Positions 1 through 64,000 of a stretch of DNA of 64,000 nucleotides are shown here, one piece after another. The notes under the pieces are model-generated. The model ran no database searches. It was not told the DNA's origin and saw only the letters and a list, made by a program, of their open reading frames with translations. The stretch spans positions 248,001-312,000 of the forward strand of contig NZ_VKKZ01000022.1 of NCBI RefSeq assembly GCF_008271745.1, read 5' to 3'. Position 1 is the first letter of the stretch, and every line of letters starts with the position of its first letter. Both the position numbers and the translations under genes were made by a program. The DNA is from Rufibacter glacialis. Lineage in GTDB: Bacteria; Bacteroidota; Bacteroidia; Cytophagales; Hymenobacteraceae.

Positions 1-128
1 CCAGCGCCCAAAAAGGTAAACCCCCGAAAAGAGGACCAGGAACCCCAGGCTTTCCAGGCAGTTTATTAGGCTTTCCGGTAAAACAGCCCTTAAACAGAGG
101 CCTCAGGAAAAAGGGACCTTAGAAATTA

Positions 129-1244
129 TCACAGATGCAAGCCCAGACCCCATTCAATCACGTTGGCGTGGCCGTCATGGGCCATGAGCAACGCACTCGC
201 CGACAGGTGCCTGGAGACCATGAACTTGAAGCCGTACCGCTGGTAATAGTCAGGGAAGAGGCCGTGGGGTTGGTACAGGTAGCGCCCAAAATGGAAGACC
301 ACCGCGAGGCGGCTCAGGTGCAGTTCATGGCCCAGAAACACCCCCGCTGATTCTTTCTCCAAAAACCCTTCTGGGATATCCATGCCCTTGTTCAGGTATT
401 CTTCCCCAATGGCCGTGTCATGGATCGCATCTGCGCCCAACAGCAGGGAGTTGGTATGGCTAAGCCGTTTGCTGGCGTACGCCGACATCATGTACACCGG
501 GTGCTTGAAGTCATCCCGCAGAACCTCTTTCACCCCGCCTGCTACGAGCACATTAAATCGGAGGGACTTGTCAAGGGCGAGAATCAAGGAATCAGGAAAG
601 GCCACGGGCACGGCCATTCTGGGTTGGTACCGCACCCCCACGCCCAACAGGGGCATGTTCATGCCGTTGTTGGACTGGTTCAGGCTTCCGTTAGAGAAGT
701 GCCTAAATGCGAAGATGACATTCAGGAACCATTTTTGGGTAAGGGGGTGCTCGTAGCGCAGGTTCCCCCGCAGGGAGAACGTGATGGGGCTGCCAATGGC
801 TTTGTTGTTCTCGTTGGAGGTGGAGTTGTAGTACCGGGTAGTATAGACTAATCCCGTGCCCAGGTTATAGCGCAGGTTTCCTTTGCCAACCTTCGTGATG
901 AAGCCATCCAGGTAAGAGGTGCCGGTCACCGATTCGCCAAGTTCCTGGGGTACCCCATAGTTAAAGTAAGAGAGCGCGAAGCCAATCTGCGGGAGCTTGT
1001 AGCGCTGTTCCCAGTGGCGCTTGCCCAGTGTGTGCTTGTTGGCGTACAGTTCCACCCCGTGCAAGTTGGCATAGTTTAGCAGCGAAAGCCCAGACCGGTA
1101 CCGGAAGTAGGCACCATAATACCCGTTTACGCCATAGGACCAGGGTTCTTTCATTTCTGGAGTTTTTTCCTGGGCCAGTACAAAAGCCGGCCAGGAGAAA
1201 GAGAGCACCAGGAAAAGGAAAAGAACTTTAAGGGGTTGGGACAT
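129..1244 (-). CDS. Acyloxyacyl hydrolase (PagL-like lipid A deacylase)
   Basis: Probable outer-membrane beta-barrel enzyme that removes an acyl chain from lipid A. The start is placed at the ATG of MSQPLK, because it is followed directly by a hydrophobic signal peptide ending near VLAQ; a start nine codons upstream (1271) would put nine extra residues before the signal. The key motif is RHFSNGS in mid-protein, matching the catalytic His-x-Ser of PagL, followed by an Asn/Gly-rich segment and a barrel strand (LLGVGVRY). Alternating aromatic strands fill the rest. At about 371 residues it is longer than enterobacterial PagL, as is common in Bacteroidota. It is monocistronic as far as visible; the next gene upstream lies 319 bases away on the same strand. 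The family call is fairly secure; the substrate is inferred from the family. Confidence 0.75.
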   Translation of the reverse strand: MSQPLKVLFLFLVLSFSWPAFVLAQEKTPEMKEPWSYGVNGYYGAYFRYRSGLSLLNYANLHGVELYANKHTLGKRHWEQRYKLPQIGFALSYFNYGVPQELGESVTGTSYLDGFITKVGKGNLRYNLGTGLVYTTRYYNSTSNENNKAIGSPITFSLRGNLRYEHPLTQKWFLNVIFAFRHFSNGSLNQSNNGMNMPLLGVGVRYQPRMAVPVAFPDSLILALDKSLRFNVLVAGGVKEVLRDDFKHPVYMMSAYASKRLSHTNSLLLGADAIHDTAIGEEYLNKGMDIPEGFLEKESAGVFLGHELHLSRLAVVFHFGRYLYQPHGLFPDYYQRYGFKFMVSRHLSASALLMAHDGHANVIEWGLGLHL

Positions 1245-1563
1245 AAAAACGAAGGAATTTGCCAAAAACACACCTAAAAACCATAGAAGCTGAGTGTGGG
1301 TACAAATTAGAAAATAGTTTCAAGGGTAGAGGCACGTTTATGGGTAAATACTTGCGGGCAAGGCTTGGCCACCGCAGAAATTACCCATGGGAGACAGAAA
1401 AAAGGAATGGGTGCCCCTGTTACCGACCGGCAAGCCACGGGAATCCGCTAGCAGGTTCCGGTTAGGGCGCCACGGGAAGTTGGTAAGAATAGAAAGGTTT
1501 TTGGCAGGTTTTCAGCTTGTATTCCCAAAACGAAGGCGTAAACCTCTGGTGGCCCTTCGCAAG
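1245..1563. other. Intergenic region, no gene seen
   Basis: This 319-base stretch lies between the MNIO stop and the PagL-like start, both on the minus strand. It should hold the promoter of the PagL-like gene. I see no convincing TAnnTTTG element, hairpin or small coding frame in it. Confidence 0.4.
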
Positions 1564-2709
1564 TCAAGCGGAAAGGTCAGGCTTTTTCCATTTCTGGGCC
1601 AGGTGGAGGGCCGTTTCCAGCAGGTGGGGTTCCCAGTGCTCAATGGCCCAGGCAGTGTTCGCCAGGGACGAGGCCAGTAACCGCTGGTGGGCCTGGGTCA
1701 GGGAAGGGGACTCTTCCAGAATAGAGGAAAGCAGAAGTTGTTGCTGGTAAAGGGCTTCATCCTCTACGGGCGCCGGAAGCTTTCCAGGAGCCAGGGGCAG
1801 AAACAGATTGGGCGCGGTAAGAGACGGGAAAGTAGAGGCATTGTGCTGCTTTACCAGGGTTTCCATCCGGCAGAAGTCCTGGTAAAACAAGGCTTTGTCT
1901 TCCGGTGATTTGAGGCCGGTGCCTAGTTGCTCCAACACCACGTATTTTAATTGGGGGCACAGGGGCATGGTGGCGGAAAGGAGGTCAAAAACCTCTTCGG
2001 GTACTGCGCTGTCATGGGTGTCTCTCCTGACTTTGCGCTGGGGAAGTACCGCAGAATCTTGCCAACTGCCCCCAGAAATATGGATTTCCCGCACGCGGTG
2101 CAAGGGGTACCATGGAAGGAGCGCCTCCAAAGGCAAACTGAAATTGTGGAGTTGGCAGTACAGGTTGTGCAAGTCCAGGATCAGAAACCCGTTGACAGGT
2201 TCCACCAACTCCTCCAGGAACGCCCCGTGCCGTTTCACTTCCTCTAAAGTGTAAGAGAAAGCCAGGTTCTCCAGTCCCACCGGGCATTGGGCCGCCTCTT
2301 GAATACGGGCTAACCTATCTCGGCCTATGGCCAGCGTGGCGGCCGTATACGGAATTGGAAGCGGGGCGCCATGGTGGAAGTTCTTCCCGGTCATGAACCC
2401 GAAGTGTTCCGTTACGTGGTCAAAGCCGTACGCAGCCGACATCTGAGTTAAATGCCGGAGCCAGGCCTCCTGGTGCTCTGACCATTTGCCCGAGAACAGC
2501 GAAAAAAACACGCCGTGCCCTATCAGGCGTTTTTCCCGCCCGTAGGTCTCCAGCAAGGCCAGAAACCAAGAGGGCACCTGTTCCTGCTGGAACAAGGTGT
2601 CAAAAGACCACTCCAGACCTTCCACGCGGCCTTCCTGCAGCAAGGGCAGGGAAGCCGAGAGAATATCTACGTCCAGGTTACAAGCAAGCGAGGCAAAGAC
2701 TTTTGGCAT
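1564..2709 (-). CDS. MNIO (DUF692) RiPP-modifying iron oxidase
   Basis: Multinuclear non-heme iron-dependent oxidase family (DUF692: MbnB, TglH, ChrH, BufB), TIM-barrel enzymes that rewrite Cys or neighbouring residues of a precursor peptide. The metal-ligand motifs are all present in order: GHGV (~64-67), EHFGF (~101-105), GLENLAFS (~145-152), LDLHNLYCQ (~178-186), EIHISGG (~208-214), DTHDSAVP (~230-237) and VLEQLG (~258-263). The usual DUF692 domain ends near residue 285. Here about 95 further residues, predicted helical, follow and may stand in for the separate partner protein that most MNIO loci encode; no such gene is nearby. The gene starts 27 bases after the stop of a 54-codon precursor-like gene, so the two are probably cotranscribed. 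Confidence 0.85.
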   Translation of the reverse strand: MPKVFASLACNLDVDILSASLPLLQEGRVEGLEWSFDTLFQQEQVPSWFLALLETYGREKRLIGHGVFFSLFSGKWSEHQEAWLRHLTQMSAAYGFDHVTEHFGFMTGKNFHHGAPLPIPYTAATLAIGRDRLARIQEAAQCPVGLENLAFSYTLEEVKRHGAFLEELVEPVNGFLILDLHNLYCQLHNFSLPLEALLPWYPLHRVREIHISGGSWQDSAVLPQRKVRRDTHDSAVPEEVFDLLSATMPLCPQLKYVVLEQLGTGLKSPEDKALFYQDFCRMETLVKQHNASTFPSLTAPNLFLPLAPGKLPAPVEDEALYQQQLLLSSILEESPSLTQAHQRLLASSLANTAWAIEHWEPHLLETALHLAQKWKKPDLSA

Positions 2710-2736
2710 GGCGGGAACAGGAAGAAAGTGAGGTTT

Positions 2737-2901
2737 TTATCCCATGCCACAGCTCAGGCAGTTACCAGCTGTTTTAGGTTTTCCTTCCGCGTCACTTTGT
2801 TCCTGTTTGGGCTTTGGTAATTCTTCCTCGTCTACGCAACTGGTGGCCTGCACAGAGATACCAATCAGAATAGCGCTCAAAATACTCTTAGGTACGTTCA
2901 T
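2737..2901 (-). CDS. Candidate MNIO RiPP precursor peptide (CxxCGMG)
   Basis: A 54-residue gene, easily overlooked, directly upstream of the MNIO gene on the same strand. It begins MNVPKSILSAILIGISV, a short basic and hydrophobic leader resembling a Sec or weak lipoprotein signal (ATSC at 19-22). A charged Glu/Lys/Pro-rich linker follows (about 24-45). The last eight residues are NCLSCGMG, with two Cys in a CxxC arrangement at 48 and 51. Small size, a leader plus a Cys-bearing C-terminal core, and immediate linkage to an MNIO enzyme are what MNIO precursors look like in methanobactin, chryseobasin and bufferin loci. The modification itself cannot be read from sequence. The core is probably the tail around Cys48 and Cys51; Cys22 may be the lipidated residue or part of the signal. 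Confidence 0.75.
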   Translation of the reverse strand: MNVPKSILSAILIGISVQATSCVDEEELPKPKQEQSDAEGKPKTAGNCLSCGMG

Positions 2902-3416
2902 TTGGGTAACGGTTTAGGGTTGATAAGAAGAAAGAAGGCGTAAGAATCTGTCTTGTAAAAGGAAGAGTCTTTTTCAAAGCAAAAGGATGCAGGAGGCCTG
3001 TTTTTTTTTCAGAAAAAGTGAGAGAAGAAAAGTGAGAGGAGAAAAAGAAGCGGCAGCCTTTATTTAAGGCCGTTTTTGTGAAAAGAAGCGGGAAAGAGGA
3101 GCTGGGCTGTCGCACCCAAAGATTTCTGATTTGTGCCGGTGCCGTTACCCCAACTAATAAACCGGGCAATGGGTCGCTTAGCCCTTCTGTAGCAATAGGC
3201 GCTTTGCTTCTGAGGCCAATAAAGATTTTTCTGGCCTGGTCAGAGAAGAACACCCACCAAACCGGAAGCACTAAGCCACCTGAAAAAGCGAATCGTTTTC
3301 AGGCGTTTTTTAGAAAAGACACCTGAAAAGCCCCCGGGCTAGTAGCAATGCCAAGGAAAAGCAGGAAAAGTAAGGAACCAGCTATTGGCGTAGCTGCCAC
3401 CCCACCTTAAATAAAA
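2902..3416. other. Leader/promoter region of the RiPP operon
   Basis: No gene is supported in this stretch upstream of the precursor peptide gene. It is rich in A/G and T tracts at 2930-3060 and must contain the promoter of the minus-strand RiPP operon, but no clear TAnnTTTG element is visible. An imperfect hairpin of the TTTTCAGG...CCTGAAAA type lies near 3297-3329. The long minus-strand frame that crosses this region has a composition unlike the real genes here. Confidence 0.35.
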
Positions 3417-3466
3417 GATTTCCGTTTCATGCTTGTTTTTTGTAAAACAAGTATGAAACGGAAATC
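3417..3466. repeat. Inverted repeat (hairpin 1 of a tandem pair)
   Basis: Arms of 14 bases (GATTTCCGTTTCAT / ATGAAACGGAAATC) extend through a wobble pair into an inner GCTTGTTTT / AAAACAAG stem. The hairpin sits between the RiPP operon leader and the 3' end of hrpB. It could act as a terminator for hrpB or be a dispersed repeat. Confidence 0.6.
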
Positions 3467-3477
3467 GCTGTATAAAG

Positions 3478-3514
3478 AAAGACCTCACAGGTTTTCAAAA
3501 CCTGTGAGGTCTTT
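3478..3514. repeat. Perfect 37-base palindrome (hairpin 2)
   Basis: The arms AAAGACCTCACAGGTTTT and AAAACCTGTGAGGTCTTT are perfectly complementary around a single C. It lies 11 bases after the preceding hairpin and 44 bases past the hrpB stop. Its perfection suggests a mobile palindromic repeat or a strong bidirectional terminator. The T-run after the stem is short. Confidence 0.65.
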
Positions 3515-3558
3515 GTGGCTGGCGCGTAACATTCAGCAATCAACAACCAGTAATCAAA

Positions 3559-5997
3559 CTATCGCCAATCCACCTTCGGGAAGCGGGCTTTCAGGGAGCC
3601 TCGCATCAAGCGGTACTCCTCTGCCCAGAAGTAATGCAGGCTGTTGACTACTTTCAAGGGCTTTAAATCAGGAGAGAGCAAGTGCAAGGCCACTCCCACA
3701 TCACCGCCGTCTACGGTAGGGTTGTTTTCCCAGTCAAAAATATCTTGTAACCTAACCTCCATGATGGGGGCCTGGGCGTTGTCTGGGTAATAAAGCTCCA
3801 AGGCATGGCCGTCGGGTAAGGTCAAGGTAGCGGGGGCCAGTTCTTCCAGGCGTTGGCGTTGCTCACGGGTAAGCATGTTCTGGAGCAGGGGCAGCAAGTC
3901 AATGTCCAGCAGGTCCTGGCCAATCTGCACGTCTTCCAGGTGATACGCCAGCCACTCCTGGCAGGTCATGAGCAGGGTAGGGGTGCTGATATCCGGGAAG
4001 CCTTCGGTGGGGTGCCATTTCCGAAGGCAGAGCACGCGGTTCTGGAACTGCTTTACCTGGTCAGAGAAATTAAGCCAATCTTCGCCTTCACGTTTGATGG
4101 TCTCGCAGATGGCGGGTATTAAGAAGCGTTCGTCGGGTTCGGGCAGGGGTTTGCTTTGGAGCACGATGGAACCGATGCGCATGTCACGGGAGGCGGTGAG
4201 TTCGCCTTCTTCGGGATCCCAGTTGACCACGTCTTTCTGCTTTACCAGCGGGGCCAGGTCTTTGGGGTTGAGCGGTGAGGCAAGGAAAATACGGCCCGGT
4301 CCGTCGCCGCCGGCGTGCAGGTGGGCAATGGCCAGCCAAGGGTCATGGGCAAGGTCATCGCGGTGGCCGGCAGAGGCGTATTTGCCGTTAGCGAGCTGGA
4401 ACTGGGCGTTGTTCCCCGGGCGGGCGTAGGCAATGCGCTCGGGGTAGCAGTTGGCCAGCAGCACACCCGTTTCATAGGGGTCTACGGCCGTATTCTCGGG
4501 TTCAAGGGAGAACATCCGGCGGTAAGAGGCGGCAATCTTGTCAATCTTGGAAAAGCGCTTCTGGTGCAGCCCTTCCTTGCGGGTGCGGCGCAGGGCCTCA
4601 ATGCGCAGGTTCAGGTCAATACCGGCCTCGCGGGGCAACGGATCACGCTCTTCCAGCAGGGCGGCAATATCGGTGGCCAACGCCAGATGGTCGCTTTCCT
4701 GGGCGGCCAGCAGCATGTGGGCCAGACGCGGGTGCGTGGGCAGGGCGTGCATCTTACGGCCATGGGCGGTGATGCGTCCGTTCTCCAGGGCGTTGAGCTG
4801 GTGCAGGGTTTCCTGGGCGTATAGCAGGGCGGCTTTGGGCGGCGGGGTTAGCCAGGTGAGCGCCCTGATGTCTGAGATGCCCCAGGCGGCCATGTCCAGT
4901 ACCAGCGGGGCCAAGTCGGCTTCCTGGATCTCAGGGGTGCGGTGCGGGGCCAGGCGTTCGTGCAGGGCCTCGGTCCAGAGGCGGTAACAGGTGCCGGGAC
5001 CTAACCGGCCCGCCCGACCAGCGCGTTGGTCGGCGGCGTCCTTGGAAATGCGCACCGTCTCCAGCCTGCTGAGGCCGGTGGCGGGGTCAAAGCGTTGGGT
5101 TTTGGCGAAGCCAGTGTCAATGACCACGGTCACGCCTTCAATGGTGAGGCTGGTCTCGGCAATGGAAGTAGCTAGCACCACTTTGCGCTTGCCGTTGCGG
5201 TCGGGCATGATGGCGGCGTACTGCTTGCCGGGGGGCAACATGCCGTACAGCGGATGGATAGCCACTTCGCGCAGGCCGCGCCGGAGCAGGGCTTCCACTT
5301 TCCGGATGTCCTGCTCGCCGGGCAGAAACACCAGCACATCGCCTTGCTGGTCTTGCAGGGCTTTCCGGATGGCGCGGTCGGTCATCTCATGCAGCAATTG
5401 GGCATCAGTTTCGCCGGCGTACTGCACTGTAATGGGGTATTGCCGGCCTTGGCTCTCTACGGCGGGGGCGTTGAGCAGGCGGGTGAGCTGGGGCATGTTG
5501 AGGGTAGCGCTCATGACCAGAATGCGCAGGTCGGGGCGCTGGTGGGCCTGGGCTTCGCGGCAGAGGGCCATGGCCACGTCTGCGTGGATGCTGCGCTCAT
5601 GGAACTCGTCAAAGATGACCAGCGCCACGCCTTTGAGCGCATTGTCTGAGTGCAGCATGCGGGTGAGGATGCCCTCGGTGACCACCTCCAGGCGGGTCTT
5701 CTCTGAGATGCGGTTCTCAAACCGGATGCGGTAGCCCACGGTCTGGCCCACCTCCTCGCCCAGCAGCTGCGCCAGCCGTTCGGCAATGGTGCGGGCGGCC
5801 AGCCGGCGGGGTTCCAGCATGATGATTTTCTGCCCCTTCAACCAGGCCTCGTCTAAAAGGGCCAACGGCAACAGGGTGCTCTTGCCCGCCCCCGGAGGCG
5901 CGTTCACAATGAGCGTGTTCTGGGCAGCCAGGTGTTCACGCACCGCCGGGATAATCTCCCGAACGGGTAAGTCTATGGTAAAAGGATCGAAAGGCAA
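3559..5997 (-). CDS. hrpB: ATP-dependent helicase HrpB
   Basis: DEAH-box superfamily 2 helicase of the HrpB family, full length at 812 residues. Walker A is APPGAGKST (about 33-41) and the DEAH-type motif II is DEFH (130-133). SAT follows (motif III, VMSATLN), and motif VI is QRAGRAGRLGPG with arginine fingers. The C-terminal part contains the HA2-like and HrpB-specific domains. The cellular role of HrpB is poorly defined; RNA or nucleic-acid remodelling is usual for the family. The 5' end is notable because a degenerate copy of its first ~72 codons lies 2.3 kb away, on the other side of the Fic gene. Confidence 0.93.
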   Translation of the reverse strand: MPFDPFTIDLPVREIIPAVREHLAAQNTLIVNAPPGAGKSTLLPLALLDEAWLKGQKIIMLEPRRLAARTIAERLAQLLGEEVGQTVGYRIRFENRISEKTRLEVVTEGILTRMLHSDNALKGVALVIFDEFHERSIHADVAMALCREAQAHQRPDLRILVMSATLNMPQLTRLLNAPAVESQGRQYPITVQYAGETDAQLLHEMTDRAIRKALQDQQGDVLVFLPGEQDIRKVEALLRRGLREVAIHPLYGMLPPGKQYAAIMPDRNGKRKVVLATSIAETSLTIEGVTVVIDTGFAKTQRFDPATGLSRLETVRISKDAADQRAGRAGRLGPGTCYRLWTEALHERLAPHRTPEIQEADLAPLVLDMAAWGISDIRALTWLTPPPKAALLYAQETLHQLNALENGRITAHGRKMHALPTHPRLAHMLLAAQESDHLALATDIAALLEERDPLPREAGIDLNLRIEALRRTRKEGLHQKRFSKIDKIAASYRRMFSLEPENTAVDPYETGVLLANCYPERIAYARPGNNAQFQLANGKYASAGHRDDLAHDPWLAIAHLHAGGDGPGRIFLASPLNPKDLAPLVKQKDVVNWDPEEGELTASRDMRIGSIVLQSKPLPEPDERFLIPAICETIKREGEDWLNFSDQVKQFQNRVLCLRKWHPTEGFPDISTPTLLMTCQEWLAYHLEDVQIGQDLLDIDLLPLLQNMLTREQRQRLEELAPATLTLPDGHALELYYPDNAQAPIMEVRLQDIFDWENNPTVDGGDVGVALHLLSPDLKPLKVVNSLHYFWAEEYRLMRGSLKARFPKVDWR

Positions 5998-6057
5998 GGG
6001 GTGAGAATTTAAGAGGTTGAGCTAAGCGTAAATGAATTCTACCAACGACTTAGACTA

Positions 6058-6065
6058 CAAAAATA
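6058..6065 (-). promoter_or_regulatory. Candidate -7 element for hrpB
   Basis: On the minus strand these bases read TATTTTTG, an exact fit to the Bacteroidota -7 consensus TAnnTTTG. It is about 60 bases upstream of the hrpB start. I could not pair it with a well-spaced -33 TTTG, so confidence is limited. Confidence 0.35.
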
Positions 6066-6254
6066 CGGGCTAAAGCTTCTGCTTGTGCCCACTTCTGCAA
6101 AAGTACTCATTATGTATGACGCCTGTATTTGAGAAAATAGCCCAAAAACAGCGGCACAAGCAGATGATTTGGTTCGTGAATGCAAACAGGAGGGTTACTT
6201 ACTACCTGGCTTTTGGTTTCCCATTTCAATAGAATGGTCAAAAACCTTTTGCAC

Positions 6255-6410
6255 GCATTCCGTCCCCCTTAGAAGGGGGTAGGGGGATGACCAAGGCTGT
6301 TGAAGAGCCATCAGCAACAGTTATGAAGCGTGAATGTATAAGTCTCGGGAATGTGATTATCTGCAAGAGTAATCATCCCCCTACCCCCTTCAAAGGGGGA
6401 CGAGACGCGT
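6255..6410. repeat. MITE-like inverted-repeat element, copy 1
   Basis: A ~155-base element. The left arm reads roughly GCATTCCGTCCCCCTT then AGAAGGGGGTAGGGGGATGA; the right arm is the inverse (TCATCCCCCTACCCCCTT, then CAAAGGGGGACGA). Each arm also folds on itself. The middle contains TCTCGGGAATG, which reappears inverted in the copy at 55037-55190. It ends six bases before the Fic stop codon. It has no coding capacity, so it is a non-autonomous repeat. Confidence 0.7.
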
Positions 6411-6416
6411 GGTACG

Positions 6417-7958
6417 CTACTCCCTCTCAAAAAAGAGCCTGAACTGCGCTTCTATGGCTTCTACTTCTTCTGGCGTGAGGGCCGCGAATTCCTTCGTTCT
6501 GGCGAGGGCTGACAAAAGGCCATCGCCCTGCCATAGGAACTGGATAAGTAAGGCCACGGTTTTGTCCGGCATCTGGAAACGGTCATCCAGCCAGGCTTTC
6601 ATACGGTCATATTTCTGCAGATACGCTACTTCTTCCGGAATAATGTGGCTGATGGTGTAGGCCACGCATTGGAACAGGAATTCCGCCTGCGGGGTGGCGT
6701 CAAAATACTGGTAATAATCTTGGGTATCATTCAAGACCTCCACGTTGTGGTCTGCGGTGGTGCGCCATTCTATAAAGTCCAGCAGGGGGTGGGAGTAGGC
6801 TTCCAGCACCTGGCGGTAATCTGTGATGTGTTCCAGAATGGCAGCCGACACCGGGAAGATGATGCCTTGCGGGGTAAAGCGCATAGCCGCCAGTAAATGG
6901 TGGATCAGGTAGCGGTGCAGCCGGCCATTGCCATCTACCAACGGGTGAAGGAAGACAAACCCGAAGGCAATCTGGGCAGCCGCCAGCACCGGATGGAACT
7001 GCGCCTTTTGCAGGAGCTGGGCCGCAGACAGCAAGCCCTCCATCAAAGGTTCCAGGTCTTGCCAGCGGGCCGAGATATGGTCTGGGATTGGCTCCCCGTT
7101 GCTTCGGTCATGTTCCCCCACAAACCCACCGGCCGTGCGGTAGCCCAGGGCGGTGAAACGGCTGCTGCCAATGACTTGTTGCTGCAGCCGGAGCAGTTCG
7201 GCTTTGCTTAACGGCCTGGCCCCGGCCTGCCCAATGGCCTGTCCCCAGCGTACGGCCCGGCTTTGGGTAGGGTGCTCGCCTTCTATGCTGAAAGAGGCTT
7301 TGGAGTCTTTCAAGAGCAGAAACGCCGAGGTGCGGCTCAGCACATCTTTGTGCACCCCGCGCAGCACCTGGCCTATTTTCTCATCCAGCTTTTCCTGCAG
7401 GAAGTTGTCCAGGGCAGGGGTTTTACAGATCAGCGGACAAAAGGCGACGGAGCCGGGCAGGTTGTTCAGGATGCGGTGCCGCCCCGACCGCAAGCCCGTC
7501 TGTATCCCGTACTGTAGTTTCTCATCCAGCAAGGGCACGTAATTCTTGAAGGTCAGGTCTGGAAGCGGCAACTGCTCCTGTAGGAGCCACTCATACAGAA
7601 ACCAGACCTTGCGCATGTACTGCCCCGTGTATTCCTGTTGAATAAGCGCCACCACCTCGGTGAGCGGCAGGTGCTGGAACAGCTTTTTGAAAAACAGCAG
7701 GTGAACGCCTTCATACTTCAGGGCGAAGGTAAGGTGCCCGGCCAAGGTGTCTGCCGGCGCATAGGAAGGCGGAAACACCAGCCACTCCGGTTGCTGGTAC
7801 CGGCGGTTCTTCTTGCTGATCAGCGCCAATTGCCGAGGCAAAGGCAGGGCCAAGGTAAAATGTGCCATCAAGGCCCCATACCCCACCAGGTTACCCGCCT
7901 CGGGTGCAGTGCGGCCGTGAAAAACAAGTATTTCCTGTGAGATTTGGGTATCAGGCAT
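6417..7958 (-). CDS. Fic family protein (probable AMPylase, class II)
   Basis: Fic-domain protein that would transfer AMP (or another nucleotide moiety) to a target hydroxyl. The active-site motif HPLVDGNGRLHR lies about two thirds into the protein; it matches HPFx(D/E)GNGRxxR except for Leu in place of Phe. About 110 residues upstream, SFSIEGEHPT fits the inhibitory (S/T)xxxE(G/N) helix, so the enzyme is of the class II auto-inhibited type. A long N-terminal region (first ~200 residues) and a C-terminal helical tail flank the Fic core. The start is placed at MPDTQISQ; a start eight codons upstream is possible. The gene lies between intact hrpB and a broken hrpB 5' copy, suggesting acquisition. 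No antitoxin gene is visible beside it. The target is unknown. Confidence 0.85.
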   Translation of the reverse strand: MPDTQISQEILVFHGRTAPEAGNLVGYGALMAHFTLALPLPRQLALISKKNRRYQQPEWLVFPPSYAPADTLAGHLTFALKYEGVHLLFFKKLFQHLPLTEVVALIQQEYTGQYMRKVWFLYEWLLQEQLPLPDLTFKNYVPLLDEKLQYGIQTGLRSGRHRILNNLPGSVAFCPLICKTPALDNFLQEKLDEKIGQVLRGVHKDVLSRTSAFLLLKDSKASFSIEGEHPTQSRAVRWGQAIGQAGARPLSKAELLRLQQQVIGSSRFTALGYRTAGGFVGEHDRSNGEPIPDHISARWQDLEPLMEGLLSAAQLLQKAQFHPVLAAAQIAFGFVFLHPLVDGNGRLHRYLIHHLLAAMRFTPQGIIFPVSAAILEHITDYRQVLEAYSHPLLDFIEWRTTADHNVEVLNDTQDYYQYFDATPQAEFLFQCVAYTISHIIPEEVAYLQKYDRMKAWLDDRFQMPDKTVALLIQFLWQGDGLLSALARTKEFAALTPEEVEAIEAQFRLFFERE

Positions 7959-8069
7959 GAGGTAGCATGAAAAGCCGGTCATGCGAAGGTAGTGAAATTG
8001 GGTATAGGTTGTGAAAAGTAGATAAAATTGGAAGCTTGTTGAGGAATTGGGGTATTGGTTTGTTTGATT

Positions 8070-8286
8070 AAATGGTGCGAGCCGCCAGCCGACGGGGTTC
8101 CAGCAGGATGATTTTCTGCCCCTTGAGCCAGGCCTCGTCTAAGAGAGCCAGCGGCAACAGGGTACTCTTGCCCGCCCCCGGAGGCGCTTTCACAATGAGC
8201 GTGTTCTGGGCGGCTAGGTGTTAACGGATGGAAGGGATATCTCCCGAACGGGCAGGTCTATGGTAAATGGGTTGAAAGGCAAGGGG
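8070..8286 (-). pseudogene. Degenerate copy of the hrpB 5' end
   Basis: These bases align along their whole length with 5785-6001, the first ~72 codons of hrpB and its start, in the same orientation. Many substitutions are present, an in-frame TAA replaces a sense codon near the start (the gttaac at about 8220), and a short indel breaks the frame. The rest of hrpB is absent. It marks the junction between the Fic gene and the AT-rich island and is best read as the scar of a duplication or single-crossover insertion. Confidence 0.85.
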
Positions 8287-8541
8287 AAAGGGTTGTTATT
8301 TAGAAAAGTATATAAGGTGTTTAAAGTACTATACTATAAATTTATATCAAATCTAGTAGAATAAAGTTTTGTTCATTAGAATCACTGTACGATATTGAGT
8401 GAAAATTTAAAGGCAGCTAGTTTTATATTTTAGATGTCTGGCATGTGGGCCAGTTAAAATATAACTTAGGTATTATAAAGAAAATAAGTAATAAGTAAAA
8501 CCCAAACAGTAATTGTTGAATTTTTTTAAATAATAGATTAT
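8287..8541 (+). promoter_or_regulatory. AT-rich leader of the island operon
   Basis: This 255-base AT-rich region precedes the helicase gene and must hold the operon promoter. Several T-tracts and TTG triplets are present, but no single -33/-7 pair stands out. No small coding frame is convincing. Confidence 0.35.
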
Positions 8542-9702
8542 ATGGCATTTGTTTTTAATACAATTTCAGAAACTGAAATACTCAATTCTCCAGGTGGTAG
8601 AATGATGATGGATGCAATAAATTATAGTGGGGAAAAACATTTAATTGTAACTGGGTGTCCTGGAAGTGGCAAGACTACAGTTACCTTAATGAGAGCAGCT
8701 AAATTATCAAGAGAGAAGAAAAATGTATTAGTGCTTACTTATCAAAATCTATTGAAAATTAGCTTAGTGAATATTGCTACTCCAGATATGAAGTGGAGGA
8801 TAACTGGATTTTACGAATGGTATGTAAAGAATACAAGTTCATACCTTGAGCACAGCGACACGTGCGAAAAAATGATTGAGAAGCTCAAGAATGTTGGCGA
8901 ATTTGATGAAATATTAATAGATGAAGGCCAAGATTTTGAGAAGAGGATATTGAAAACTATTGGTAATAAAACGAAAAGAATAAATGTAGGCGCTGATAAC
9001 GCTCAAAAGTTACATAGTAAAGGAACTAATGCTCAAGATATAATTTCAATTGTTGAAGATTTTGGAGGTGTTCAAAGAGTTAATTTGCAATATAATTATA
9101 GGAATAACTTTGAAACTTATAATTTTGCAAGGTTCTTTTTGCCATTAAATGAGAGGGCAAACAATTTGGTTACTTTGGATAGGATGCCAAAAGGGAGAGG
9201 TATAAAGCCTACTGTTTTTATGGCTAAAAATGAGCAGGAAAGGCATAAAATACTTAAAACAAGGCTGAATGACGCTGGAGATGTTAATATTGCTATTTTA
9301 GTGTACTCAATTGAAGAAGTAGAATATTACTATAAATTAATTCCAACTCTTGGAGATTTCAAATGTTCTAAATATTACAATGAAATGCCTAAGGCTGAAA
9401 AGAGGAATGTTGAATTATATATGGAGAATATAATAGTTACAACATACAAGTCAGCAAAAGGTCTAGAGTTTCAGGTAGTCATTATGCCCAATATGGAAAC
9501 GGCTATGGATGAAATATATAAAACACCAGAACATTATTATGTTGGATGTACCAGAGCGAAAGAGCAATTATTCTTAATTGCAAATATTCACAAGCCAAAA
9601 TATTTGAATAATTTCGACAGCTCAACATATGAATTTGTTGAAGACGCTGGTTTGGATAATAGTAATTTCTTTAATGATGAAGATGATGATTTGCCTTTTT
9701 AA
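8542..9702 (+). CDS. Compact SF1 (UvrD-like) helicase with SSB-like C-terminal tail
   Basis: Superfamily 1 helicase/ATPase of only 386 residues. Motifs in order: Walker A GCPGSGKTT (38-46), a DExQ box IDEGQDFE (~126-133), motif III-like VGADNAQ (~149-155), motif IV QYNYRN (183-188), motif V TYKSAKGLEF (301-310) and motif VI YYVGCTRAKEQLFL (~332-345). The long insertions of UvrD/Rep are missing, so it is a minimal core. The last residues are acidic and end DDDLPF, the exact form of the C-terminal peptide by which bacterial SSB recruits its partners. That ending is not expected on a helicase. It is the first gene of the island operon, 10 bases before the SAP-domain gene. It may act on forks or SSB-bound DNA; this is an inference. 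Confidence 0.85.
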   Translation: MAFVFNTISETEILNSPGGRMMMDAINYSGEKHLIVTGCPGSGKTTVTLMRAAKLSREKKNVLVLTYQNLLKISLVNIATPDMKWRITGFYEWYVKNTSSYLEHSDTCEKMIEKLKNVGEFDEILIDEGQDFEKRILKTIGNKTKRINVGADNAQKLHSKGTNAQDIISIVEDFGGVQRVNLQYNYRNNFETYNFARFFLPLNERANNLVTLDRMPKGRGIKPTVFMAKNEQERHKILKTRLNDAGDVNIAILVYSIEEVEYYYKLIPTLGDFKCSKYYNEMPKAEKRNVELYMENIIVTTYKSAKGLEFQVVIMPNMETAMDEIYKTPEHYYVGCTRAKEQLFLIANIHKPKYLNNFDSSTYEFVEDAGLDNSNFFNDEDDDLPF

Positions 9703-9712
9703 CCAACAATAG

Positions 9713-11512
9713 ATGAAAATTAATAAATTAAAGGTTGAAGATTTAAGGGCTAAGTGCATATCCCTAGGCCTACCCTCTGACGGTAATAAGCGTGAGCTGT
9801 TAGGAAGATTAGAGGCACAGAGCGTAAGTCAGAACGAAGAATCGAGCTTATTTGGAACTAATGTTATAGAGGGCAGTAATAAAAAGAGCTCTATCATAGA
9901 AAGAAACTCTTTTTATATTCAAATGAATATTGGGAATCTACCCATCTATTTAAGTAAAGGAGTCTTATACCCTAACTGCTTCGAAGATAATGAGGTTTAT
10001 ATTAAGGAGAATAGGAAACAAGATAATTTAAGCTTATTTCCAAATTATCTTGTTTTATCAAAGCATGCAATTAATGATTTTGATGAAACACAAGTTTTAG
10101 TGGAGGTTGTCTTGAATAACCAAGAAAATAGTAGGCTTTTAGAGAATACTAATTTGTTTTTTTTGAGCCAGCCATTGCCAGTCTCTAGAATTAGGTATGT
10201 GCATTTTTTTAATAATTCTGTAAGGAATTCATTTTTAGCTTCATTGAATTCTTTTCCTGACTCATATTTGCCAGAAAGTGTTACTTCTATTATTTCTGAT
10301 AAACTAGATTCTATTTCATTATTAGATGTGCAATATGGAAATGAAGTATCTGAAAGAGATATTGAGCAATGGAAGGGCGTTTTATTAAAATTTGATAAAA
10401 TTCTAGGGTCTATAGCATTTTTGAAAAATGCTTCTTTGCTATATTCTAATATAACAAATGAATTTAATGAATATTCACCAGGCTATTTCGATGTCTTAAG
10501 TCTAATAAATACATATGAAAGCGAGAGTAAAAAAATAAACGTATTTTTTAAATGGATTTTATTTCCTTCTGAAATTGAAGTTGAGGGTAATATTAATAGG
10601 TTTATTTTTAAAAGTATCATAGAGGGGATTTATGCTAATTTTGTATTTGATATTGATTGGGCAGTAGCTCTGATTGATGAATGTGTTAAATTGGAAAAAA
10701 CAATAGAAAAGAGAGATGAGTTAAAGAAAATTGCTATTCTGTTTAATCAATATAAAAAGTTTAGTATTGACTATAAATCATTAATAGCAAATAAAGCAAT
10801 TCAATCATCTCTGCCAGTTACGATTTTAGTATTCTTAATAAAGTTTTCTAATAAATCTTTAGGGCATACTGATAAGCAAGCTGTTAGAAATTATTTTAGT
10901 GGTGTTGACAATTCAATAGAAAAAGTTAATGCAGAATTTATTTTAGCTGTACTTGGGTTATATTATGGGTATAGGAATTTAGTTAAGACTGATGTTTTAA
11001 ATTTTAGAAATGAATTCTATAAATCTTTAGGCAAAAACAGAGAAAATATTAAATTCCAGCTTAATTCATATTTTGATAGGTTTGCTATAGAAAGTGTGTT
11101 TGAATTTTGTAAGAAAGGATGCGCAAGGTTAAATAATAGTTTTGATTTTTTGGTATTCTCTGATAAAGCAAAATTGGAAATGGATAACCATATTAAATCG
11201 GATGTTTTGAATTTTAATAATGATGGTAAATATGTTGATAAGTCGGTAATTAAGTTTAACAAGTATTTGCCTATTTACAAACACCTTGACCCATTTGAAT
11301 CTGTTTGTAGCTTAATTGATGGGTTTTATCCTAAAAATATTTCGCAACAGTATCATTTGTTTGCTTTTGTGTTCAATAATTTTCCAGAGCTTATAAATAT
11401 TGATAAAGATAAATTGATTGAAAAATTGCGTGATTCAAGTAAGTTTAATTTAGATGAATTAGTTGCGGTTGCAGAAGTTGATAAAAAAATAAAAAATATA
11501 AGAAATAAATAA
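9713..11512 (+). CDS. SAP-domain protein of unknown function
   Basis: A 599-residue protein I do not recognise beyond its N-terminus. Residues ~3-36 (LKVEDLRAKCISLGLPSDG, then KRELLGRLEAQ) fit the SAP motif, a small helix-extended-helix DNA-binding fold. The remaining ~550 residues look like a mix of a beta-rich segment (about 60-190) and a long helical region with no obvious catalytic motif, signal peptide or membrane span. It sits between the helicase and the methyltransferase with only 10- and 5-base gaps, so it is probably a subunit or DNA-targeting component of the same system. The composition is as AT-rich as its neighbours. Confidence 0.7.
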   Translation: MKINKLKVEDLRAKCISLGLPSDGNKRELLGRLEAQSVSQNEESSLFGTNVIEGSNKKSSIIERNSFYIQMNIGNLPIYLSKGVLYPNCFEDNEVYIKENRKQDNLSLFPNYLVLSKHAINDFDETQVLVEVVLNNQENSRLLENTNLFFLSQPLPVSRIRYVHFFNNSVRNSFLASLNSFPDSYLPESVTSIISDKLDSISLLDVQYGNEVSERDIEQWKGVLLKFDKILGSIAFLKNASLLYSNITNEFNEYSPGYFDVLSLINTYESESKKINVFFKWILFPSEIEVEGNINRFIFKSIIEGIYANFVFDIDWAVALIDECVKLEKTIEKRDELKKIAILFNQYKKFSIDYKSLIANKAIQSSLPVTILVFLIKFSNKSLGHTDKQAVRNYFSGVDNSIEKVNAEFILAVLGLYYGYRNLVKTDVLNFRNEFYKSLGKNRENIKFQLNSYFDRFAIESVFEFCKKGCARLNNSFDFLVFSDKAKLEMDNHIKSDVLNFNNDGKYVDKSVIKFNKYLPIYKHLDPFESVCSLIDGFYPKNISQQYHLFAFVFNNFPELINIDKDKLIEKLRDSSKFNLDELVAVAEVDKKIKNIRNK

Positions 11513-11517
11513 GTTAA

Positions 11518-13035
11518 ATGAATATTGCTGAATTTGTATCTACAGTAAAGCGAATAGACACTGTCTACGAGTTTGAAAGATTTATTGATTCGAAGATTGT
11601 AAGTGTTAGATTGTATTATTATGGGTTAAAAAAAGTAGACCTTTTAGCGAGTGCTCATGAGTTTGAAGATTCGTTTTATGAGCTCAAGGATTGTGCCCTA
11701 TTTAAAGAGGTCTTGTTATCTAGAGAACCTTATTCTGAGCAAATAATTAATTTATTAGTTTTTTTTGCTACTATTTTTGAAAGAATTAACCCAAATCCAA
11801 TATTTGATATTGTCTCTAACTTGCCTGACTCTTCTATAAAGTTTAGATTATTAGCTCATATGTTAGCTTATGAGGAAATTGATAACGCAAAGACTCATTT
11901 CAGAATGAACTTCCTTCGAATTTTGGATTTACTAGCAAAGTCCCAATTCGATGGAGAAGAAGATTATACTCATGCTGTTGTAGTATTTTTAGTAAAAATG
12001 TATCAAAGGGCAGTAGTGAAACTGGCTGGTTATCATTTTTATGATGAAATAACTCATTTACAATCATTGTATATTAATGAAGATAATAAAAACAAGTACC
12101 CATTTCTTCTCCATCCACTAATTGAAAATGTAATTAGTGGTAATCTTGAAACCTTAGATGATTTAGTTGTTGATTCGAATAAATCAAAATTATATGTACC
12201 ATCTGATAGGATGTTAGGGATTTTTGATTTAGAAATTGTAAAACCAATAATTAATCATGTCGATACTGAAGGGTATCAAATGCCTTTAGGATATCCTAGT
12301 AGAGTGGTTAGAGAGCAAATATTAGAATTTGGCAAAGCAGATTTTACTATAGGTTTTAGAAATCTAACAGATGATGATAAAGTATTGCTTTATTGTTATT
12401 TTAATATGCGTAAGCATTTTTTCACCACTTTTTTTGTATTAGAAAGGATTTATGATTCGCTCCTTTCGCTTTTTACTAATGCCAATCTTGTACCTATTTT
12501 CATTGATATTGGTTGCGGACCTTTAACATCTGGTTTAGCTATATCAGATTTGCATTATCAGAAGTCTGGGGAATTATTGAAAACTAATTATATAGGAATT
12601 GATATTTCCCCTGCTATGTTAAGAAAAGCTCATGGCTTTTGGAATAGAGGAATTTTTGCCAAAGAAAGTAGAGCCTCTTTTTTTTGTAGTTGGAATCAAA
12701 TTTCAGATGATTTATTAGCAGATTATGTGGGTTTGCAAAACCCTATAATAATAAATGCGTCTTATCTTTTTGCAAGCAAATCCTTAGATGAAATTCAGTT
12801 AGCAAGGTTTATTAAAGGTGTTGCTAGGAGACATGAGCAAAGTAAATTATATTTTGTTTTTCAAAATCCAAATTCTTTGGAAAAAAATAATAAGTATTTA
12901 AGCTTTAAATCTCAATTTGAGTTTATAACGTATTTGAGTAATGTTGAACAAATAGATTATAAAACAAATCCATATAGTAGGAACGATGTTAGTGGTGAAG
13001 TTGTTTTTTTTGAAATTCTAGAACTTAAAAATTAG
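11518..13035 (+). CDS. SAM-dependent methyltransferase with long N-terminal region
   Basis: Class I (Rossmann) methyltransferase in the C-terminal third of a 505-residue protein. Motif I is IDIGCGPLTSG (about residues 328-338) and the acidic end of strand 2 is YIGIDISPAM (~360-370). A strand resembling motif IV is NPIIINASY. No NPPY/DPPY or Cys-PC motif is visible, so it is not an ordinary DNA adenine or C5-cytosine methylase, and the substrate cannot be told. The first ~320 residues are helical and unrecognised. It starts 5 bases after the SAP gene and ends 2 bases before the AlkB gene, so translation is probably coupled. Confidence 0.8.
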   Translation: MNIAEFVSTVKRIDTVYEFERFIDSKIVSVRLYYYGLKKVDLLASAHEFEDSFYELKDCALFKEVLLSREPYSEQIINLLVFFATIFERINPNPIFDIVSNLPDSSIKFRLLAHMLAYEEIDNAKTHFRMNFLRILDLLAKSQFDGEEDYTHAVVVFLVKMYQRAVVKLAGYHFYDEITHLQSLYINEDNKNKYPFLLHPLIENVISGNLETLDDLVVDSNKSKLYVPSDRMLGIFDLEIVKPIINHVDTEGYQMPLGYPSRVVREQILEFGKADFTIGFRNLTDDDKVLLYCYFNMRKHFFTTFFVLERIYDSLLSLFTNANLVPIFIDIGCGPLTSGLAISDLHYQKSGELLKTNYIGIDISPAMLRKAHGFWNRGIFAKESRASFFCSWNQISDDLLADYVGLQNPIIINASYLFASKSLDEIQLARFIKGVARRHEQSKLYFVFQNPNSLEKNNKYLSFKSQFEFITYLSNVEQIDYKTNPYSRNDVSGEVVFFEILELKN

Positions 13036-13037
13036 AA

Positions 13038-13664
13038 ATGATGGCGCAGTTGGATTTGTTTTCTTCAGAAGCTAAAATTCCAAAAAATAAATTTGATGCC
13101 CTAAATAAAGTTAAAGGGTTAGTGTACTGTGAAAACTATATATCATCAGAAGAGCATTTTAACCTACTTCATTTTATTGATAACCAAGATTGGTTAGGTG
13201 ATTTAAAAAGGAGAGTTCAGCATTATGGATATAAATACGATTATAAAAGCAGGAAGATTGATTACTCCATGTTTATTGGAGATCTTCCTGCATGGGCTTC
13301 CCATTTAGCACAAAGACTCTATAATGATGGATACATTAATTCTATTCCAGACCAAGTAATAGTAAATGAATATTTGCCTGGTCAAGGTATAGCTCATCAT
13401 ATTGATTGCGTTCCTTGCTTTGATGATACTATAATCTCATTGAGTTTAGGTTCACCTTGTATAATGGATATTTTATACAAGTTTGATAGAACTCTTAGAG
13501 TAGAAGTATTATTAGAACCAAGGAGCTTAATAGTTTTAAAGGGAGAGTCTCGATATAAATGGTTACATGGGATATCAGCCAGGAAAATAGATAATTTTAA
13601 TGGAATTAGTTTTAATAGAGAAAGAAGGGTTTCCCTTACCTTTAGAAAGGTAATTATTGAATAA
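13038..13664 (+). CDS. AlkB-type 2-oxoglutarate/Fe(II) dioxygenase with clamp-binding motif
   Basis: A 208-residue AlkB-superfamily dioxygenase. The iron triad is HHID (His121, Asp123) and His177 in YKWLHGI; the 2-oxoglutarate-binding Arg is in RRVSLTFR at the C-terminus. NEYLPGQGIAHHID and SLGSPCIMDI are typical of AlkB-like demethylases, and RRVQHYGYKYDY resembles the nucleotide-recognition region. Residues 4-8 are QLDLF, the consensus pentapeptide (QL[SD]LF) for docking on the DNA polymerase beta clamp. A second ATG three bases downstream is an equally possible start and keeps the motif. Last gene of the island operon; it would remove alkyl groups or oxidise bases in DNA (or RNA). Substrate unknown. 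Confidence 0.85.
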   Translation: MMAQLDLFSSEAKIPKNKFDALNKVKGLVYCENYISSEEHFNLLHFIDNQDWLGDLKRRVQHYGYKYDYKSRKIDYSMFIGDLPAWASHLAQRLYNDGYINSIPDQVIVNEYLPGQGIAHHIDCVPCFDDTIISLSLGSPCIMDILYKFDRTLRVEVLLEPRSLIVLKGESRYKWLHGISARKIDNFNGISFNRERRVSLTFRKVIIE

Positions 13665-13802
13665 CTGACAGAGAAGTAGTTGTTCTTTGTGTGAATAGAA
13701 TAATTGCAATTGATAATATTTGTTTCTTGTTTTTAGCCTGTTTTTATTTAAGAAAGTTAACATTAAGTTTTCTTAAATTTTTGGTGTATGTGGTGTAGGT
13801 TG

Positions 13803-14384
13803 TCAATGCCCCTCTTCATAAACCCGCTCAATCCTTCTATCTGGTATTAACCACATCATCGCCACCAGCACATAGACCCCGTTCGCGGCCCAGGGGCTCC
13901 AGAAGGAGAGGGCGATGCCGGTCAGGTACAATACCGGGGAGATTTTGCCTTTCAGGTCAGGGCCAATGGCTTTAGCGAGCACAGAGTCTTTGCCGTCCTT
14001 TCTGATAATCATTTGCTCCAGTACCCAATAGGCAATAGAGCACAGGAGTAGGATGCCGCCGTACAAGGCCGTAGCCGCCGGCGCGAAGCTGTTTTCGCCC
14101 ATCCAGCCGGTGGCAAAGGGAATCAAGGATAGCCAGAAGAGCAGGTGCAGGTTGGCCCAGAGAATACTGCCGTTCACCTTGCTGGTGCTGTGCAGCATGT
14201 GGTGGTGGTTGTTCCAGTAAATGCCCAGGTAGATAAAGCTGAGCACGTAGCTCAGGAACACGGGCAGGAGCGGGGCCAGGGCCGTCCATTCGGTGCCGTG
14301 CGGTACCTTGATCTCTAAGACCATTATGGTAATGATGATGGCTATCACCCCGTCACTGAATGCCTCAAGCCGCGTTTTGTTCAT
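13803..14384 (-). CDS. TMEM175-family potassium channel (DUF1211)
   Basis: Small integral membrane protein of 193 residues with the family signature RLEAFSDGVIAI at its N-terminus (RxxxFSD), the pore-lining motif of TMEM175 channels. About six hydrophobic segments follow, including LIPFATGWMG. The start is set at MNKTRLEAF so that the first helix carries the signature; an upstream in-frame ATG (14465) would add 27 uncharacteristic residues. Bacterial members conduct K+ with modest selectivity. It is the first chromosomal-type gene after the AT-rich island. Confidence 0.85.
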   Translation of the reverse strand: MNKTRLEAFSDGVIAIIITIMVLEIKVPHGTEWTALAPLLPVFLSYVLSFIYLGIYWNNHHHMLHSTSKVNGSILWANLHLLFWLSLIPFATGWMGENSFAPAATALYGGILLLCSIAYWVLEQMIIRKDGKDSVLAKAIGPDLKGKISPVLYLTGIALSFWSPWAANGVYVLVAMMWLIPDRRIERVYEEGH

Positions 14385-14747
14385 AGATAGTTGCGCCGGG
14401 TGGTTTCCCGTTGCCGGCAGGAAGGTACAAAAAAAAGCCGTTGGCTGGGAAGTGGAAAAGCGCACGCTTCTTTGGAACCTCTTTTTTGAAAAACAGGCCC
14501 CAAAGAAGCTGATGCTGGCAGATTAAAGAAAAGAAAAGGCTCCGTTTTTTACCAAGTTTCTAAAGACTGGTGAGGGGATTTCTTTGCCGCCAGGGGCAAC
14601 TCAGGGCCTGGGGAGCCGTTTGTAAGGTATTCTAGGGAAGACCAGGAGGGTCAGCGGATACTGGTGGGCATTCCACGTTAAGCCAGAGGCAGCTTGGCCC
14701 TTGGGAACGGTGCTTCCAGCAGTAGTTTGAATCTGTAACCTCAGTCC
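14385..14747. other. Divergent promoter region, no gene
   Basis: This region separates the TMEM175 gene (minus) from the MscS gene (plus), so it holds both promoters. An imperfect hairpin of the common local type (CCTCTTTTTTGAAAAACAGG) lies at about 14480-14505. Nothing else is recognised. Confidence 0.35.
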
Positions 14748-16577
14748 ATGGAATTTTCACTTTTTGGCGGGCCAGCTTTTTCACGTCCTCTCAGACGGGC
14801 CGCCTCCTTTCGTTTCCTCTTCTTTTTTACGTTTTTCTTGAGTGCCGTGGCGCCGGTAGAATCTGCCCTGGCCCAGGAAACCGCCAAAGAGCCGGCCGCT
14901 GACACCACCTCAGTGGTGGAAGAAATTCTGGCGCCCGACTGGCTCCCTGATTCGCTGGGCCGCCGCACGCCCCGGGGAACCGTGTCTGGTTTCATCAAAG
15001 CCATTTCAGAGGAGAATTATAACAAAGCGGCCCTTTTCCTCAACCTGGACAGTGCCCTGCAAGACGAGCAACACGGGGCCCGGCTGGCCCATGCCCTGCA
15101 ACGCCTGTTGAACAAGGGAAACCTGACGCCCTATACCTTGATCAATGACACCTATGACGGCAAGACAGACGACAACCTGGGTCCTAACCTGGAGCGGGTT
15201 GGTTCGGCCTCAGTGAACGGCGAAACCTTTGACCTGTTCCTGGAGAAAACCGAAGACCCGGTCGGTGGCCCTATCTGGTTGTTTTCGTCCCAGACCGTTC
15301 AGCGTATTCCGGTCACCATAGAAGAAGTGTCCAAGCCCCTCGCGGACAAGGTCATGCCTGAGTTCACCATTGAGAAGAAGTGGGAAGGCATCCCCATCGG
15401 GCACTTGCTGGCGCTGCTGGTCACGGCCCTGTTCGCCTACGCGGCCGCCTGGGCCATTACCCGGGCTTTGGCGTACCTGCTGCGGCTGGTTTGGAAGAAA
15501 GCTACCCAGGAACCCACCATGGGCATTATCAAGGCGTTCACGCTGCCCATTCAGGTTTACTTGTCGCTGTGGCTCTTTATTTTCTCTAACCAGGAAATTG
15601 GCATCTCCATTATCGTGCGGCAGCGGTTCAGCCAACTGACCGTGATCATAGGCATGCTGGCGTTTCTGCTGCTGTTGTGGCGGTTGGTAGATGTGCTCAC
15701 CCAGTTCCTGCAGCGCCGCATGATGAACCGCCACAACCTGGCGGGCCTGTCGGCGGTGCTGTTCCTGCGCCGGGGGGCCAAGATCGCCATCATCGCCTTC
15801 GGGATCATCGGTTTCCTGAGTTCGCTGGGCTTTGACGTGACCACGGGGCTGGCCGCTCTGGGGATTGGCGGTATCGCCCTGGCGTTGGGGGCGCAGAAAA
15901 CCGTGGAGAACTTTGTAGGGAGCGTGACCCTTATTGCGGACCAGCCCATCAGGGTAGGTGATTTCTGCAAGGTGGGCGAGACCTCGGGTACCGTAGAGTC
16001 CATTGGCATGCGGTCTACGCGCCTCAGAACCAACGACCGCACAGTGGTCACCATTCCCAACGGCGATTTCTCTTCGCAGCGCATTGAGAACTTCGCCCAC
16101 CGGGACCGCGTCTGGTTTCACCCCACCCTGGGCGTGCGGGCCGACTCCAGCCCAGACCAGATCAGGTACCTGCTGGTTGAATTGCGGTCATTGCTGTACT
16201 CGCACCCCAAGATTGATCCAGACAGTGCTCGGGTGCGGTTTGTGGGCATAGGCGCTTCTTCTTACAACCTGGAGGTGTTCTCTTACGTGCTGGTGAAAGA
16301 CTACAACGAGTTTCTGGAGATCCAGGAAGACCTGCTGCTGCGCATGCTGGATATTGTGGAAGCCAGCGGCACCGGTTTGGCTTACCCCACGCAAACCTTG
16401 TTCATGGGCCGCGACACGGGCAAGTCAGAGGAGAAAACCCAGGCCACCGAGGAAAGGGTACAACAATGGCGCGATGCCGATGATTTGCAGCTTCCTAGTT
16501 TTGACGAGAAACGCATCAAAAGCCTCCGGAACAAAATCCCATACCCCACCAAGAAACCGCATTCCCCCAAGAAGTAA
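14748..16577 (+). CDS. MscS-family mechanosensitive ion channel
   Basis: Inner-membrane channel of 609 residues. The first ~50 residues are a signal-like hydrophobic segment; a soluble periplasmic region (about 50-200) follows, then four or five membrane helices (about 215-400). The pore/cytoplasmic core is canonical: the glycine-rich GIGGIALALGAQKTVENFVG helix (TM3-like) followed by DQPIRVGDFCKVGETSGTVESIG and a beta domain with RTNDRTVVTIPNGD. It should release solutes during hypo-osmotic shock. It is longer than E. coli MscS because of the N-terminal module. A strong hairpin terminator follows 43 bases after the stop. Confidence 0.9.
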   Translation: MEFSLFGGPAFSRPLRRAASFRFLFFFTFFLSAVAPVESALAQETAKEPAADTTSVVEEILAPDWLPDSLGRRTPRGTVSGFIKAISEENYNKAALFLNLDSALQDEQHGARLAHALQRLLNKGNLTPYTLINDTYDGKTDDNLGPNLERVGSASVNGETFDLFLEKTEDPVGGPIWLFSSQTVQRIPVTIEEVSKPLADKVMPEFTIEKKWEGIPIGHLLALLVTALFAYAAAWAITRALAYLLRLVWKKATQEPTMGIIKAFTLPIQVYLSLWLFIFSNQEIGISIIVRQRFSQLTVIIGMLAFLLLLWRLVDVLTQFLQRRMMNRHNLAGLSAVLFLRRGAKIAIIAFGIIGFLSSLGFDVTTGLAALGIGGIALALGAQKTVENFVGSVTLIADQPIRVGDFCKVGETSGTVESIGMRSTRLRTNDRTVVTIPNGDFSSQRIENFAHRDRVWFHPTLGVRADSSPDQIRYLLVELRSLLYSHPKIDPDSARVRFVGIGASSYNLEVFSYVLVKDYNEFLEIQEDLLLRMLDIVEASGTGLAYPTQTLFMGRDTGKSEEKTQATEERVQQWRDADDLQLPSFDEKRIKSLRNKIPYPTKKPHSPKK

Positions 16578-16620
16578 CCTAACTCCCGCACCGGAAGCGT
16601 ATGGTAATTAGGGAAACCCG

Positions 16621-16655
16621 AAAAAGGCCTGTTTTTCAGAAAACAGGCCTTTTTT
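16621..16655 (+). terminator. Rho-independent terminator after MscS
   Basis: Perfect 15-base arms AAAAAGGCCTGTTTT / AAAACAGGCCTTTTT with a TCAG loop, followed by a further T-rich stretch. Placed 43 bases past the MscS stop. Confidence 0.8.
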
Positions 16656-16696
16656 ATGCCCCAGCCCAAGCCTTTTGATAACAGCCTGAACTACGA

Positions 16697-16753
16697 AAAA
16701 CACCCCGGAAACGGGGGCAGGTTTCTGGCCTGCGCTCGTTTCCGGGGTGTTTT
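16697..16753. terminator. Hairpin between convergent genes
   Basis: Perfect 17-base arms AAAACACCCCGGAAACG / CGTTTCCGGGGTGTTTT around a 23-base loop. It lies between the MscS gene (plus) and the metallopeptidase gene (minus), about 140 bases past the latter's stop, so it may be a bidirectional terminator. Its long loop also fits a palindromic repeat. Confidence 0.6.
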
Positions 16754-16895
16754 GGAATAATCAATGGATTTCTTCCGGAAGTACTTTCCAGGGGAAATGG
16801 TAAAAACGCCCTTGAAACGGCCTTGGGCGAAAACCTCCATGAATTTCCCAAGAGTTTACCCATTTCCTTAGGCTGAAGACCTGGCGAAAAAAGCG

Positions 16896-17981
16896 TTAGG
16901 CAGGGTCAGGCTTTTTCCGATTGCGCTGGATGAGGCGGTGAATGTAGGTGAGTTTTTCCACCACAGGATCAGAGAAGGTCTCAGGCAGCAGGTCGGGGAG
17001 GCCCAGCGACCGGTTCACTTCGTTTACCCGCAGGCTTAGATCGGCGTAGCGCGTGAGCATTTCCTCTAGTTGGGTGTCTACCAGATCATGGTTGGGGAGT
17101 TGCAGCAGTTCCTGGTTGTCAGCGGTGTCCAGAACGGCCATCATGTCCAGGTAGGTGCCCCAGGTCTCGGCGAAGTCTTCCCAGGAGTGCATGGTGGCGT
17201 AGGCACTGATGTAGCTATGCGCCCAGTTGGCTTTGGGGCCGTTTTTGTAGTACTGGTCCATGGCGTCTGAATAGGACGGGTTTTCATGGTCGCCGAAGAT
17301 GGCTTTGTAGGCTTCCTCGTCTTTGTCCTGCACCAGCAATTGCCAGTAGTAGTGGCCTATCTCATGCCTGAAATGGCCAATCAAGGTGCGGTGGGTTTCC
17401 CCGAAGGCGACGCGCAGTTTTTCCCGCTCCACCGGGTCCGCCTCCTGCAGGTTGATGGTGATCTTGCCATCGGCGTGGCCGGTAAAGACCTTTTCGCCTT
17501 TCTCCAGGCCCATCCAACCCAGCACCGATGAGGCTTCCACATCTTCCTTGAAGTCAAAGGAGAGGGGCAACTCAAAGTTAGAGGATTTAGAGCCGTACGG
17601 GAGGCCCAGCTGGTCCAGCAGGTAGAGCAGGCGCCGTTTGGCTACTTCTAAGTGGTACCATTTCTGGGGGTTGCCCTCCACTGACAGGTCTGGAATGGTC
17701 TCGGTGAGTTGGCAGTACCCGCATAGCTGCTGAAAATTGTGCGGCTGGCCCTGCGGGGTTTCAATCATGCGGTTACACACGTTGTGGGTAACGTAGTTAC
17801 AACATTTCACCACGCTGGACCGGCACGTTGGATTGGTGCAGACATAGCCCCCCTTGCCGTCCAGCTCCATGGCATGGATGCCCTGGCAAACCGGGCACCA
17901 GCCTGTTTCGCGGTGACACTTCAGGCAGAAAGAATTCTCAAAGAACAACTTGTTGCCGCAACTGCAGTGAAATGTTTTCAT
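16896..17981 (-). CDS. Putative zinc-binding metallopeptidase (Peptidase_Mx)
   Basis: A 361-residue soluble protein with two parts. The first ~95 residues carry many paired Cys (CSCGN, CLKCHRE, CPVCQG, CTNPTC, CGYC), i.e. stacked zinc ribbons. The C-terminal part has RHEIGHYYW (HEIGH at ~206-210), the zinc-metallopeptidase HExxH motif. The arrangement matches the Peptidase_Mx family. It lies 74 bases downstream of a transglutaminase-like gene on the same strand and completes a four-gene cluster with alpha-E and circularly permuted ATP-grasp proteins, a neighbourhood seen in many bacteria and thought to involve peptide tagging and its removal. The substrate is unknown. Confidence 0.85.
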   Translation of the reverse strand: MKTFHCSCGNKLFFENSFCLKCHRETGWCPVCQGIHAMELDGKGGYVCTNPTCRSSVVKCCNYVTHNVCNRMIETPQGQPHNFQQLCGYCQLTETIPDLSVEGNPQKWYHLEVAKRRLLYLLDQLGLPYGSKSSNFELPLSFDFKEDVEASSVLGWMGLEKGEKVFTGHADGKITINLQEADPVEREKLRVAFGETHRTLIGHFRHEIGHYYWQLLVQDKDEEAYKAIFGDHENPSYSDAMDQYYKNGPKANWAHSYISAYATMHSWEDFAETWGTYLDMMAVLDTADNQELLQLPNHDLVDTQLEEMLTRYADLSLRVNEVNRSLGLPDLLPETFSDPVVEKLTYIHRLIQRNRKKPDPA

Positions 17982-18055
17982 GGTTTCTCTTGAGGAACAG
18001 AAAGCTGCTACTTCTGGTAAAACACCTGTTAAACGCAGAAGAAGCGCCGCCCTGG

Positions 18056-18961
18056 TTAAAGTGATAGGGTAGATTGGGCTTGTTGCTGTTGTTGCTGAGC
18101 GGCCTGTGGGGGTTCTAGCGGGGTTACTGTCACGCCATAGGTGGTTTTATGGCCGCCGTTCGTCTTTAAGGTTCCCCGCAGGGGGCTACAGTCGGCGTAA
18201 TCAGAGCCGTGCGCCGCCTTGAGGTAGTGCCCGTCGGCCAGCAGGTGGTTGGTGGGGTCAAAGCCCTGCCAGCCGAAGCCCGGGATGTAGGCCTCGGCCC
18301 AGGCGTGCATCACCGCCGAGCCGGTCAGGTTCAGGCCCTGGTTCAGGTACCCAGAAACGTACCGGCACGGGATCTGGTTGAGCCGGGCAATGCCTATGAA
18401 CAGGTGGGTGAAGTCCTGGCAAACGCCCCGGCGCAGTTTCAGGACCTCGTTGGCCGTGGTGCACACGTGCGTAGGCTCGGGGTCAAACTCCAGCAAGCCG
18501 TGCACAAATCGGTTCAACTGCTGCAGGTAATCATACACCAGCTGGTCTGGGGCCCGCATCAACAAGCCAGGGCGGTAGGCCTCCTTGATCTGCGTGTACT
18601 GCCCGGCGCCCAGAAACAAATGGTTTTCCAGGTAGAACAGGTGATCACAGAGGAGTTGCTGCTCCTCAGGCACCGACAAGATGCCTTCCAGCGGAAACAA
18701 GGGAGCGGTTTTCTCCACCAGGGCCCGCATCTGAAACTCAAAGACCTGGAACGGTTTCACCGTGTGCAGGCTGGTGACCTCAAACCCGAACGCGTTGGGG
18801 TGGTGGAATACCTCGGCCTCCAGAGAGTTAGACAAGGAGAGATGGCGTACTACCTGGCTATCATCATGGCAGGGAAGAACCAGGAAGGAATAGAACGCTT
18901 CCCTAACGGTTTCCTCATAGATGTTCTGGGTGCTGTACACCACCTCGTATTCTGTCTTCAT
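18056..18961 (-). CDS. Transglutaminase-like cysteine protease family protein
   Basis: A 301-residue member of the bacterial transglutaminase-like family. The N-terminal ~155 residues form the beta-rich domain typical of this group. The papain-like core carries the triad: Cys181 in RRGVCQDFTH, His219 in VMHAWAEAY and Asp235 in GFDPTNH. The C-terminal ~20 residues are Gln-rich. It probably works as an amide-bond hydrolase or transferase. The gene is 21 bases downstream of the alpha-E gene on the same strand, so they form an operon with the ATP-grasp gene. Confidence 0.9.
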   Translation of the reverse strand: MKTEYEVVYSTQNIYEETVREAFYSFLVLPCHDDSQVVRHLSLSNSLEAEVFHHPNAFGFEVTSLHTVKPFQVFEFQMRALVEKTAPLFPLEGILSVPEEQQLLCDHLFYLENHLFLGAGQYTQIKEAYRPGLLMRAPDQLVYDYLQQLNRFVHGLLEFDPEPTHVCTTANEVLKLRRGVCQDFTHLFIGIARLNQIPCRYVSGYLNQGLNLTGSAVMHAWAEAYIPGFGWQGFDPTNHLLADGHYLKAAHGSDYADCSPLRGTLKTNGGHKTTYGVTVTPLEPPQAAQQQQQQAQSTLSL

Positions 18962-18982
18962 TCTGGCGGAAGCCGCGGGGGC

Positions 18983-19936
18983 TTAGTTGTATTTCAGGTA
19001 TTTGACGTCTAACTGGCTGGCGAGTTCATACACATTGTCAAGGGTTCTTTTCAGGAACTGCGGCGCCCGGTCTTCCACCTCCTCAATGGTGAGGTACTGG
19101 AAACGGCAGGCCAGCTTGCCGGCCATGAACTCCAGAGATTCCTTCCGGCTTTCTTCCTGGTTAAAAGAGATGCCCTCAATGCAATCGCGCACCCGGTTCA
19201 TGCTATACGCAACAGATTTGGGAAACTGGGTATCAAAAAGCAGAAAATCTAACACGTGTGACCGGGTGGGGCTGGTTTTGTGGCAGCGCATGAACATGTC
19301 AAAGGCCTCGGTGCTCTTAAGGGTGGTGCTCCACTGGTAGTTTTCCAAGGCGCTTTCCTGGGTATTCATCTCCAGTTTCTCAATGTCGTCTAGCTTGGTT
19401 TGCAGAATCCGGACCACCTGGATCACGCGTTCCAGGTGCATGCCCAGCGAAATGAGCATCCAGACGTCATTGTGGAGCAGCGTGTTCTCTATGTACCCTT
19501 TGGTGATGTAGCTGTTCTCTTCAATACGCCGGGCGAAGAACTCAATCTCTTCAGAGGGCATCTCAGAGGTCATGAGTTCATTGACCTTGTGGTAAAACCG
19601 GTTAATGGCTTCCCACAACTCAATGGAGATGTTGTCACGGGAGCCGCGGGCATTCTCCCGGATGCGGCCAATATAGCTGATGATGGAGAAGGCGTTGTCT
19701 TCCGAGATGGAGATGAAGTCAATGACCTTGTCGTCTTCCAGTTTCTCATGCAGGGCCAGGTACGCGTCTTTGCTGCCCGCCATGTCCAGGATAGATTCCA
19801 GGATCAGCTCGCGGTTCTGCCCCAACGGGGCATCTACGCTGGAGACATACTGTACCCGGGTGTAACGGGCAATGTGTTCGGCTCTCTCAATGTAGCGCCC
19901 CATCCAAAACAAGCTGTTGCCAATTCGTGAAAGCAT
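18983..19936 (-). CDS. Alpha-E domain protein (DUF403)
   Basis: All-helical alpha-E protein of 317 residues. It begins MLSRIGNSLFWMGRYIERAE, the standard N-terminus of the family, which fixes the start; the in-frame upstream extension to 20110 runs through repeat DNA and is not credible. Alpha-E proteins always occur beside circularly permuted ATP-grasp enzymes, often fused to them. The biochemical role is not established; a non-catalytic partner of peptide-ligase chemistry has been proposed. The ATP-grasp gene is about 300 bases upstream on the same strand, with repeat sequences in between. Confidence 0.9.
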   Translation of the reverse strand: MLSRIGNSLFWMGRYIERAEHIARYTRVQYVSSVDAPLGQNRELILESILDMAGSKDAYLALHEKLEDDKVIDFISISEDNAFSIISYIGRIRENARGSRDNISIELWEAINRFYHKVNELMTSEMPSEEIEFFARRIEENSYITKGYIENTLLHNDVWMLISLGMHLERVIQVVRILQTKLDDIEKLEMNTQESALENYQWSTTLKSTEAFDMFMRCHKTSPTRSHVLDFLLFDTQFPKSVAYSMNRVRDCIEGISFNQEESRKESLEFMAGKLACRFQYLTIEEVEDRAPQFLKRTLDNVYELASQLDVKYLKYN

Positions 19937-19949
19937 AATGTTTTTATAG

Positions 19950-20040
19950 TTCTGAGTCCTGAGTCTTGAGTTCTGAGTCAGGAGGTTGGTGTACGTGGTA
20001 ATAGGTGGGAGTAGGGGCAATCCCTTGTGGTTGCCCTTCT
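19950..20040. repeat. Dispersed repeats between ATP-grasp and alpha-E genes
   Basis: Two repeat types lie side by side. At 19950-19984 is a short tandem-like run of GAGTC(C/T)TGAGT units, which recurs inverted at 38781-38815. At 20011-20038 is GTAGGGGCAATCCCTTGTGG followed by TTGCCC, a unit that recurs at 41731, 41873, 50921 and 50971. Neither is coding. Confidence 0.65.
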
Positions 20041-20077
20041 CTGTTTTTAAGTAAATATTCTCCCCTTGAGGGGAGCG

Positions 20078-20189
20078 AAGAGGGGTGTTGACACCTTGCG
20101 ATCCACGCATTGCGGATCATGTGCTTCGTACGAACATAGGTGGAGTAGTATCGCTGCCATCTGTGCTCTCCTGTGTCAACACCCCTCTT
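20078..20189. repeat. 112-base element with 17-base inverted ends
   Basis: The ends AAGAGGGGTGTTGACAC and GTGTCAACACCCCTCTT are perfectly complementary. The interior holds a smaller imperfect palindrome around gcgatccacgcattgcggat. It sits in the gap of the ATP-grasp/alpha-E operon, where it would be transcribed and could form a large stem. Confidence 0.65.
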
Positions 20190-20243
20190 CCTCTACCCTC
20201 ACGGCTAGAGTCTGCAGTGAGAAGCCTAAAAGTAATTCACCGG

Positions 20244-21845
20244 CTATTCGGCGCCTGGTTTGGCCATAGACATGCCTTCCGGGCCCATGGTCATAGTTTG
20301 CCCGTTCATGGTCATGCTTTGGGACATAGACCCATTTTGCTGCATAGAGGCGTTGTTGGAGCCGTCGTCCATCATAACCCAGGTGTCTTTGGAGCCGCCG
20401 CCCTGCGAGGAGTTCACAATGAGGCTGCCTTTTTTGAGGGCCACGCGGGAAAGTCCGCCTTTGAGCACGAACTGCCGGTCTTTGCCCAGCAGGGTGAACG
20501 TGCGCAGGTCCACGTGGCGGGGCTCAAACTGGTCTTCGCCCTCAATGAAGGTGGCGTGCATAGACAGGTCCATGATGGGCTGGGCAATGTATTTGCGCCG
20601 GTTTTCAGAAATGAGGGTTTTAAACTCCTTCAGCTCTTCCTGGGTGGCCTTGTTCCCGATCAGGATGCCGTAGCCACCGCTTTCATCCACGGGTTTGATG
20701 ACTAGGTTGGCCATGTTCTCCAGCACGTACTTGAAATCATCTTCCTTCTCACAGCGGTAGGTGTGCACGTTGTTGAGGATGGGCTCCTGGTTCAGGTAGT
20801 ATTTGATGATCTCGGGCACATAGGTGTACACGGCCTTGTCATCGGCGAAGCCGGTACCGGGGGCGTTGATCAAATTCACGTTGCCTTTCTTGTAGGCGGC
20901 CATGATGCCGGGCACGCCCAGGAGCGAATCTGGTTTGAAGGCCATTGGGTCCAGGAAGTCATCATCCAGGCGGCGGTACACAACGTCTACCCGTTTGGGG
21001 CCGTTGATGGTTTTCATGTACACAAAGCTGCGCTCTACGTACAGGTCGCGGCCTTCTACCAGGGGCACCCCCATGGTAAGGGCCAGGAACGCGTGCTCAT
21101 AGTACGCCGAGTTGTACACGCCCGGGGTGAGCACCACGCAGTTGGGGGCATCAATGCCGTGCGGTGACACTGACTGCATGGTGGCCAGCAGCTCCTGCGG
21201 GTATTCCTGCACCGTGCGCACGTTGAACTGCCGCACCATCTGGAAGAGGGTGCGTTTCATGGCTACCCGGTTAGAGAGCACGTAGCTGATGCCCGAAGGG
21301 CACCGCAGGTTGTCTTCCAGCACGTAATACTCGCCATCTGAGTGCTTGATGAGGTCGGTGCCGGAGATGTGGTTGTAGATGCCGCCCACTGGTTTAATGT
21401 CCAGCATGGCCTTGAGGTAGTTCTTGGAGGAGAAGATCAGCTCGGCGGGCACTACTTTGTCTCTGAGGATGTGCTGCTTGGAGTAGATGTCCTGAATGAA
21501 GAGGTTCATGGCCACGCAGCGCTGCAGAATGCCTTCCTCTACCCGGGCCCACTCGGTGGCCGGGATAATGCGGGGGAACAGGTCAAAAGGGAAAATACGC
21601 TCCACGCCCTTTGCCTTGTCTGAGTACACCGAGAAGGTGATGCCCTGGTTGAAAAAGGACATCTTGGCGTGCTCATTGAGTTCTTTGAACTCTTCTTTGG
21701 AGAACTCCAGGAACTGCCGGTACACGTTCTCATAGTGGGGGTGCACCTGGCCCGGGGCATTGAATACTTCGTCTAGAAACTGCGGCGGAATCTGGTAGTT
21801 CCGGAATACATCACTGGTCTGGGTCTGGCGCATGGCTGCATCCAT
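20244..21845 (-). CDS. Circularly permuted ATP-grasp protein (type 2) with Met-rich tail
   Basis: ATP-grasp amide-ligase family protein, ~533 residues from the preferred start MDAAMRQTQ (an earlier in-frame ATG at 21923 adds 26 residues). Family landmarks include NVYRQFLEFS, HSDGEYYVLEDNLRCPSGISY, LTPGVYNSAYYEHAFLA, GFADDKAVYTYVP and KPVDESGGYGILIG. These enzymes probably make amide or peptide bonds of still unknown kind. After the conserved end (SQGGGSKDTWVM) comes an unusual ~45-residue tail rich in Met, Ser, Gln and Gly, with Met at roughly every second to fourth position. That tail is not part of the domain and could bind soft metals. First gene of the cluster with alpha-E, transglutaminase and metallopeptidase genes. 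Confidence 0.88.
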   Translation of the reverse strand: MDAAMRQTQTSDVFRNYQIPPQFLDEVFNAPGQVHPHYENVYRQFLEFSKEEFKELNEHAKMSFFNQGITFSVYSDKAKGVERIFPFDLFPRIIPATEWARVEEGILQRCVAMNLFIQDIYSKQHILRDKVVPAELIFSSKNYLKAMLDIKPVGGIYNHISGTDLIKHSDGEYYVLEDNLRCPSGISYVLSNRVAMKRTLFQMVRQFNVRTVQEYPQELLATMQSVSPHGIDAPNCVVLTPGVYNSAYYEHAFLALTMGVPLVEGRDLYVERSFVYMKTINGPKRVDVVYRRLDDDFLDPMAFKPDSLLGVPGIMAAYKKGNVNLINAPGTGFADDKAVYTYVPEIIKYYLNQEPILNNVHTYRCEKEDDFKYVLENMANLVIKPVDESGGYGILIGNKATQEELKEFKTLISENRRKYIAQPIMDLSMHATFIEGEDQFEPRHVDLRTFTLLGKDRQFVLKGGLSRVALKKGSLIVNSSQGGGSKDTWVMMDDGSNNASMQQNGSMSQSMTMNGQTMTMGPEGMSMAKPGAE

Positions 21846-22810
21846 AGGGTCTTTGGGGGCTAAACAGTTAAGCTGGTTTGAGGATATTCTTTCGCGGTGG
21901 TGCAACTGGTAGGAAGCCGTCACCTAGGCATGACCTCCTGGGAAGGTCCTTGAAGTTGGCTGTCACTTTGGTCTTTTATTATGTTCAGCAGGTGGCGCGG
22001 GGTAAATATCATACCTTCAGGCAGGGAGGTTTAGGGTGGAGGCAAGGGCATTTCACAGGTGCCTGGTGCCTTCTTAGATTGCCCCTTACGCAAAAGGGGG
22101 AGGGTTTTGTTGACCTCTTTGCCGTTTCTGACCCGTTTTTCTCAAAATACAGTATTTGCCTAGGCTCAGCTACGTAGTTCACGCAAAATAGAAGAACTAG
22201 CGCCGCGCTCTGCGGCGTTTTCTTCCTCTATATTCCCTTTTGATAGATACGGAAAGGGTAGAGAAATCTAAGGTGCTCTGGGTCTGGGTACTAGGTGGCG
22301 CGTGGTCTGGTGTTTCAGGCCTCTTTTGGAAAAAGAGGCCTGAAACCATTGTGTTCCGGCCCTGCCTATGGAGTAAGTTTAGAAAGGGGCGTCCATAAAG
22401 GCAGTAGAAAACGCCTGCCGGGTACCTGATAGGCAAAAGAGAGGAAGAGAAAACCCAGAAGAGCCGGCGCAGGCCTTGAAAGGAGAAGGAACTGTGGTGA
22501 ATCCTCTGGGACCGGCATTTTACGACAATAGCCTTGTACGTTTTGGGCAAGTGCAAGTGGTTAAGTGGACTCCTAACTTCAGAAGGAGAAGGCTATCTAG
22601 AGTGCGCTTCAGGCACATCCTGGGAAGTATCAAGTAAGTAGACCCTTCCGCTTTATACAGGTCACATGTTTGTATAAATCTCTTTAAATCAGTAAATTAT
22701 AATAGGTAACGGGGTTGAATTACCCATAAGTGGGTATTTGCTGCGGGAAAACCATACCCTACCTTAGGCTACCTCCATTGCCAAGAGTTGTCACCTCTAA
22801 AGCCAACGCC
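21846..22810. other. Long intergenic region, no convincing gene
   Basis: Nearly 1 kb between the ATP-grasp gene (minus) and a membrane-protein gene (plus). A 119-codon minus-strand frame (22197-22556) is rejected because its composition is poor and it spans a palindrome. The only structured feature is the hairpin at 22312-22346. Promoters for both flanking genes should lie here. Confidence 0.35.
22312..22346. repeat. Perfect hairpin of the GGCCTCTTTT family
   Basis: Arms GTTTCAGGCCTCTTTT / AAAAGAGGCCTGAAAC, 16 of 16 paired, with a 3-base loop. It resembles the hairpins at 16621, 31117 and 45077, but here it is not next to the end of a supported gene. Confidence 0.6.
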
Positions 22811-23893
22811 ATGTTAGATCCAGTATTCAATGCCACGTTTGCGGCTAAGTCCTTGTCAGACATGGCCAGCGCTGAAATAGCCAAAGCCTCCAACCTCTTG
22901 TATGAGAAGGCGTCTAAGGCAAAGGAGAAATACCAACAGCACCGGTTCAATCCTGACGACCCCATTGAGGTATTGCGCAACAACTGCCTGAGCAAAATCT
23001 GTACGCTGCAACATCAGGTAGTGCTTTGTGTCATTGATGCTGACTTTCTGAGGAAGGTGATGCCTTTGCTCCTGGACCACGTGGGGAACGTGTATGAGGC
23101 CACCACCACCCAGGAACTAAGGATCATGGACATGAGTTTGGCCCGCATAGAGAATGCCATCAACTCCTATAAACGAGAAAAAGATAGAAGGAAGAACATC
23201 AGGATGGTGGCGGTGGTGGTTTCTTTGGCCAGTCTGGTGGGCATCAGCCTGTTTCTGTGGTATGGCTCCACGCACTGGAACATCACCACTGAAACCACCA
23301 TCAAGATTCTCTCTATCCCGGTGCCAGTGTTGATCTGGAGCATCTTAGGAAGTTTTTCGGCCATCTTGTACCGGTTCACCAATGCCGGCGACAAAGAACT
23401 GAACGAGCCCTTGCGGTGGCTGTTCGCCCGGCCTTTGACCGGCATCATCATGGGGGTAATCTCTTACCTGGTGCTCAAGGTGGGGTTGTTGACCATTCAA
23501 GGGTCTGAGGCGGGAACAGGCATTGGCAACCCCGAGGTGATTTGGCTTATTGCTTTCTTAGCGGGTTTCAGTGACCGGTTTTCTGAATCTCTCTTACGCA
23601 CCGTGGTAGGCAAGTTTGGGGGCGACAAAGAAGGCGAATTGGTTTCCATGGAAATGCGGTCAACCAGTACCACCGTAGAATCGCATAGCCCTTATCTGGA
23701 AGTGATAGGCGAAAGAACCCAGGGTGACAACCCTGCGAGAGAAGTAGACGAGCGGCTTTTAGTAGACCAGGCAGACGCCGCCATTCCTACCGGTACCCCT
23801 ATGGGAGAAGCAGCACCCCCCAACAAGGTGAAGAAAGTAGAGACCGAAAAAATTGAAATCACCCAAACCAAAACAGATGCTGACAAGTCCTGA
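22811..23893 (+). CDS. Membrane protein of unknown function
   Basis: A 360-residue protein I do not recognise. The start is set at MLDPVFNATFAAKSL; 27 further in-frame codons upstream look non-coding. Residues ~1-135 are helical and charged with Lys/Arg near the end. Four hydrophobic segments follow at about 140-160 (MVAVVVSLASLVGISLFLW), 170-195, 215-235 and 245-265. The C-terminal ~100 residues are charged and probably cytoplasmic (EVDERLLVDQADAAIPTG, then KKVETEKIEITQTKTDADKS). There is no signal peptide. It stands alone; a perfect 20-base hairpin follows. Confidence 0.7.
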   Translation: MLDPVFNATFAAKSLSDMASAEIAKASNLLYEKASKAKEKYQQHRFNPDDPIEVLRNNCLSKICTLQHQVVLCVIDADFLRKVMPLLLDHVGNVYEATTTQELRIMDMSLARIENAINSYKREKDRRKNIRMVAVVVSLASLVGISLFLWYGSTHWNITTETTIKILSIPVPVLIWSILGSFSAILYRFTNAGDKELNEPLRWLFARPLTGIIMGVISYLVLKVGLLTIQGSEAGTGIGNPEVIWLIAFLAGFSDRFSESLLRTVVGKFGGDKEGELVSMEMRSTSTTVESHSPYLEVIGERTQGDNPAREVDERLLVDQADAAIPTGTPMGEAAPPNKVKKVETEKIEITQTKTDADKS

Positions 23894-23980
23894 CCGTTCC
23901 TATTCTATTTCTGGTGTACCAGGTTGTAGGAGGGAAAGGAAATAAGCGTAAGAAAGGAGTTAGAAGCATTGAAATATACC

Positions 23981-24026
23981 ATACACCAGAAGCTCCATCT
24001 ATTTTAAGATGGAGCTTCTGGTGTAT
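23981..24026. terminator. Strong hairpin after the membrane-protein gene
   Basis: Perfect 20-base arms beginning ATACACCAGAAGCTC and a 6-base ATTTTA loop. It lies about 90 bases past the stop of the membrane-protein gene. There is no clear T-run on the plus strand, so it is either a terminator or a palindromic repeat. Confidence 0.6.
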
Positions 24027-24142
24027 AAAAGGCAACGGATTGGAAAGAGGGGTGAAGAGGATAGTTTACCTAAGGAGCCCTTCAACCCGAATCTACCTAT
24101 TCATAAGCAGAACAAACTTCTTCCTACAGATAACTGAGCCTT

Positions 24143-24297
24143 TTCATGCCGCAAGTTTGAGCGAAGCGGTAACTTGTGGCTTACATTAATGCCAGTTTGT
24201 AACTGGCGTAGGATGCAATCCTAAAATGCAAAACGCCAGTTTCAAACTGACTAACATTTCTCCTCCATTTACCGCTGCGCTCCAACTGGAAGTATGG
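24143..24297. repeat. REP doublet (RAYT-associated type), copy A
   Basis: The left half holds GCAAGTTTGAGCGAAGCGGT then AACTTGTGGC; the right half is the imperfect inverse (ATTTACCGCTGCGCTCCAAC then TGGAAG). In between is a GCCAGTTTGTAACTGGC palindrome and a GCCAGTTTCAAACTGACTAA unit. Copies B and C lie beside the RAYT transposase at 30 kb. A 17-base near-identical direct repeat (CTACAGATAACT[G/C]AGCC) flanks this copy at 24124-24140 and 24322-24338. Confidence 0.75.
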
Positions 24298-24321
24298 TTC
24301 TCTTCAGTTTTAAAGCAGATG

Positions 24322-25527
24322 CTACAGATAACTCAGCCACTTCTTCTCGGCGTGGGCGGCTTTGTAGCGGCTGTACCAGCGGCAGGCGGGGTAGAGCACC
24401 AACACCACCGCTACCCAGACCAGGTACACATAGGGCAGCTCCACGCCCACGCCTACTTTGGGCCGGCCAAACTCCAGCGTGCCGAACGGCAGTTGCTGCC
24501 AGGTGAGGCCCTGCCAGAACATGAGCAACAGCATGCCGGTGTGAATGAGGTACCAGTGCGCCAGGTAGAAGAACAGCGGCACCCGGCCGTAGACGGTCAA
24601 GAAGCGGGCAAAACCGTTTTGGGCCCGTTCCAGCAAAACCAGCGCTAAAAACATAAGCCCTAGGAACAAGGCCGCGTACAACAGGGACGGCGGGTATTTG
24701 GTTACGTTCAGGAACGACAGCACCGTGAACACCGCCGTTTTCTGCACCGCCCAGGGGTTAGGATCTCCGTAGACCTGCACGTACCGCAGCACGGCGAACA
24801 CGCCCAGGGCCACCGCCGCTGAAAGCCAGAGCAGCTTCCGGCGTTCTGGCTCCGTTTTCCTGAAAACAGGCCCAAAACCGAAGCCCAGCAGCAGAATGCC
24901 CAGCCACGGGATCACCGGATACGCCACCAGAAACGAAAAATGCTCAGTGGCCGGGAAGAACCCCTGGCGGAACAGCAGGGAATAGGCGAATTTACCCGCC
25001 ATGCCCTCCGCCGGACCTACTTGCGGCAGCAGGTTGTGCAGCAGGATAATAGCCAACCCGATCCCTCCAATGACTTTGGCCGGGAGCCGTAGCAACGCTG
25101 CCAGCACCACAAACCCGAACCCGATGGCAAAGATCACCTGGAACATGGTCGTCCGGAAGAAGATGTCAAACCAGATCCCGAAGCTGATGATCGTGACCTC
25201 CAGCACCATAAGCCAGACGCCTCGGGAAAGCAGGAACCGCTGGGCGCGCCCATAGTTTCCGTCTCGGTGCAGCGACAGGTAGGCAGAGGTGCCCGCCAGG
25301 AACACAAAGGTGGGCGCGCAGAAATGCGTGACCCAGCGTGTCAGGAACAGGGCCAGGGTAGTGGTGTCAAACGACAGCGGGTCTTGCGCCAGCGAGGTGG
25401 TGTGCCACAGATCGCGCACGTGGTCTAGCGCCATGATCACAATGGCCAAGCCTCGCACCACATCAATGGAGGAAACCCGGGTTTGGCGGGCTTGCGCCAG
25501 CGGGGTAGAAGCTTCGGTGCGGAGCAT
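24322..25527 (-). CDS. DUF1624 / HGSNAT-like membrane acyltransferase
   Basis: Integral membrane protein of 401 residues with about ten hydrophobic helices. The N-terminal RVSSIDVVRGLAIVIMALDH carries the (S)xDxxRG...MxxDH signature of heparan-alpha-glucosaminide N-acetyltransferase-like proteins (DUF1624), which move acetyl groups across a membrane onto sugars. FCAPTFVFLAGTSAYL is also typical. The acceptor in this organism is unknown; a cell-surface glycan is a reasonable guess. The last five codons and stop overlap one copy of the 17-base direct repeat that flanks the REP doublet, so the 3' end has been touched by that insertion without loss of frame. Confidence 0.85.
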   Translation of the reverse strand: MLRTEASTPLAQARQTRVSSIDVVRGLAIVIMALDHVRDLWHTTSLAQDPLSFDTTTLALFLTRWVTHFCAPTFVFLAGTSAYLSLHRDGNYGRAQRFLLSRGVWLMVLEVTIISFGIWFDIFFRTTMFQVIFAIGFGFVVLAALLRLPAKVIGGIGLAIILLHNLLPQVGPAEGMAGKFAYSLLFRQGFFPATEHFSFLVAYPVIPWLGILLLGFGFGPVFRKTEPERRKLLWLSAAVALGVFAVLRYVQVYGDPNPWAVQKTAVFTVLSFLNVTKYPPSLLYAALFLGLMFLALVLLERAQNGFARFLTVYGRVPLFFYLAHWYLIHTGMLLLMFWQGLTWQQLPFGTLEFGRPKVGVGVELPYVYLVWVAVVLVLYPACRWYSRYKAAHAEKKWLSYL

Positions 25528-25983
25528 GAGCGGAAAGGCTTGGATGGTTTGATGCTGTTTCTAAGGTAAGAATCCTCCCCCTTCTTTCCTATATGCTCAA
25601 GGCCAGCGAAGTAAGTGTAAAGAAAGATTGTTGATATGTAATTTTTCTGTAGTGGTCTATCCTGTATGATGGATAAGAGGAGGTGGGATTCTGAGCCTGT
25701 ATCACATAATGCCTTTACGGTTAAATAGCGCAATCCAGTAGAAGGCTTTTGCTGATTGTCAAACCTATTTGGGCGTCAGCATATATGGTAGTCAACAGCC
25801 AATTTTTTTTGTCCTCCTTTAAGGATCTGGTTGGCAATCTGTAATTCCTTGACGCCAGGCCTTTTCTGGTTCGTCCACCAGGCCCTTTCAGGGGGGCAGA
25901 GTAGGGAAAGGATATGTATTGCTGTCAAATATACTTTATGGCTATCCACCGCCTTGAATCTGCGCTAATAAAACTACTTGCAT
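25528..25983. other. Degraded intergenic DNA
   Basis: No intact gene is seen here. On the minus strand around 25790-25890 a short frame (KELQIANQILKGGQKKLAVD) looks protein-like but has no start or extent; it may be the remnant of a transposase or another decayed gene. The surroundings contain stops in all frames. Confidence 0.3.
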
Positions 25984-26351
25984 TAACAAGTGAATACTTT
26001 ATCCCCTTCCATTTGGTTGGAAGTACATTCTGATTACAGGCAGATTTTCATAAAACAGCCTGCAAACAAAAGTTGCTTTGTATAGGGGAGGAACGGGGAA
26101 GTAAAACCGCTGCTTTGGCCTTTCGTAACTGGGGTTGACGTTCGTCTCCTAATTTCACGGCATGGCACAAGATTTTACTTCTCTCTCTAATATTTCTTTC
26201 ACCGTCATCGTTCGCGGAGCGCGCGCATAATTTAAAGAACGTAGACCTATCTATACCCCGAGATGCGCTGGTGGTGTTCACAGGCGTGTCGGGATCGTGG
26301 ATTCGTCGCTGGCGGTGGAGACGCTGTACGCTGAAGCACATCGCAGATACC
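25984..26351 (+). pseudogene. Degenerate copy of the uvrA2 5' region
   Basis: Aligns with 27222-27603: the last codons and stop of the DUF6169 gene, the intergenic leader, the ATG (MAQDFxS) and about 65 codons of uvrA2. It has numerous substitutions; the Walker A region is damaged by an indel (gggatcgtggattcgtcg versus gggtcgggcaagtcgtcg), a TAA interrupts the frame near AREHNLK, and the copy stops abruptly. Same orientation as the intact gene, which lies 1.2 kb downstream with a small two-gene cassette in between. Confidence 0.85.
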
Positions 26352-26493
26352 CACCTTTATGATCGTCTTGTTTAACGTCTACTTTCCCGAAAAAGCCCTC
26401 CAATAGAACTGTAGCAACTTAGGAGGCAAGCTTTTCAAATTCGTCCTTAGGCAACGCCAAACCTTTTGTGGCTCAATTTTGTATAGATTATAA

Positions 26494-26501
26494 TAACTTT
26501 G
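26494..26501 (+). promoter_or_regulatory. Candidate -7 element for the DUF6169 cassette
   Basis: TAACTTTG matches the Bacteroidota -7 consensus TAnnTTTG. It lies 69 bases upstream of the small ORF start. TTTTG boxes occur at 26464 and 26477, but neither is at the ideal -33 distance. Confidence 0.4.
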
Positions 26502-26569
26502 TAAATAGTAGTGTTGAAGTAGTTGCAAGAGTTACTTACAAAAGCACGTAAACAAGAAAGGAGAGCCTG

Positions 26570-26734
26570 ATGGCAACCGAAACAAAACGAAAAGTAGACT
26601 GGGACCAGGTAGTGAAGCAAATGGCCGCTGATAAAAAGCGGATTGAAGCTTACCTTGAAAACCCTGAAGAGAAACAAATCAATGACATCAAGTTCGTCAA
26701 ACCTGAATCCTTACGAACTTCTAGAAGTAAGTAG
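26570..26734 (+). CDS. Small 54-residue protein upstream of DUF6169
   Basis: A short gene with an unusually good Shine-Dalgarno for this genome (AAAGGAGAG, 7 bases before ATG). The product (MATETKRKVDWDQVVKQMAA at its start) is charged and predicted helical, with no signal peptide or metal motif. Its 3' end overlaps the DUF6169 start by 53 bases in another frame, so the two are translated together. I do not recognise the family. The small-plus-larger overlapping layout resembles toxin-antitoxin pairs, but nothing in the sequence proves that. Confidence 0.65.
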   Translation: MATETKRKVDWDQVVKQMAADKKRIEAYLENPEEKQINDIKFVKPESLRTSRSK

Positions 26735-27224
26735 TGGATTTCAATTCTTAACGGATCAGGGTAAAGCCTACTTCGTATATACAACTGAAGCAGAAGGGTA
26801 CTTTCCAGAAGGTACCCTTTTTGCTGCCCATGCCTTTATGTTCGGGTTTAAGCCACTGCGTGAAAACCAACATTCTTTAGAGGAGACTACTTCTCCCTTC
26901 CATTCTTTCCCAAGGTCTCGTTTTATTACCTTTGATCCCAGAATTTCAGATACTATTGTTTCTTTCATTCTGGAGTTATTCAAAGACAAAAGAATCGTGC
27001 TTCTGTATGTTTGTGACCCGTCAGATAGCAGGCAAGGAGTCCGGGCGAAGCTCTTTGATATATGGTTCCGCCAATACAGGATTCAAAATATCATCAAAGT
27101 CACCCTCGCCAACACTTCTTCGGTGTCCGCCTGTATGCTTTTTAGCAGTGAGAACACTTATAAAGGGGAAATAGAAGACTGCCTCCCTGAAATGATGGAG
27201 AAGATAAGCAACTACTTGGAGTAA
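26682..27224 (+). CDS. DUF6169 family protein
   Basis: A 180-residue protein starting MTSSSSNLNPYELLEV; the ORF opens 13 codons earlier, but NPYE near the N-terminus is where family members begin. Recognisable stretches are GFQFLTDQGKAYFVYTTEAE, FGFKPL and RIVLLYVCDPSDSRQGVRAK then LFDIWF, which match DUF6169, a Bacteroidota family of unknown function common in accessory regions. No catalytic motif or membrane segment is visible. It overlaps the small upstream ORF and lies between a broken and an intact copy of the uvrA2 5' end, suggesting it arrived as a cassette. Confidence 0.7.
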   Translation: MTSSSSNLNPYELLEVSSGFQFLTDQGKAYFVYTTEAEGYFPEGTLFAAHAFMFGFKPLRENQHSLEETTSPFHSFPRSRFITFDPRISDTIVSFILELFKDKRIVLLYVCDPSDSRQGVRAKLFDIWFRQYRIQNIIKVTLANTSSVSACMLFSSENTYKGEIEDCLPEMMEKISNYLE

Positions 27225-27404
27225 CAAGAGGGTACTTTTATACTCTTCCTTCTGGTTGGAAGTACCTCCTGTTTACAGGCAGATTTTCATAAAACAGCTT
27301 GCTAACAAAGTTGCCTTGTATTGGGTGGGGTAGGAAAGGGGAAGTAAAACCGCTGCTTCGGCCTTTCGTAAGCGGGGTTGACCTTCGTTTCCTACTTTTA
27401 CAGC

Positions 27405-29951
27405 ATGGCACAAGATTTTTCTTCTCCCCCTAATACTCCTTTCACCGGCTTCGTCACCGTTCGCGGGGCACGCGAGCATAACCTCAAGAACGTAGACCTA
27501 TCTATACCCCGAGATGCGCTGGTCGTGTTCACCGGTGTGTCAGGGTCGGGCAAGTCGTCGCTGGCGTTTGGCACCTTGTACGCCGAGGCCCAGCGCCGGT
27601 ACCTGGAGAGCGTGAGCCCCTACGCGCGGCGGCTGTTCCACCAGATGGCCGTGCCCGAGGTAGACGCCATTGAGGGCCTGCCCCCGGCCGTGGCCCTGCA
27701 GCAACAGCGCGGCACGCCTACCACGCGCTCCAGCGTGGGCAGCGTGACCACGCTCTCCAGCCTGGTGCGCATGCTTTATAGCCGGGCCGGAGATTACCCC
27801 AAGGGCCAAGGCATCATCTACGCCGAGGCCTTTTCGCCCAACACCCCCGAGGGCGCGTGCCCCACCTGCCACGGCCTGGGCCGCATCTATGATGTCACCG
27901 AGCAAAGCATGGTGCCCGACCCTTCGCTCACCATCCGGGAGCGGGCCATTGCCGCCTGGCCCATGGCCTGGGGCGGGCAGAACCAGCGCGACATTCTGGT
28001 GACCCTGGGCTTTGACGTGGACCGCCCTTGGCGCGATCTGCCCCAGAAAGACCGCGACTGGATTCTCTTCACCGACGACCAACCCGTGGTGCCCGTGTAC
28101 CCCGGCTATTCGCCCGAACAGACCCAGCGCGCCTTCAAACGCAAAGAGGAACCCAACTACATGGGCACCTTCTCCAGCGCCCGGCGGCACGTGTTCCATA
28201 CGTTTGCCAACACCCACAGCCCCCAGATGAAAAAGCGGGTGCTGCAGTACATGCTCCACACCGACTGCCCCACCTGCCAGGGCAAACGCCTCAACCCCGC
28301 CTCGCTTTCCGTCACCTTCGCGGGCCTTGACATCACGGAGTTTTCCCGCCTGCCGCTGCAGCGCGTGGCCCAGACCCTGCAACCGTACGTGAATGCCGTT
28401 ACCAACCCCCACACCCAACACGAGGAGGAACACCCCGAGCAGGTGATTGCCAAGCAGCGCATCGCGCAGGATTTGGTAGCGCGTATTCAGGTGCTGCTGG
28501 ATTTGGGGCTAGGATATCTGGCGCTGGAACGCAGTACGCCTACCTTGTCGCCCGGCGAGTTGCAGCGCCTGCGGCTGGCCACGCAGCTGTACTCGCACCT
28601 GTTCGGCGTGGTGTACGTGCTGGACGAACCCTCGGCGGGCCTGCACCCCAGTGACACGCTGGCCCTGCTCACCGCCCTGGCCAACCTGAAGAAAGCCGGC
28701 AACTCCCTGTTTGTGGTGGAGCATAACCTGGACGTAATCCGGCAAGCCGATTGGCTCGTGGACGTGGGCCCCGCGGCCGGCGAGAAAGGCGGCGAAATCC
28801 TCTACAGCGGCCCGCCCGATGGCCTGCAGCAGGTGGCCAACTCCCAGACCGCGGCCTACCTGTTCGGCTTGGCGCCGATGCCATCGCGTGAGCGCCGCTC
28901 ACCTGCCGGCTGGCTCAAGCTGAGCGGCGTGACCCGCAACAACCTCCATAACCTGGATGCCGAATTTCCGCTGGGCGCGTTCACCACGGTCACGGGCGTG
29001 TCGGGCTCGGGCAAGAGCAGTCTGGTAAGCCAGGTATTGGTAGAGCTGGTGGCCGAACAGTTGGGCCAGGAAATCCAGGCGGAGGAAGAGGAGGGAGATG
29101 ACCTGGAACGGGCCGCGCCGCAGACCACCGGTGGCCGAATCGTGAGTGGGATGGAGCACATCCGGCGGCTGGTGCGGGTAGACCAGAAAGCCATCGGGCG
29201 CACGCCCCGTTCCAACATGGCCACCTATACCGGCCTCTTTGACCACGTGCGCAAACTCTTCGCGGCCACGCCGCTGGCCAAGAAACGCCGCTATGACGCG
29301 GGCCGCTTCTCGTTCAACGTGGCCAAAGGCCGCTGCGAGAACTGCCAGGGCGAGGGCTTCGTGATGGTGGAACTGCTTTTCCTGCCCAGCGTGTACGCGC
29401 CCTGCCCCGTCTGCCACGGCGCCCGCTACAACGCGCCCACGCTGGAGGTGACCTACAAGGACTTTAACATCGCCCAGGTCCTGAACCTCACCGTAGACGC
29501 CGCCGGCGAATTCTTCGATGAGGAACCCGCCATCCACCGCGCCCTGACCGTGCTGCGCGATGTAGGCCTGGGCTACCTGCGCCTGGGGCAGCCCGCCACC
29601 GAGCTCTCGGGCGGCGAGGCCCAGCGCATCAAACTCGCCACCGAACTCCAGCGCGCCAACCGCGGCAACACCCTTTATGTCCTGGACGAGCCCACCACCG
29701 GCCTGCACCCGGCAGACGTGGAGAAACTCATGGCCCAACTGGACACGCTGGTAGAGGCCGGCAATACCGTGCTGGTGGTGGAACACACCATGCGCGTAGC
29801 CGCCGCCTCTGACTGGGTCATCGACATCGGACCCGGAGCAGGGGAGGAGGGCGGCCAGATCGTGGCTACCGGCACGCCGGAGGAAGTAGCGGCTGCCTCC
29901 ATGAGCAAGACGGCCCCTTTTCTGGCGAAAGAACTAGGAATTAAGAATTAG
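27405..29951 (+). CDS. uvrA2: UvrA2-type excinuclease ATPase
   Basis: ABC-class DNA-damage sensor related to UvrA, 848 residues from MAQDFSS, shorter than canonical UvrA (about 940). Both ATPase halves are intact: Walker [10 protein letters not shown] twice, signatures [12 protein letters not shown] and [12 protein letters not shown], and Walker [13 protein letters not shown] and [12 protein letters not shown]. Zinc modules are [14 protein letters not shown], and CENCQGEG paired with CPVCHG. The first signature has Pro in place of the usual Gly (LSPGE). The reduced length and the absence of uvrB/uvrC nearby point to the class II UvrA paralogs, often linked to drug tolerance or specialised repair. 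A decayed duplicate of its 5' end lies upstream. Confidence 0.88.
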
Positions 29952-30050
29952 GAATGGTGCTTTTTGGGAGGTTTTTTGGGAATTGAGGCCTTGATCGATT
30001 TAAGGTATTTCTTTACCTGCCGGAAACTTGAGCCTTATCTGCCCCTTTAC

Positions 30051-30200
30051 CTGCCGCAAGTTTGAGCGAAGCGGTAACTTGTGGCTGACAATGAAGCCAG
30101 TTTGTAACTGGCTTGGTCATAATTAGGTAGTGTGTTGCGCCAGTTACAAACTGACGGTCATTTCTACTCCAAGTTACCGCTTCGCTCAAACTTGAAGTAT
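30051..30200. repeat. REP doublet, copy B
   Basis: Left half GCCGCAAGTTTGAGCGAAGC then GGTAACTTGTGGC; right half AAGTTACCGCTTCGCTCAAA then CTTGAAG. The inner units are GCCAGTTTGTAACTGGC and GCGCCAGTTACAAACTGACG. It is the best preserved of three copies and lies 250 bases from the RAYT gene. The geometry (two inverted REP hairpins about 100 bases apart) is that of a REPIN. Confidence 0.8.
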
Positions 30201-30291
30201 GTTTTGTTTTTGGGCCGGTTCCTTAACTTCAGGGCTTAAACAGTGGTGTTTCCATCACCTATCATCCGTCACCTCCATAGTCAATAGCGCT

Positions 30292-30443
30292 TTCATGCCG
30301 CAAGTTTGAGCGGAGCGGTAACTTGTGGCTATTCATGAGGACAGTTTGTAACTGCCCTTGGTATTCCTGTGGTAATAGGTGCGCCAGTTGCAAACAAACG
30401 GTCATTTCTACTCCAAGTTACCGCTTCGCTCAAACTTGAAGTA
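30292..30443. repeat. REP doublet, copy C
   Basis: Same structure as copy B with minor changes (GAGCGGAGCGG in the left half, CCAGTTGCAAACAAACGG inside). It ends ten bases before the stop codon of the RAYT transposase gene, the usual position for the REP that accompanies its own RAYT. Confidence 0.8.
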
Positions 30444-30452
30444 GCCTTGCTT

Positions 30453-31004
30453 TTACTCTATCAGAATTACCTCCACCAGTCCCTTGCCACCTGCATAATC
30501 TATGGCGCTGCTGTAGAGATACTCCTGGGGCTCCCGCACAATTCCTGCTTCAACGGGGTTCTGATGAATGTACCGGAGTTTTTGCTCTAGCAGGAAGTTG
30601 GTGTTGAGCGCAATGGGGTGATTGTGCTGTTGCCAGAATTGGAAGTGCTGGTTGTTGGGGTTGCTGCGGCCCGCTCTCTCAAACATCCACAACATCCAGG
30701 CTTTCCTGCTTTCCTGCGGATTTTCAGCAATGGCTTGCAGGATGGTTTTGGCGGTGTATTTCTTCAAGTCGCGGAGGATGCCCTCTAAGGCGTTCTCACC
30801 CTTTGTGCCCACAATAGCATGTACGTGGCTGCTCATGATACACCAGGCATATACCTCCAATCCTTTGTGCCGGATGCAGTACTGGAAGCTGTCTACCACA
30901 ATGTCTTTGTACTCGGGCCGAATAAAAACATCTAACCAGTTTAAAGGACTGAAGGAGAGAAAGTAACGCTTTTCCTGATCATGGATGCGGTAATGCCGGC
31001 TCAT
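30453..31004 (-). CDS. REP-associated tyrosine transposase (RAYT, Y1 HUH)
   Basis: Single-copy-type transposase of the IS200/IS605-like Y1 superfamily, 183 residues. The HUH motif is SSHVHAIV (His60, His62) and the catalytic Tyr is Tyr145 in QKLRYIHQNPVEAG; RYIHQNPVxAGIV is the RAYT hallmark. It begins MSRHYRIHDQEKRYFLSF. RAYTs nick and spread short REP palindromes rather than move themselves. Two REP doublets follow directly downstream and a third lies at 24.1 kb, so it is likely the enzyme that spread them. It appears intact. Confidence 0.92.
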   Translation of the reverse strand: MSRHYRIHDQEKRYFLSFSPLNWLDVFIRPEYKDIVVDSFQYCIRHKGLEVYAWCIMSSHVHAIVGTKGENALEGILRDLKKYTAKTILQAIAENPQESRKAWMLWMFERAGRSNPNNQHFQFWQQHNHPIALNTNFLLEQKLRYIHQNPVEAGIVREPQEYLYSSAIDYAGGKGLVEVILIE

Positions 31005-31111
31005 AAGGGGCGAAGTTGGTCCTTCCCCCTATACGGAATAGAATGGGTGAATATTTCAAGGGGAGTGCGACGGTGACGGGGTGTAGCGGAGGCCCCTTGC
31101 TAAGGGACCAT

Positions 31112-31158
31112 AAAAAGGCGTTTAGGGGCTGTTTCCAGAGAAACAGCCCCTAAACGCC
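31112..31158 (-). terminator. Terminator after the lipocalin-like lipoprotein
   Basis: 18-base perfect arms GGCGTTTAGGGGCTGTTT / AAACAGCCCCTAAACGCC, followed on the minus strand by TTTTTA. It lies 42 bases past the stop of the lipoprotein gene at 31200. Confidence 0.75.
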
Positions 31159-31199
31159 CATCTTGTTAAGGCTAGCAGTGGCGGTGGCGAGGAAGATTA

Positions 31200-31637
31200 C
31201 TACCGCTCCAGGAGGACTTCCTCTATTTTGAGGAGGGTTCGGCCGTCTTTGGTGGTGGTTTCCTCCTTGACTAGAAGCGCTCGCTGCCCCTCTATGGTGA
31301 CGGTGTAAGGTTGTTTGTTCGGGTGGTTCTGCCCGATGAACAATTTATCTCCGTCCATCCAGGCGGGTAAGGTGGTGGAGTGGTTTCCGTGGCCATCCAC
31401 AATCACCAGCTTCCCGTCGGCGGTAAAGGTATAGGTCTTCTCTCCGGCATCATATCCCTCTTTCTCCACCTCAGGCGCCTCGCCGGGGAAGGTTTCCGTT
31501 TTGGTTTTGGAAAGCACGTTCCATTTGCCTAGCAGCCGGTGGTCGGTGGGGTTCTGCCCAGAATCATCAGAGCAGGCGGTGGTTACCAGAAAGAAGAAGA
31601 GAAGGAGGAGGTTGAAAAAGTGTTTTGGAAGATGCAT
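31200..31637 (-). CDS. Lipocalin-like lipoprotein
   Basis: A 145-residue lipoprotein starting MHLPKHFFNLLLLFFFLVTT, with lipobox TTAC and Cys followed by SDD, the acidic surface-export signal common in Bacteroidota. The mature part (LLGKWNVLSKTKTETF, then YTFTADGKLVIVDG) has the W-containing first strand and regular strands of small lipocalin-like domains. No ligand or partner can be deduced. The longer frame start upstream (31676) would place 13 residues before the signal and is less likely. Confidence 0.75.
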   Translation of the reverse strand: MHLPKHFFNLLLLFFFLVTTACSDDSGQNPTDHRLLGKWNVLSKTKTETFPGEAPEVEKEGYDAGEKTYTFTADGKLVIVDGHGNHSTTLPAWMDGDKLFIGQNHPNKQPYTVTIEGQRALLVKEETTTKDGRTLLKIEEVLLER

Positions 31638-32133
31638 GGCTATTGGTTTAGTGGGCGCTCCCTCGGGCCAGTTCAATTTGAAGAGCTAGTCGCGGCGAAG
31701 GCAAAGGGGTGCCCGGTGAACGTAAGCAAAAGTAGGGGAGCCTGGTTCCGGAAGCATTGACCCAGGGCAACGTTTTCAGACCATGGCTTGGGCAGCGGGC
31801 AGGAACCCGGCAGCAGCAGGCCTAGGGGTGCGAAAAGGTAGGCGCCAAGGGTGAAAATTTGTTGGCGGCAAGGGCCCTGGGTATTCCATTTTTTTGTCCA
31901 ATCTCCTACTTTTACAGCGGCATACAGAAGGCTGGGCCCCTTATGGCATGGCGTAGCTTCAGAAGAGAATTACTAGCCTAACCCTGGTTTGCCTCCCCCT
32001 GCATTTATCCCCCATTTTTTGAAAAACACTTAGAAAACCAGTGAGTAGCCCGGTGGGTACCTGTGCTCCGTAGGCTTTTCCCGGTTCATTTTTTGAAGTC
32101 CCTTTGAAACCAAACCTTATTCCTTTAAACCCT
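31638..32133. other. Intergenic region between divergent lipoprotein genes
   Basis: About 500 bases with no supported gene. TTTTTTTG at 31889-31896 followed by TACTTTTA at 31908 resembles a promoter for the plus-strand lipoprotein, but the spacing is short. An AT-tract hairpin similar to others in the window is not present. Confidence 0.3.
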
Positions 32134-33042
32134 ATGGCCAAACTTTTACGAACCTACTTGACCCTTTCCTGCTTCCTTTTCCTGCTGGGTGGCTGTTCAG
32201 GCAAAAAGGAAGAAGACCCGGCCCCAACGCCTGAACCCGAAGTAGTCCTTTGCAGACTGCTCAAGGAAGAGGTGGTCTCTCCCAACCCCAGCCAAACCTT
32301 CACCCGGGACTATATGTATGTTGGCCTTGACCTAACGGGGGTAGAAGATGTCTATCCGCAGAATCCGGCCTCTTCCAGCACCATTGCCTTTGGGGTAGAT
32401 GTGGCCGGGAAGATTGTGAGCACCACCATTTTCAGAAACGGTACGGTCTTCCAGTACTACCTTTTTGAGCATGATGCGCAAGGCCTGATCAGCCGGGTAG
32501 ATCTGTATGCCAGAACGGGCCCACCTGGCTCGCAGCCGGTGAAAATGGCCACCAGAGAGCATACCTACAATGCCAAAAAGCAGCTGATTTCCAGCAAGAA
32601 CTATCAGGTCACCGGCGGTGCGCCGCGCTTGTTGAATGATTTCACGTTCACCTACAATGACAAAGGCAACCTCACGGAGGTGCGGGAATACCGGGCTTTT
32701 AATTTCCAGAGCTCCGGGGCCTTCAATGACATTGTCATCAAGACCACCTATACCCATGACGATAAAATAAACCCCTACCATGAATACCCTTCGCAGAACT
32801 ACCTGCCGCCGGGCCTGGTGATCCAGAACATGTCGCCTAACAACATCCTCACGGTCACGTCCATGACCACCACAGAAGGCACCACGCACGGGCCAGGCGC
32901 CACCTTTGACACCGCCGCCCTCAACTTCACCGGCACCAACACCTATACCTACACCGCCAACAACCGTCCGGCCAAAGTAACCGGCTCCCTGGGGGTGACC
33001 AGAACCTTCACGTATGCTTGTGCGAAGGTGACCAAACCCTGA
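32134..33042 (+). CDS. Lipoprotein with YD/RHS-like strand repeats
   Basis: A 302-residue lipoprotein. The start MAKLLRTYLTLSCFLFLLGG leads into lipobox LGGC, then SGKKEEDP and a Pro/Glu linker. The mature domain has repeated hairpins of the type YxYDxxGxLxxxxxY (for example FTYNDKGNLTEVREY, HTYNAKKQLISSKNY, YLFEHDAQGLISRVDLY). This pattern is typical of DUF4595-like or YD-related surface lipoproteins of Bacteroidota. Function unknown; it is outer-membrane anchored. A strong terminator follows 22 bases after the stop. Confidence 0.75.
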   Translation: MAKLLRTYLTLSCFLFLLGGCSGKKEEDPAPTPEPEVVLCRLLKEEVVSPNPSQTFTRDYMYVGLDLTGVEDVYPQNPASSSTIAFGVDVAGKIVSTTIFRNGTVFQYYLFEHDAQGLISRVDLYARTGPPGSQPVKMATREHTYNAKKQLISSKNYQVTGGAPRLLNDFTFTYNDKGNLTEVREYRAFNFQSSGAFNDIVIKTTYTHDDKINPYHEYPSQNYLPPGLVIQNMSPNNILTVTSMTTTEGTTHGPGATFDTAALNFTGTNTYTYTANNRPAKVTGSLGVTRTFTYACAKVTKP

Positions 33043-33064
33043 ACTAACATTGCTGGTGCTCCAG

Positions 33065-33105
33065 AAAGCCGGAGGCGGGGAATAAAACCCCGCCTCCGGC
33101 TTTTT
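33065..33105 (+). terminator. Rho-independent terminator
   Basis: Arms AAAGCCGGAGGCGGGG / CCCCGCCTCCGGCTTT, an AATAAAA loop and a run of five T. It directly follows the lipoprotein gene at 32134-33042. Confidence 0.9.
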
Positions 33106-33201
33106 AGGTTTTATACTGCAGGCCTTGCCAGCGGAACGTTTAAAGCTACCCGGTTCTCTGGTTTCCTGCCCCTTGGTGCTCTGCCTTTCCTGGACCTTCC
33201 T

Positions 33202-33906
33202 CTATCCGATTTTCTTCCCTAGAAACCATTCTACCGCTGCCGCTGAGACAGGGCCTGGTATTTCGTGCTCTCCCTCAAACTCCAGGTAATTTACTTCCAG
33301 GCCCAAGTCCTTCAGTTCGCGGTACACTTTCCGGCTGCAGGGGTCAATGGGCAGAATGGGGTCTTGCTGGCCATGCGATAGGAAGACGGCGGCCTGGCCT
33401 GTTTTCTCTCGGCTAAAGCCGAAGCCGGGGGAGAAGGCGATGACATGTGTGAAGAGGTCGCCGTTGGTCAGGCCCATGCACAGGGCGTACGAGGCACCGT
33501 CTGAGAAACCGCCCACGGCTATCTTGCCCGGGTCAATGGCATAATGGGAGAACACGTGCGCCAGGGCCTGGTCAGTGTACCACGCATCTGGGCCAAAACT
33601 GTCGCTCACGATCACGTCCCAGGTGTATTTGCGGGAGGCCGGCGCCAGGAGAATGAGGTTGGCAGCATCAGCGTATTGCTGCAGTAGCCATTGGCCTTGC
33701 TCTGGGTTGCCACCTGAACCATGGTACAGCACCGCCAGGGCGGCGGGCAGCGCCGGGTCATAACCTAATGGCACGTAGAGCAGCCCATCTTTGTCGGGGT
33801 CCAAGCCCAGAGGGTGCAGCCCGGTCTTAGAAGTGGTTTCCAGGGTGGGAAGATGGGGGGCGGCGGTCAAACGCCCGGTCTGGTAGCTGTTTCTGCTGGG
33901 GATCAT
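33202..33906 (-). CDS. Alpha/beta hydrolase (phospholipase/PHB-depolymerase-like)
   Basis: Alpha/beta hydrolase of 234 residues with no signal peptide. The oxyanion-hole region is LYHGSGGNPEQG, the nucleophile elbow is GGFSDGASYA, the acid is in GQQDPILPI and the His in EGEHEIPGP, giving a complete Ser-Asp-His triad. The start at MIPSRNSYQ is supported by a clear GAAGGAGG Shine-Dalgarno five bases upstream, which excludes the earlier ATG at 33933. Likely an intracellular esterase; the substrate is not deducible. Confidence 0.83.
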   Translation of the reverse strand: MIPSRNSYQTGRLTAAPHLPTLETTSKTGLHPLGLDPDKDGLLYVPLGYDPALPAALAVLYHGSGGNPEQGQWLLQQYADAANLILLAPASRKYTWDVIVSDSFGPDAWYTDQALAHVFSHYAIDPGKIAVGGFSDGASYALCMGLTNGDLFTHVIAFSPGFGFSREKTGQAAVFLSHGQQDPILPIDPCSRKVYRELKDLGLEVNYLEFEGEHEIPGPVSAAAVEWFLGKKIG

Positions 33907-34135
33907 CCGGCCTCCTTCTTTTCTGTGATTCACCTAAGACATACGGGAAACAGGCAGAGGGTTGTGTCTGTTGGTAAGATTCAGGTTAAATACGGAGGAG
34001 TGGCCCACACCCTCAGAAGGAAGAAACAACTTAGCGCATTACGTTTGAACCGGAGGCTGAGAACCGGCGGGTTTATTGCCCCTTTTTCGCCAAATAGGCC
34101 GAAAACAGACCCTGGACCTGCGAACCTGCCCTTGG

Positions 34136-34894
34136 CTATGGCGCCAGAACCGCCTGTTCGTAGAGCAGCTCGTTCCGAAGCTTGCCCACTACGGCCAGGG
34201 CTTCCATCTTGCGGAGGCAGTAGGTGATCTGGCGGCACCGGTGTAAGGGCAGGGCCAGGGCTGCCGCCAAGTCTCGGTTAGAGAAGGGCTGCGGCAGGTC
34301 TTGTGGCAGGAACTGCAGGAAATCCTGCGACGAGGAAAACCGGTGCGTGCTCACCACCTCCAGCAGCTTACGGTCTTTGATGCTCACTTTCTTGCGGTGC
34401 TTGCTGCCCTTGCCATCGCGGCAACGCACTTCCTCTTCCCTAATGAGGGCAAACTCCAGGGTAAAGCCTTTTAGCGGCACCAGGTCCGGGAGGCGTACCA
34501 GTTCCTCAAACAGGTCAGTAAGGGCGCCCCTGTACGGTGATTTGCGGCGCGACAGCATAGCGCCCCCTTTGTCCTCTACCTGCACCACCCATTTCTCATA
34601 GGTGACCGGGTGCAGCAGGTGCACGGGGTGGTCCTGGAGCAGCGCCTTCAGTTTGGGCCTGATGGCGGTAAAGTTCCGGGTCTGGATCTCTACCAGCTGC
34701 GGGCCTCTTACCAGGTCAATCACAAACCCGCTCACCGGCACTTCAAACCGGTCGTGCGGTTGCGCATACCACTGTTTCAGGCCGGCGTGCAGCGAGCGCT
34801 CGTTGTGGAGGTTGATCCCCTGGCGTTCTGCTGCCGTTTTAGGCGATTCTGTCTCTTCCCCTGCTGCCATTCTCTGCCGTTCCATATTTCCCAA
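34136..34894 (-). CDS. Conserved protein with nuclease-like core and winged-helix tail
   Basis: A 252-residue soluble protein. Residues ~30-100 include FEVPVSGFVIDLVRGPQLVE then IQTRNF, an arrangement of Asp and ExQ on adjacent strands like the PD-(D/E)xK nuclease core, followed by LLHPVTYEKW. The C-terminal ~60 residues (FSNRDLAAALALPLHRCRQI then TYCLRKMEAL) fit a winged helix. Families of this type are widespread but uncharacterised. It may start at MERQR or MAAGE, a few codons in. Monocistronic. A nucleic-acid role is inferred only from fold-like patterns. Confidence 0.6.
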   Translation of the reverse strand: MGNMERQRMAAGEETESPKTAAERQGINLHNERSLHAGLKQWYAQPHDRFEVPVSGFVIDLVRGPQLVEIQTRNFTAIRPKLKALLQDHPVHLLHPVTYEKWVVQVEDKGGAMLSRRKSPYRGALTDLFEELVRLPDLVPLKGFTLEFALIREEEVRCRDGKGSKHRKKVSIKDRKLLEVVSTHRFSSSQDFLQFLPQDLPQPFSNRDLAAALALPLHRCRQITYCLRKMEALAVVGKLRNELLYEQAVLAP

Positions 34895-35145
34895 AACTAC
34901 ACAATCTTCATTAGTCCGGTTATATGGGTAAAGGTCAGGAAACGCCTGACCGGTGAATTTTGGCCGTTTTTCTGAAAAAGAGTGCTAAACAGAAAGGAGC
35001 AGGGGCCCATCTCCGCGCTTTCTTTCTCCCGCCTCGGGGAGGACTGTTTGGAGAAAACTACGGAGGTGAAGCGGGGAAAACACGGTATTCGCGGTCTGGC
35101 CCAACCACCTAAAGAATCCCGCGTTGCGGAGAGAAAGGCAAATGC

Positions 35146-36051
35146 ATGATGGTACCTCCATTTCTGAAGCCCGGCGACAAAGTAGGCCTGGTCAGCACCA
35201 GCAACTACACTGTGCCTGGGTACATTGAGGCCATGGTCAGGATTCTAACGGAATGGCAGCTGAAACCCGTGCTGGGGCGCACCATTGGCCCCCGGCACGG
35301 AAGCATGGCCGGACCAGATGCGCTGCGGCGCCAGGACCTGCAGCAGATGCTGGACCAGGACGAGGTAAAGGCGGTGTTCCAGACCATGGGCGGCTACGGC
35401 ATCAGCAGGGTAGTGGACCAGCTGGACTTCAGTAAGTTCAAAGACCACCCCAAGTGGCTCGTTGGGTACAGTGACACTACCTTCCTGCACAGCCTCGTGC
35501 AGAGCAGGCTGGGCACCGCCACCCTCCACGGCACCATGGCCGCCGACCTGGAAACCGGCTACGACCAAGAGTCCTGGGAAAGCCTGCGCAAGGCGCTGTT
35601 CGGGGAGAAGCTGGCTTACCGCGTGCCTCCGCACCCGCTCAACCGGACGGGAGCCGCAGAGGCCCCGCTGGTGGGTGGCACCCTCAGTGTGCTCTGCATT
35701 GCCAAGGGCACCCTGTCAGAGGCTAACACCAACGGCAAGATCCTGTTCCTGGAAGAAGTAGGCGAGAAGCCCTTCCGACTAGATAGTTACCTGATTTCTT
35801 TGAAGCAGGCGGGTAAGTTTGACCAGGTGAAAGGCCTGCTGGTAGGGGAGCTGGTAGACATGCAGGAAGATGACCCGCCCTTTGGCAAAACCCCCGAGGA
35901 GATTCTCCTGGACGCGGTGCGGGAATACGACTTTCCAGTGTGTTTCGGGTTTCCGGCGGGGCACGGCAAGGTGAACAAAACCTTGGTCTTGGGGGCGCTC
36001 GTGCGGCTGGTGGCGACTGCGAAAGGAGGCAGCATCACGTTTGTACGGTAA
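35146..36051 (+). CDS. LD-carboxypeptidase (peptidase S66)
   Basis: Muramoyl-tetrapeptide L,D-carboxypeptidase family, 301 residues, acting in peptidoglycan recycling in the cytoplasm by trimming D-Ala from tetrapeptides. The N-terminus (PPFLKPGDKVGLVSTS) is typical. The nucleophile lies in LVGYSDTTFLH, the Glu in FLEEVGEKPFRLD and the His in GFPAGHGKVN, which gives the S66 Ser-Glu-His triad. Length matches the family. Two adjacent ATG codons are possible starts. The next gene (an alpha/beta hydrolase) begins 74 bases later on the same strand. Confidence 0.88.
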   Translation: MMVPPFLKPGDKVGLVSTSNYTVPGYIEAMVRILTEWQLKPVLGRTIGPRHGSMAGPDALRRQDLQQMLDQDEVKAVFQTMGGYGISRVVDQLDFSKFKDHPKWLVGYSDTTFLHSLVQSRLGTATLHGTMAADLETGYDQESWESLRKALFGEKLAYRVPPHPLNRTGAAEAPLVGGTLSVLCIAKGTLSEANTNGKILFLEEVGEKPFRLDSYLISLKQAGKFDQVKGLLVGELVDMQEDDPPFGKTPEEILLDAVREYDFPVCFGFPAGHGKVNKTLVLGALVRLVATAKGGSITFVR

Positions 36052-36125
36052 GCCGGCCTTCCGCCCCTGCGGATGGTGCAGAAGTGGAGAGAATCATTTA
36101 GCCCCTGGTTACAGAAAAGAAAGCC

Positions 36126-36962
36126 ATGAACGTACTGCTGCCCCATCAAGATGCCTGGTTGTTTACCACCCTGCACCTCAACCCCGGTAAGGAAACCGTG
36201 CTGCTGCTGCACGGCGGCCCGGGCGTGCCCGAGGGGCTGACCTTTGTGCGCAAGTACCTGGCCCGGCAGTTTCAGGTCCTCTCCTTTCACCAGCGGGGTA
36301 CGCTTATGTCGCCGTGCCGGTCCCAGGACTATTCCCTGGACCGCTACCTGTCAGACATCACCTGCCTGGCCGGCCATTTCAGGCTAGAGCGGTTCCATTT
36401 GTTAGGGCACTCCTGGGGCGGGCTGTATGCCCAACTGTATGCGCAGCGCAACCCCAACCGGCTGTTGAGTTTGTTTCTCGCCAACCCGGCCTCGGGCACC
36501 GGCACCCACTGGAAAGAGATGAGCCTGGAGATTGCCCGCTACAACCAGAGAAAGAGCACGTGGTGGGAGTGGCTGGCTATGAACGCCCACGCTGGCCTGG
36601 GGCTGTTGGGGCGGGATCAGGGATATCGGGGTTTCTTTCGGCAGGCCCTCCTGAACTTCAGCCGGGGCTTTAAAGAGGTGTACCCAGAGCAATTTGCCCT
36701 GCATTGCATCAAAGCCCAGCCAATCAACCGCACGGTAAAAGCCATCTTATCCCACCCGGAATTGTCGCCGGGCCAGGACCCGAGTTGTCCTGTGACGGTG
36801 GTGTATGGGCAGCAGGATATTTACGGGGAAAGCATGCGCCATGTGGTGCAGCGGTACCCAAAGGCCCGGTTCGCGTTCCTGCCCACTTGCGGCCATATCC
36901 CCTGGTCGCACAACCAGCCCGCTTTTCTGGAAGTGCTGAACGGCCATTTCAGGATTAGCTGA
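36126..36962 (+). CDS. Alpha/beta fold hydrolase (proline iminopeptidase-like)
   Basis: A 278-residue alpha/beta hydrolase. HGGPGVPEGLTF is the oxyanion motif of the proline iminopeptidase/epoxide hydrolase branch, LLGHSWGGLYAQLYA carries the nucleophile Ser, VVYGQQDIYG the Asp and PTCGHIPWSH the His. No signal peptide. The substrate is unknown; an aminopeptidase or lactonase are both compatible. It may be cotranscribed with the preceding LD-carboxypeptidase. Confidence 0.83.
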   Translation: MNVLLPHQDAWLFTTLHLNPGKETVLLLHGGPGVPEGLTFVRKYLARQFQVLSFHQRGTLMSPCRSQDYSLDRYLSDITCLAGHFRLERFHLLGHSWGGLYAQLYAQRNPNRLLSLFLANPASGTGTHWKEMSLEIARYNQRKSTWWEWLAMNAHAGLGLLGRDQGYRGFFRQALLNFSRGFKEVYPEQFALHCIKAQPINRTVKAILSHPELSPGQDPSCPVTVVYGQQDIYGESMRHVVQRYPKARFAFLPTCGHIPWSHNQPAFLEVLNGHFRIS

Positions 36963-37295
36963 CTTCTCTTCCGCCGGTTCGGCGCCTGGGCTTCAAGGGG
37001 TAGATTTCTGGCATCGGAATTCAACGGGTGCCGGGGTGCCAGGTTTAAAGCCCGTTTTTGGCAAAGGAGGCGAAAAACAAACTACGCGCTTTTTGTCAGG
37101 ACTGCCCCTTCGCCAATTCTAAGATAGGGAACCGATCCCTCTGTTTTGGGGCTGTTTTCTCTGAAACGGCTCCTTTTCAGGGTTTGCGGAAAACGACAGG
37201 AGGAATGTGGGAAATACCTAATTCCTTTAGGCTGATGAACTTAACCAGTAGGCGGGCGTACCTCTTTACCAGTATCAACCTGAAACCGAACGCAT
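36963..37295. other. Intergenic region with imperfect hairpins
   Basis: No gene. Imperfect members of the local hairpin family (for example near 37043-37080 and 37145-37185, with GGGCTGTTTTCTCTGAAACG) lie here and may terminate the hydrolase transcript. Confidence 0.35.
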
Positions 37296-38621
37296 ATGAT
37301 AGCAGTGATCACAGGGGCTTCCAGCGGTATTGGCCGCGCCACCGCGTATGAATTTGCCCGCCGCGGGTACCAATTGGTGCTGGCCGCCCGTTTTGGGGCT
37401 GGTTTAGAAGAAGTAGCCGAGAAATGCAACCGCCTGGGAGGCCAGGCCATTGCCGTGCCCACCGATGTAGCCAAAGAGGAGGAGGTCAATGCGTTGGCTT
37501 ACCAGGCCCAATCCTCGTTTGGCGGGTTTGACGTATGGGTGAACAACGCGGCCGTGGGGCTTTTCGGGCGCTTTGAGGAAATCCCTACTGAGGACATCCG
37601 GCAGTTGATGGAGGTCAATGTGTTTGGGTACATTTATGGGGCCCGAGTGGCCATCCGGCAGTTCCGTTCGCAGGGGTATGGTACGCTCATCAACGTTTCG
37701 TCTATGGCGGCGCTGGTGGGGCAGCCCTTCTCCATCCCGTATACCATGAGCAAGTACGCGGTGCGGGGCATGAGCATCAGCCTGACCCAGGAACTCGCCG
37801 ATGAAGAAAATATCCATGTGTGCTGCGTGCTGCCGGCGGTTATTGACACGCCTATTTTCCAGCATGCCGGTAATTACATGGGCCAGGCCGTAAAAGCGCC
37901 AGACCCGGTGATTCCTGCCAAACGGGTAGCCAACGCCATTTACCGCCTCACCAGAAAGCCGCAGGAGCAGGTCACGGTGGGCAACATGAGCCGCATGATG
38001 CGGTTGCAGCGCCTGGTGTCTCCGGCCCTGCTGTTTGATAAGTACCTGCAGAAAATGATCGCCCACAACCACTTCAAAAGCCAACCGTCGGGTCCGTTCC
38101 AGGGCAACCTGTATGCCCCTATGACCAACTGGAACAAGGTGAACGGCGGCTGGTTGCCCAAGGATTCTGGGAAAACCGCCGGAAAAACCTTCCCGGTGCT
38201 GGCCGGACTAGCCCTGGCCGGGGCAGTGGGGTATTACCTGCAGCAGCAGAAGAAAGGCACCTACACCGGCTCTGCTTCGGCGCAACGGCCGGTTCCCCAG
38301 CCAGCCACCTACCCCGTGGCCGCTGATCACCACACCTCCTTAAGCCAGACAAGTAAAGCTGGAAGCGTAGGCAGCACCTCAGAATCCACCACCGGAAGCA
38401 CCAGCCGCAGCACCGGCGACCAGACAGGCAACTTCCCGGACCATCGCCCCGGCAGTGCCAATGACCATATCAGCACTTCACCAGATATTTACGGAACCGG
38501 CACTGTGGGCCATAGCGGTACCAGTACCAACACCGGAAGTGGAACTGATGCGGTCCGGCCGGCGGGTGATCCATTGGGTGGCCTCACCGGTTCACCCGGC
38601 ACTACGCCTGGAACCCTGTAA
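37296..38621 (+). CDS. SDR oxidoreductase with C-terminal membrane anchor and Ser/Thr/Gly tail
   Basis: Classical short-chain dehydrogenase in residues 1-260: the NAD(P) motif is TGASSGIG (~6-13), then NNAAVG, the catalytic Ser in NVSSMAAL and the YTMSKYA motif (YxxxK). The normal family length is about 250-330. Here ~120 more residues follow: a hydrophobic helix (TFPVLAGLALAGAVGYYLQQ) and then a low-complexity tail rich in Ser, Thr, Gly, Pro and His. The gene uses one continuous frame with normal composition, so the tail seems real. It suggests membrane tethering of the enzyme. The substrate is unknown. Confidence 0.85.
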   Translation: MIAVITGASSGIGRATAYEFARRGYQLVLAARFGAGLEEVAEKCNRLGGQAIAVPTDVAKEEEVNALAYQAQSSFGGFDVWVNNAAVGLFGRFEEIPTEDIRQLMEVNVFGYIYGARVAIRQFRSQGYGTLINVSSMAALVGQPFSIPYTMSKYAVRGMSISLTQELADEENIHVCCVLPAVIDTPIFQHAGNYMGQAVKAPDPVIPAKRVANAIYRLTRKPQEQVTVGNMSRMMRLQRLVSPALLFDKYLQKMIAHNHFKSQPSGPFQGNLYAPMTNWNKVNGGWLPKDSGKTAGKTFPVLAGLALAGAVGYYLQQQKKGTYTGSASAQRPVPQPATYPVAADHHTSLSQTSKAGSVGSTSESTTGSTSRSTGDQTGNFPDHRPGSANDHISTSPDIYGTGTVGHSGTSTNTGSGTDAVRPAGDPLGGLTGSPGTTPGTL

Positions 38622-38989
38622 AAGAGAATGGGTGGGCCGCCATGGCTTCTGCGTAAAAAGCCTTGGCGGCCTCAGTCCCTGACCGTAGGCGCTTCTGCAA
38701 GTGGTTCACGGCGAGTCTGGAGAATCGCTTCCTCCCATGTCATGAGTCTGGAGACTCGCGCCAGCAGGTTATATTATCAGACTCAGGACTCTCGACTCAA
38801 GACTCAGAACTCAACCCGACCTCGTAGGGTGTGCAGCTCCTGCGAGTGTCTCTGCCAATCCCGTTTTAGGGCCATTTTAAGGAGAATAGCCCCTAAACAC
38901 GGTTAGCACAGGCTTTCTGGTGCAAGTTCAGGTTTCCAGAACAGGCTATCCCAAAACCTTAGATACACTTCTAGAAATTGAAATGCGGT
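38622..38989. repeat. Intergenic repeat cluster
   Basis: Non-coding. It contains GCGAGTCTGG and GAGTCTGGAGACTCGC palindromic units (38710-38765), an ACTCAGGACTC...GACTCAAGACTCAGAACTC tract (38781-38815) matching 19950-19984 in inverse orientation, and an imperfect TTTAGGGGC(C/T) hairpin at about 38858-38897. Confidence 0.6.
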
Positions 38990-40414
38990 ATGAACAAGTG
39001 GAAAATACCCCTACGGGCGATCTGGTTTCTGTTTTTGCCTTGTTTTCTGATGTTGGGCTGTAAACCGTCTCCGGCGCAAAAAGCAGCCCAGCAGAATTCT
39101 GCGCCACCCGTTGCGCAAAAAAGCGACAAGACCGTCACGCTCACCATTCCCAACCATCCGCTTAAAAACGAGCAGGACCTGGATCTCCTGTTACAGGAGA
39201 TTGGCGAGGCCCGGGTGGTATTGCTGGGCGAGGCCTCGCACGGCACCTCTGAGTACTACACCTGGCGGGCCGCCATCACCAAGCGGCTTATGCAGGAGAA
39301 AGGCTTTGACTTTATGGCGGTGGAGGGCGAATGGGCCGATTCTTATCGGGTGAACCAGTTTATCAAAGGTCCCGGAAAAGACAGTGCCGCCACCGTTGCC
39401 CTGCTGGAGCAATACAACCGCTGGCCCACCTGGATGTGGGGGAACCATGAAGTGGCAGACCTAGTCACCTGGCTCAACGGCTACAACCAGGGCAAACCGG
39501 TTGCACAGAAAGTAGGCTTCTACGGTTTGGATGTGTACTGCCTCTGGGAATCTATGAACGAGCTCATGCCCTACGTGGAGCAAAACCCAGCATTGTTGAA
39601 AGCCGCCCGGCAGGTGCATCAGTGTTTCCAGCCCTACAGCGCAGACGCCATGCAGTACGCCCAGGCGGTGGCCAATGCCTCGGCCAGTTGCCGTACCCAG
39701 ACCAGCCGCCTCTGGAAGGAAATACAGCAACAGAACCTCGCCGCGGGCACGCGCCCTACTGAAGCCCAATTTGTGGCCGAGCAGTATGCCCTGGTGGCCC
39801 TGAACGGCGAACGCTACTACCGTGCCGCGGTGAGCAGCAACACAGAATCCTGGAACGTGCGGGACAACCACATGGCCCAAACCATGAAACGCCTGCTGGA
39901 CTTCCATGGGCCAGAGGCCAAGGCCATTGTCTGGGAGCACAATACCCACGTAGGCGACGCGCGCTACACCGACATGGCCAGCAGCGGTGAGGTAAACGTG
40001 GGCCAGCTGGCCCGGAAGGAGTACGGGGAGGAAAATGTCTATATCGTGGGTTTTGGGTCGCATAGAGGCACCGTGATCGCGGCCAGCAGCTGGGGAGCCC
40101 CCATGAAAACCATGCCGGTACCGCCCGCCACGCCCGGCAGCTGGGAACAGATTCTCCACCAGCTAAGCCCCACAGACAAGATCATCTTTTCTAAAGACCT
40201 GCGCGAGAACAAGGTGCTGAACAAGCCGGTGGGGCACAGGGCCATTGGCGTGGTGTATAATCCCAAAGTAGAGCACTTGGGCAACTACGTGCCTTCGGTC
40301 ATGCCCAAACGCTATGACGCTTTCATTTTTATAGATAGCACCCGGGCTTTACGGCCCATAAAGACCATCAAGGTTCGGCAAGAACCGCCAGATCTTTACC
40401 CATCAGGGACATAA
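38990..40414 (+). CDS. Erythromycin esterase-like lipoprotein
   Basis: EreA/EreB-like family protein of 474 residues. The start MNKWKIPLRAIWFLFLPCFL leads into lipobox MLGC, so it is a lipoprotein. Family motifs: LLGEASHGTSEYY (general-base His), AVEGEWADS (Glu), WMWGNHEV and VWEHNTHVGDAR. Classical members hydrolyse the macrolide lactone, but most chromosomal homologs have other, unknown substrates. Resistance should not be assumed from this sequence. Confidence 0.85.
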   Translation: MNKWKIPLRAIWFLFLPCFLMLGCKPSPAQKAAQQNSAPPVAQKSDKTVTLTIPNHPLKNEQDLDLLLQEIGEARVVLLGEASHGTSEYYTWRAAITKRLMQEKGFDFMAVEGEWADSYRVNQFIKGPGKDSAATVALLEQYNRWPTWMWGNHEVADLVTWLNGYNQGKPVAQKVGFYGLDVYCLWESMNELMPYVEQNPALLKAARQVHQCFQPYSADAMQYAQAVANASASCRTQTSRLWKEIQQQNLAAGTRPTEAQFVAEQYALVALNGERYYRAAVSSNTESWNVRDNHMAQTMKRLLDFHGPEAKAIVWEHNTHVGDARYTDMASSGEVNVGQLARKEYGEENVYIVGFGSHRGTVIAASSWGAPMKTMPVPPATPGSWEQILHQLSPTDKIIFSKDLRENKVLNKPVGHRAIGVVYNPKVEHLGNYVPSVMPKRYDAFIFIDSTRALRPIKTIKVRQEPPDLYPSGT

Positions 40415-40477
40415 TCGCGTAGAAGGTTTTGCCCGCAGGGGGAAAAGCCGGTGCCCTGGAAAGGCAAAGGGCAAGCA

Positions 40478-40511
40478 TTGGCACCGGTTTAGCCATAAAA
40501 GCGCATCTTTG
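40478..40511 (+). promoter_or_regulatory. Candidate promoter of the MFS gene
   Basis: TTG at 40478-40480 and CATCTTTG at 40504-40511 (one mismatch to TAnnTTTG) are separated by 23 bases. The -7 box lies 18 bases before the ATG, giving a short leader. Confidence 0.4.
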
Positions 40512-40529
40512 CGCCCTTACGTTAGTACA

Positions 40530-41705
40530 ATGCAGTTGATTCAAAAGCAGCGGATTTCGCTTAGTTTATTCTTTTTCCTGTCCGGTTTTAATTTCTCCAG
40601 TTGGGCTTCCAGAATACCTACCATCAAACAAGCTCTAGACCTGAATGAGGCAGAGTTAGGCACCATTTTGCTCACCATGCCGGTTTCCTCGTTGATTGGG
40701 GTGCCTTTGTCTGGCTGGCTGGTGTCTCGGTTTGAGACCAGGATTCCCCTGGCCGTGGGCTTTCTGCTGAATTCCCTGGCGCTTTCCCTCATTGGGCTGG
40801 CTCCTTCGCCGGGTATGCTGGCCGTTGTCTTGTTCCTGTTCTCGTTGAGCATGCGTATTTTCAATATCTCCGTCAATACGCAGGCCATTACCCTTCAGAA
40901 ACAATTTGACCGCAAGATCAACGGGGCTTTTCACGGACTTTGGAGCACTGGGGGCATTGTGGGGGTTGGCTTTACCACCTTGTTGATTTCTTTGGGCGTA
41001 CCCATGGTGCCCCACCTGATCTCGGTGTCGGTGGTGAGTTTGTTGGCAACGGTTTTCACCTTCGGGTACCTCCTCAAAAATGACCAGTCCCCATCTGGCA
41101 ACAAGCTGTCTTTCAAAAAGCCCGACCCGTACATCATGTACCTGGGGTTGCTGGTGTTCTTTGCCGCTGTGTGTGAGGGGGGCATGTTTGACTGGAGCGG
41201 CATTTACTTCCAGGAGGTGGTGAAAGAAGAGGTGTTTACCGTCGGGTACCTCACATTTATGACCTTTATGGCCCTCTCGCGGTTTGTGTCTGACAAGATC
41301 ATTGACCGCATTGGCATGGCCACCACCTATATGCTGAGCGGGGTATTCATCTTCACCGGCATCAGCCTGGCCATTCTGTTCCCCACGTTCTGGCCCGCCA
41401 TGATTGGTTTCTCGCTGGTGGGGTTTGGCACGGCCTCTGTCATTCCCATGACCTATACGCTGGCCGGAGCGTCTAAAACGTATTCCCCCGGCATTGCTAT
41501 TTCCCTGATCGCTACCTTCGGGATCGTGGGCATGCTTATTGGGCCTCCTATGATCGGGTACCTGGCACACGCCTTCAACCTGAAGATCTCCTTCATCGCC
41601 TTTGCCTTGGCTGGCCTCATGCTGATCCCTATCACGCGGTTGTTCTTCAAAATGCAGCGTTCTGAAGCAGACCCCTTTAAAGTAGAGGCCAAAGAGATGG
41701 CGTAG
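40530..41705 (+). CDS. MFS transporter (sugar/FucP-like)
   Basis: Twelve-helix major facilitator protein of 391 residues starting MQLIQKQRISLSLFFFLSGF. SSWASRIPTIKQALDLNEAE and RFETRIPLAVG (loop 2-3) fit the branch of MFS proteins annotated as fucose-permease-like or YbjJ-like. The second half contains RFVSDKIIDRIGM. The substrate is not deducible, and no sugar catabolic gene is adjacent. Confidence 0.83.
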   Translation: MQLIQKQRISLSLFFFLSGFNFSSWASRIPTIKQALDLNEAELGTILLTMPVSSLIGVPLSGWLVSRFETRIPLAVGFLLNSLALSLIGLAPSPGMLAVVLFLFSLSMRIFNISVNTQAITLQKQFDRKINGAFHGLWSTGGIVGVGFTTLLISLGVPMVPHLISVSVVSLLATVFTFGYLLKNDQSPSGNKLSFKKPDPYIMYLGLLVFFAAVCEGGMFDWSGIYFQEVVKEEVFTVGYLTFMTFMALSRFVSDKIIDRIGMATTYMLSGVFIFTGISLAILFPTFWPAMIGFSLVGFGTASVIPMTYTLAGASKTYSPGIAISLIATFGIVGMLIGPPMIGYLAHAFNLKISFIAFALAGLMLIPITRLFFKMQRSEADPFKVEAKEMA

Positions 41706-41730
41706 GTTAGGTGAGTCGCTTGTATGAAGT

Positions 41731-41896
41731 GTAGGGGCAATCCCTGGTGGTTGCCCTTCACGTTAGCTGGTAATTGCCTTATGTACTGCCAAATCAATTT
41801 CCTGAAGAGATTGGACAGGTCGCGACCTGTCCGTACCATGCATTTTCTGGAAAATAGGTGGGGAATGGTAAAGCAACCATCAGGGATTGCCACTAT
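41731..41896. repeat. Inverted pair of GTAGGGGCAATCCC repeats
   Basis: GTAGGGGCAATCCCTGGTGG then TTGCCC at 41731-41756 faces a degenerate inverse (GCAACCATCAGGGATTGCC) at 41873-41892. Between them, at 41813-41832, is the perfect 20-base palindrome GGACAGGTCGCGACCTGTCC. The element lies between the convergent MFS and GGT genes. Confidence 0.7.
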
Positions 41897-41911
41897 ATGA
41901 AACCAACCCAC

Positions 41912-43603
41912 TTAAAACCCTGCTGCCGCATCATCACCTCTGGGATCTGCGCCGCCTTCTAACCGGCCATCTGGCAGCACCAGAATACCGGCGGCCCGGC
42001 CGATGCCGTGGATGGCGGGGGCGATTTTGTGGCCTTTCAGCCAGAGTCCCAGGCCGGTGCCAAATCCCAGGGCTCCCCATTCTGAGAGAACCCAATTGGG
42101 TTTCCATTGGTGGTGGAACCGGCCGGCGGAGATGGCGCCTTGCATGGTGTGTCCGTGTTTGGTTACGTTCTGGATAATCTGGTACACGGTGGTAATGATG
42201 GTGGAACCGCCCATGGCACCCACCACCATGAACAGCTGGCCGTTCTTTTCCAAAATGGTGGGAGACATGGAGCTGAGCATGCGTTTGGCGGGGGCAATGG
42301 CGTTGGCTTCACCACCCACCAGGCCGTAGCTGTTGGGGAACCCGGGCTTGATGCTGAAGTCGTCCATCTCGTTGTTGAGCAGGAAACCGGCCCCGCCCAC
42401 CACCACCTTGTTACCGAAGCTGCTGTTCAGGGTAGTGGTCACGGAAATGGCGTTGCCCTGGGCGTCTACAATGGAGTAGTGGGTGGTGTGCGGACCTTCA
42501 GGCAGGGGAGGCGTACCCGACGAGACTTTCTGGCTGGACGTGGCTTTGGTAGGGGAATACCCTCTCATCCGGCTCCTGATGTAGGCTGTATCCAGCAATC
42601 CTTTCACTGGCACCTCATAGAAATCGGCATCGCCGAAATGCTCTGCCCTGTCGGCGTACACCCTGCGTTCAGCCTCTATCATGAGGTGACTGGAGGGTAC
42701 CGTATTCCAGCCCCAGGCGTTTAAGGGGTATTTTTCAGAAATAGTCAATAATTGAATCAGCGCAATGCCGCCGCTGGAAGGAGGAGGCATGGAAATCACG
42801 CGCAAAGGGCCCACCTGCCCCGTGACTGGTGTACGCCAGACGGAACGATAGGCTGCCAGATCTGCTTTGGTAATGATGCCCCGACCCCGTTTCATCTCCG
42901 CGGAAAGCAGATCTGCGGTGCGGCCTTCGTAGAAACCAGCCCGCCCCTGGTCCCGAATCCGTTCCAGGGTACGGGCCAGGTCGGTTAGCCGGAGGGTGTC
43001 ACCTTCGCGCCAATGGTCTTGGAAGAAGAACTCTGGGCTTTGGGTGTTGTACTGCACAAAATCCTGGCGTTGATCGTTCAGCTTCTTCGCCTCTTTTTTG
43101 GTGAGCGGGAAACCAGTAGCCGCCAAAACCACCGCTGGTTGCACTAATTCTGACCAGGGCAGGCGGCCGTATTTTTCGTGCACCTGCACCATGCCGTCTA
43201 CCGTGCCGGGTACCCCGGCGGCTAAGTGCCCTTTGTAGCTCAAGTCTTCTATCACTTCGCCTTGCCCGTTCAGGTACATGTCACGGTGGGCGGCGGCGGG
43301 GGCTTTCTCGCGGTAATCCAGGGCGTGGGTGGTGCCATCTTTGAGCCGCAAGATCAGGAATCCGCCCCCGCCAATGTTGCCGGCATCTGGGTACACCACA
43401 GCTAAGGCAAACTGCACGGCCACTGCGGCATCCACCGCATTGCCGCCCCGCCGCAAAATCTCGGCCCCCACCGCCGAGGCCAGCGGATGGGCTGATACCA
43501 CCATGGCTTTCTGGGTGACCAATCCCCGGGTGTACAAGTCTGGGTGGGCGCAGCCGGTAAGGCAAACGAGAAAGAAGAACAGGTAGATTTTTCTGAGGAT
43601 CAC
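41912..43603 (-). CDS. ggt: Gamma-glutamyltransferase lipoprotein
   Basis: Ntn-hydrolase that cleaves and transfers gamma-glutamyl groups from glutathione and related peptides. 563 residues, starting MILRKIYLFFFLVCLTGCAH with lipobox LTGC. The large-subunit part (VVSAHPLASAVGAEILRRGG) and the small-subunit start HTTHYSIVD (~370), whose Thr is the autocleavage nucleophile, are intact. GNIGGGGFLIL and SSMSPTIL are further landmarks. It should be processed into two chains in the periplasm. Monocistronic. Confidence 0.92.
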   Translation of the reverse strand: MILRKIYLFFFLVCLTGCAHPDLYTRGLVTQKAMVVSAHPLASAVGAEILRRGGNAVDAAVAVQFALAVVYPDAGNIGGGGFLILRLKDGTTHALDYREKAPAAAHRDMYLNGQGEVIEDLSYKGHLAAGVPGTVDGMVQVHEKYGRLPWSELVQPAVVLAATGFPLTKKEAKKLNDQRQDFVQYNTQSPEFFFQDHWREGDTLRLTDLARTLERIRDQGRAGFYEGRTADLLSAEMKRGRGIITKADLAAYRSVWRTPVTGQVGPLRVISMPPPSSGGIALIQLLTISEKYPLNAWGWNTVPSSHLMIEAERRVYADRAEHFGDADFYEVPVKGLLDTAYIRSRMRGYSPTKATSSQKVSSGTPPLPEGPHTTHYSIVDAQGNAISVTTTLNSSFGNKVVVGGAGFLLNNEMDDFSIKPGFPNSYGLVGGEANAIAPAKRMLSSMSPTILEKNGQLFMVVGAMGGSTIITTVYQIIQNVTKHGHTMQGAISAGRFHHQWKPNWVLSEWGALGFGTGLGLWLKGHKIAPAIHGIGRAAGILVLPDGRLEGGADPRGDDAAAGF

Positions 43604-44262
43604 GCCGGCGGAATAACTAAAGGGCTTTCTCTCTTTGTCTTTACCTAAAGCAAGGGCTTGAGGTTTCCTACCGTCGGAATCAGGGACCCCAAAGGTTTTC
43701 CCACCGGAGGGAGAGGCTGGCTAACTAGATTTTAGACATCTTTTCTGGTAAACTGGCCGGTAAAAGTTAGCTATTCCTCGCCCAATAAAAACGATCTTGG
43801 TAAATAAATGGCAGTTTCTCTGCCACCACCCTAGGTAAAGTACCTTAAATCTGTTAATTATTTAGATTAAAGTAGAATTGTTTTGCATTTTGTTAAGAGT
43901 GTTTTTATCTTCATCAGACAAGGGCTTAGCTGGGGCCGAACCCCCGGATACCTGAAGAAGAACCGGCCCTCAGAATAGGCAATAAGGTGGTATCTGAAAA
44001 AGCCGGTATCTAGTTTTCAGGCCATGGGAAACCGTCTAAGGCATGGTTCCGTTTTTCGGCACAAGCCCTTTAAAGGAGCTGCTAAGGCTCCCAGCAATTT
44101 CCCTTCTCTCCCTAGGTGGAGTATCCTGTCACCTGTGTTGGCGTTCCTACGTCCGTCATCTGCCCACCTTTTCTAGTTAGCGCTACCGGCAGTACCCGCT
44201 ATTGCAACCGCTGTTCTGGTTCCCCCTTGTTTTCTATACTTTTCATTCATCTTTCTATTCTG
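43604..44262. other. Intergenic region, no gene
   Basis: About 660 bases between the GGT start (minus) and a lipoprotein start (plus), so it holds divergent promoters. The 43840-43910 part is AT-rich. The plus-strand open frame from 44116 is not used: the lipoprotein signal peptide starts only at 44263. TATACTTTTC at about 44236-44245 is a possible -7 region. Confidence 0.35.
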
Positions 44263-45039
44263 ATGAAAGCACATGTATTTTATACCAAGGCCTTGCTCTG
44301 GTGCGGGCTCCTATGTTCCTTAAGTTTCTTCACCACCTGTTCTGATGATGATGACGATGACATGGCTGGTACCTTTTACGGCCCCTTGGTGACCGTGGGG
44401 CAGGGAAATGCCAGGACCTGGGTCACCACCAATGACGCAGGCACCCCCACCTCTTTGGGCCTGACCTTCTCTGAACAAGCCATCACCGGTAACCTGGGCA
44501 ACGCCATGCGCATGTATACCCTCGCCTTACCGGCGCAGGCAGATCAAACCCTCTATGACCATGTCATGCTGGATTGGAATCCCCAGGGCCATGACCCGGG
44601 ACCTTTGTATGGTGCGCCCCACTTTGACCTGCATTTCTACATGATCCCGCCAGATCAGGTAGCCAATATCCAGGGAAGCGCCGCCACCGACCAAATGCCT
44701 GCCGCGCAATTCAGGCCCCAGAATTATATGATTACCCCCGGCATAGTACCTGGCATGGGAGCCCATTGGATAGACTTCACAGATGTCAATAACACCCCGG
44801 GGAACTTCGCCAAAAACTTTATCTATGGCTCTTTCAATGGCAATTTCATCTTTCATGAGCCCATGTTCACGCTGGCATACCTGAAAACCCTGCCTACTAT
44901 TGGCACCCAAACCATGGATATTCCGCAGCCCGCCTCTTATCAGATGGCCGGCTTGTATCCGCAGCGGTACAGCTTTTCTTACAATGCCAATACCAAAGAA
45001 TACACCATCTCTTTGCTTGACCTTACCCAGAAGCAATAA
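44263..45039 (+). CDS. TTHB210-like (DUF5602) lipoprotein
   Basis: A 258-residue lipoprotein starting MKAHVFYTKALLWCGLLCSL; the lipobox is TTC followed by SDDDDDD, a very acidic +2 region typical of surface-exposed Bacteroidota lipoproteins. The mature part contains MLDWNPQGHDPGPLYGAPHF then DLHFYMI, which matches the TTHB210-like domain; the His/Asp cluster suggests metal binding, though this is not shown. Function unknown. A long perfect hairpin follows 38 bases after the stop. Confidence 0.78.
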   Translation: MKAHVFYTKALLWCGLLCSLSFFTTCSDDDDDDMAGTFYGPLVTVGQGNARTWVTTNDAGTPTSLGLTFSEQAITGNLGNAMRMYTLALPAQADQTLYDHVMLDWNPQGHDPGPLYGAPHFDLHFYMIPPDQVANIQGSAATDQMPAAQFRPQNYMITPGIVPGMGAHWIDFTDVNNTPGNFAKNFIYGSFNGNFIFHEPMFTLAYLKTLPTIGTQTMDIPQPASYQMAGLYPQRYSFSYNANTKEYTISLLDLTQKQ

Positions 45040-45076
45040 CCTCTTCTTCTGAGGCTGGTGAGAAAGCTAGTGATGC

Positions 45077-45130
45077 AAGAGGCTGTTTTGGTGCTGTTTA
45101 AAGAAAAACAGCACCAAAACAGCCTCTTTT
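45077..45130. terminator. Long perfect hairpin terminator
   Basis: 23-base perfect arms (45077-45099 and 45106-45128, beginning AAGAGGCTGTTTTGG) with a 6-base loop, ending in TTTT. It serves the TTHB210-like gene on the plus strand and possibly the convergent minus-strand gene. Confidence 0.75.
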
Positions 45131-45227
45131 GCTGTAGGTGGTAAAAAAAATTAGGGTAGCTTAAGAGCTATGAATGAACCTGCGGAGGGAACCTATGCTT
45201 GAACCAGGGAGCAGGTGAGGTTTTTAT

Positions 45228-46772
45228 CTAATCTTTCACGGTCGCTTTGGCAGCCAGATAAGCAGGCAGATGTTGAACAGCTTCATTCAAGCGTTTAAGA
45301 TTTGCTTTCTGCCGATTCTTATCCTCTAGGTTGATATTGTAGTGCTTAAACAGGTAGTACAGAAGTATTCGGTTGTAAGTATCCAATTGTTTGTCCTGGA
45401 TCATGGCAAGGATTTGGTTTTCTAGGGAGGGGGCATTCTGAGCTTCTGTTAACGCTCTGCCTATTCGCCCAATGTTGCCGTAGTAATGGTTCTCGCCGGA
45501 GTTCTCTAGCCTGAGGCTGATACCCAGAAGAAGGTCTGCCACGTTGATGTCTACTACTTCCAGTTCTTTGATATAGGTTTTTCTTCCGGCCCAGGCATAG
45601 TTACCGTCTGAAACCCGATCAAAACGGTCATTCATAATATCAAGATGGGCCCGCAAGAAGGTTTCCCAGTTTACCGTTTCAGCAGACAGTTTGGCGATAG
45701 CCACCGCATGGGCCCGCGGAGCAGTATCCTGGCTACAGCTTCCTATTACACGGCGTTTCCTTTTCAAGTCTAACTCTGCCTTTCTTGAAATATACAACCC
45801 CACGTATTCTTCAAATTCGTTGTCATACCCACCTTCTATTAGAGCAACAGACAGTGCCTTGGTTAAAAGATCCATGAACTCTTTCCGCTTTGACAGATCA
45901 TCCTGAACCATGGTTTTCCTGGTGTGGTGGTACCACTGGGAATGCTTTGCAGAAAAAGCTTCCCCCTGCTTTTCATCATATTCGGGCTTACCTGTCTCTT
46001 GGTGGACGTATCTGATGAAGTTCTCTATGGCGGCGGGTGTCTTTCCTTGGTTCCCGTTTCTCCCCCAAACTGTCTCAACATAGATTTGGGCGGTGGTGTC
46101 TATCAGGCAATCGGCGTATTGTACCATACGGGCATACTGTTTGGGCAGAGGGGGAGCATTGAATTCCTCTGGAAAGTAAAAAGCCGCTATACTTTCCTCA
46201 GAATACCTGGTTTTTGGACGATAGTTGACTACCCAATTTTCTTTCAGGGGTTTCTTTTCTTGAAAGGAGTCAGCTGAAATGCTAATGGTGTGCTCTCCTT
46301 TTCCGTTGAGCGGTAAACTGAAGAACTCTATAGTTTCATTCCCCTCGTAATCTTTGCTTCTGTCCTTGGCCACCAGTAGATCCTGGCTGATGTTGGCGGG
46401 CCGGTATTTCCTTAAAAACCCTTCAAAGGAAATGTTCTGCTCCAGGTCAGCTTTTGCAGCTTTGATGTCTCCTTTTGCTAGAGAGGTATAATGCCCCCGG
46501 GCCTGGGACATAGCCCGATACTCTTTGTGCAGCTCACATACTTTGTGTTTCAAATTCAAGGAATCTACAATGGCCTTGAGTTGAGTAATGGTATGGTTGC
46601 TATAAATCAAGCCATTTGGGTGGGTTTTGAACTCTGAATCTGAGGTCTCTGCCACCTGGCTCTGACCATAAGAAAGGGTAGTTAACAACAAGATGGGCAG
46701 TACCGCCAGCAAAATGAAACAAGTAGCCACTATCACTGGCATAGTGGTGGAAATGGTCTTGGGAGTTTTCAT
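45228..46772 (-). CDS. Unknown 514-residue protein with N-terminal membrane anchor
   Basis: I do not recognise this protein. It starts MKTPKTISTTMPVIVATCFI and continues with a single hydrophobic segment ending near SYGQ, so it is exported or anchored with the rest in the periplasm. The mature part is helical and charged with two Cys (KHKVCELHK, VIGSCSQD) and no recognised catalytic motif. The composition is slightly more AT-rich than its neighbours. Monocistronic. It could be a secreted protein or an accessory gene of recent origin. Confidence 0.65.
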   Translation of the reverse strand: MKTPKTISTTMPVIVATCFILLAVLPILLLTTLSYGQSQVAETSDSEFKTHPNGLIYSNHTITQLKAIVDSLNLKHKVCELHKEYRAMSQARGHYTSLAKGDIKAAKADLEQNISFEGFLRKYRPANISQDLLVAKDRSKDYEGNETIEFFSLPLNGKGEHTISISADSFQEKKPLKENWVVNYRPKTRYSEESIAAFYFPEEFNAPPLPKQYARMVQYADCLIDTTAQIYVETVWGRNGNQGKTPAAIENFIRYVHQETGKPEYDEKQGEAFSAKHSQWYHHTRKTMVQDDLSKRKEFMDLLTKALSVALIEGGYDNEFEEYVGLYISRKAELDLKRKRRVIGSCSQDTAPRAHAVAIAKLSAETVNWETFLRAHLDIMNDRFDRVSDGNYAWAGRKTYIKELEVVDINVADLLLGISLRLENSGENHYYGNIGRIGRALTEAQNAPSLENQILAMIQDKQLDTYNRILLYYLFKHYNINLEDKNRQKANLKRLNEAVQHLPAYLAAKATVKD

Positions 46773-46941
46773 GACGGAAGGCGTTAGGTGGAAGAATCCT
46801 TTCTAAGCAAAAGATGCCCGCCCTCGGCAAATTCCATAGACCGTCTGCTCAGAATTCTTTGGTAGGTTTAGGAAGGATGGGAGCAGAACCAACCCCTTAA
46901 CCCCACAGGAAAACATTCCTTGGCATTTGATTAGAAATGGG

Positions 46942-47321
46942 TGCCAAAGACAGAGGATAGTAATACGTGAGAGAGACAAAAGATAGCCATGTGTAGAAGA
47001 CAAGAGATGGCAATGCGTAAGGAGACAAGGCGGTGCCTAGTCTCTACAGAGGGTACATCATCACCGGTAATGCTACTTTCCCCGTTTCCAGTCTTTCCCG
47101 AGCGCGCCTCGCTTTTGGCCCTAGATAGACGATTACTAAGAGAGCAGAACGGTGCAGGCCGAAAGGGCAGTGCGAGCGGGGAGGACGGGGCCTCGCGGCC
47201 GTGAGCGCACGAAGGGTAGCTATGAAAAGACCAAGCAGAAGGGCCTCGCAGACAGCAGCCGCCACGCTAGCAAGGACAAAAGGCATGCACTAAAGCAGCA
47301 GCAAGGACAAAAGGCATGCAC
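46942..47321. repeat. Short imperfect tandem repeats in a gene-free stretch
   Basis: The 46773-47363 stretch holds no supported gene. At 46942-47031 a unit of roughly 25-30 bases (gacaaRagat-gcMatgYgta) recurs three or four times imperfectly. At 47270-47290 and 47301-47321 the same 21 bases (starting GCAAGGACAAAAGGC) occur twice, 31 bases apart. The purpose is unknown; replication slippage is the simplest origin. Confidence 0.55.
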
Positions 47322-47363
47322 CTGTTCCAGGCCTTTTTCCCAAAAACACTTCTTAAACGCACC

Positions 47364-50300
47364 TCACCCCAACAACGCCAGCAACTCCTGTTTACTAAAT
47401 GCCTTCAGCATCCCCCCATCCGTCTTGATCAAGTCCTGCACTAGGTCTTTCTTACTCGCCTGCAGCTTCATGATTTTCTCTTCCACGGTGTCTGGGCAGA
47501 TGAGGCGGACGGCGACCACGTTCTTCTCCTGGCCAATGCGGTAGGTGCGGTCAATGGCCTGGTTCTCCACGGCGGGGTTCCACCAGGGGTCTACCAGGTA
47601 CACATAATCGGCGCGGGTGAGGTTGAGGCCGGTGCCGCCCGCTTTGAGGCTGATGAGAAACACCCGCACGTCTTCCTGTTCCTGGAAAGCCGCCACCGCG
47701 CCTTGGCGGTCTTTGGTCTGGCCGGTGAGCATGGAATAGGAAATGCCGCGGGTATTTAGCTCCTTCTTTATCAATTCCAGCATGGAAACGAACTGCGAGA
47801 ACACCAGAATCTTGTGGTGCGGCGCTTTGCTTTCAATCTGCTCCAATAGCACGTTCAGCTTAGAAGAAGCCTCACCGAAAGATGCTTCCTCAGGCAGTAG
47901 GGCAGGGGAGTTGCAGATCTGGCGCAGTTTGGTGAGGCCGCGCAGCACGTGCATGGGGTTCTTCTGGATTTCCGCATCGGCCTGGGCCGAAATGAATTCC
48001 CTGATCTCCAATTCATAGGCGGCGTAGACCTGGCGCTGCTGGGTGCCCATCTCGCAATAGAGCACCATCTCGGTTTTGTCCGGCAGTTCTTTGGCTACTT
48101 GTTCTTTAGTGCGCCGTAGCAGGAAAGGACTTATTTTGCGCTGCAACTCGGCGGCCCGAACGCTACTCTTGAACTGGTCAATGGGCTTGGAATAGTGGTC
48201 GCGGAAAAAGCGTTTGTTGCCCAGCAAGCCGGGACAGGCGAAGGAAAGCTGGCTGTACAGGTCGTAGGTGTTGTTTTCCAGCGGCGTACCGGTCATCACG
48301 ATACGGTTGCGGGCCTGCAACAGACGCACCGCCCGGTACCGCTGCGATTCCGGATTCTTGATGTTCTGCGACTCGTCCAGGATAATGTAGTTGAACCGGT
48401 AGTCCTTCAGCACCAGAAGGTCTGACAACAACGTGCCGTACGTGGTGAGTACCAGTTCATAGCCGTCCAGTTCCAGCGGATTTTTGACGCGGTTGTTGCC
48501 GTACACCGTCAATATTTTGAGGGAAGGCGCGAACTTGGCTACTTCTTCCTGCCAGTTAAACAGCAGCGAGGTAGGCACCACCACCAGGTTGGTGTTGCGG
48601 GCCACTTTGCCGCGTTGCGAGAGCAGAAAAGCCAGAATCTGTACCGTTTTCCCCAAGCCCATATCATCTGCCAGACAGCCCCCGAAGTTGAACTGATCCA
48701 GGAACGAAAGCCAGTTCAGGCCCTGCTGCTGGTACGTGCGGAGGGTGGCGTGCAACTCGGCAGGAACGGCCACCTCAGGAATGGCTTCAAAGTGGGCGAG
48801 CTTCGTCCGGTAGGTGACTAGTTCCTGGCGCACCTCCTGGCTCAGAACTTCCTCCTCGTAGAGTTCTTCAATAGTGGAGAAGTTCATCTTGGGCGTGCGC
48901 AGGCGTTCCCCCACCACCTCTGCGGGCTCAAAAAAGCGTTTGAGTTTCTCTATCCATTCCTGCGGCAGAATGCCCTGGGTACCATCATCCAGTTGTACGA
49001 AGCGGCTTTTGTTGCGCAGCGTTTTGTGCAGGTTCTTGAGCGAGGCTTTCTGCTTCCCGAACTGCACATCCAAAGAGGTGTCAAACCAGTTGATGCCGCT
49101 GGTCACCAGAATGGTGATGTTGACTTTGTGCGGGTTCAGGTTGGTGGTTTTCAGTTCTTTGAAGCCCAGTACGGTGATGTCCTTGTTGCGCCAGGTGTCA
49201 AAGGCTTCCAGAAACCATTCCTGGTCCAGGAACCGATCTTTGTGCAGGTAAAAGCAGTCCAGGTGCAGCTGCTCTTTGAAAAACGGATGCTGCCGCAGAA
49301 TCAGGGCCAGAAACTGCAACTCGGCTTCCCTGTCGCGCACTACGGTGAAGGAATTGCCCAGCACATCCGTCGCGTAAATCTGCTTCTGGGAGAGCACCGG
49401 GATCTCCACGTGCCCGTATCGCATGACCGGCGTTAGCAACAAGTAATCCTCGGATTCTGAAAGGTAAATGAGCTGCTCCCGACCCTCGTCAAAGCCCTGT
49501 TCTTCCAGTTGCTTGGGGGTAGCCGGTTTCAGGTACGAGTACGAGATCTTGATGCGGGTTTCCAGGTTCGCCAAAATGTTCTCCCGGAACTCTTCAAACT
49601 TAGAGGCATGCACCAGCAGGTAATAGCCCCGCTTCTGGAAAAAGTCGATGACGCGGCGCAAGTCCGGGTTGTGCAGCAGATACAGCCGGTCCTGGATCTG
49701 GAGGAAGTGCCCGTACTTGATCTGCAGGTGCTTTAACGCGTACGGCTGGTCTTCTATGTGCAGCAGCGCGGTGACGGAGTAGAAGTTGTCTTTCACCTGC
49801 ACCTCCAGCACCAAATCCAAGGGTGCTTTCTTCAGTTGGATAGGTGAAACGGAACTAGCTGTGATGTTAGCTGATATATCAGGGTTATGCTGGTACACCT
49901 CCAGGCCCAGCGGATTCTGCACCAAGGCTTTGAGCGCTTCCAGGTCGGCCTGAGAGGGTTCGGTGTTGTAGTTGTTCTGGAAGCGGGAAAGGGCGGTGTA
50001 GAACTTGAGTTCCTCGGGCTGGTTTGTTTGCCAGACTAAATCCAGCGGAGCCAGCGCCTTGAGCGGGTTCTTGATTTTCCCGGTTTGCGTGGTGGCCGCC
50101 TCCAGCAGTTCCACGCTCAGGTGCTTGTAGTATTTGTGCTCGCCCAGCACCATGATGCGCTGGGTGTTTTCTTTGGGGCTGGGGCCCGAAGGCAGAAAAG
50201 GCAGCCCTTGTTTGGGTACCAACTTCTCTTTCAGAAACGCCTGCGACTCCTCGGTGATGGGCAGCAACTCCGTGAGCCGGGGTTTGATGGACAGGCTTTT

Positions 50301-50756
50301 ATTCGCGTATTCCAGGGAGAAGTACTGGTCTAGGTTGTCTTCTTCGGCCAGGCCGTACTCCGCCGCCACCGGTTTTATTTTCTCCTTACGGAGCTTTTCG
50401 TCAAAAAAGGCCCGTAAATCGTTTCGGTTCAGAAGCGTTTGCAGCACCTGCGATTGGTGGGCGCACAACGCCTGTTTGGGAGCGGGACAGCCGCAGGAAA
50501 GCAGCAGTCCGTTGGGGAGCTGTTTTACCGAAACAGCCGGAAAACGCACCAAAGGAGACACCCCCGAGATCACTGCCCGGTTAATCTCCAGGTGGGTTGG
50601 CTGCAATTCAAAACTACTGCTGCCGCCTGCCATGGCCTCGGCGGAAGAGTGGCGGGCAATGGTAGCGTAGGTGAGACTCGCCCCTGATATGCCTTCCAAG
50701 AAATACTCTGTGGGGGGTACGCTTGCCTGCCTGGGTGCCTGTTCTTTCTCCGCCAT
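47364..50756 (-). CDS. SNF2-family helicase with N-terminal SWIM zinc finger
   Basis: Large SWI2/SNF2 ATPase of 1130 residues from MAEKEQAPRQ; an in-frame upstream extension to 50930 overlaps repeat DNA and is not used. Near residues 85-105 the SWIM motif CGCPAPKQALCAH (CxCx(n)CxH) is present. The helicase core has DDMGLGKTVQ (~700), LDESQNIKNP (~795), the helicase C domain with VFSQFVSMLELI, and TYRIGQEKNVV. The middle ~550 residues are strand-rich and typical of bacterial SNF2 proteins. Expected to remodel protein-DNA or RNA polymerase complexes. No methylase or nuclease partner adjoins it, so a defence role is not supported. Confidence 0.9.
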   Translation of the reverse strand: MAEKEQAPRQASVPPTEYFLEGISGASLTYATIARHSSAEAMAGGSSSFELQPTHLEINRAVISGVSPLVRFPAVSVKQLPNGLLLSCGCPAPKQALCAHQSQVLQTLLNRNDLRAFFDEKLRKEKIKPVAAEYGLAEEDNLDQYFSLEYANKSLSIKPRLTELLPITEESQAFLKEKLVPKQGLPFLPSGPSPKENTQRIMVLGEHKYYKHLSVELLEAATTQTGKIKNPLKALAPLDLVWQTNQPEELKFYTALSRFQNNYNTEPSQADLEALKALVQNPLGLEVYQHNPDISANITASSVSPIQLKKAPLDLVLEVQVKDNFYSVTALLHIEDQPYALKHLQIKYGHFLQIQDRLYLLHNPDLRRVIDFFQKRGYYLLVHASKFEEFRENILANLETRIKISYSYLKPATPKQLEEQGFDEGREQLIYLSESEDYLLLTPVMRYGHVEIPVLSQKQIYATDVLGNSFTVVRDREAELQFLALILRQHPFFKEQLHLDCFYLHKDRFLDQEWFLEAFDTWRNKDITVLGFKELKTTNLNPHKVNITILVTSGINWFDTSLDVQFGKQKASLKNLHKTLRNKSRFVQLDDGTQGILPQEWIEKLKRFFEPAEVVGERLRTPKMNFSTIEELYEEEVLSQEVRQELVTYRTKLAHFEAIPEVAVPAELHATLRTYQQQGLNWLSFLDQFNFGGCLADDMGLGKTVQILAFLLSQRGKVARNTNLVVVPTSLLFNWQEEVAKFAPSLKILTVYGNNRVKNPLELDGYELVLTTYGTLLSDLLVLKDYRFNYIILDESQNIKNPESQRYRAVRLLQARNRIVMTGTPLENNTYDLYSQLSFACPGLLGNKRFFRDHYSKPIDQFKSSVRAAELQRKISPFLLRRTKEQVAKELPDKTEMVLYCEMGTQQRQVYAAYELEIREFISAQADAEIQKNPMHVLRGLTKLRQICNSPALLPEEASFGEASSKLNVLLEQIESKAPHHKILVFSQFVSMLELIKKELNTRGISYSMLTGQTKDRQGAVAAFQEQEDVRVFLISLKAGGTGLNLTRADYVYLVDPWWNPAVENQAIDRTYRIGQEKNVVAVRLICPDTVEEKIMKLQASKKDLVQDLIKTDGGMLKAFSKQELLALLG

Positions 50757-50920
50757 GTCGCCGTTGTTCTGAGGGTTGAAGTTAGGTATTTTCTGGCGAA
50801 GGGTTTGTTTTGCCTTTTTAGCAGAAGGCGGAAGAGCCTTGGCGTTTAGGGGTTGTTTTTTGGAAAATAGGAGGGAAAGGGGGGATTTGTTTGCAACGGA
50901 AATAGCGGGTAGTAAAGGGA

Positions 50921-51000
50921 GGGCAACCACAAGGGATTGCCCCTACTGTCTGAAATACCACACCACCCTTTGTAGGGGCAATCCCTGGTGGTTGCCTTTT
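50921..51000. repeat. Inverted pair of GTAGGGGCAATCCC repeats
   Basis: GGGCAACCACAAGGGATTGC then CCCTAC (50921-50946) faces TGTAGGGGCAATCCCTGGTG then GTTGCC (50971-50996), separated by about 25 bases. It lies between divergent genes (SNF2 minus, GH43 plus), in the promoter region. Confidence 0.75.
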
Positions 51001-51070
51001 TCACACTTGTTATTAGCCATCCCCGTTTTTCAGGTATTTTCTTATATTTCTGCCTAATCCAGAATCTGAA

Positions 51071-52081
51071 ATGAAGCAACAACTGCGTATTTGTCTGGCG
51101 TTCGCGCTCTTAGGCCTCTGCCTATCCTCATGTACAACCTCACAAACCAATAAAGCAGGCGAAAACAAAAACGCAGTGACCGCAGGCAACCCTGTATTCC
51201 CGGGCTGGTACGCAGACCCGGAGGGCATCATCTTCGGCAAGAAGTACTGGATTTACCCCACGTTCTCGGCGCGCTACAAAGACCAGGTGCACCTGGATGC
51301 CTTTTCCTCCCCTGACCTGGTTTCCTGGACCAAGCATAACCGCATCATAGATACCGCCTCTGTCAAATGGGCGAAAAAGGCGATGTGGGCGCCCGCGGTG
51401 GTGCAGAAAGGCAAAAAGTACTTCCTGTTTTTCGGGGCGAATGATATTCAGAGCGACCAGGAACTGGGCGGCATCGGTGTGGCCGTGGCTGACAAGCCCG
51501 AGGGCCCATTCAAGGATTACCTAGGCAAGCCGCTGGTAGACAAGTTCCACAACGGGGCACAACCCATTGACCAGTTTGTTTTTCAGGATAAAGACGGCCA
51601 GTATTATTTGATTTACGGCGGCTGGCGGCACTGCAACATTGCCAAACTGAAGGATGATTTCACTGGTTTCGTGCCTTTTCCAGATGGTAGCACGTTCAAG
51701 GAAATCACGCCGCAGAATTATGTGGAAGGCCCGTTTATGTTCATCCGGAACGGGAAATACTATTTCATGTGGTCAGAAGGCGGTTGGACCGGGCCGGATT
51801 ATTCCGTGGCCTATGCCGTGGCCGACTCTCCCTTCGGGCCTTTTGAGCGGGTGGGCAAAATTTTGCAGCAAGACCCCGCCATCGCCACCGGCGCCGGGCA
51901 CCACTCCGTAATTCAGGTACCCAAAAAAGACGAATGGTACATTGTCTACCACCGCCGCCCCTTAACCGAAACCGACAGAGACCACCGCGTCACCTGCATA
52001 GAGCAAATGTCCTTTGACCAGCACGGCTTTATCAAACCCGTGAAGTTGACGAAGGAAGGAGTAGCTAGAAGACCTTTATAA
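51071..52081 (+). CDS. GH43-type glycosidase lipoprotein
   Basis: Five-bladed beta-propeller glycoside hydrolase of family 43, 336 residues, acting on arabino- or xylo-oligosaccharides. Lipoprotein signal MKQQLRICLAFALLGLCLSS then C. The catalytic base Asp is in FPGWYADPEGI and the acid is likely the Glu in QNYVEGPFMF; WAPAVVQKGKKYFLFFGAND contains the pKa-modulating region. The outer face of the membrane is the probable location. No SusC/SusD pair is near, so it is not in a typical polysaccharide locus. Confidence 0.88.
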   Translation: MKQQLRICLAFALLGLCLSSCTTSQTNKAGENKNAVTAGNPVFPGWYADPEGIIFGKKYWIYPTFSARYKDQVHLDAFSSPDLVSWTKHNRIIDTASVKWAKKAMWAPAVVQKGKKYFLFFGANDIQSDQELGGIGVAVADKPEGPFKDYLGKPLVDKFHNGAQPIDQFVFQDKDGQYYLIYGGWRHCNIAKLKDDFTGFVPFPDGSTFKEITPQNYVEGPFMFIRNGKYYFMWSEGGWTGPDYSVAYAVADSPFGPFERVGKILQQDPAIATGAGHHSVIQVPKKDEWYIVYHRRPLTETDRDHRVTCIEQMSFDQHGFIKPVKLTKEGVARRPL

Positions 52082-52137
52082 TGGGTAGGAGATTCTGATA
52101 AGGATTACATGTAAGCAGGGATATTCTCGATTTGGGA

Positions 52138-52175
52138 CGCATTTCGTTCCCCTTTGAAGGGGGTAGGGGGATGAA
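52138..52175. repeat. Solo arm of the MITE-like repeat
   Basis: CGCATTTCGTTCCCCTTTGA then AGGGGGTAGGGGGATGA is a single arm of the element found complete at 6255-6410 and 55037-55190. It lies about 57 bases past the GH43 stop. Confidence 0.65.
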
Positions 52176-52280
52176 AAAGGCGGGAGAAGACGCAGCTAAC
52201 CTTCGTTCATTCTAAACAGCTGGGCGTAACCGGGTAATACCATCCTTGGCCTGTGCGTAATCCTTATCTTTAAATGGCTC

Positions 52281-52410
52281 TTTCGGATTTATCCATCCGA
52301 AAGCACTCTGTCGGGGATTTCCAATCCTCAGCTCTACTTAACCAGGCGAAACGGATTGAAAGGGGATTTATAAATCCCCGACAGTATGGTTCGGGATTGG
52401 AAATCCCGAA
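52281..52410. repeat. Nested palindromes (REP-like)
   Basis: Outer arms CTGTCGGGGATTT (52308-52320) and AAATCCCCGACAG (52373-52385) enclose about 50 bases. Local palindromes are TTTCGGATTTATCCATCCGA then AA (52281), GGGGATTTATAAATCCCC (52362-52379) and TTCGGGATTGGAAATCCCGA then A (52390-52410). The 52082-52728 stretch contains no gene. Confidence 0.65.
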
Positions 52411-52728
52411 CAGCGCCATTCGCAGAATATCTTCCTCAGCCCGTGTAATCAGCCACCAGCATAATCATCTATTAACAAGCGGAATCATTGCCTAAACCCT
52501 TGTAAGTAGGCAATCTGCGATCGTGCTTTAATCTGTATATGAGGAACTTCTCAAGGGGATAATCTGTGTTGGATAGGCAGGGCTGGTGTTTTACTTTGCT
52601 GCTTCCCTTCATTGTTGCTTTAGGCTCATTTGCTCTTTCCGGCGCGTTTATGCTTTGTTTTTAGTAACTTCATGTTTCAAAATACCCCCAGAAGTGCCAT
52701 TTGCGCTTTTGCTGAAACTGAACTTAAG

Positions 52729-54954
52729 ATGAACAAACAAACCATAGCCTTTGGCAAGAAACCAGGTTTTCTGGTGATGCTGGCACTGGTAGGCTGTACC
52801 TCCACGCAGCCCCAGCAGCCTACTGCCACCGTTCCCACCCCTCCGGCCGTAACCCAAGCACAGCAGGAACCAGAAAATCTGCTGCTGGCGGAATGGACCG
52901 GTCCGTACGGCGGGGTACCGGCCTTTGACAAGATGAACCTGGGGGACATCAAGCCTGCCCTGGAAAAAGGCATGGCCTTGCACCTGGCAGACATTGAGGC
53001 CATTGTGAATAACCCGGCGGCCCCTACGTTTGAGAATACCATCGTGCCGTATGAGAAAGCAGGGGAGGAGTTAGGCCGGGCCTTCATCTATTACGGTATC
53101 TGGGGCAGCAACATGTCGTCGCCGGAGTACCGGAAGATTCAAGCCGAACTGGCGCCTAAAATCTCTGATTTCCGGTCACAGGTCTCGCAGAACCCCAAAT
53201 TGTTCCAGCGCATCAAGGCCGTGTATGACCATGCGCAGAAATCTCCTCTGCCCACCGACCAGCAGCGCGTGGTGCAGTTGATCTATGAGGAATTCGCGAT
53301 GGAAGGAGCTGGCCTGAGCCCCGAGGCCAAGCAACGGTACGCGGCCATCAACAAGGAACTGTCCTCGCTGTATACCTCCTTCGGCAACAACGTGCTCGCC
53401 GATGAGGAAAGGTACGTGACCTATTTCACCAAGGAGCAGGCCAGCGGGTTACCGGAGTCTTTTTTGAAAGCGGCGGCCAAAGCAGCCGAAGACCACGGGC
53501 AGCCAGGCAAATACGCCGTGACCAATACCCGATCCAGCATGGACCAGTTCCTGACCTATGCAGACAACCGGGCGCTGCGCGAGAAAGTCTGGAACACCTA
53601 TTACTCCCGCGCCGACAACGGAGATGCGAACGACAACAACCAGAACATCGCCAAGATTCTGCAGTTGCGGGATGAGCGGGTGAAACTGCTAGGCTATGAC
53701 ACCTACGCTGATTGGCGCTTGCAGAACCGCATGGCCAAGAACCCGCAGAACGCCATGAACCTGATGAACGCCGTATGGCCGGCAGCCCTGGCCCGGGTAA
53801 AGCAGGAGGTGAAAGACATGCAGGCCGTGGCCAATGCCAGCGGTGCCAAGATCACCATTGCCCCCTGGGATTACCGCTACTACGCCGAGAAAGTGCGCAA
53901 AAAGAAATACGACCTGGATTCTGACCAAGTGAAGCAGTACCTGGAGCTGGGCAACCTCACGCAGGCCATCTTCTTCACGGCCGGTGAGTTGTTTAATTTC
54001 GCCTTTAAACCCGTTCCCGCCGGTTCTGTGCCCGTTTTCCATGAAGACGTGAAAGTGTGGGAAGTAACTGATAAAACCACCGGGGAGCACATAGGCCTTT
54101 GGTATTTAGATCCGTTCGCCCGTCCGGGTAAGCGCTCCGGGGCCTGGGCCTCACAGTACCGCAGCTTCTCTACCTTTGACGGCAAGAAAACGGTGCTGGC
54201 CTCCAACAACTCCAACTTCATCAAGCCCGCGCCGGGTGAGCCTGTGCTTATTTCCTGGGATGATGCCACCACGTTCTTCCATGAGTTTGGGCACGCCCTC
54301 CACTTCCTGGCCTCTAACGTGAAATACCCCACCCTCAACAGCGGCGTGCGGGACTACACCGAGTTCCAGTCGCAGTTGCTGGAGCGCTGGCTGTCCACGG
54401 ACAAGGTGATCAACCAGTTCCTGAAGCACCACAAAACCGGACAGGTAATGCCGGCAGACCTGGTGGCCAAGATCAAGAAGGCAGCCACTTTCAACCAAGG
54501 GTTTGAAACGACTGAGTTCCTGGCCTCGGCTCTGATGGACATGAAGTACCATACGCTTCCAGAACCCGCCGGCATTGACCCCGACAAATTTGAGCGCGAG
54601 ACGCTGGCGGCCCTGAACATGCCCAAGGAGATTGTGATGCGCCACCGGTCGCCGCACTTCACCCACGTGTTCTCCGGTGAAGGCTACGCCACCGGCTACT
54701 ATGGTTACCTGTGGGCAGACGTACTCACGGCAGATGCCGCTGAAGCGTTTGAAGAGGCTCCCGGCGGCTTCTATGACAAAGAAGTAGCCGCCAAACTGGT
54801 GAAATACCTCTTCGCCCCGCGCAACTCCATGGATCCCGCTGAAGCCTACCGCCTGTTCAGAGGCCGTGACGCCAAGATAGACGCGCTCATGCGTGACCGG
54901 GGCTTCCCGGTTCCTAATCAGAAAACCGCTGCACCAAAGACTTCTAAGAAGTAG
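52729..54954 (+). CDS. M3 family metallopeptidase (Dcp-like), lipoprotein
   Basis: Zinc oligopeptidase of 741 residues from MNKQTIAFGKKPGFLVMLAL, lipobox LVGC, followed by a Thr/Pro/Gln linker. The active-site motif HEFGHALHFL lies at about residue 517, with the third ligand Glu in a later helix (TEFQSQLLERWL). FERETLAALNMPK and SGEGYATGYYGYLWAD are typical of the peptidyl-dipeptidase Dcp/oligopeptidase A branch. As a lipoprotein it should degrade peptides in the periplasm. The frame opens 33 codons earlier, but that part has no signal character. Confidence 0.9.
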   Translation: MNKQTIAFGKKPGFLVMLALVGCTSTQPQQPTATVPTPPAVTQAQQEPENLLLAEWTGPYGGVPAFDKMNLGDIKPALEKGMALHLADIEAIVNNPAAPTFENTIVPYEKAGEELGRAFIYYGIWGSNMSSPEYRKIQAELAPKISDFRSQVSQNPKLFQRIKAVYDHAQKSPLPTDQQRVVQLIYEEFAMEGAGLSPEAKQRYAAINKELSSLYTSFGNNVLADEERYVTYFTKEQASGLPESFLKAAAKAAEDHGQPGKYAVTNTRSSMDQFLTYADNRALREKVWNTYYSRADNGDANDNNQNIAKILQLRDERVKLLGYDTYADWRLQNRMAKNPQNAMNLMNAVWPAALARVKQEVKDMQAVANASGAKITIAPWDYRYYAEKVRKKKYDLDSDQVKQYLELGNLTQAIFFTAGELFNFAFKPVPAGSVPVFHEDVKVWEVTDKTTGEHIGLWYLDPFARPGKRSGAWASQYRSFSTFDGKKTVLASNNSNFIKPAPGEPVLISWDDATTFFHEFGHALHFLASNVKYPTLNSGVRDYTEFQSQLLERWLSTDKVINQFLKHHKTGQVMPADLVAKIKKAATFNQGFETTEFLASALMDMKYHTLPEPAGIDPDKFERETLAALNMPKEIVMRHRSPHFTHVFSGEGYATGYYGYLWADVLTADAAEAFEEAPGGFYDKEVAAKLVKYLFAPRNSMDPAEAYRLFRGRDAKIDALMRDRGFPVPNQKTAAPKTSKK

Positions 54955-54975
54955 TTGGGCTCACTGAAATAGAAC

Positions 54976-55019
54976 AGCCTCCTGTGCCTCCGAAAAAAAG
55001 GAAGGGCAGGAGGCTTTTT
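54976..55019 (+). terminator. Terminator after the M3 peptidase
   Basis: AGCCTCCTGTGCC pairs with GGGCAGGAGGCT (one bulge) around a GAAAAAAAG-containing loop, followed by TTTTT. It begins 22 bases after the stop. Confidence 0.75.
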
Positions 55020-55036
55020 CTATTTGCTTTCTAAAG

Positions 55037-55190
55037 GCATTTCGTCCCCCTTAGAAGGGGGTAGGGGTTGATAACTCTTTCTGATCATGGCATTCCCGAG
55101 AATCTGTCTCTGGTGCTATTTAACATCTGCTTTTCGTTCTTTTACTGCCTTGGTCATCCCCCTACCCCCTTCAAAGGGGGACGAAATGCG
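55037..55190. repeat. MITE-like inverted-repeat element, copy 2
   Basis: Left arm GCATTTCGTCCCCCTTAGAA then GGGGGTAGGGG; right arm TCATCCCCCTACCCCCTTCA then AAGGGGGACGAAATGCG. Size and ends match the 6255-6410 copy, and the shared interior motif GCATTCCCGAGA is inverted relative to that copy. It lies between convergent genes. Confidence 0.75.
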
Positions 55191-55242
55191 TACTTGTTTT
55201 AAAATAATTACCTGAGCAAAGGCCGCCTTACAGGGCAGAAGG

Positions 55243-55716
55243 TCAGGTATTTTCGCTTTCTTTTTCAGAGATCTCCTCCACTCTCTGCAAACTCTCAGAA
55301 TTGATGCAGTAGCGAAGGCCGGTGGGTTCAGGGCCGTCTGGGAATACGTGGCCCAGGTGCCCGTCGCAGGTGTTGCATTGTACTTCTATGCGCTGCATGT
55401 GGTGGCTGTCGTCGAAGTGGTATTGGAGGGCATTTTTGGTGAGGGGGTGGGTAAAACTAGGCCAACCAGAGATGGCGTGGTATTTCTGGGTGGAGTGGAA
55501 CAAAGGGCTTCCGCAGGCGGCGCAGGCGTACACCCCGGGATCATAAGAACGGCAATAGGCATTCCGGTAGGGCGGTTCCGTTTCTTTCTGCCGTAAGATC
55601 CGGTATTGGGCAGGAGTGAGCACCTGCTGCCATTCCGCCTCGGTTTTATCCACCCGCCTGGATGGTTCAGGATTACTGTATTTGGCAAATTTGATCACGT
55701 CCAGCCAGCGAAGCAT
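55243..55716 (-). CDS. msrB: Peptide-methionine (R)-S-oxide reductase
   Basis: MsrB of 157 residues, which repairs methionine R-sulfoxide in proteins with thioredoxin as reductant. The structural zinc is held by CAACGSPLF and CNTCDGHLGHVFPDG (two CxxC pairs). The catalytic Cys lies in LRYCINSESL near the C-terminus. No signal peptide is evident, so it is cytoplasmic. It ends about 50 bases from a MITE-like repeat. Length and motifs are standard. Confidence 0.93.
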   Translation of the reverse strand: MLRWLDVIKFAKYSNPEPSRRVDKTEAEWQQVLTPAQYRILRQKETEPPYRNAYCRSYDPGVYACAACGSPLFHSTQKYHAISGWPSFTHPLTKNALQYHFDDSHHMQRIEVQCNTCDGHLGHVFPDGPEPTGLRYCINSESLQRVEEISEKESENT

Positions 55717-56049
55717 TTCCTTGAATAGGTAAGAGGTAGTAGAAGCAAAAACGGGGGAAGTGGCCGGGTGGTTCCTCTATTCTGGCAGAAAGGGGCCCAG
55801 TGCAGCGGCGCTTGCCAAAGAGTGCCAAACCTCTATGCGCTTAGCCAAGGGTTCAGCAGGATTGACTTGGAATAGTTTAAGTCTATATTCTTGAATATAA
55901 GGGCGAAACACTCTTGTGAGACTTTTTTTGCTTCCTCTGGAAACCGAACTGCATGGGATAAATACTACTTTTCTTCTGCTTTTTCCGTATGACGCCTGTA
56001 GGCCCAAGGATTGCAAGGTCCGTGTCGCCTGCCAGACTTACACGCGCAT
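55717..56049. other. Divergent promoter region
   Basis: No gene between msrB (minus) and the DUF3943 gene (plus). The plus-strand frame extends upstream of the DUF3943 ATG, but the signal peptide fixes the start at 56050. No clear promoter box was found. Confidence 0.3.
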
Positions 56050-57609
56050 ATGAAATATACCCTTACTTTTCTTCTCTGTTTTTATTGGGTAATGGGGGTG
56101 CAGGCCCAGGTGATCACGGCACCTCCCACCATCAAACCCGGTCTTGGCGCCAGAGACGTGCAACTGCAACGCATCAAAGACCGGAAAAAAAGATTGTTCG
56201 CTGAAACACCGGGCCGGATAGAACCCGGCAACGCCCACCTCCTGGATACCACTCGCTTCAACAAATACGGCGACTTGCTCCATGATGACCCCGTTTACAA
56301 CCCGCGCCAGCCTCTCTGGAAACCCGCCGCCCAGGTGGTGGGCGTCAATGCCTTGTTCATGGGGTTCAACCGCTACATTGCCAAGGCCGACTATGGCTAC
56401 GTGAGCGTTGATTCCTGGAAGAGGAACCTGCGATCTGAACCGGAATGGGATACCGATGAATTTGGCATCAACTTCATTGGGCACCCGTACCAAGGCACCT
56501 TGTACTTCAACGCCGCCCGTTCACAGGGGTACAATTACTGGCAGTCATTGCCCTTCGCCGTAGGCGGAAGCCTTACCTGGGAGTACTTCGGGGAAAACAC
56601 GCTGCCTTCTTACAATGACATGATTTACACGCCGCTAAACGGGGCCGCCCTGGGCGAGATTCTGTATAGGTTGAGCTCCAATATCCTGGATGACCGAACC
56701 ACCGGCCGGGAAAGGGCGGTGCGGGAGGTAGCGGCCGGTCTGGTGAACCCGGTGCGGGGCCTGAACCGGCTGTTGCAGGGCAAGACCTTCCAGGTCACCA
56801 ACCGGGAGGTGTATGAGAAGGAACCCATTAACGTCACCCTCTTTGCCGGGGTGCACCGCCAGAACGAACGCCAGGATGAGGTATTCGGGTCCAGTGACAC
56901 CAAGGCCATGGTGAACGTGCAACTGGACTACGGCAACCCGTTTGAGCTGCAAAAACGCAAACCATTTGACCTCTTCCGGCTGCGCGCCGAATTCAGCAAA
57001 GGCGGCGATGACACCTCGGCAGGTACCATCAACAACATCACCGGCTACGGAATCCTCTTCGGCCGCAACTCTTCCCTTGGCAAACTAGACGTGCTCACCG
57101 GCCTTTTCCAGTACTATGACTACTGGAACACCCGCAATTTTGACTTGGGTGCCCTGGGGTTCGGTCCCGGTCTTTTCACCCGGTTGCCGCTGAGCAAACA
57201 GGTAAGCCTCTACACCAATGCCCACGTGGGCGTGATTCCCCTGGCCGGGAACAGCACCCGCTTTGCCCCAGATGCCAACGGGCTGCGTGACTACGTCTAC
57301 ACCACCGGCCTGCACGGGAAAATTGAGAGCACCCTTAGCCTGGGGCGGCATGCTACCGCTGCCTTTGTGTACTACCACTACTGGCTCAACACGTTTGAAG
57401 GCCTGGAAGGCAACAACTCCATTGGCATTGTACGGCCCAGGGTTACGGTGCAGGTGTACAAGAACCTGAGCCTGGGGTACGAACATTTCGGGTACACCAC
57501 CAACCGGCGTCTGGAGGATTATCCTACCCAACGGGCCGTGATCACGGACCAGAAAATCTTCCTGCAACTCTTCCTCCAGGACCCGCAGCGCAAGGGCCGG
57601 TATAATTGA
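56050..57609 (+). CDS. DUF3943 outer-membrane-associated protein
   Basis: A 519-residue secreted protein starting MKYTLTFLLCFYWVMGVQAQ (signal peptide, probable cleavage after AQA or AQ). WKPAAQVVGVNALFMGFNRY, DEFGINFIGHPYQGTLYFNA, WEYFGENTLPSYNDMIYTPL and NPVRGLNRLLQGKTF are the conserved blocks of DUF3943. The C-terminal half alternates polar and aromatic residues, as in a beta-barrel, ending in YN after RKGR. The role is unknown, probably in the outer membrane. Confidence 0.85.
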   Translation: MKYTLTFLLCFYWVMGVQAQVITAPPTIKPGLGARDVQLQRIKDRKKRLFAETPGRIEPGNAHLLDTTRFNKYGDLLHDDPVYNPRQPLWKPAAQVVGVNALFMGFNRYIAKADYGYVSVDSWKRNLRSEPEWDTDEFGINFIGHPYQGTLYFNAARSQGYNYWQSLPFAVGGSLTWEYFGENTLPSYNDMIYTPLNGAALGEILYRLSSNILDDRTTGRERAVREVAAGLVNPVRGLNRLLQGKTFQVTNREVYEKEPINVTLFAGVHRQNERQDEVFGSSDTKAMVNVQLDYGNPFELQKRKPFDLFRLRAEFSKGGDDTSAGTINNITGYGILFGRNSSLGKLDVLTGLFQYYDYWNTRNFDLGALGFGPGLFTRLPLSKQVSLYTNAHVGVIPLAGNSTRFAPDANGLRDYVYTTGLHGKIESTLSLGRHATAAFVYYHYWLNTFEGLEGNNSIGIVRPRVTVQVYKNLSLGYEHFGYTTNRRLEDYPTQRAVITDQKIFLQLFLQDPQRKGRYN

Positions 57610-57654
57610 TAAAACGGCTGTTCACTGGCAAACACTTTCCTTGTTGACGGCATT

Positions 57655-57698
57655 AGCCGCTTTGGGCTTGTTTTTAGGGAAAGAGGCCCAAAGCGGCT
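57655..57698. terminator. Hairpin after the DUF3943 gene
   Basis: Perfect 13-base arms AGCCGCTTTGGGC / GCCCAAAGCGGCT with an 18-base loop, 46 bases past the stop. No T-run is visible, so its termination strength is uncertain. Confidence 0.55.
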
Positions 57699-57789
57699 CA
57701 ACTTGGGCCAACCCAGAACGGGAAAGAAGAATAGCCGGGTCAGGAGCCATGATTTTGCGGGAAGGCCGGGCTCTTTACCCCAGAAGCCG

Positions 57790-57797
57790 TACCTTTG
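57790..57797 (+). promoter_or_regulatory. Candidate -7 element
   Basis: TACCTTTG is an exact TAnnTTTG match, 77 bases upstream of the small hypothetical gene at 57874. No -33 TTG is at the usual distance. Confidence 0.35.
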
Positions 57798-57873
57798 GGA
57801 CACTAATTTGAAGAAGCAGGGCCAAGGACATTGGGAGAACCAAGGCTTGGACCATGGACCGCGCAGAAAGACC

Positions 57874-58308
57874 ATGAAAGTAATAGGCAACGTACTAGAC
57901 ATCACCCCTCAAAGAGACAGCCGCCACCAAGGCGTAGAGGTGCACCTTGACACGGTGGAATACCTGACCAGCAAGAAAGATGGGCGGTACTACCAGGACT
58001 TTGAGTACGAGGTGGAGCTGGAAACCCCTTTGGTGCTCACCGGTGACTGCCTGGCCCGCACAGATGCCCGCAAACCCAAAGACGGCGAATACGAGTTCAA
58101 GGTATTTGACAAGGTAGGCGAGGAGTACGTGCTGAACCCAGATAAGAAGCTGTACCTCACCCTGGAGTACGACTTTGATGATGATGTCACTATCCTTTCC
58201 TCGGCTTATTACTCGGTGACCTTGTCTAATGAGGAGTTCACCAAGTTCAAAACCGAGCAGGAGAAAGAGAAATCGCGCAAGAACTGGAAAGGAAGAAAAA
58301 AATCCTGA
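57874..58308 (+). CDS. Conserved hypothetical protein, 144 residues
   Basis: Small acidic soluble protein beginning MKVIGNVLDITPQRDSRHQG. It contains EVHLDTVEYL, YYQDFEYEVELETPLVLTG and YLTLEYDFDDDVTILSS, alternating strands like a beta-sandwich, then a Lys-rich tail (EKEKSRKNWKGRKKS). No signal peptide and no recognised family. The upstream in-frame part (from 57703) crosses the promoter region and is not used. Confidence 0.65.
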   Translation: MKVIGNVLDITPQRDSRHQGVEVHLDTVEYLTSKKDGRYYQDFEYEVELETPLVLTGDCLARTDARKPKDGEYEFKVFDKVGEEYVLNPDKKLYLTLEYDFDDDVTILSSAYYSVTLSNEEFTKFKTEQEKEKSRKNWKGRKKS

Positions 58309-58412
58309 TTGGGTTTTTCAGGTATTTCAGAAAAAAAGGCGTCTTTAACGAGCTATAACTTTTCCGCGGAAAACCTGTTCCCCTAAATATTCCCTTTCCT
58401 TAAAAATAAGCC

Positions 58413-58856
58413 GTGAACATTACTGAAGCTGACCCCTGGGGAATCCTATCCCCGCAAACCCTTTACGAGGATGCTGTCTTCCGGCTTCAGCTAGACAAGC
58501 GGCATGGGTTGCTCCTGTGCACGTTTTTCAGGAACCCCACGCCAGAAGAATTCAGGAACAGTTACCGCCTGGCCTTTGACTGTGCCCGGTTGAAAGAAGT
58601 AACCCTGTGGCTCACCGACGCCCGAAACATCACCTCTATGCTACCCGACAATCAACGGTGGCTCAAACAGCACATGGCCACTCTGTTCGCTGCTGGGCTC
58701 TTGTGCAAATTTGCCATAGTCATGGCCCCGGAATGCTTTGTCATGACTGACCCTCACTAGGTTTATGAGAAACCAATAGCCGAAGAGCCGGCAGCCGGTC
58801 CGGTCAAAGTGCATTTTGAGGTGACCACCGCCCTTGCCTGGCTTTTTACGGAATAA
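58413..58856 (+). pseudogene. STAS-like hypothetical gene broken by an amber codon
   Basis: A GTG-started frame encodes 115 residues (MNITEADPWGILSPQTLYED at its start) and stops at TAG 58758-58760. The same frame then continues for 31 more sense codons, ending FEVTTALAWLFTE at TAA 58854-58856, with coding-like composition. Full length would be about 147 residues. The content (a LTDARNIT strand near the middle and ALAWL at the end) recalls the small STAS/SpoIIAA-like proteins of Bacteroidota. A recent nonsense mutation (CAG to TAG is the simplest) is the likeliest reading; a sequencing error is also possible. Confidence 0.6.
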
Positions 58857-58972
58857 CGCATCCTAGCCCTTTTCGCCTTACCTTTGCCTGCCAGGCATCT
58901 ACCCGGCCTTTGCCGCTGATGCCCGCCGGTGATGTTCCGTGCCTAACGGCCGCGGAAAGTTTTTGACAGACC

Positions 58973-59785
58973 ATGAAGGAAGTAACTATGAGTCATACTG
59001 AACCTGACCTGAGAACCGTGCATGTGGTGCGGTACGTTACCCCGCTGCGCGAAGGGGGCTCGCTGCCCGCTATCGTAGAAGCCGATGACGGATTCTTTTA
59101 CGTACTCAAGTTCAGGGGAGCGGGGCAGGGTGTGAAAGCGCTGATTGCTGAACTGGTGGCCGGAGAGATAGCCCGGGTACTGGGCTTGAAGATCCCGGAG
59201 ATCGTCTTCGCCCACCTGGATGTGAGCTTTGGCCGGGCAGAACCCGATGAGGAAATCCAGGACCTGCTGCAGTTCAGTACAGGCCTGAACCTGGGCCTCC
59301 ACTACCTGTCTGGTGCCATCACCTTTGATTCCCTGGTAACCACCGTGGAGCCGCTGCTGGCCTCGCAGATTGTGTGGCTGGACTGCCTCATCACCAACGT
59401 AGACCGTACCGCCCGCAATACCAACATGCTCATGTGGCACAAGGAACTCTGGCTTATAGACCATGGGGCAGCCTTTTATTTCCACCATTCCTGGCAGAAC
59501 TGGCAGGAGCAGGCCAAGCGGCCGTTCGTGCAGGTCAAAGACCATGTGCTGCTGCCGCAAGCCACCCAGTTAGAGGAGGTAGACGCCGCCTTCAAAGCCT
59601 TGCTCACGCCCGCGCAGATCCAGGCCATTGTGGCGTTGATCCCAGAGGATTGGCTGACCGGCGACTCTCCTTTTGCCTCTGCCCAGGAACACCGCCAGGC
59701 TTACGCCCTGTTTTTGGAGACCCGCCTGAACCATACAGAAATTTTCATCAAAGAAGCGCAGCATGCAAGAAAAGCACTTATTTGA
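58973..59785 (+). CDS. HipA-like kinase domain protein
   Basis: A 270-residue protein of the HipA-like kinase family. YVLKFRGAGQGVKALIAELV is the ATP-binding lysine region, WLDCLITNVDRTARNTNML the catalytic loop (Asp and Asn) and LWLIDHG the metal-binding D[FH]G motif. The HipA N-terminal subdomain and any HipB partner are missing. The start may be MKEVTM or MSHTEPD five codons later. The stop overlaps the DUF3037 gene by 23 bases. The two families are a recurrent pair, possibly a toxin-antitoxin-like or regulatory couple; not shown here. Confidence 0.82.
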   Translation: MKEVTMSHTEPDLRTVHVVRYVTPLREGGSLPAIVEADDGFFYVLKFRGAGQGVKALIAELVAGEIARVLGLKIPEIVFAHLDVSFGRAEPDEEIQDLLQFSTGLNLGLHYLSGAITFDSLVTTVEPLLASQIVWLDCLITNVDRTARNTNMLMWHKELWLIDHGAAFYFHHSWQNWQEQAKRPFVQVKDHVLLPQATQLEEVDAAFKALLTPAQIQAIVALIPEDWLTGDSPFASAQEHRQAYALFLETRLNHTEIFIKEAQHARKALI

Positions 59786-60146
59786 GTACGCCACGCTGCG
59801 GGTGGTTCCCTGCGTTGAACGCGAGGAGTTCCTCAACGTGGGTGTCATTCTGTACTGCCCCGCGCAAGGATTCCTGAAAACGGTTTTCCATTTGAACCAG
59901 GACCGCCTAAAAGCTTTCTCCGCCAGGGTAGACCTGCCAGAACTGGAGGAGCGGCTGAAGGTGTTCTCCACCATCTGCACCGGAGGCAAAGCTGGGGGCA
60001 CCATTGGTAGGTTGCCTATTGCCTCGCGTTTCAGGTGGCTTACCGCCACCCGAAGCACCATTGTGCAGTCCTCAGCGGTTCACCCGGGTTTATGCACCAA
60101 TGCCCAGGAAACCCTGGACCGGTTGTTTGCCCAAATGGTAAGCTAA
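59763..60146 (+). CDS. DUF3037 protein
   Basis: A 127-residue protein beginning MQEKHLFEYATLRVVPCVER. EEFLNVGVILYCP is the conserved DUF3037 block. No signal peptide or catalytic motif is apparent. It overlaps the end of the HipA-like gene by 23 bases, so translational coupling is expected. The family is of unknown function and is usually found with a HipA-like kinase. Confidence 0.85.
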   Translation: MQEKHLFEYATLRVVPCVEREEFLNVGVILYCPAQGFLKTVFHLNQDRLKAFSARVDLPELEERLKVFSTICTGGKAGGTIGRLPIASRFRWLTATRSTIVQSSAVHPGLCTNAQETLDRLFAQMVS

Positions 60147-60429
60147 GGCTGCCCCGGGCAGTCGGGGAAGTAGCCTTGGATTATAGAAAAAGGCCTCTTG
60201 GTTCTTGTTCCTATCTGGGGTTGAATTCCTGGAGGCTGGCAGGGGAGAGAGCTTGCTTTGTTTTAGGCCTGGTTTTCATAAAAAGCCGCTGAAACACGCA
60301 GGAGCGATTAGACAGCTCAAGAAGGAATTACTAGCCCTCGGGCCGTGTTACTGGTGCAGAAGGAGGTGGCCAAAGAGCCAAATACTGACAACGGCTTATG
60401 GCGCCTCATCACAAAGAAAACCCCTGAAA

Positions 60430-60609
60430 ATGACCGAAGAGGAATTTGACGCCCATTTCGCGCAGACCCTGGATGCTGTCTTGGTTTCCTTAGCCGAGAG
60501 CCCAGACGTGGACCTGGAGAAGTTCTACACCATGACCTGCTTTATGGAGAACCTCCGGTTCTTCAGCCCGGTGCTGTATAGCGCCCTCAAAGAGCAGCAC
60601 AAACCCTAG
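60430..60609 (+). CDS. Small acidic hypothetical protein, 59 residues
   Basis: Starts MTEEEFDAHFAQTLDAVLVS; a longer in-frame opening at 60205 has no coding character before the ATG. The product is helical and acidic with one Cys (MTCFMEN). No family recognised. It lies 283 bases after the DUF3037 gene on the same strand, and a perfect terminator hairpin follows about 80 bases later. Confidence 0.5.
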   Translation: MTEEEFDAHFAQTLDAVLVSLAESPDVDLEKFYTMTCFMENLRFFSPVLYSALKEQHKP

Positions 60610-60687
60610 TTTAATGGGTGATTTTTAAAAAGTAACCCATTTTCAACAATACCCCGTCAACAGGTATCTGTAGTCTGAAGGTTAAAT

Positions 60688-60740
60688 AAAAAAGGGATTG
60701 GTGGCCACGTCTAGCAGACGTGGCCACCAATCCCTTTTTT
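60688..60740. terminator. Perfect bidirectional terminator
   Basis: 25-base perfect arms (AAAAAAGGGATTGGTGGCCA then CGTCT, and its inverse) with a 3-base loop, ending in TTTTTT on either strand. It sits between convergent genes, the small hypothetical (plus) and the cold-shock protein (minus). Confidence 0.9.
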
Positions 60741-60798
60741 ATAGGGCCGCAGAAGCCGGTTAAGCGGTGAAGGCTACCGGGTTTTCTGCTAAAGCTGG

Positions 60799-61263
60799 TT
60801 ATTCTTTTTCAACAAGCTTCACATTGATGGCATTCAGGCCTTTCAGCCCTTTCTCTACCTCAAAGGTTACTTTGTCGTTTTCCTGCACGGTAGTGGTCAA
60901 AGCATTCTGGTGCACAAAGATGCTTTCCTGCGAGTCATGGTCTTTGATGAACCCGTACCCTTTGGAAGTGTTGAAGAAGGTGATGGTCCCTTTCCGGATC
61001 AGGTCGGCTGGGTCTGGTTCGGCCTGTCTGGAGATCCCAATCTGGATGTCTTCCTGGTTGATCACCAGTTTCTTTTTGTTAGGATCCGGGGGCGTAGAGG
61101 TGATGTTCCCGTTGTCATCCACGTAGGCCAGCATCTCATCAATGCCTTTGCCTTTGCTAGAAGTGGCGGTGCGCTCCTCCTTCTTCTGTTCCTTGTCTTG
61201 GCGTTTCTTTAATTTTTTCTTCTCCTTTTCTTTTTTACTGAAGGTTTCTTGTGATCTACCCAT
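60799..61263 (-). CDS. Cold-shock domain protein with Lys-rich N-terminal extension
   Basis: A 154-residue protein. Residues 1-40 are a Lys/Glu-rich basic stretch (KKEKEKKKLKKRQDKEQKKE), followed by a linker including DEMLAYVDDNGNITSTPPDP. The C-terminal ~66 residues form a cold-shock OB-fold: KGTITFFNTSKGYGFIKD (RNP1-like) and ESIFVHQNALT (RNP2-like). It binds single-stranded nucleic acid; the long N-terminal tail is typical of this Bacteroidota variety. A small hypothetical gene and a second short cold-shock gene lie just upstream on the same strand. Confidence 0.88.
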   Translation of the reverse strand: MGRSQETFSKKEKEKKKLKKRQDKEQKKEERTATSSKGKGIDEMLAYVDDNGNITSTPPDPNKKKLVINQEDIQIGISRQAEPDPADLIRKGTITFFNTSKGYGFIKDHDSQESIFVHQNALTTTVQENDKVTFEVEKGLKGLNAINVKLVEKE

Positions 61264-61335
61264 TATGTGTTATTGATCTTTGTTGGTAATACGAGTGATG
61301 GTGAATAGTAGGCCGGCAGTGCCGGTAGCGGGGCC

Positions 61336-61560
61336 TTACCTGAATAAGAAGTTGGTCCCGTTGCGGATCCATTTCTCAAAGAAGGTGTTGTCATTGAATT
61401 CGCCGGAAACCAATTCTGCTTCGGCATTTCCTTCTTTAGAACGCGTATTCATAAAATTAGGAAGGGAATCCTGATTGTTAGGAACCCAATCCTGTCCTTT
61501 TTTCAAAGCGATACATAGATACTCACGTGTTTCAGTGTCTACTAGATATTTTCTGTTCAT
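61336..61560 (-). CDS. Small hypothetical protein, 74 residues
   Basis: Starts MNRKYLVDTETREYLCIALK. Charged and polar, one Cys, no signal peptide, no recognised family. It lies between the two cold-shock genes on the same strand (terminator hairpin upstream at 61630), with a 72-base gap to the next gene. Likely real because the frame is clean and the spacing operon-like, but function is unknown. Confidence 0.5.
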   Translation of the reverse strand: MNRKYLVDTETREYLCIALKKGQDWVPNNQDSLPNFMNTRSKEGNAEAELVSGEFNDNTFFEKWIRNGTNFLFR

Positions 61561-61629
61561 GCCATTAATTTTGGTGGTCCTGCCAGGCAGAGCCGAGGTT
61601 AAAAAAGACAGGGAAAACCCTGCCGGTTA

Positions 61630-61668
61630 GAATAAAAAAGCCTTACAAGTCGTAAGGCTTTTTTATTC
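61630..61668 (-). terminator. Terminator after the short cold-shock gene
   Basis: Perfect 17-base arms GAATAAAAAAGCCTTAC / GTAAGGCTTTTTTATTC with a 5-base loop. It begins 9 bases past the minus-strand stop at 61678 and has T-runs on either strand. Confidence 0.85.
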
Positions 61669-61677
61669 TTCTATATA

Positions 61678-61869
61678 CTAGACGCGTTTAACATTAACCG
61701 CGTTTACTCCTTTTTTACCTTCTTCAAGATCAAAAGTTACTTCGTCGTTCTCTCTGATTTCTTCAGTAATCCCAGAAACGTGTACAAAATACTCCTGTCC
61801 CGAGTTTGATTCTTTAATGAAGCCGAAACCTTTCTGCTCATTGAAGAATTTTACCTTTCCATTGTTCAT
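61678..61869 (-). CDS. Cold-shock protein (CspA-like)
   Basis: Minimal cold-shock domain protein of 63 residues beginning MNNGKVKFFNEQKGFGFIKE (RNP1 KGFGFI) and containing EYFVHVSGI (RNP2). RNA chaperone. The start seven codons upstream is less likely because this ATG places the family N-terminus exactly. A gene-free AT-rich leader (about 150 bases) lies upstream, as is usual for cold-induced genes. Confidence 0.92.
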   Translation of the reverse strand: MNNGKVKFFNEQKGFGFIKESNSGQEYFVHVSGITEEIRENDEVTFDLEEGKKGVNAVNVKRV

Positions 61870-62267
61870 GCGTGCTGCGTTAGTATACATCTACTACACC
61901 AGGGGCAGTAGATACGTTCATTATTTCGTACAATGTACAATAAAAAGTTTACAATCTAGCAAGAAAAGCTTAATAACTTATAAAATATCCAAAATTTAGG
62001 AAAATAAATTTTTGGCCTAAGTAGCACTTTGCCAGGTTTGCCCTGAATAGACAACGGGACCTTTGCCAAGGGGGTAAGTTGTTGGGCAAGAGGGCAAGTA
62101 AGAAAGGAAATAGACGCTGATGCTCACGTCTTGCTTCTTCAGCGGCTGGCTTTTAACCTGGATGGCGTGGCGCGTTTCATCTATAAGGGGCAGGAAGTCC
62201 TTTCTTCTGACGTTCCATGTCACCGAGGTAATTACATCCACCTGTGGCGGCTTACTGGCCTTTCCCC
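61870..62267. other. AT-rich leader of the cold-shock gene; remainder uncoded
   Basis: The part next to the cold-shock start (61870-62015) is strongly AT-rich and should hold its promoter and a long 5' UTR. Small palindromes (TACAATGTAC near 61930, CTACT...AGTAG near 61890-61912) are present. The rest, up to the truC stop, has no supported gene; a 108-codon minus-strand frame overlapping truC is rejected. Confidence 0.4.
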
Positions 62268-63011
62268 TTAAAGGGATGACGGTACCGGCTGCGGCAGGGC
62301 ATCTTGCTGGGCCAGGACCGGAAGCCAGGAGAATTGTTGGCAAAGGCGCCGCATGTTCTCCGGCAACGCCGCCTTGATCTCTATGGATTCGCCGGTAAAC
62401 GGATGTTCAAATTGTAGGGAGGCTGCGTGCAGCAACAAACTCTGGCTCCGCAGTTCCTCTAAAAACATGCGGTTGTGCCGCCAGTCGCCGTGCTTCTTGT
62501 CGCCAATGATGTAGTGCCGGAGGTGCGCGAAATGCTTGCGTAACTGGTGCATGCGGCCGGTTTCTGGCTTGATTTTCACCAAACTGTAGCGGGCGGTTTG
62601 GTAGGGGCCCACCGGAATGGGTAGTTCCACCGTGGCCAGCCGTTTGAAATGGGTGATGGCCTCCTGGGCATCTTTGTGCTGGTGGTCTTTGTCTGGCCTG
62701 ATGGGGCTGTCAATGGTACCTTCTTCGGGCGCATAGCCCCGCACCACCGCGAAATAGGTTTTATCTGGCTGGCGGTCAGAGAAGGCTTTCACCACGGGAG
62801 CGGTGGCCTCTGCCGACTTGGCGAATAATAACACGCCAGAGGTGCCCCGGTCCAAGCGGTGCAGGGGAAACAGGCGGTAGCCTAACTGATCGCGCAGGAT
62901 CTGGAGGGCGAATTCTTTTTTCTCTTCGGCAATGCGCGTGCGGTGCACCAGTAACCCATTGGGTTTGTTAATGGCCACATAGTGCGCGTCTTCAAATATT
63001 ATCTCTAGCAC
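62268..63011 (-). CDS. truC: tRNA pseudouridine(65) synthase TruC
   Basis: RluA-superfamily pseudouridine synthase of 247 residues. The catalytic motif is PLHRLDRGTSGVLLF (Asp in HRLDR, about residue 54). NKPNGLLVHRTRI near the N-terminus, TGRMHQLRKHFAHLRHYIIG and GDKKHGD are typical of the TruC group, which modifies U65 of tRNA. No S4 domain is present, consistent with TruC. It starts MLEIIFEDAHYVA, 111 bases from the next gene on the same strand. Confidence 0.87.
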   Translation of the reverse strand: MLEIIFEDAHYVAINKPNGLLVHRTRIAEEKKEFALQILRDQLGYRLFPLHRLDRGTSGVLLFAKSAEATAPVVKAFSDRQPDKTYFAVVRGYAPEEGTIDSPIRPDKDHQHKDAQEAITHFKRLATVELPIPVGPYQTARYSLVKIKPETGRMHQLRKHFAHLRHYIIGDKKHGDWRHNRMFLEELRSQSLLLHAASLQFEHPFTGESIEIKAALPENMRRLCQQFSWLPVLAQQDALPQPVPSSL

Positions 63012-63122
63012 GTTCTTTTACCGTTTTGGGCCCTATTTACCCAACCTGGGACCCTGCTGCCCGGAAGGAGAGCTTTGTTGAAGGAGGGAGGGGCTGTTTC
63101 TGGTAAAGGCAATCCTTGCCCG

Positions 63123-64000
63123 TTAATTATCTGCGTCAATGTAGTATTGCAGGTTCTCTTTGGTGATGATGTCCAGCGGCAGGTATTTGATAGGCTGGTT
63201 CTTCTTCTGGAAGACCAGGTGGTCTGCCAGGGCGTAGATTCCATAGTACCCTTGCCCTTTTGGGTTCTGGTTGATCAGGAAATCAATGGTACCGTTCTCC
63301 AGGTAATGCAGGTTCTTTTCAATCAGGTCGTACCCAATGAGGCAAATGCCCTCCACCTTTTTCCGGTGCAGGTATTCGGCAATCATGTTGGCCTTGGAGG
63401 TAGTCACGAAAATGCCCTTCACCTGCGGGTTTTTCTGCAGGACCTCTTCCAGCTGCCCGGCAACCGCGGCCGAAGAATTGCCCTGGAAATCGATGGGCAG
63501 CACCTGGTGCTCTTTCTCCAGGTGGTGCTGGAAAAAGTAGTCTTTGAACCCCTGTTCCTTGTGCAAAAGGTGGGAGGAGTTCTGGATGTCTTCGCCTATA
63601 TGGGCCACCACAAAGGTGCCTTTCTCTTTGCTGCCATAGTGCAGGAGTTTGCCCGCCAGAAAACCACTCTGGTAAGAGTCCTGCCCAATGTACATGAGCG
63701 GCTCATAGTCGGGGATGTGGGTGTTGAACAGCACAAATGGGACGCCCTTCTGTTTCCATTGCCTGAAATAGCCCAATGACTGCCGATAGAAGATGGGGGC
63801 AATCAAGATCCCGTCAAATTTGGTTGCGTCAAGGGTATCTGCGGTTTTGGAGAAGGAGTTGGCATCAAAAGGGTCAAAGATGAACTGGGTGACCATGATG
63901 CCGTACTGCTTCAGCTCGCCTTCGGCTTTCTCTACGCCATCTTTGGGAGATTGCCAGTACCCGTCAATAGAAGGGTCTGGGATAAGGGCCGCCAGGCGGA
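63123..64000 (-). CDS. LacI-type sugar-binding regulator (partial, runs off the window)
   Basis: The frame is open to the last base; only the C-terminal part (about 291 residues) is visible, so the start and any HTH domain lie beyond 64000. The part before the internal ATG at 63896 (RLAALIPDPSIDGYWQSPKD) continues the same protein in frame. It is a periplasmic-binding-fold effector domain: RLAALIPDP (first strand), FDGILIAPIFY, GVPFVLFNTHIP, YIGQDSYQSGFLAGKLL, IFVTTSKAN, GYDLIEKNLHYLENGTIDF. This pattern fits LacI-family repressors or sugar-binding proteins; LacI is favoured because GQDSYQSG is common there. Confidence 0.78.
   Translation of the reverse strand, partial: RLAALIPDPSIDGYWQSPKDGVEKAEGELKQYGIMVTQFIFDPFDANSFSKTADTLDATKFDGILIAPIFYRQSLGYFRQWKQKGVPFVLFNTHIPDYEPLMYIGQDSYQSGFLAGKLLHYGSKEKGTFVVAHIGEDIQNSSHLLHKEQGFKDYFFQHHLEKEHQVLPIDFQGNSSAAVAGQLEEVLQKNPQVKGIFVTTSKANMIAEYLHRKKVEGICLIGYDLIEKNLHYLENGTIDFLINQNPKGQGYYGIYALADHLVFQKKNQPIKYLPLDIITKENLQYYIDADN

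What the first reader, a model, noticed from the sequence alone, without database searches (positions are those of the whole stretch)
8287..13800. AT-rich four-gene operon: helicase, SAP protein, methyltransferase, AlkB; candidate undescribed system
A single, sharply AT-rich plus-strand operon encodes a minimal SF1 helicase, an unrecognised protein with an N-terminal SAP DNA-binding motif, a methyltransferase with a large unknown N-terminal region and an AlkB dioxygenase. Gaps of 2-10 bases imply coordinated expression. I cannot match this combination to a named defence or modification system. A methyltransferase (adds alkyl groups) beside an AlkB (removes or oxidises them) with a helicase and a DNA binder could form a DNA modification-and-proofreading, alkylation-repair or anti-phage module.
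Basis: partly seen in the sequence, partly recalled or inferred. Interest (0 to 1): 0.9.

Follow-up and report, generated by a model that had tools for sequence, protein, structure and literature searches.

The report
Helicase, ADP-ribose-fold, methyltransferase, AlkB cassette
Four neighbouring genes in this bacterium form a small travelling gene set, found as a unit in related bacteria and sometimes beside known virus-defence genes, which probably handles single-stranded DNA by an unusual ADP-ribose and methyl chemistry that has yet to be tested.

Summary
The four-gene operon is real (8542-13664, gaps 10, 5 and 2 nt, 27-37% GC against 52% for the window) and is a conserved mobile cassette. 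I found 24 loci with its second protein, B, Bacteroidota where named. The helicase (A) is adjacent in 24 of 24; 18 of 24 also hold the methyltransferase (C) and AlkB (D), 16 in the same order. The SAP protein has a DarT-like ADP-ribosyltransferase fold followed by a glycohydrolase-like domain (Pfam 2CompART; 2CompARG in two relatives). Among solved structures the AlkB is closest to human ALKBH8. The helicase ends in DDDLPF, like the host SSB tip (PDDLPF); 11 of 24 homologues end alike. C's methyltransferase profile and D's subfamily are found together (18) or both missed (6), and pair without A and B elsewhere. The cassette sits behind type-4 BREX, DISARM or HerA genes in four genomes. I read it as an anti-invader module acting on ssDNA. 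Against simple ADP-ribosylation: DarT's catalytic Glu and the hydrolase's Asp motif appear lost. PADLOC has no matching system; my searches found no paper on the set. Function is untested.

The parts
8542..9702 (+). A: compact SF1 (UvrD/Viral_helicase1-like) helicase, 386 aa; Walker and other helicase motifs intact
   Evidence: the 16 motif positions I checked are identical in 17 compared cassettes except two substitutions, both in one Pedobacter protein
9673..9699 (+). SSB-like C-terminal tip of A (ends NDEDDDLPF)
   Evidence: 11 of 24 A proteins end in an acidic LPF tip; own SSB ends EEEPDDLPF
9713..11512 (+). B: SAP + DarT-like ART fold + ADP-ribose-glycohydrolase-like helical domain, 599 aa; hallmark protein
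   Evidence: SAP, 2CompART; no 2CompARG match in this protein itself; relatives L017 and L021 also hit 2CompARG; model and Foldseek
9719..9814 (+). SAP DNA-binding motif of B (residues 3-34)
   Evidence: PF02037 4.5e-7
9911..10243 (+). ART-like domain of B (residues 67-177)
   Evidence: PF22546 9.1e-13; top structural hits DarT
10325..11137 (+). Glycohydrolase-like domain of B (about residues 205-475; limits set by me)
   Evidence: PF22545 in relatives L017 and L021; hhalign E 0.0037 to ADP_ribosyl_GH at one motif; weak ARH3 structural hit, E 2.0
11518..13035 (+). C: helical N-terminal domain (about 1-275) + class I methyltransferase domain, 505 aa
   Evidence: separate N-terminal and methyltransferase profiles in relatives
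13038..13664 (+). D: ALKBH8-like 2OG-Fe(II) dioxygenase (AlkB superfamily), 208 aa
   Evidence: H121, D123, H177, R197, R203 identical in 17 of 17
8071..8240 (-). Duplicate of the 5' end of hrpB (89% identical to 5785-5953), about 300 nt upstream of the cassette
6417..7982 (-). Neighbouring Fic-domain gene matching PADLOC candidate PDC-S24
   Evidence: 1.2e-192

Best explanation
It is a horizontally moving anti-invader cassette that works on single-stranded DNA. Shown by comparison: A and B are an inseparable core in the loci found, C's N-terminal domain usually joins it, and C's methyltransferase domain plus D form a coupled pair that can be swapped or dropped. Shown by sequence: A is an intact SF1 motor, often with a tail like the SSB tip; B has a SAP motif and a DarT-like fold; D has an intact ALKBH8-like active site. 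Inferred: A works where SSB coats ssDNA, at replication or repair intermediates of an invader, and its tail competes for or recruits SSB partners. B holds DNA, and its DarT-like and hydrolase-like pockets bind or transfer ADP-ribose on that ssDNA. The C/D pair methylates and hydroxylates a base or its adduct, either to complete a blocking lesion or to spare self DNA. The step I am least sure of is whether B catalyses transfer or only reads ADP-ribose or NAD.
For: Conservation: A next to B in 24 of 24 loci; all four families in 18 of 24. Distance matrices of A, B and C correlate at 0.946-0.969; with D at 0.76-0.82 (17 cassettes, 0 of 5000 permutations as high). B and C reading frames overlap in 11 of 17 as called. 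Chemistry: PF22546 in 10 of 10 B proteins scanned; 8 of the 9 best PDB hits are DarT or DarTG entries, one with ssDNA (E 1.3e-3 to 0.4). By strict profile C's methyltransferase domain and the D subfamily are both present (18) or both missed (6) in 24 of 24 loci, and they are paired without A/B in L068, L070, L092 and L093. ssDNA link: SSB-like tip in 11 of 24 A proteins. A second SF1 helicase with the same tip lies 5 nt from a true DarT gene in L080. Context: same-strand genes of type-4 BREX (G039, G127), DISARM (G167) and a HerA-methylase set (G077) directly upstream. The cassette lies in a variable spot between hrpB and TMEM175.
Against: DarT's catalytic Glu, placed by a short local match (E 0.019; the Glu is one residue outside the aligned block, and the fuller alignment does not reach it), falls on a hydrophobic residue in 17 of 17 B proteins. 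A possible substitute, E131, is Glu in 14 of 17. The glycohydrolase DxDT motif aligns to residues without conserved Asp. The window's own B misses PF22545, which only 2 of 10 B proteins scanned reach. Pfam SAP is found in only 2 of those 10, and Rho_N in one more. No Foldseek hit to B has E below 1e-3. The SSB-like tip is missing from 13 of 24 A proteins. In L017 and L018 the AlkB belongs to another subfamily, and in L022 a divergent methyltransferase remains without AlkB. No nuclease or obvious killing effector is in the cassette. In the loci whose flanks I scanned, a directly adjoining known system was seen in four genomes only. The flank scan had no control set. I know of no phage experiment.
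Confidence: 0.42

Rival explanations
1. Adduct repair: a mobile repair cassette that recognises and clears ADP-ribosyl or alkyl adducts put on DNA by competitors or phages. The helicase opens the DNA, B reads ADP-ribosylated DNA, and D oxidises the lesion.
For: AlkB enzymes are best known for repair (established knowledge). PMC9503650 predicts host systems that counter ADP-ribosylation (passages).
Against: D is closer to ALKBH8 than to E. coli AlkB. A methyltransferase has no clear role in repair. The patchy spread and BREX/DISARM neighbours fit defence better. The hydrolase Asp motif expected of an ADP-ribose-removing enzyme is not seen.
Confidence: 0.2
2. Self-marking: the cassette makes a hypermodified base, for example a methylated and hydroxylated pyrimidine or an ADP-ribose-derived base, that a partner restriction system reads as self.
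For: Genes directly behind type-4 BREX, DISARM and HerA-methylase sets. The methyltransferase-dioxygenase pairing recalls the two activities joined in ALKBH8 (established knowledge; D's likeness). C's methyltransferase keeps motif I.
Against: The two BREX operons have PAPS reductase and cysteine desulfurase genes of their own, so the cassette does not replace a missing modification gene there. In most of the loci listed I identified no restriction partner, though flanks were only partly scanned. C's listed fold hits are small-molecule, RNA and protein methyltransferases.
Confidence: 0.2
3. RNA modification or repair: the C/D pair acts on tRNA wobble uridine as ALKBH8 does, and B acts on RNA like the tRNA 2'-phosphotransferase fold.
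For: ALKBH8 is the closest solved relative of D (2.3e-33, next 2.1e-14). KptA/Tpt1 is the fifth fold hit for B. MTase-D pairs occur outside the cassette.
Against: SAP motif and SSB-like helicase tail point to DNA. DarT outranks KptA.
Confidence: 0.12

Closest known systems
DarT/DarTG (DNA ADP-ribosylating toxin-antitoxin)
   Same: DarT-like fold of B's ART domain, best PDB hits including the ssDNA complex; likely ssDNA setting
   Different: No macrodomain or NADAR match among A-D and the three neighbours scanned; a helical glycohydrolase-like domain is in the same chain; catalytic Glu apparently not conserved; helicase, methyltransferase and AlkB added
Pfam 2CompART/2CompARG (PF22546/PF22545)
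   Same: B carries PF22546; relatives L017 and L021 carry both
   Different: This is a domain label. A text search for it gave 25 papers; the titles of the 20 listed look unrelated and I opened none. What its authors said of any operon is unknown to me
Human ALKBH8
   Same: D is closest to it among solved structures. From established knowledge ALKBH8 also joins a dioxygenase to a methyltransferase
   Different: Separate genes here; C's methyltransferase domain is not shown to be ALKBH8-like; D has no RRM match
Type-4 BREX and DISARM
   Same: Same-strand neighbours in G039 and G127 (type-4 BREX-like) and G167 (DISARM-like)
   Different: A-D include none of their defining genes, and most cassettes were found without them
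SSB-sensing defences (Nhi, Hachiman, retron Eco8, Septu)
   Same: Also tied to SSB, per PMC12904381 (passages)
   Different: Those are described there as sensing phage SSB and nicking or cutting DNA; here a helicase carries an SSB-like tip and no nuclease was found among A-D

Membership tests
DarTG | DarT fold | tested here: met
   Foldseek 7omv E 1.3e-3, prob 1.00; DarT or DarTG entries fill 8 of the top 9; no PF14487 match by sequence
DarTG | Catalytic Glu before the last strand | tested here: not met
   corresponding position hydrophobic in 17 of 17; placed by a short local alignment extended by one residue
DarTG | Adjacent macrodomain (DarG) or NADAR antitoxin | tested here: not met
   no such Pfam match among the 7 proteins (A-D and three neighbours)
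ADP-ribosylglycohydrolase (DraG/ARH) | Metal-binding Asp motifs | tested here: not met
   DxDT motif aligned to residues without conserved Asp (E 0.0037); the other metal residues could not be mapped
AlkB superfamily dioxygenase | HxD...H iron site and 2OG-binding Arg | tested here: met
   H121, D123, H177, R197, R203 in 17 of 17; roles of the residues from established knowledge
E. coli-type AlkB repair equivalog | NCBIfam curated score for AlkB | tested here: not met
   39.2 bits against cut-off 267
Class I SAM methyltransferase | Motif I (DxGCG) | tested here: met
   near-invariant D330, G332, C333, G334; fold hits
BREX / DISARM | PglZ, BrxC/BrxL or DrmA/DrmB in the cassette | tested here: not met
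   none among A-D; such genes adjoin relatives in 3 genomes
Any PADLOC 2.0 system | Models for the component proteins | tested here: not met
   B and D no hit at E up to 1; C matches only C3a159; A matches helicase models of several systems (best C3a187, 2.4e-21)
DefenseFinder systems | Match to a system model | not testable with these tools
   models not available
Anti-phage system | Protects cells from phage | not testable with these tools
   needs experiment

The most novel reading that the evidence does not exclude
A new kind of nucleic-acid immune system: an SSB-tip helicase brings a DNA-anchored, DarT-fold protein to invader ssDNA, where NAD-derived ADP-ribose and a coupled methyltransferase/ALKBH8-like dioxygenase build or read a compound base modification not yet known. 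The same helicase-plus-ART logic arose at least twice (L080).
Probability: 0.18. Interest if true: 0.92.

Novelty: new variant of a known kind. Interest (0 to 1): 0.7.

Why it matters
If right, it joins two chemistries that I do not know to work together, ADP-ribose on DNA and ALKBH8-type methyl/hydroxyl tailoring, behind one helicase. It predicts a measurable DNA (or RNA) product in culturable Bacteroidota. The SSB-like helicase tail gives a testable idea for how defence proteins could enter replication and repair sites. The coupled presence of methyltransferase domain and AlkB shows which parts are core and which are exchangeable.

Tried and rejected
A single-protein scan of genome contigs with B found no relative; an alignment of B was needed (17 loci). 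B gave no tblastn match at E up to 0.01 in plasmids or phages, and a viral-contig pattern scan with an alignment gave none, so it is not an obvious phage gene, though distant copies could be missed. The idea that the cassette replaces the BREX methylase was dropped: the BREX-like loci are of type 4, with PAPS reductase and cysteine desulfurase genes. That L016's 210-aa gene is C's N-terminal domain is unproven (hhalign E 0.13). That L055's helicase in the C slot carries C's N-terminal domain is unproven (no profile hit). A Bacteroidota promoter pattern (recalled consensus) and sigma-70/terminator scans gave nothing above chance. Unlinked passenger genes: rejected by 24 of 24 A-B adjacency. Literature: ten searches listed no paper that I recognised as describing the set; only listings and passages were seen. 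Term look-ups found no AlkB or 2OGFe in PMC9503650, no AlkB or ADP-ribos in PMC12458937, and none of AlkB, ADP-ribos, SAP domain or 2OGFe in PMC10853773 and PMC12839542 (other passages). The 2020 J Bacteriol paper that I recall as a possible source of the 2Comp names is not held, so prior description cannot be excluded.
Full report
OBSERVATION. Four plus-strand ORFs lie at 8542-9702 (A), 9713-11512 (B), 11518-13035 (C) and 13038-13664 (D), with gaps of 10, 5 and 2 nt. The stretch is 27-37% GC and the window averages 52%. Pfam: A SF1 helicase; B SAP (residues 3-34, 4.5e-7) and 2CompART, an ADP-ribosyltransferase-type domain (67-177, 9.1e-13); C a weak methyltransferase; D 2OG-Fe(II) oxygenase (3.8e-21). 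PADLOC matches C's methyltransferase part (C3a159, 4.5e-20) and A with helicase models of several systems (best C3a187, 2.4e-21); B and D have no hit.

CONSERVATION. Protein or profile searches with B found it in 8 of 204 genomes of the family, 3 of 395 of a phylum draw and 4 of 345 of a class draw; each count includes the window's own genome, and the draws overlap. That is 12 distinct genomes. Within the genus (16 genomes) two have a match: the window's genome and G143. A scan of 84,980 species genomes with a B alignment gave 17 loci, named as Pedobacter, Hymenobacter, Algoriphagus, Solirubrum, Chryseobacterium, Sphingobacterium and Flavobacterium, three MAGs with a Bacteroidota-lineage name, and one MAG (L055) named only 'bacterium'. 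Five of the 17 are the same contigs as genomes already found, judged by equal contig lengths. Together there are 24 distinct loci (the second copy in G691 not counted).

GENE ORDER. A is next to B in 24 of 24. All four profile families are present in 18 of 24. In 16 of these D follows C; in two Pedobacter loci (L050, L052) D lies divergently upstream of A. The six others are: G039/L041 (C lacks its methyltransferase domain and no D was found), L055 (a UvrD helicase in the C slot), G520/L022 (C's N-terminal profile, another methyltransferase, and DUF1848 in the D slot), G167/L016 (A and B only by profile), and G152/L017 and G143/L018 (an AlkB of another subfamily first, then A, B and a 492-aa protein that is a methyltransferase by Pfam in L017 and aligns with it in L018). 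B and C reading frames overlap in 11 of 17 compared cassettes as called, three of them by 53 nt with the first start codon.

CORE AND COUPLED PAIR. Across 17 complete, non-redundant cassettes (of the 18; near-identical L049 was dropped) pairwise distances correlate at 0.960 (A-B), 0.946 (A-C), 0.969 (B-C), but 0.761, 0.818 and 0.822 for D with A, B and C; none of 5000 permutations reached any of these. Shared host ancestry adds to such correlations. By profile, C's methyltransferase domain and the D subfamily (E below 1e-40) are both present (18) or both missed (6) in 24 of 24 loci. Read loosely the match is less perfect: L017 and L018 carry distant versions of both, and L022 a divergent methyltransferase without AlkB. 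The same pair occurs without A and B in G791 (L068), in G645 (L070, D frameshifted) and on two Picosynechococcus plasmids, one beside type III-B CRISPR genes and one near a reverse transcriptase and an Abi gene. D also occurs without the methyltransferase profile beside it (L069, L094, L095 and viral contigs L097-L103). In a class draw 84 of 340 genomes have some AlkB match but only 7 of 340 have the D subfamily at E below 1e-40, four of them with B.

WHAT B IS. An AlphaFold model of B (mean pLDDT 79.9, pTM 0.75) has Thermus DarT as its top four PDB matches and DarT or DarTG entries as eight of the top nine (E 1.3e-3 to 0.4), one of them with ssDNA; KptA is fifth; SAP domains match with high probability but poor E, and ARH3 weakly (E 2.0). 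A viral structure search gave no hit below 1e-3. Of 10 B proteins scanned with Pfam, 10 hit 2CompART; 2 (L017, L021) also hit 2CompARG right after it; 2 (window, L013) hit SAP and L017 hits Rho_N. So the plan SAP-ART-ARG is assembled from several members, and the window's own B does not itself reach 2CompARG. Catalysis is doubtful. The DarT catalytic Glu (role from established knowledge) lies one residue outside a short local alignment (E 0.019); the corresponding B position is hydrophobic in 17 of 17. With more DarT sequences the local match (E 0.015) starts later and the global alignment fails. E131 in an earlier strand is Glu in 14 of 17; N75 and Y79 are conserved in 16 of 17 and D104 in 17 of 17. 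The glycohydrolase DxDT motif aligns to residues lacking conserved Asp (E 0.0037; global alignment uninformative). A binding or reading role is therefore open.

WHAT A, C AND D ARE. A keeps its helicase motifs and in the window ends in NDEDDDLPF. The host SSB, found by search, ends in EEEPDDLPF. Of 24 A proteins 11 end in an acidic LPF tip. Of 589 ORFs of at least 150 aa drawn from all loci held then (duplicate loci included; the host SSB itself had been dropped by the overlap filter), 20 end in LPF or IPF: 19 are A, and the 20th is a UvrD helicase 5 nt from a true DarT gene (PF14487, 7.2e-17) in L080. E. coli SSB binds RecO through its last nine residues (abstract start of PMC7913777 in a search listing). 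C is a helical N-terminal domain, with no match specific to it among the 50 listed, plus a generic class I methyltransferase fold. D's best solved relative is human ALKBH8 (2.3e-33), then ALKBH6 (2.1e-14); E. coli AlkB is 4e-8 at best. Its iron and 2OG residues are identical in 17 of 17.

CONTEXT. In G039 and G127 the cassette directly follows, on the same strand (33 and 42 nt), a type-4 BREX-like operon. PglZ, BrxL, DndA/SspA-like and PAPS-reductase genes were matched in both. The BrxC/SspC-like gene matched at 7.7e-7 in G039 and only 0.008 in G127, and DUF4007/SspB in G039; its counterpart in G127 was not scanned. The type-4 definition comes from passages of PMC12839542. In G167 A starts 2 nt after DrmB in a DrmA-DrmB-A-B row followed by a 210-aa gene, an AspBHI-like nuclease and MzaB/Z1/MzaD genes. 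In G077 it follows a DNA methylase, a HerA-like gene and an unknown gene, and a Dsr2-like gene comes after it. L021 has an HD-CE/HATPase gene upstream and MksE downstream. Of 60 further flank proteins that I chose from 11 loci and the window, PADLOC at 1e-15 matched 34 models (25 shown), such as CapP, RmrA, type IV REase, Lamassu, Avs and a DRT reverse transcriptase, each in one or two members; there was no control set. In the window the cassette lies beyond a Fic gene (PDC-S24) and a 170-bp duplicate of the hrpB 5' end, between hrpB and TMEM175. Of five same-genus stretches fetched, two (G142, G138) have hrpB and TMEM175 about 2.4 and 2.9 kb apart without Fic between them, and neither genome has B. 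G140 has an hrpB 5' duplicate and Fic but no TMEM175 in the stretch; G144 and G132 showed no TMEM175 or Fic in theirs.

MECHANISM. My best reading is an anti-invader cassette for ssDNA, as given in Best explanation, confidence 0.42. Steps shown: gene set, order, coupled pair, folds, intact or apparently lost motifs, neighbours. Steps inferred: target, activity of B, order of events, role of the tail, defence itself. Repair of adducts, self-marking and RNA modification remain live rivals.

NOVELTY. The domains are named in Pfam, so this is not unknown territory. The four-gene set matched no PADLOC system and my ten literature searches did not turn it up, but the held library lacks many subscription papers and I could not consult DefenseFinder. 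I call it a new variant of a known kind (DarT-fold nucleic-acid systems), without filing it as DarTG, because two of its defining features were tested and not met.

Noticed in passing
L080:1441-3488 (-): A UvrD helicase (at least 453 aa) ending EEEPDDLPF lies 5 nt from a true DarT gene: a separate helicase-plus-DNA-ADP-ribosyltransferase pair with an SSB-like tip.
   Followed up: partly
L011:1424-6158 (+), an IMG/VR contig: Methyltransferase, A-like helicase, and a 935-aa protein holding a D-like AlkB domain; its N-terminal part has weak collinear matches to B's ART and ARG motifs (hhalign E 0.3 and 0.04, not significant). Possibly a divergent fused version.
   Followed up: partly
window 5785-5953 and 8071-8240: Direct copies (89%) of the hrpB 5' end flank the Fic gene; G140 also has a second copy of the hrpB 5' end. 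This looks like an integration hotspot at the start of hrpB.
   Followed up: partly
window 6417-7982 (-): Fic-domain protein matching PADLOC defence candidate PDC-S24 at 1.2e-192, next to the cassette.
   Followed up: no
L039:12311-13646: A Pedobacter cassette with two D genes, one downstream of C and one convergent; another contig of the same strain holds a second, distant cassette (L052).
   Followed up: no
L092:7067-8591 and L093:7067-8591: Methyltransferase-AlkB pairs on Picosynechococcus plasmids, one beside type III-B CRISPR genes and one near reverse-transcriptase and Abi genes.
   Followed up: partly
L022:4950-7746 (-): DUF1848 protein in the place of AlkB next to a divergent C.
   Followed up: no
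L097-L103: D-like AlkB genes in seven viral contigs, three of them over 400 kb, with no A, B or C profile match beside them. A passage of PMC7824862 notes AlkB-like enzymes in a few jumbo phages.
   Followed up: partly
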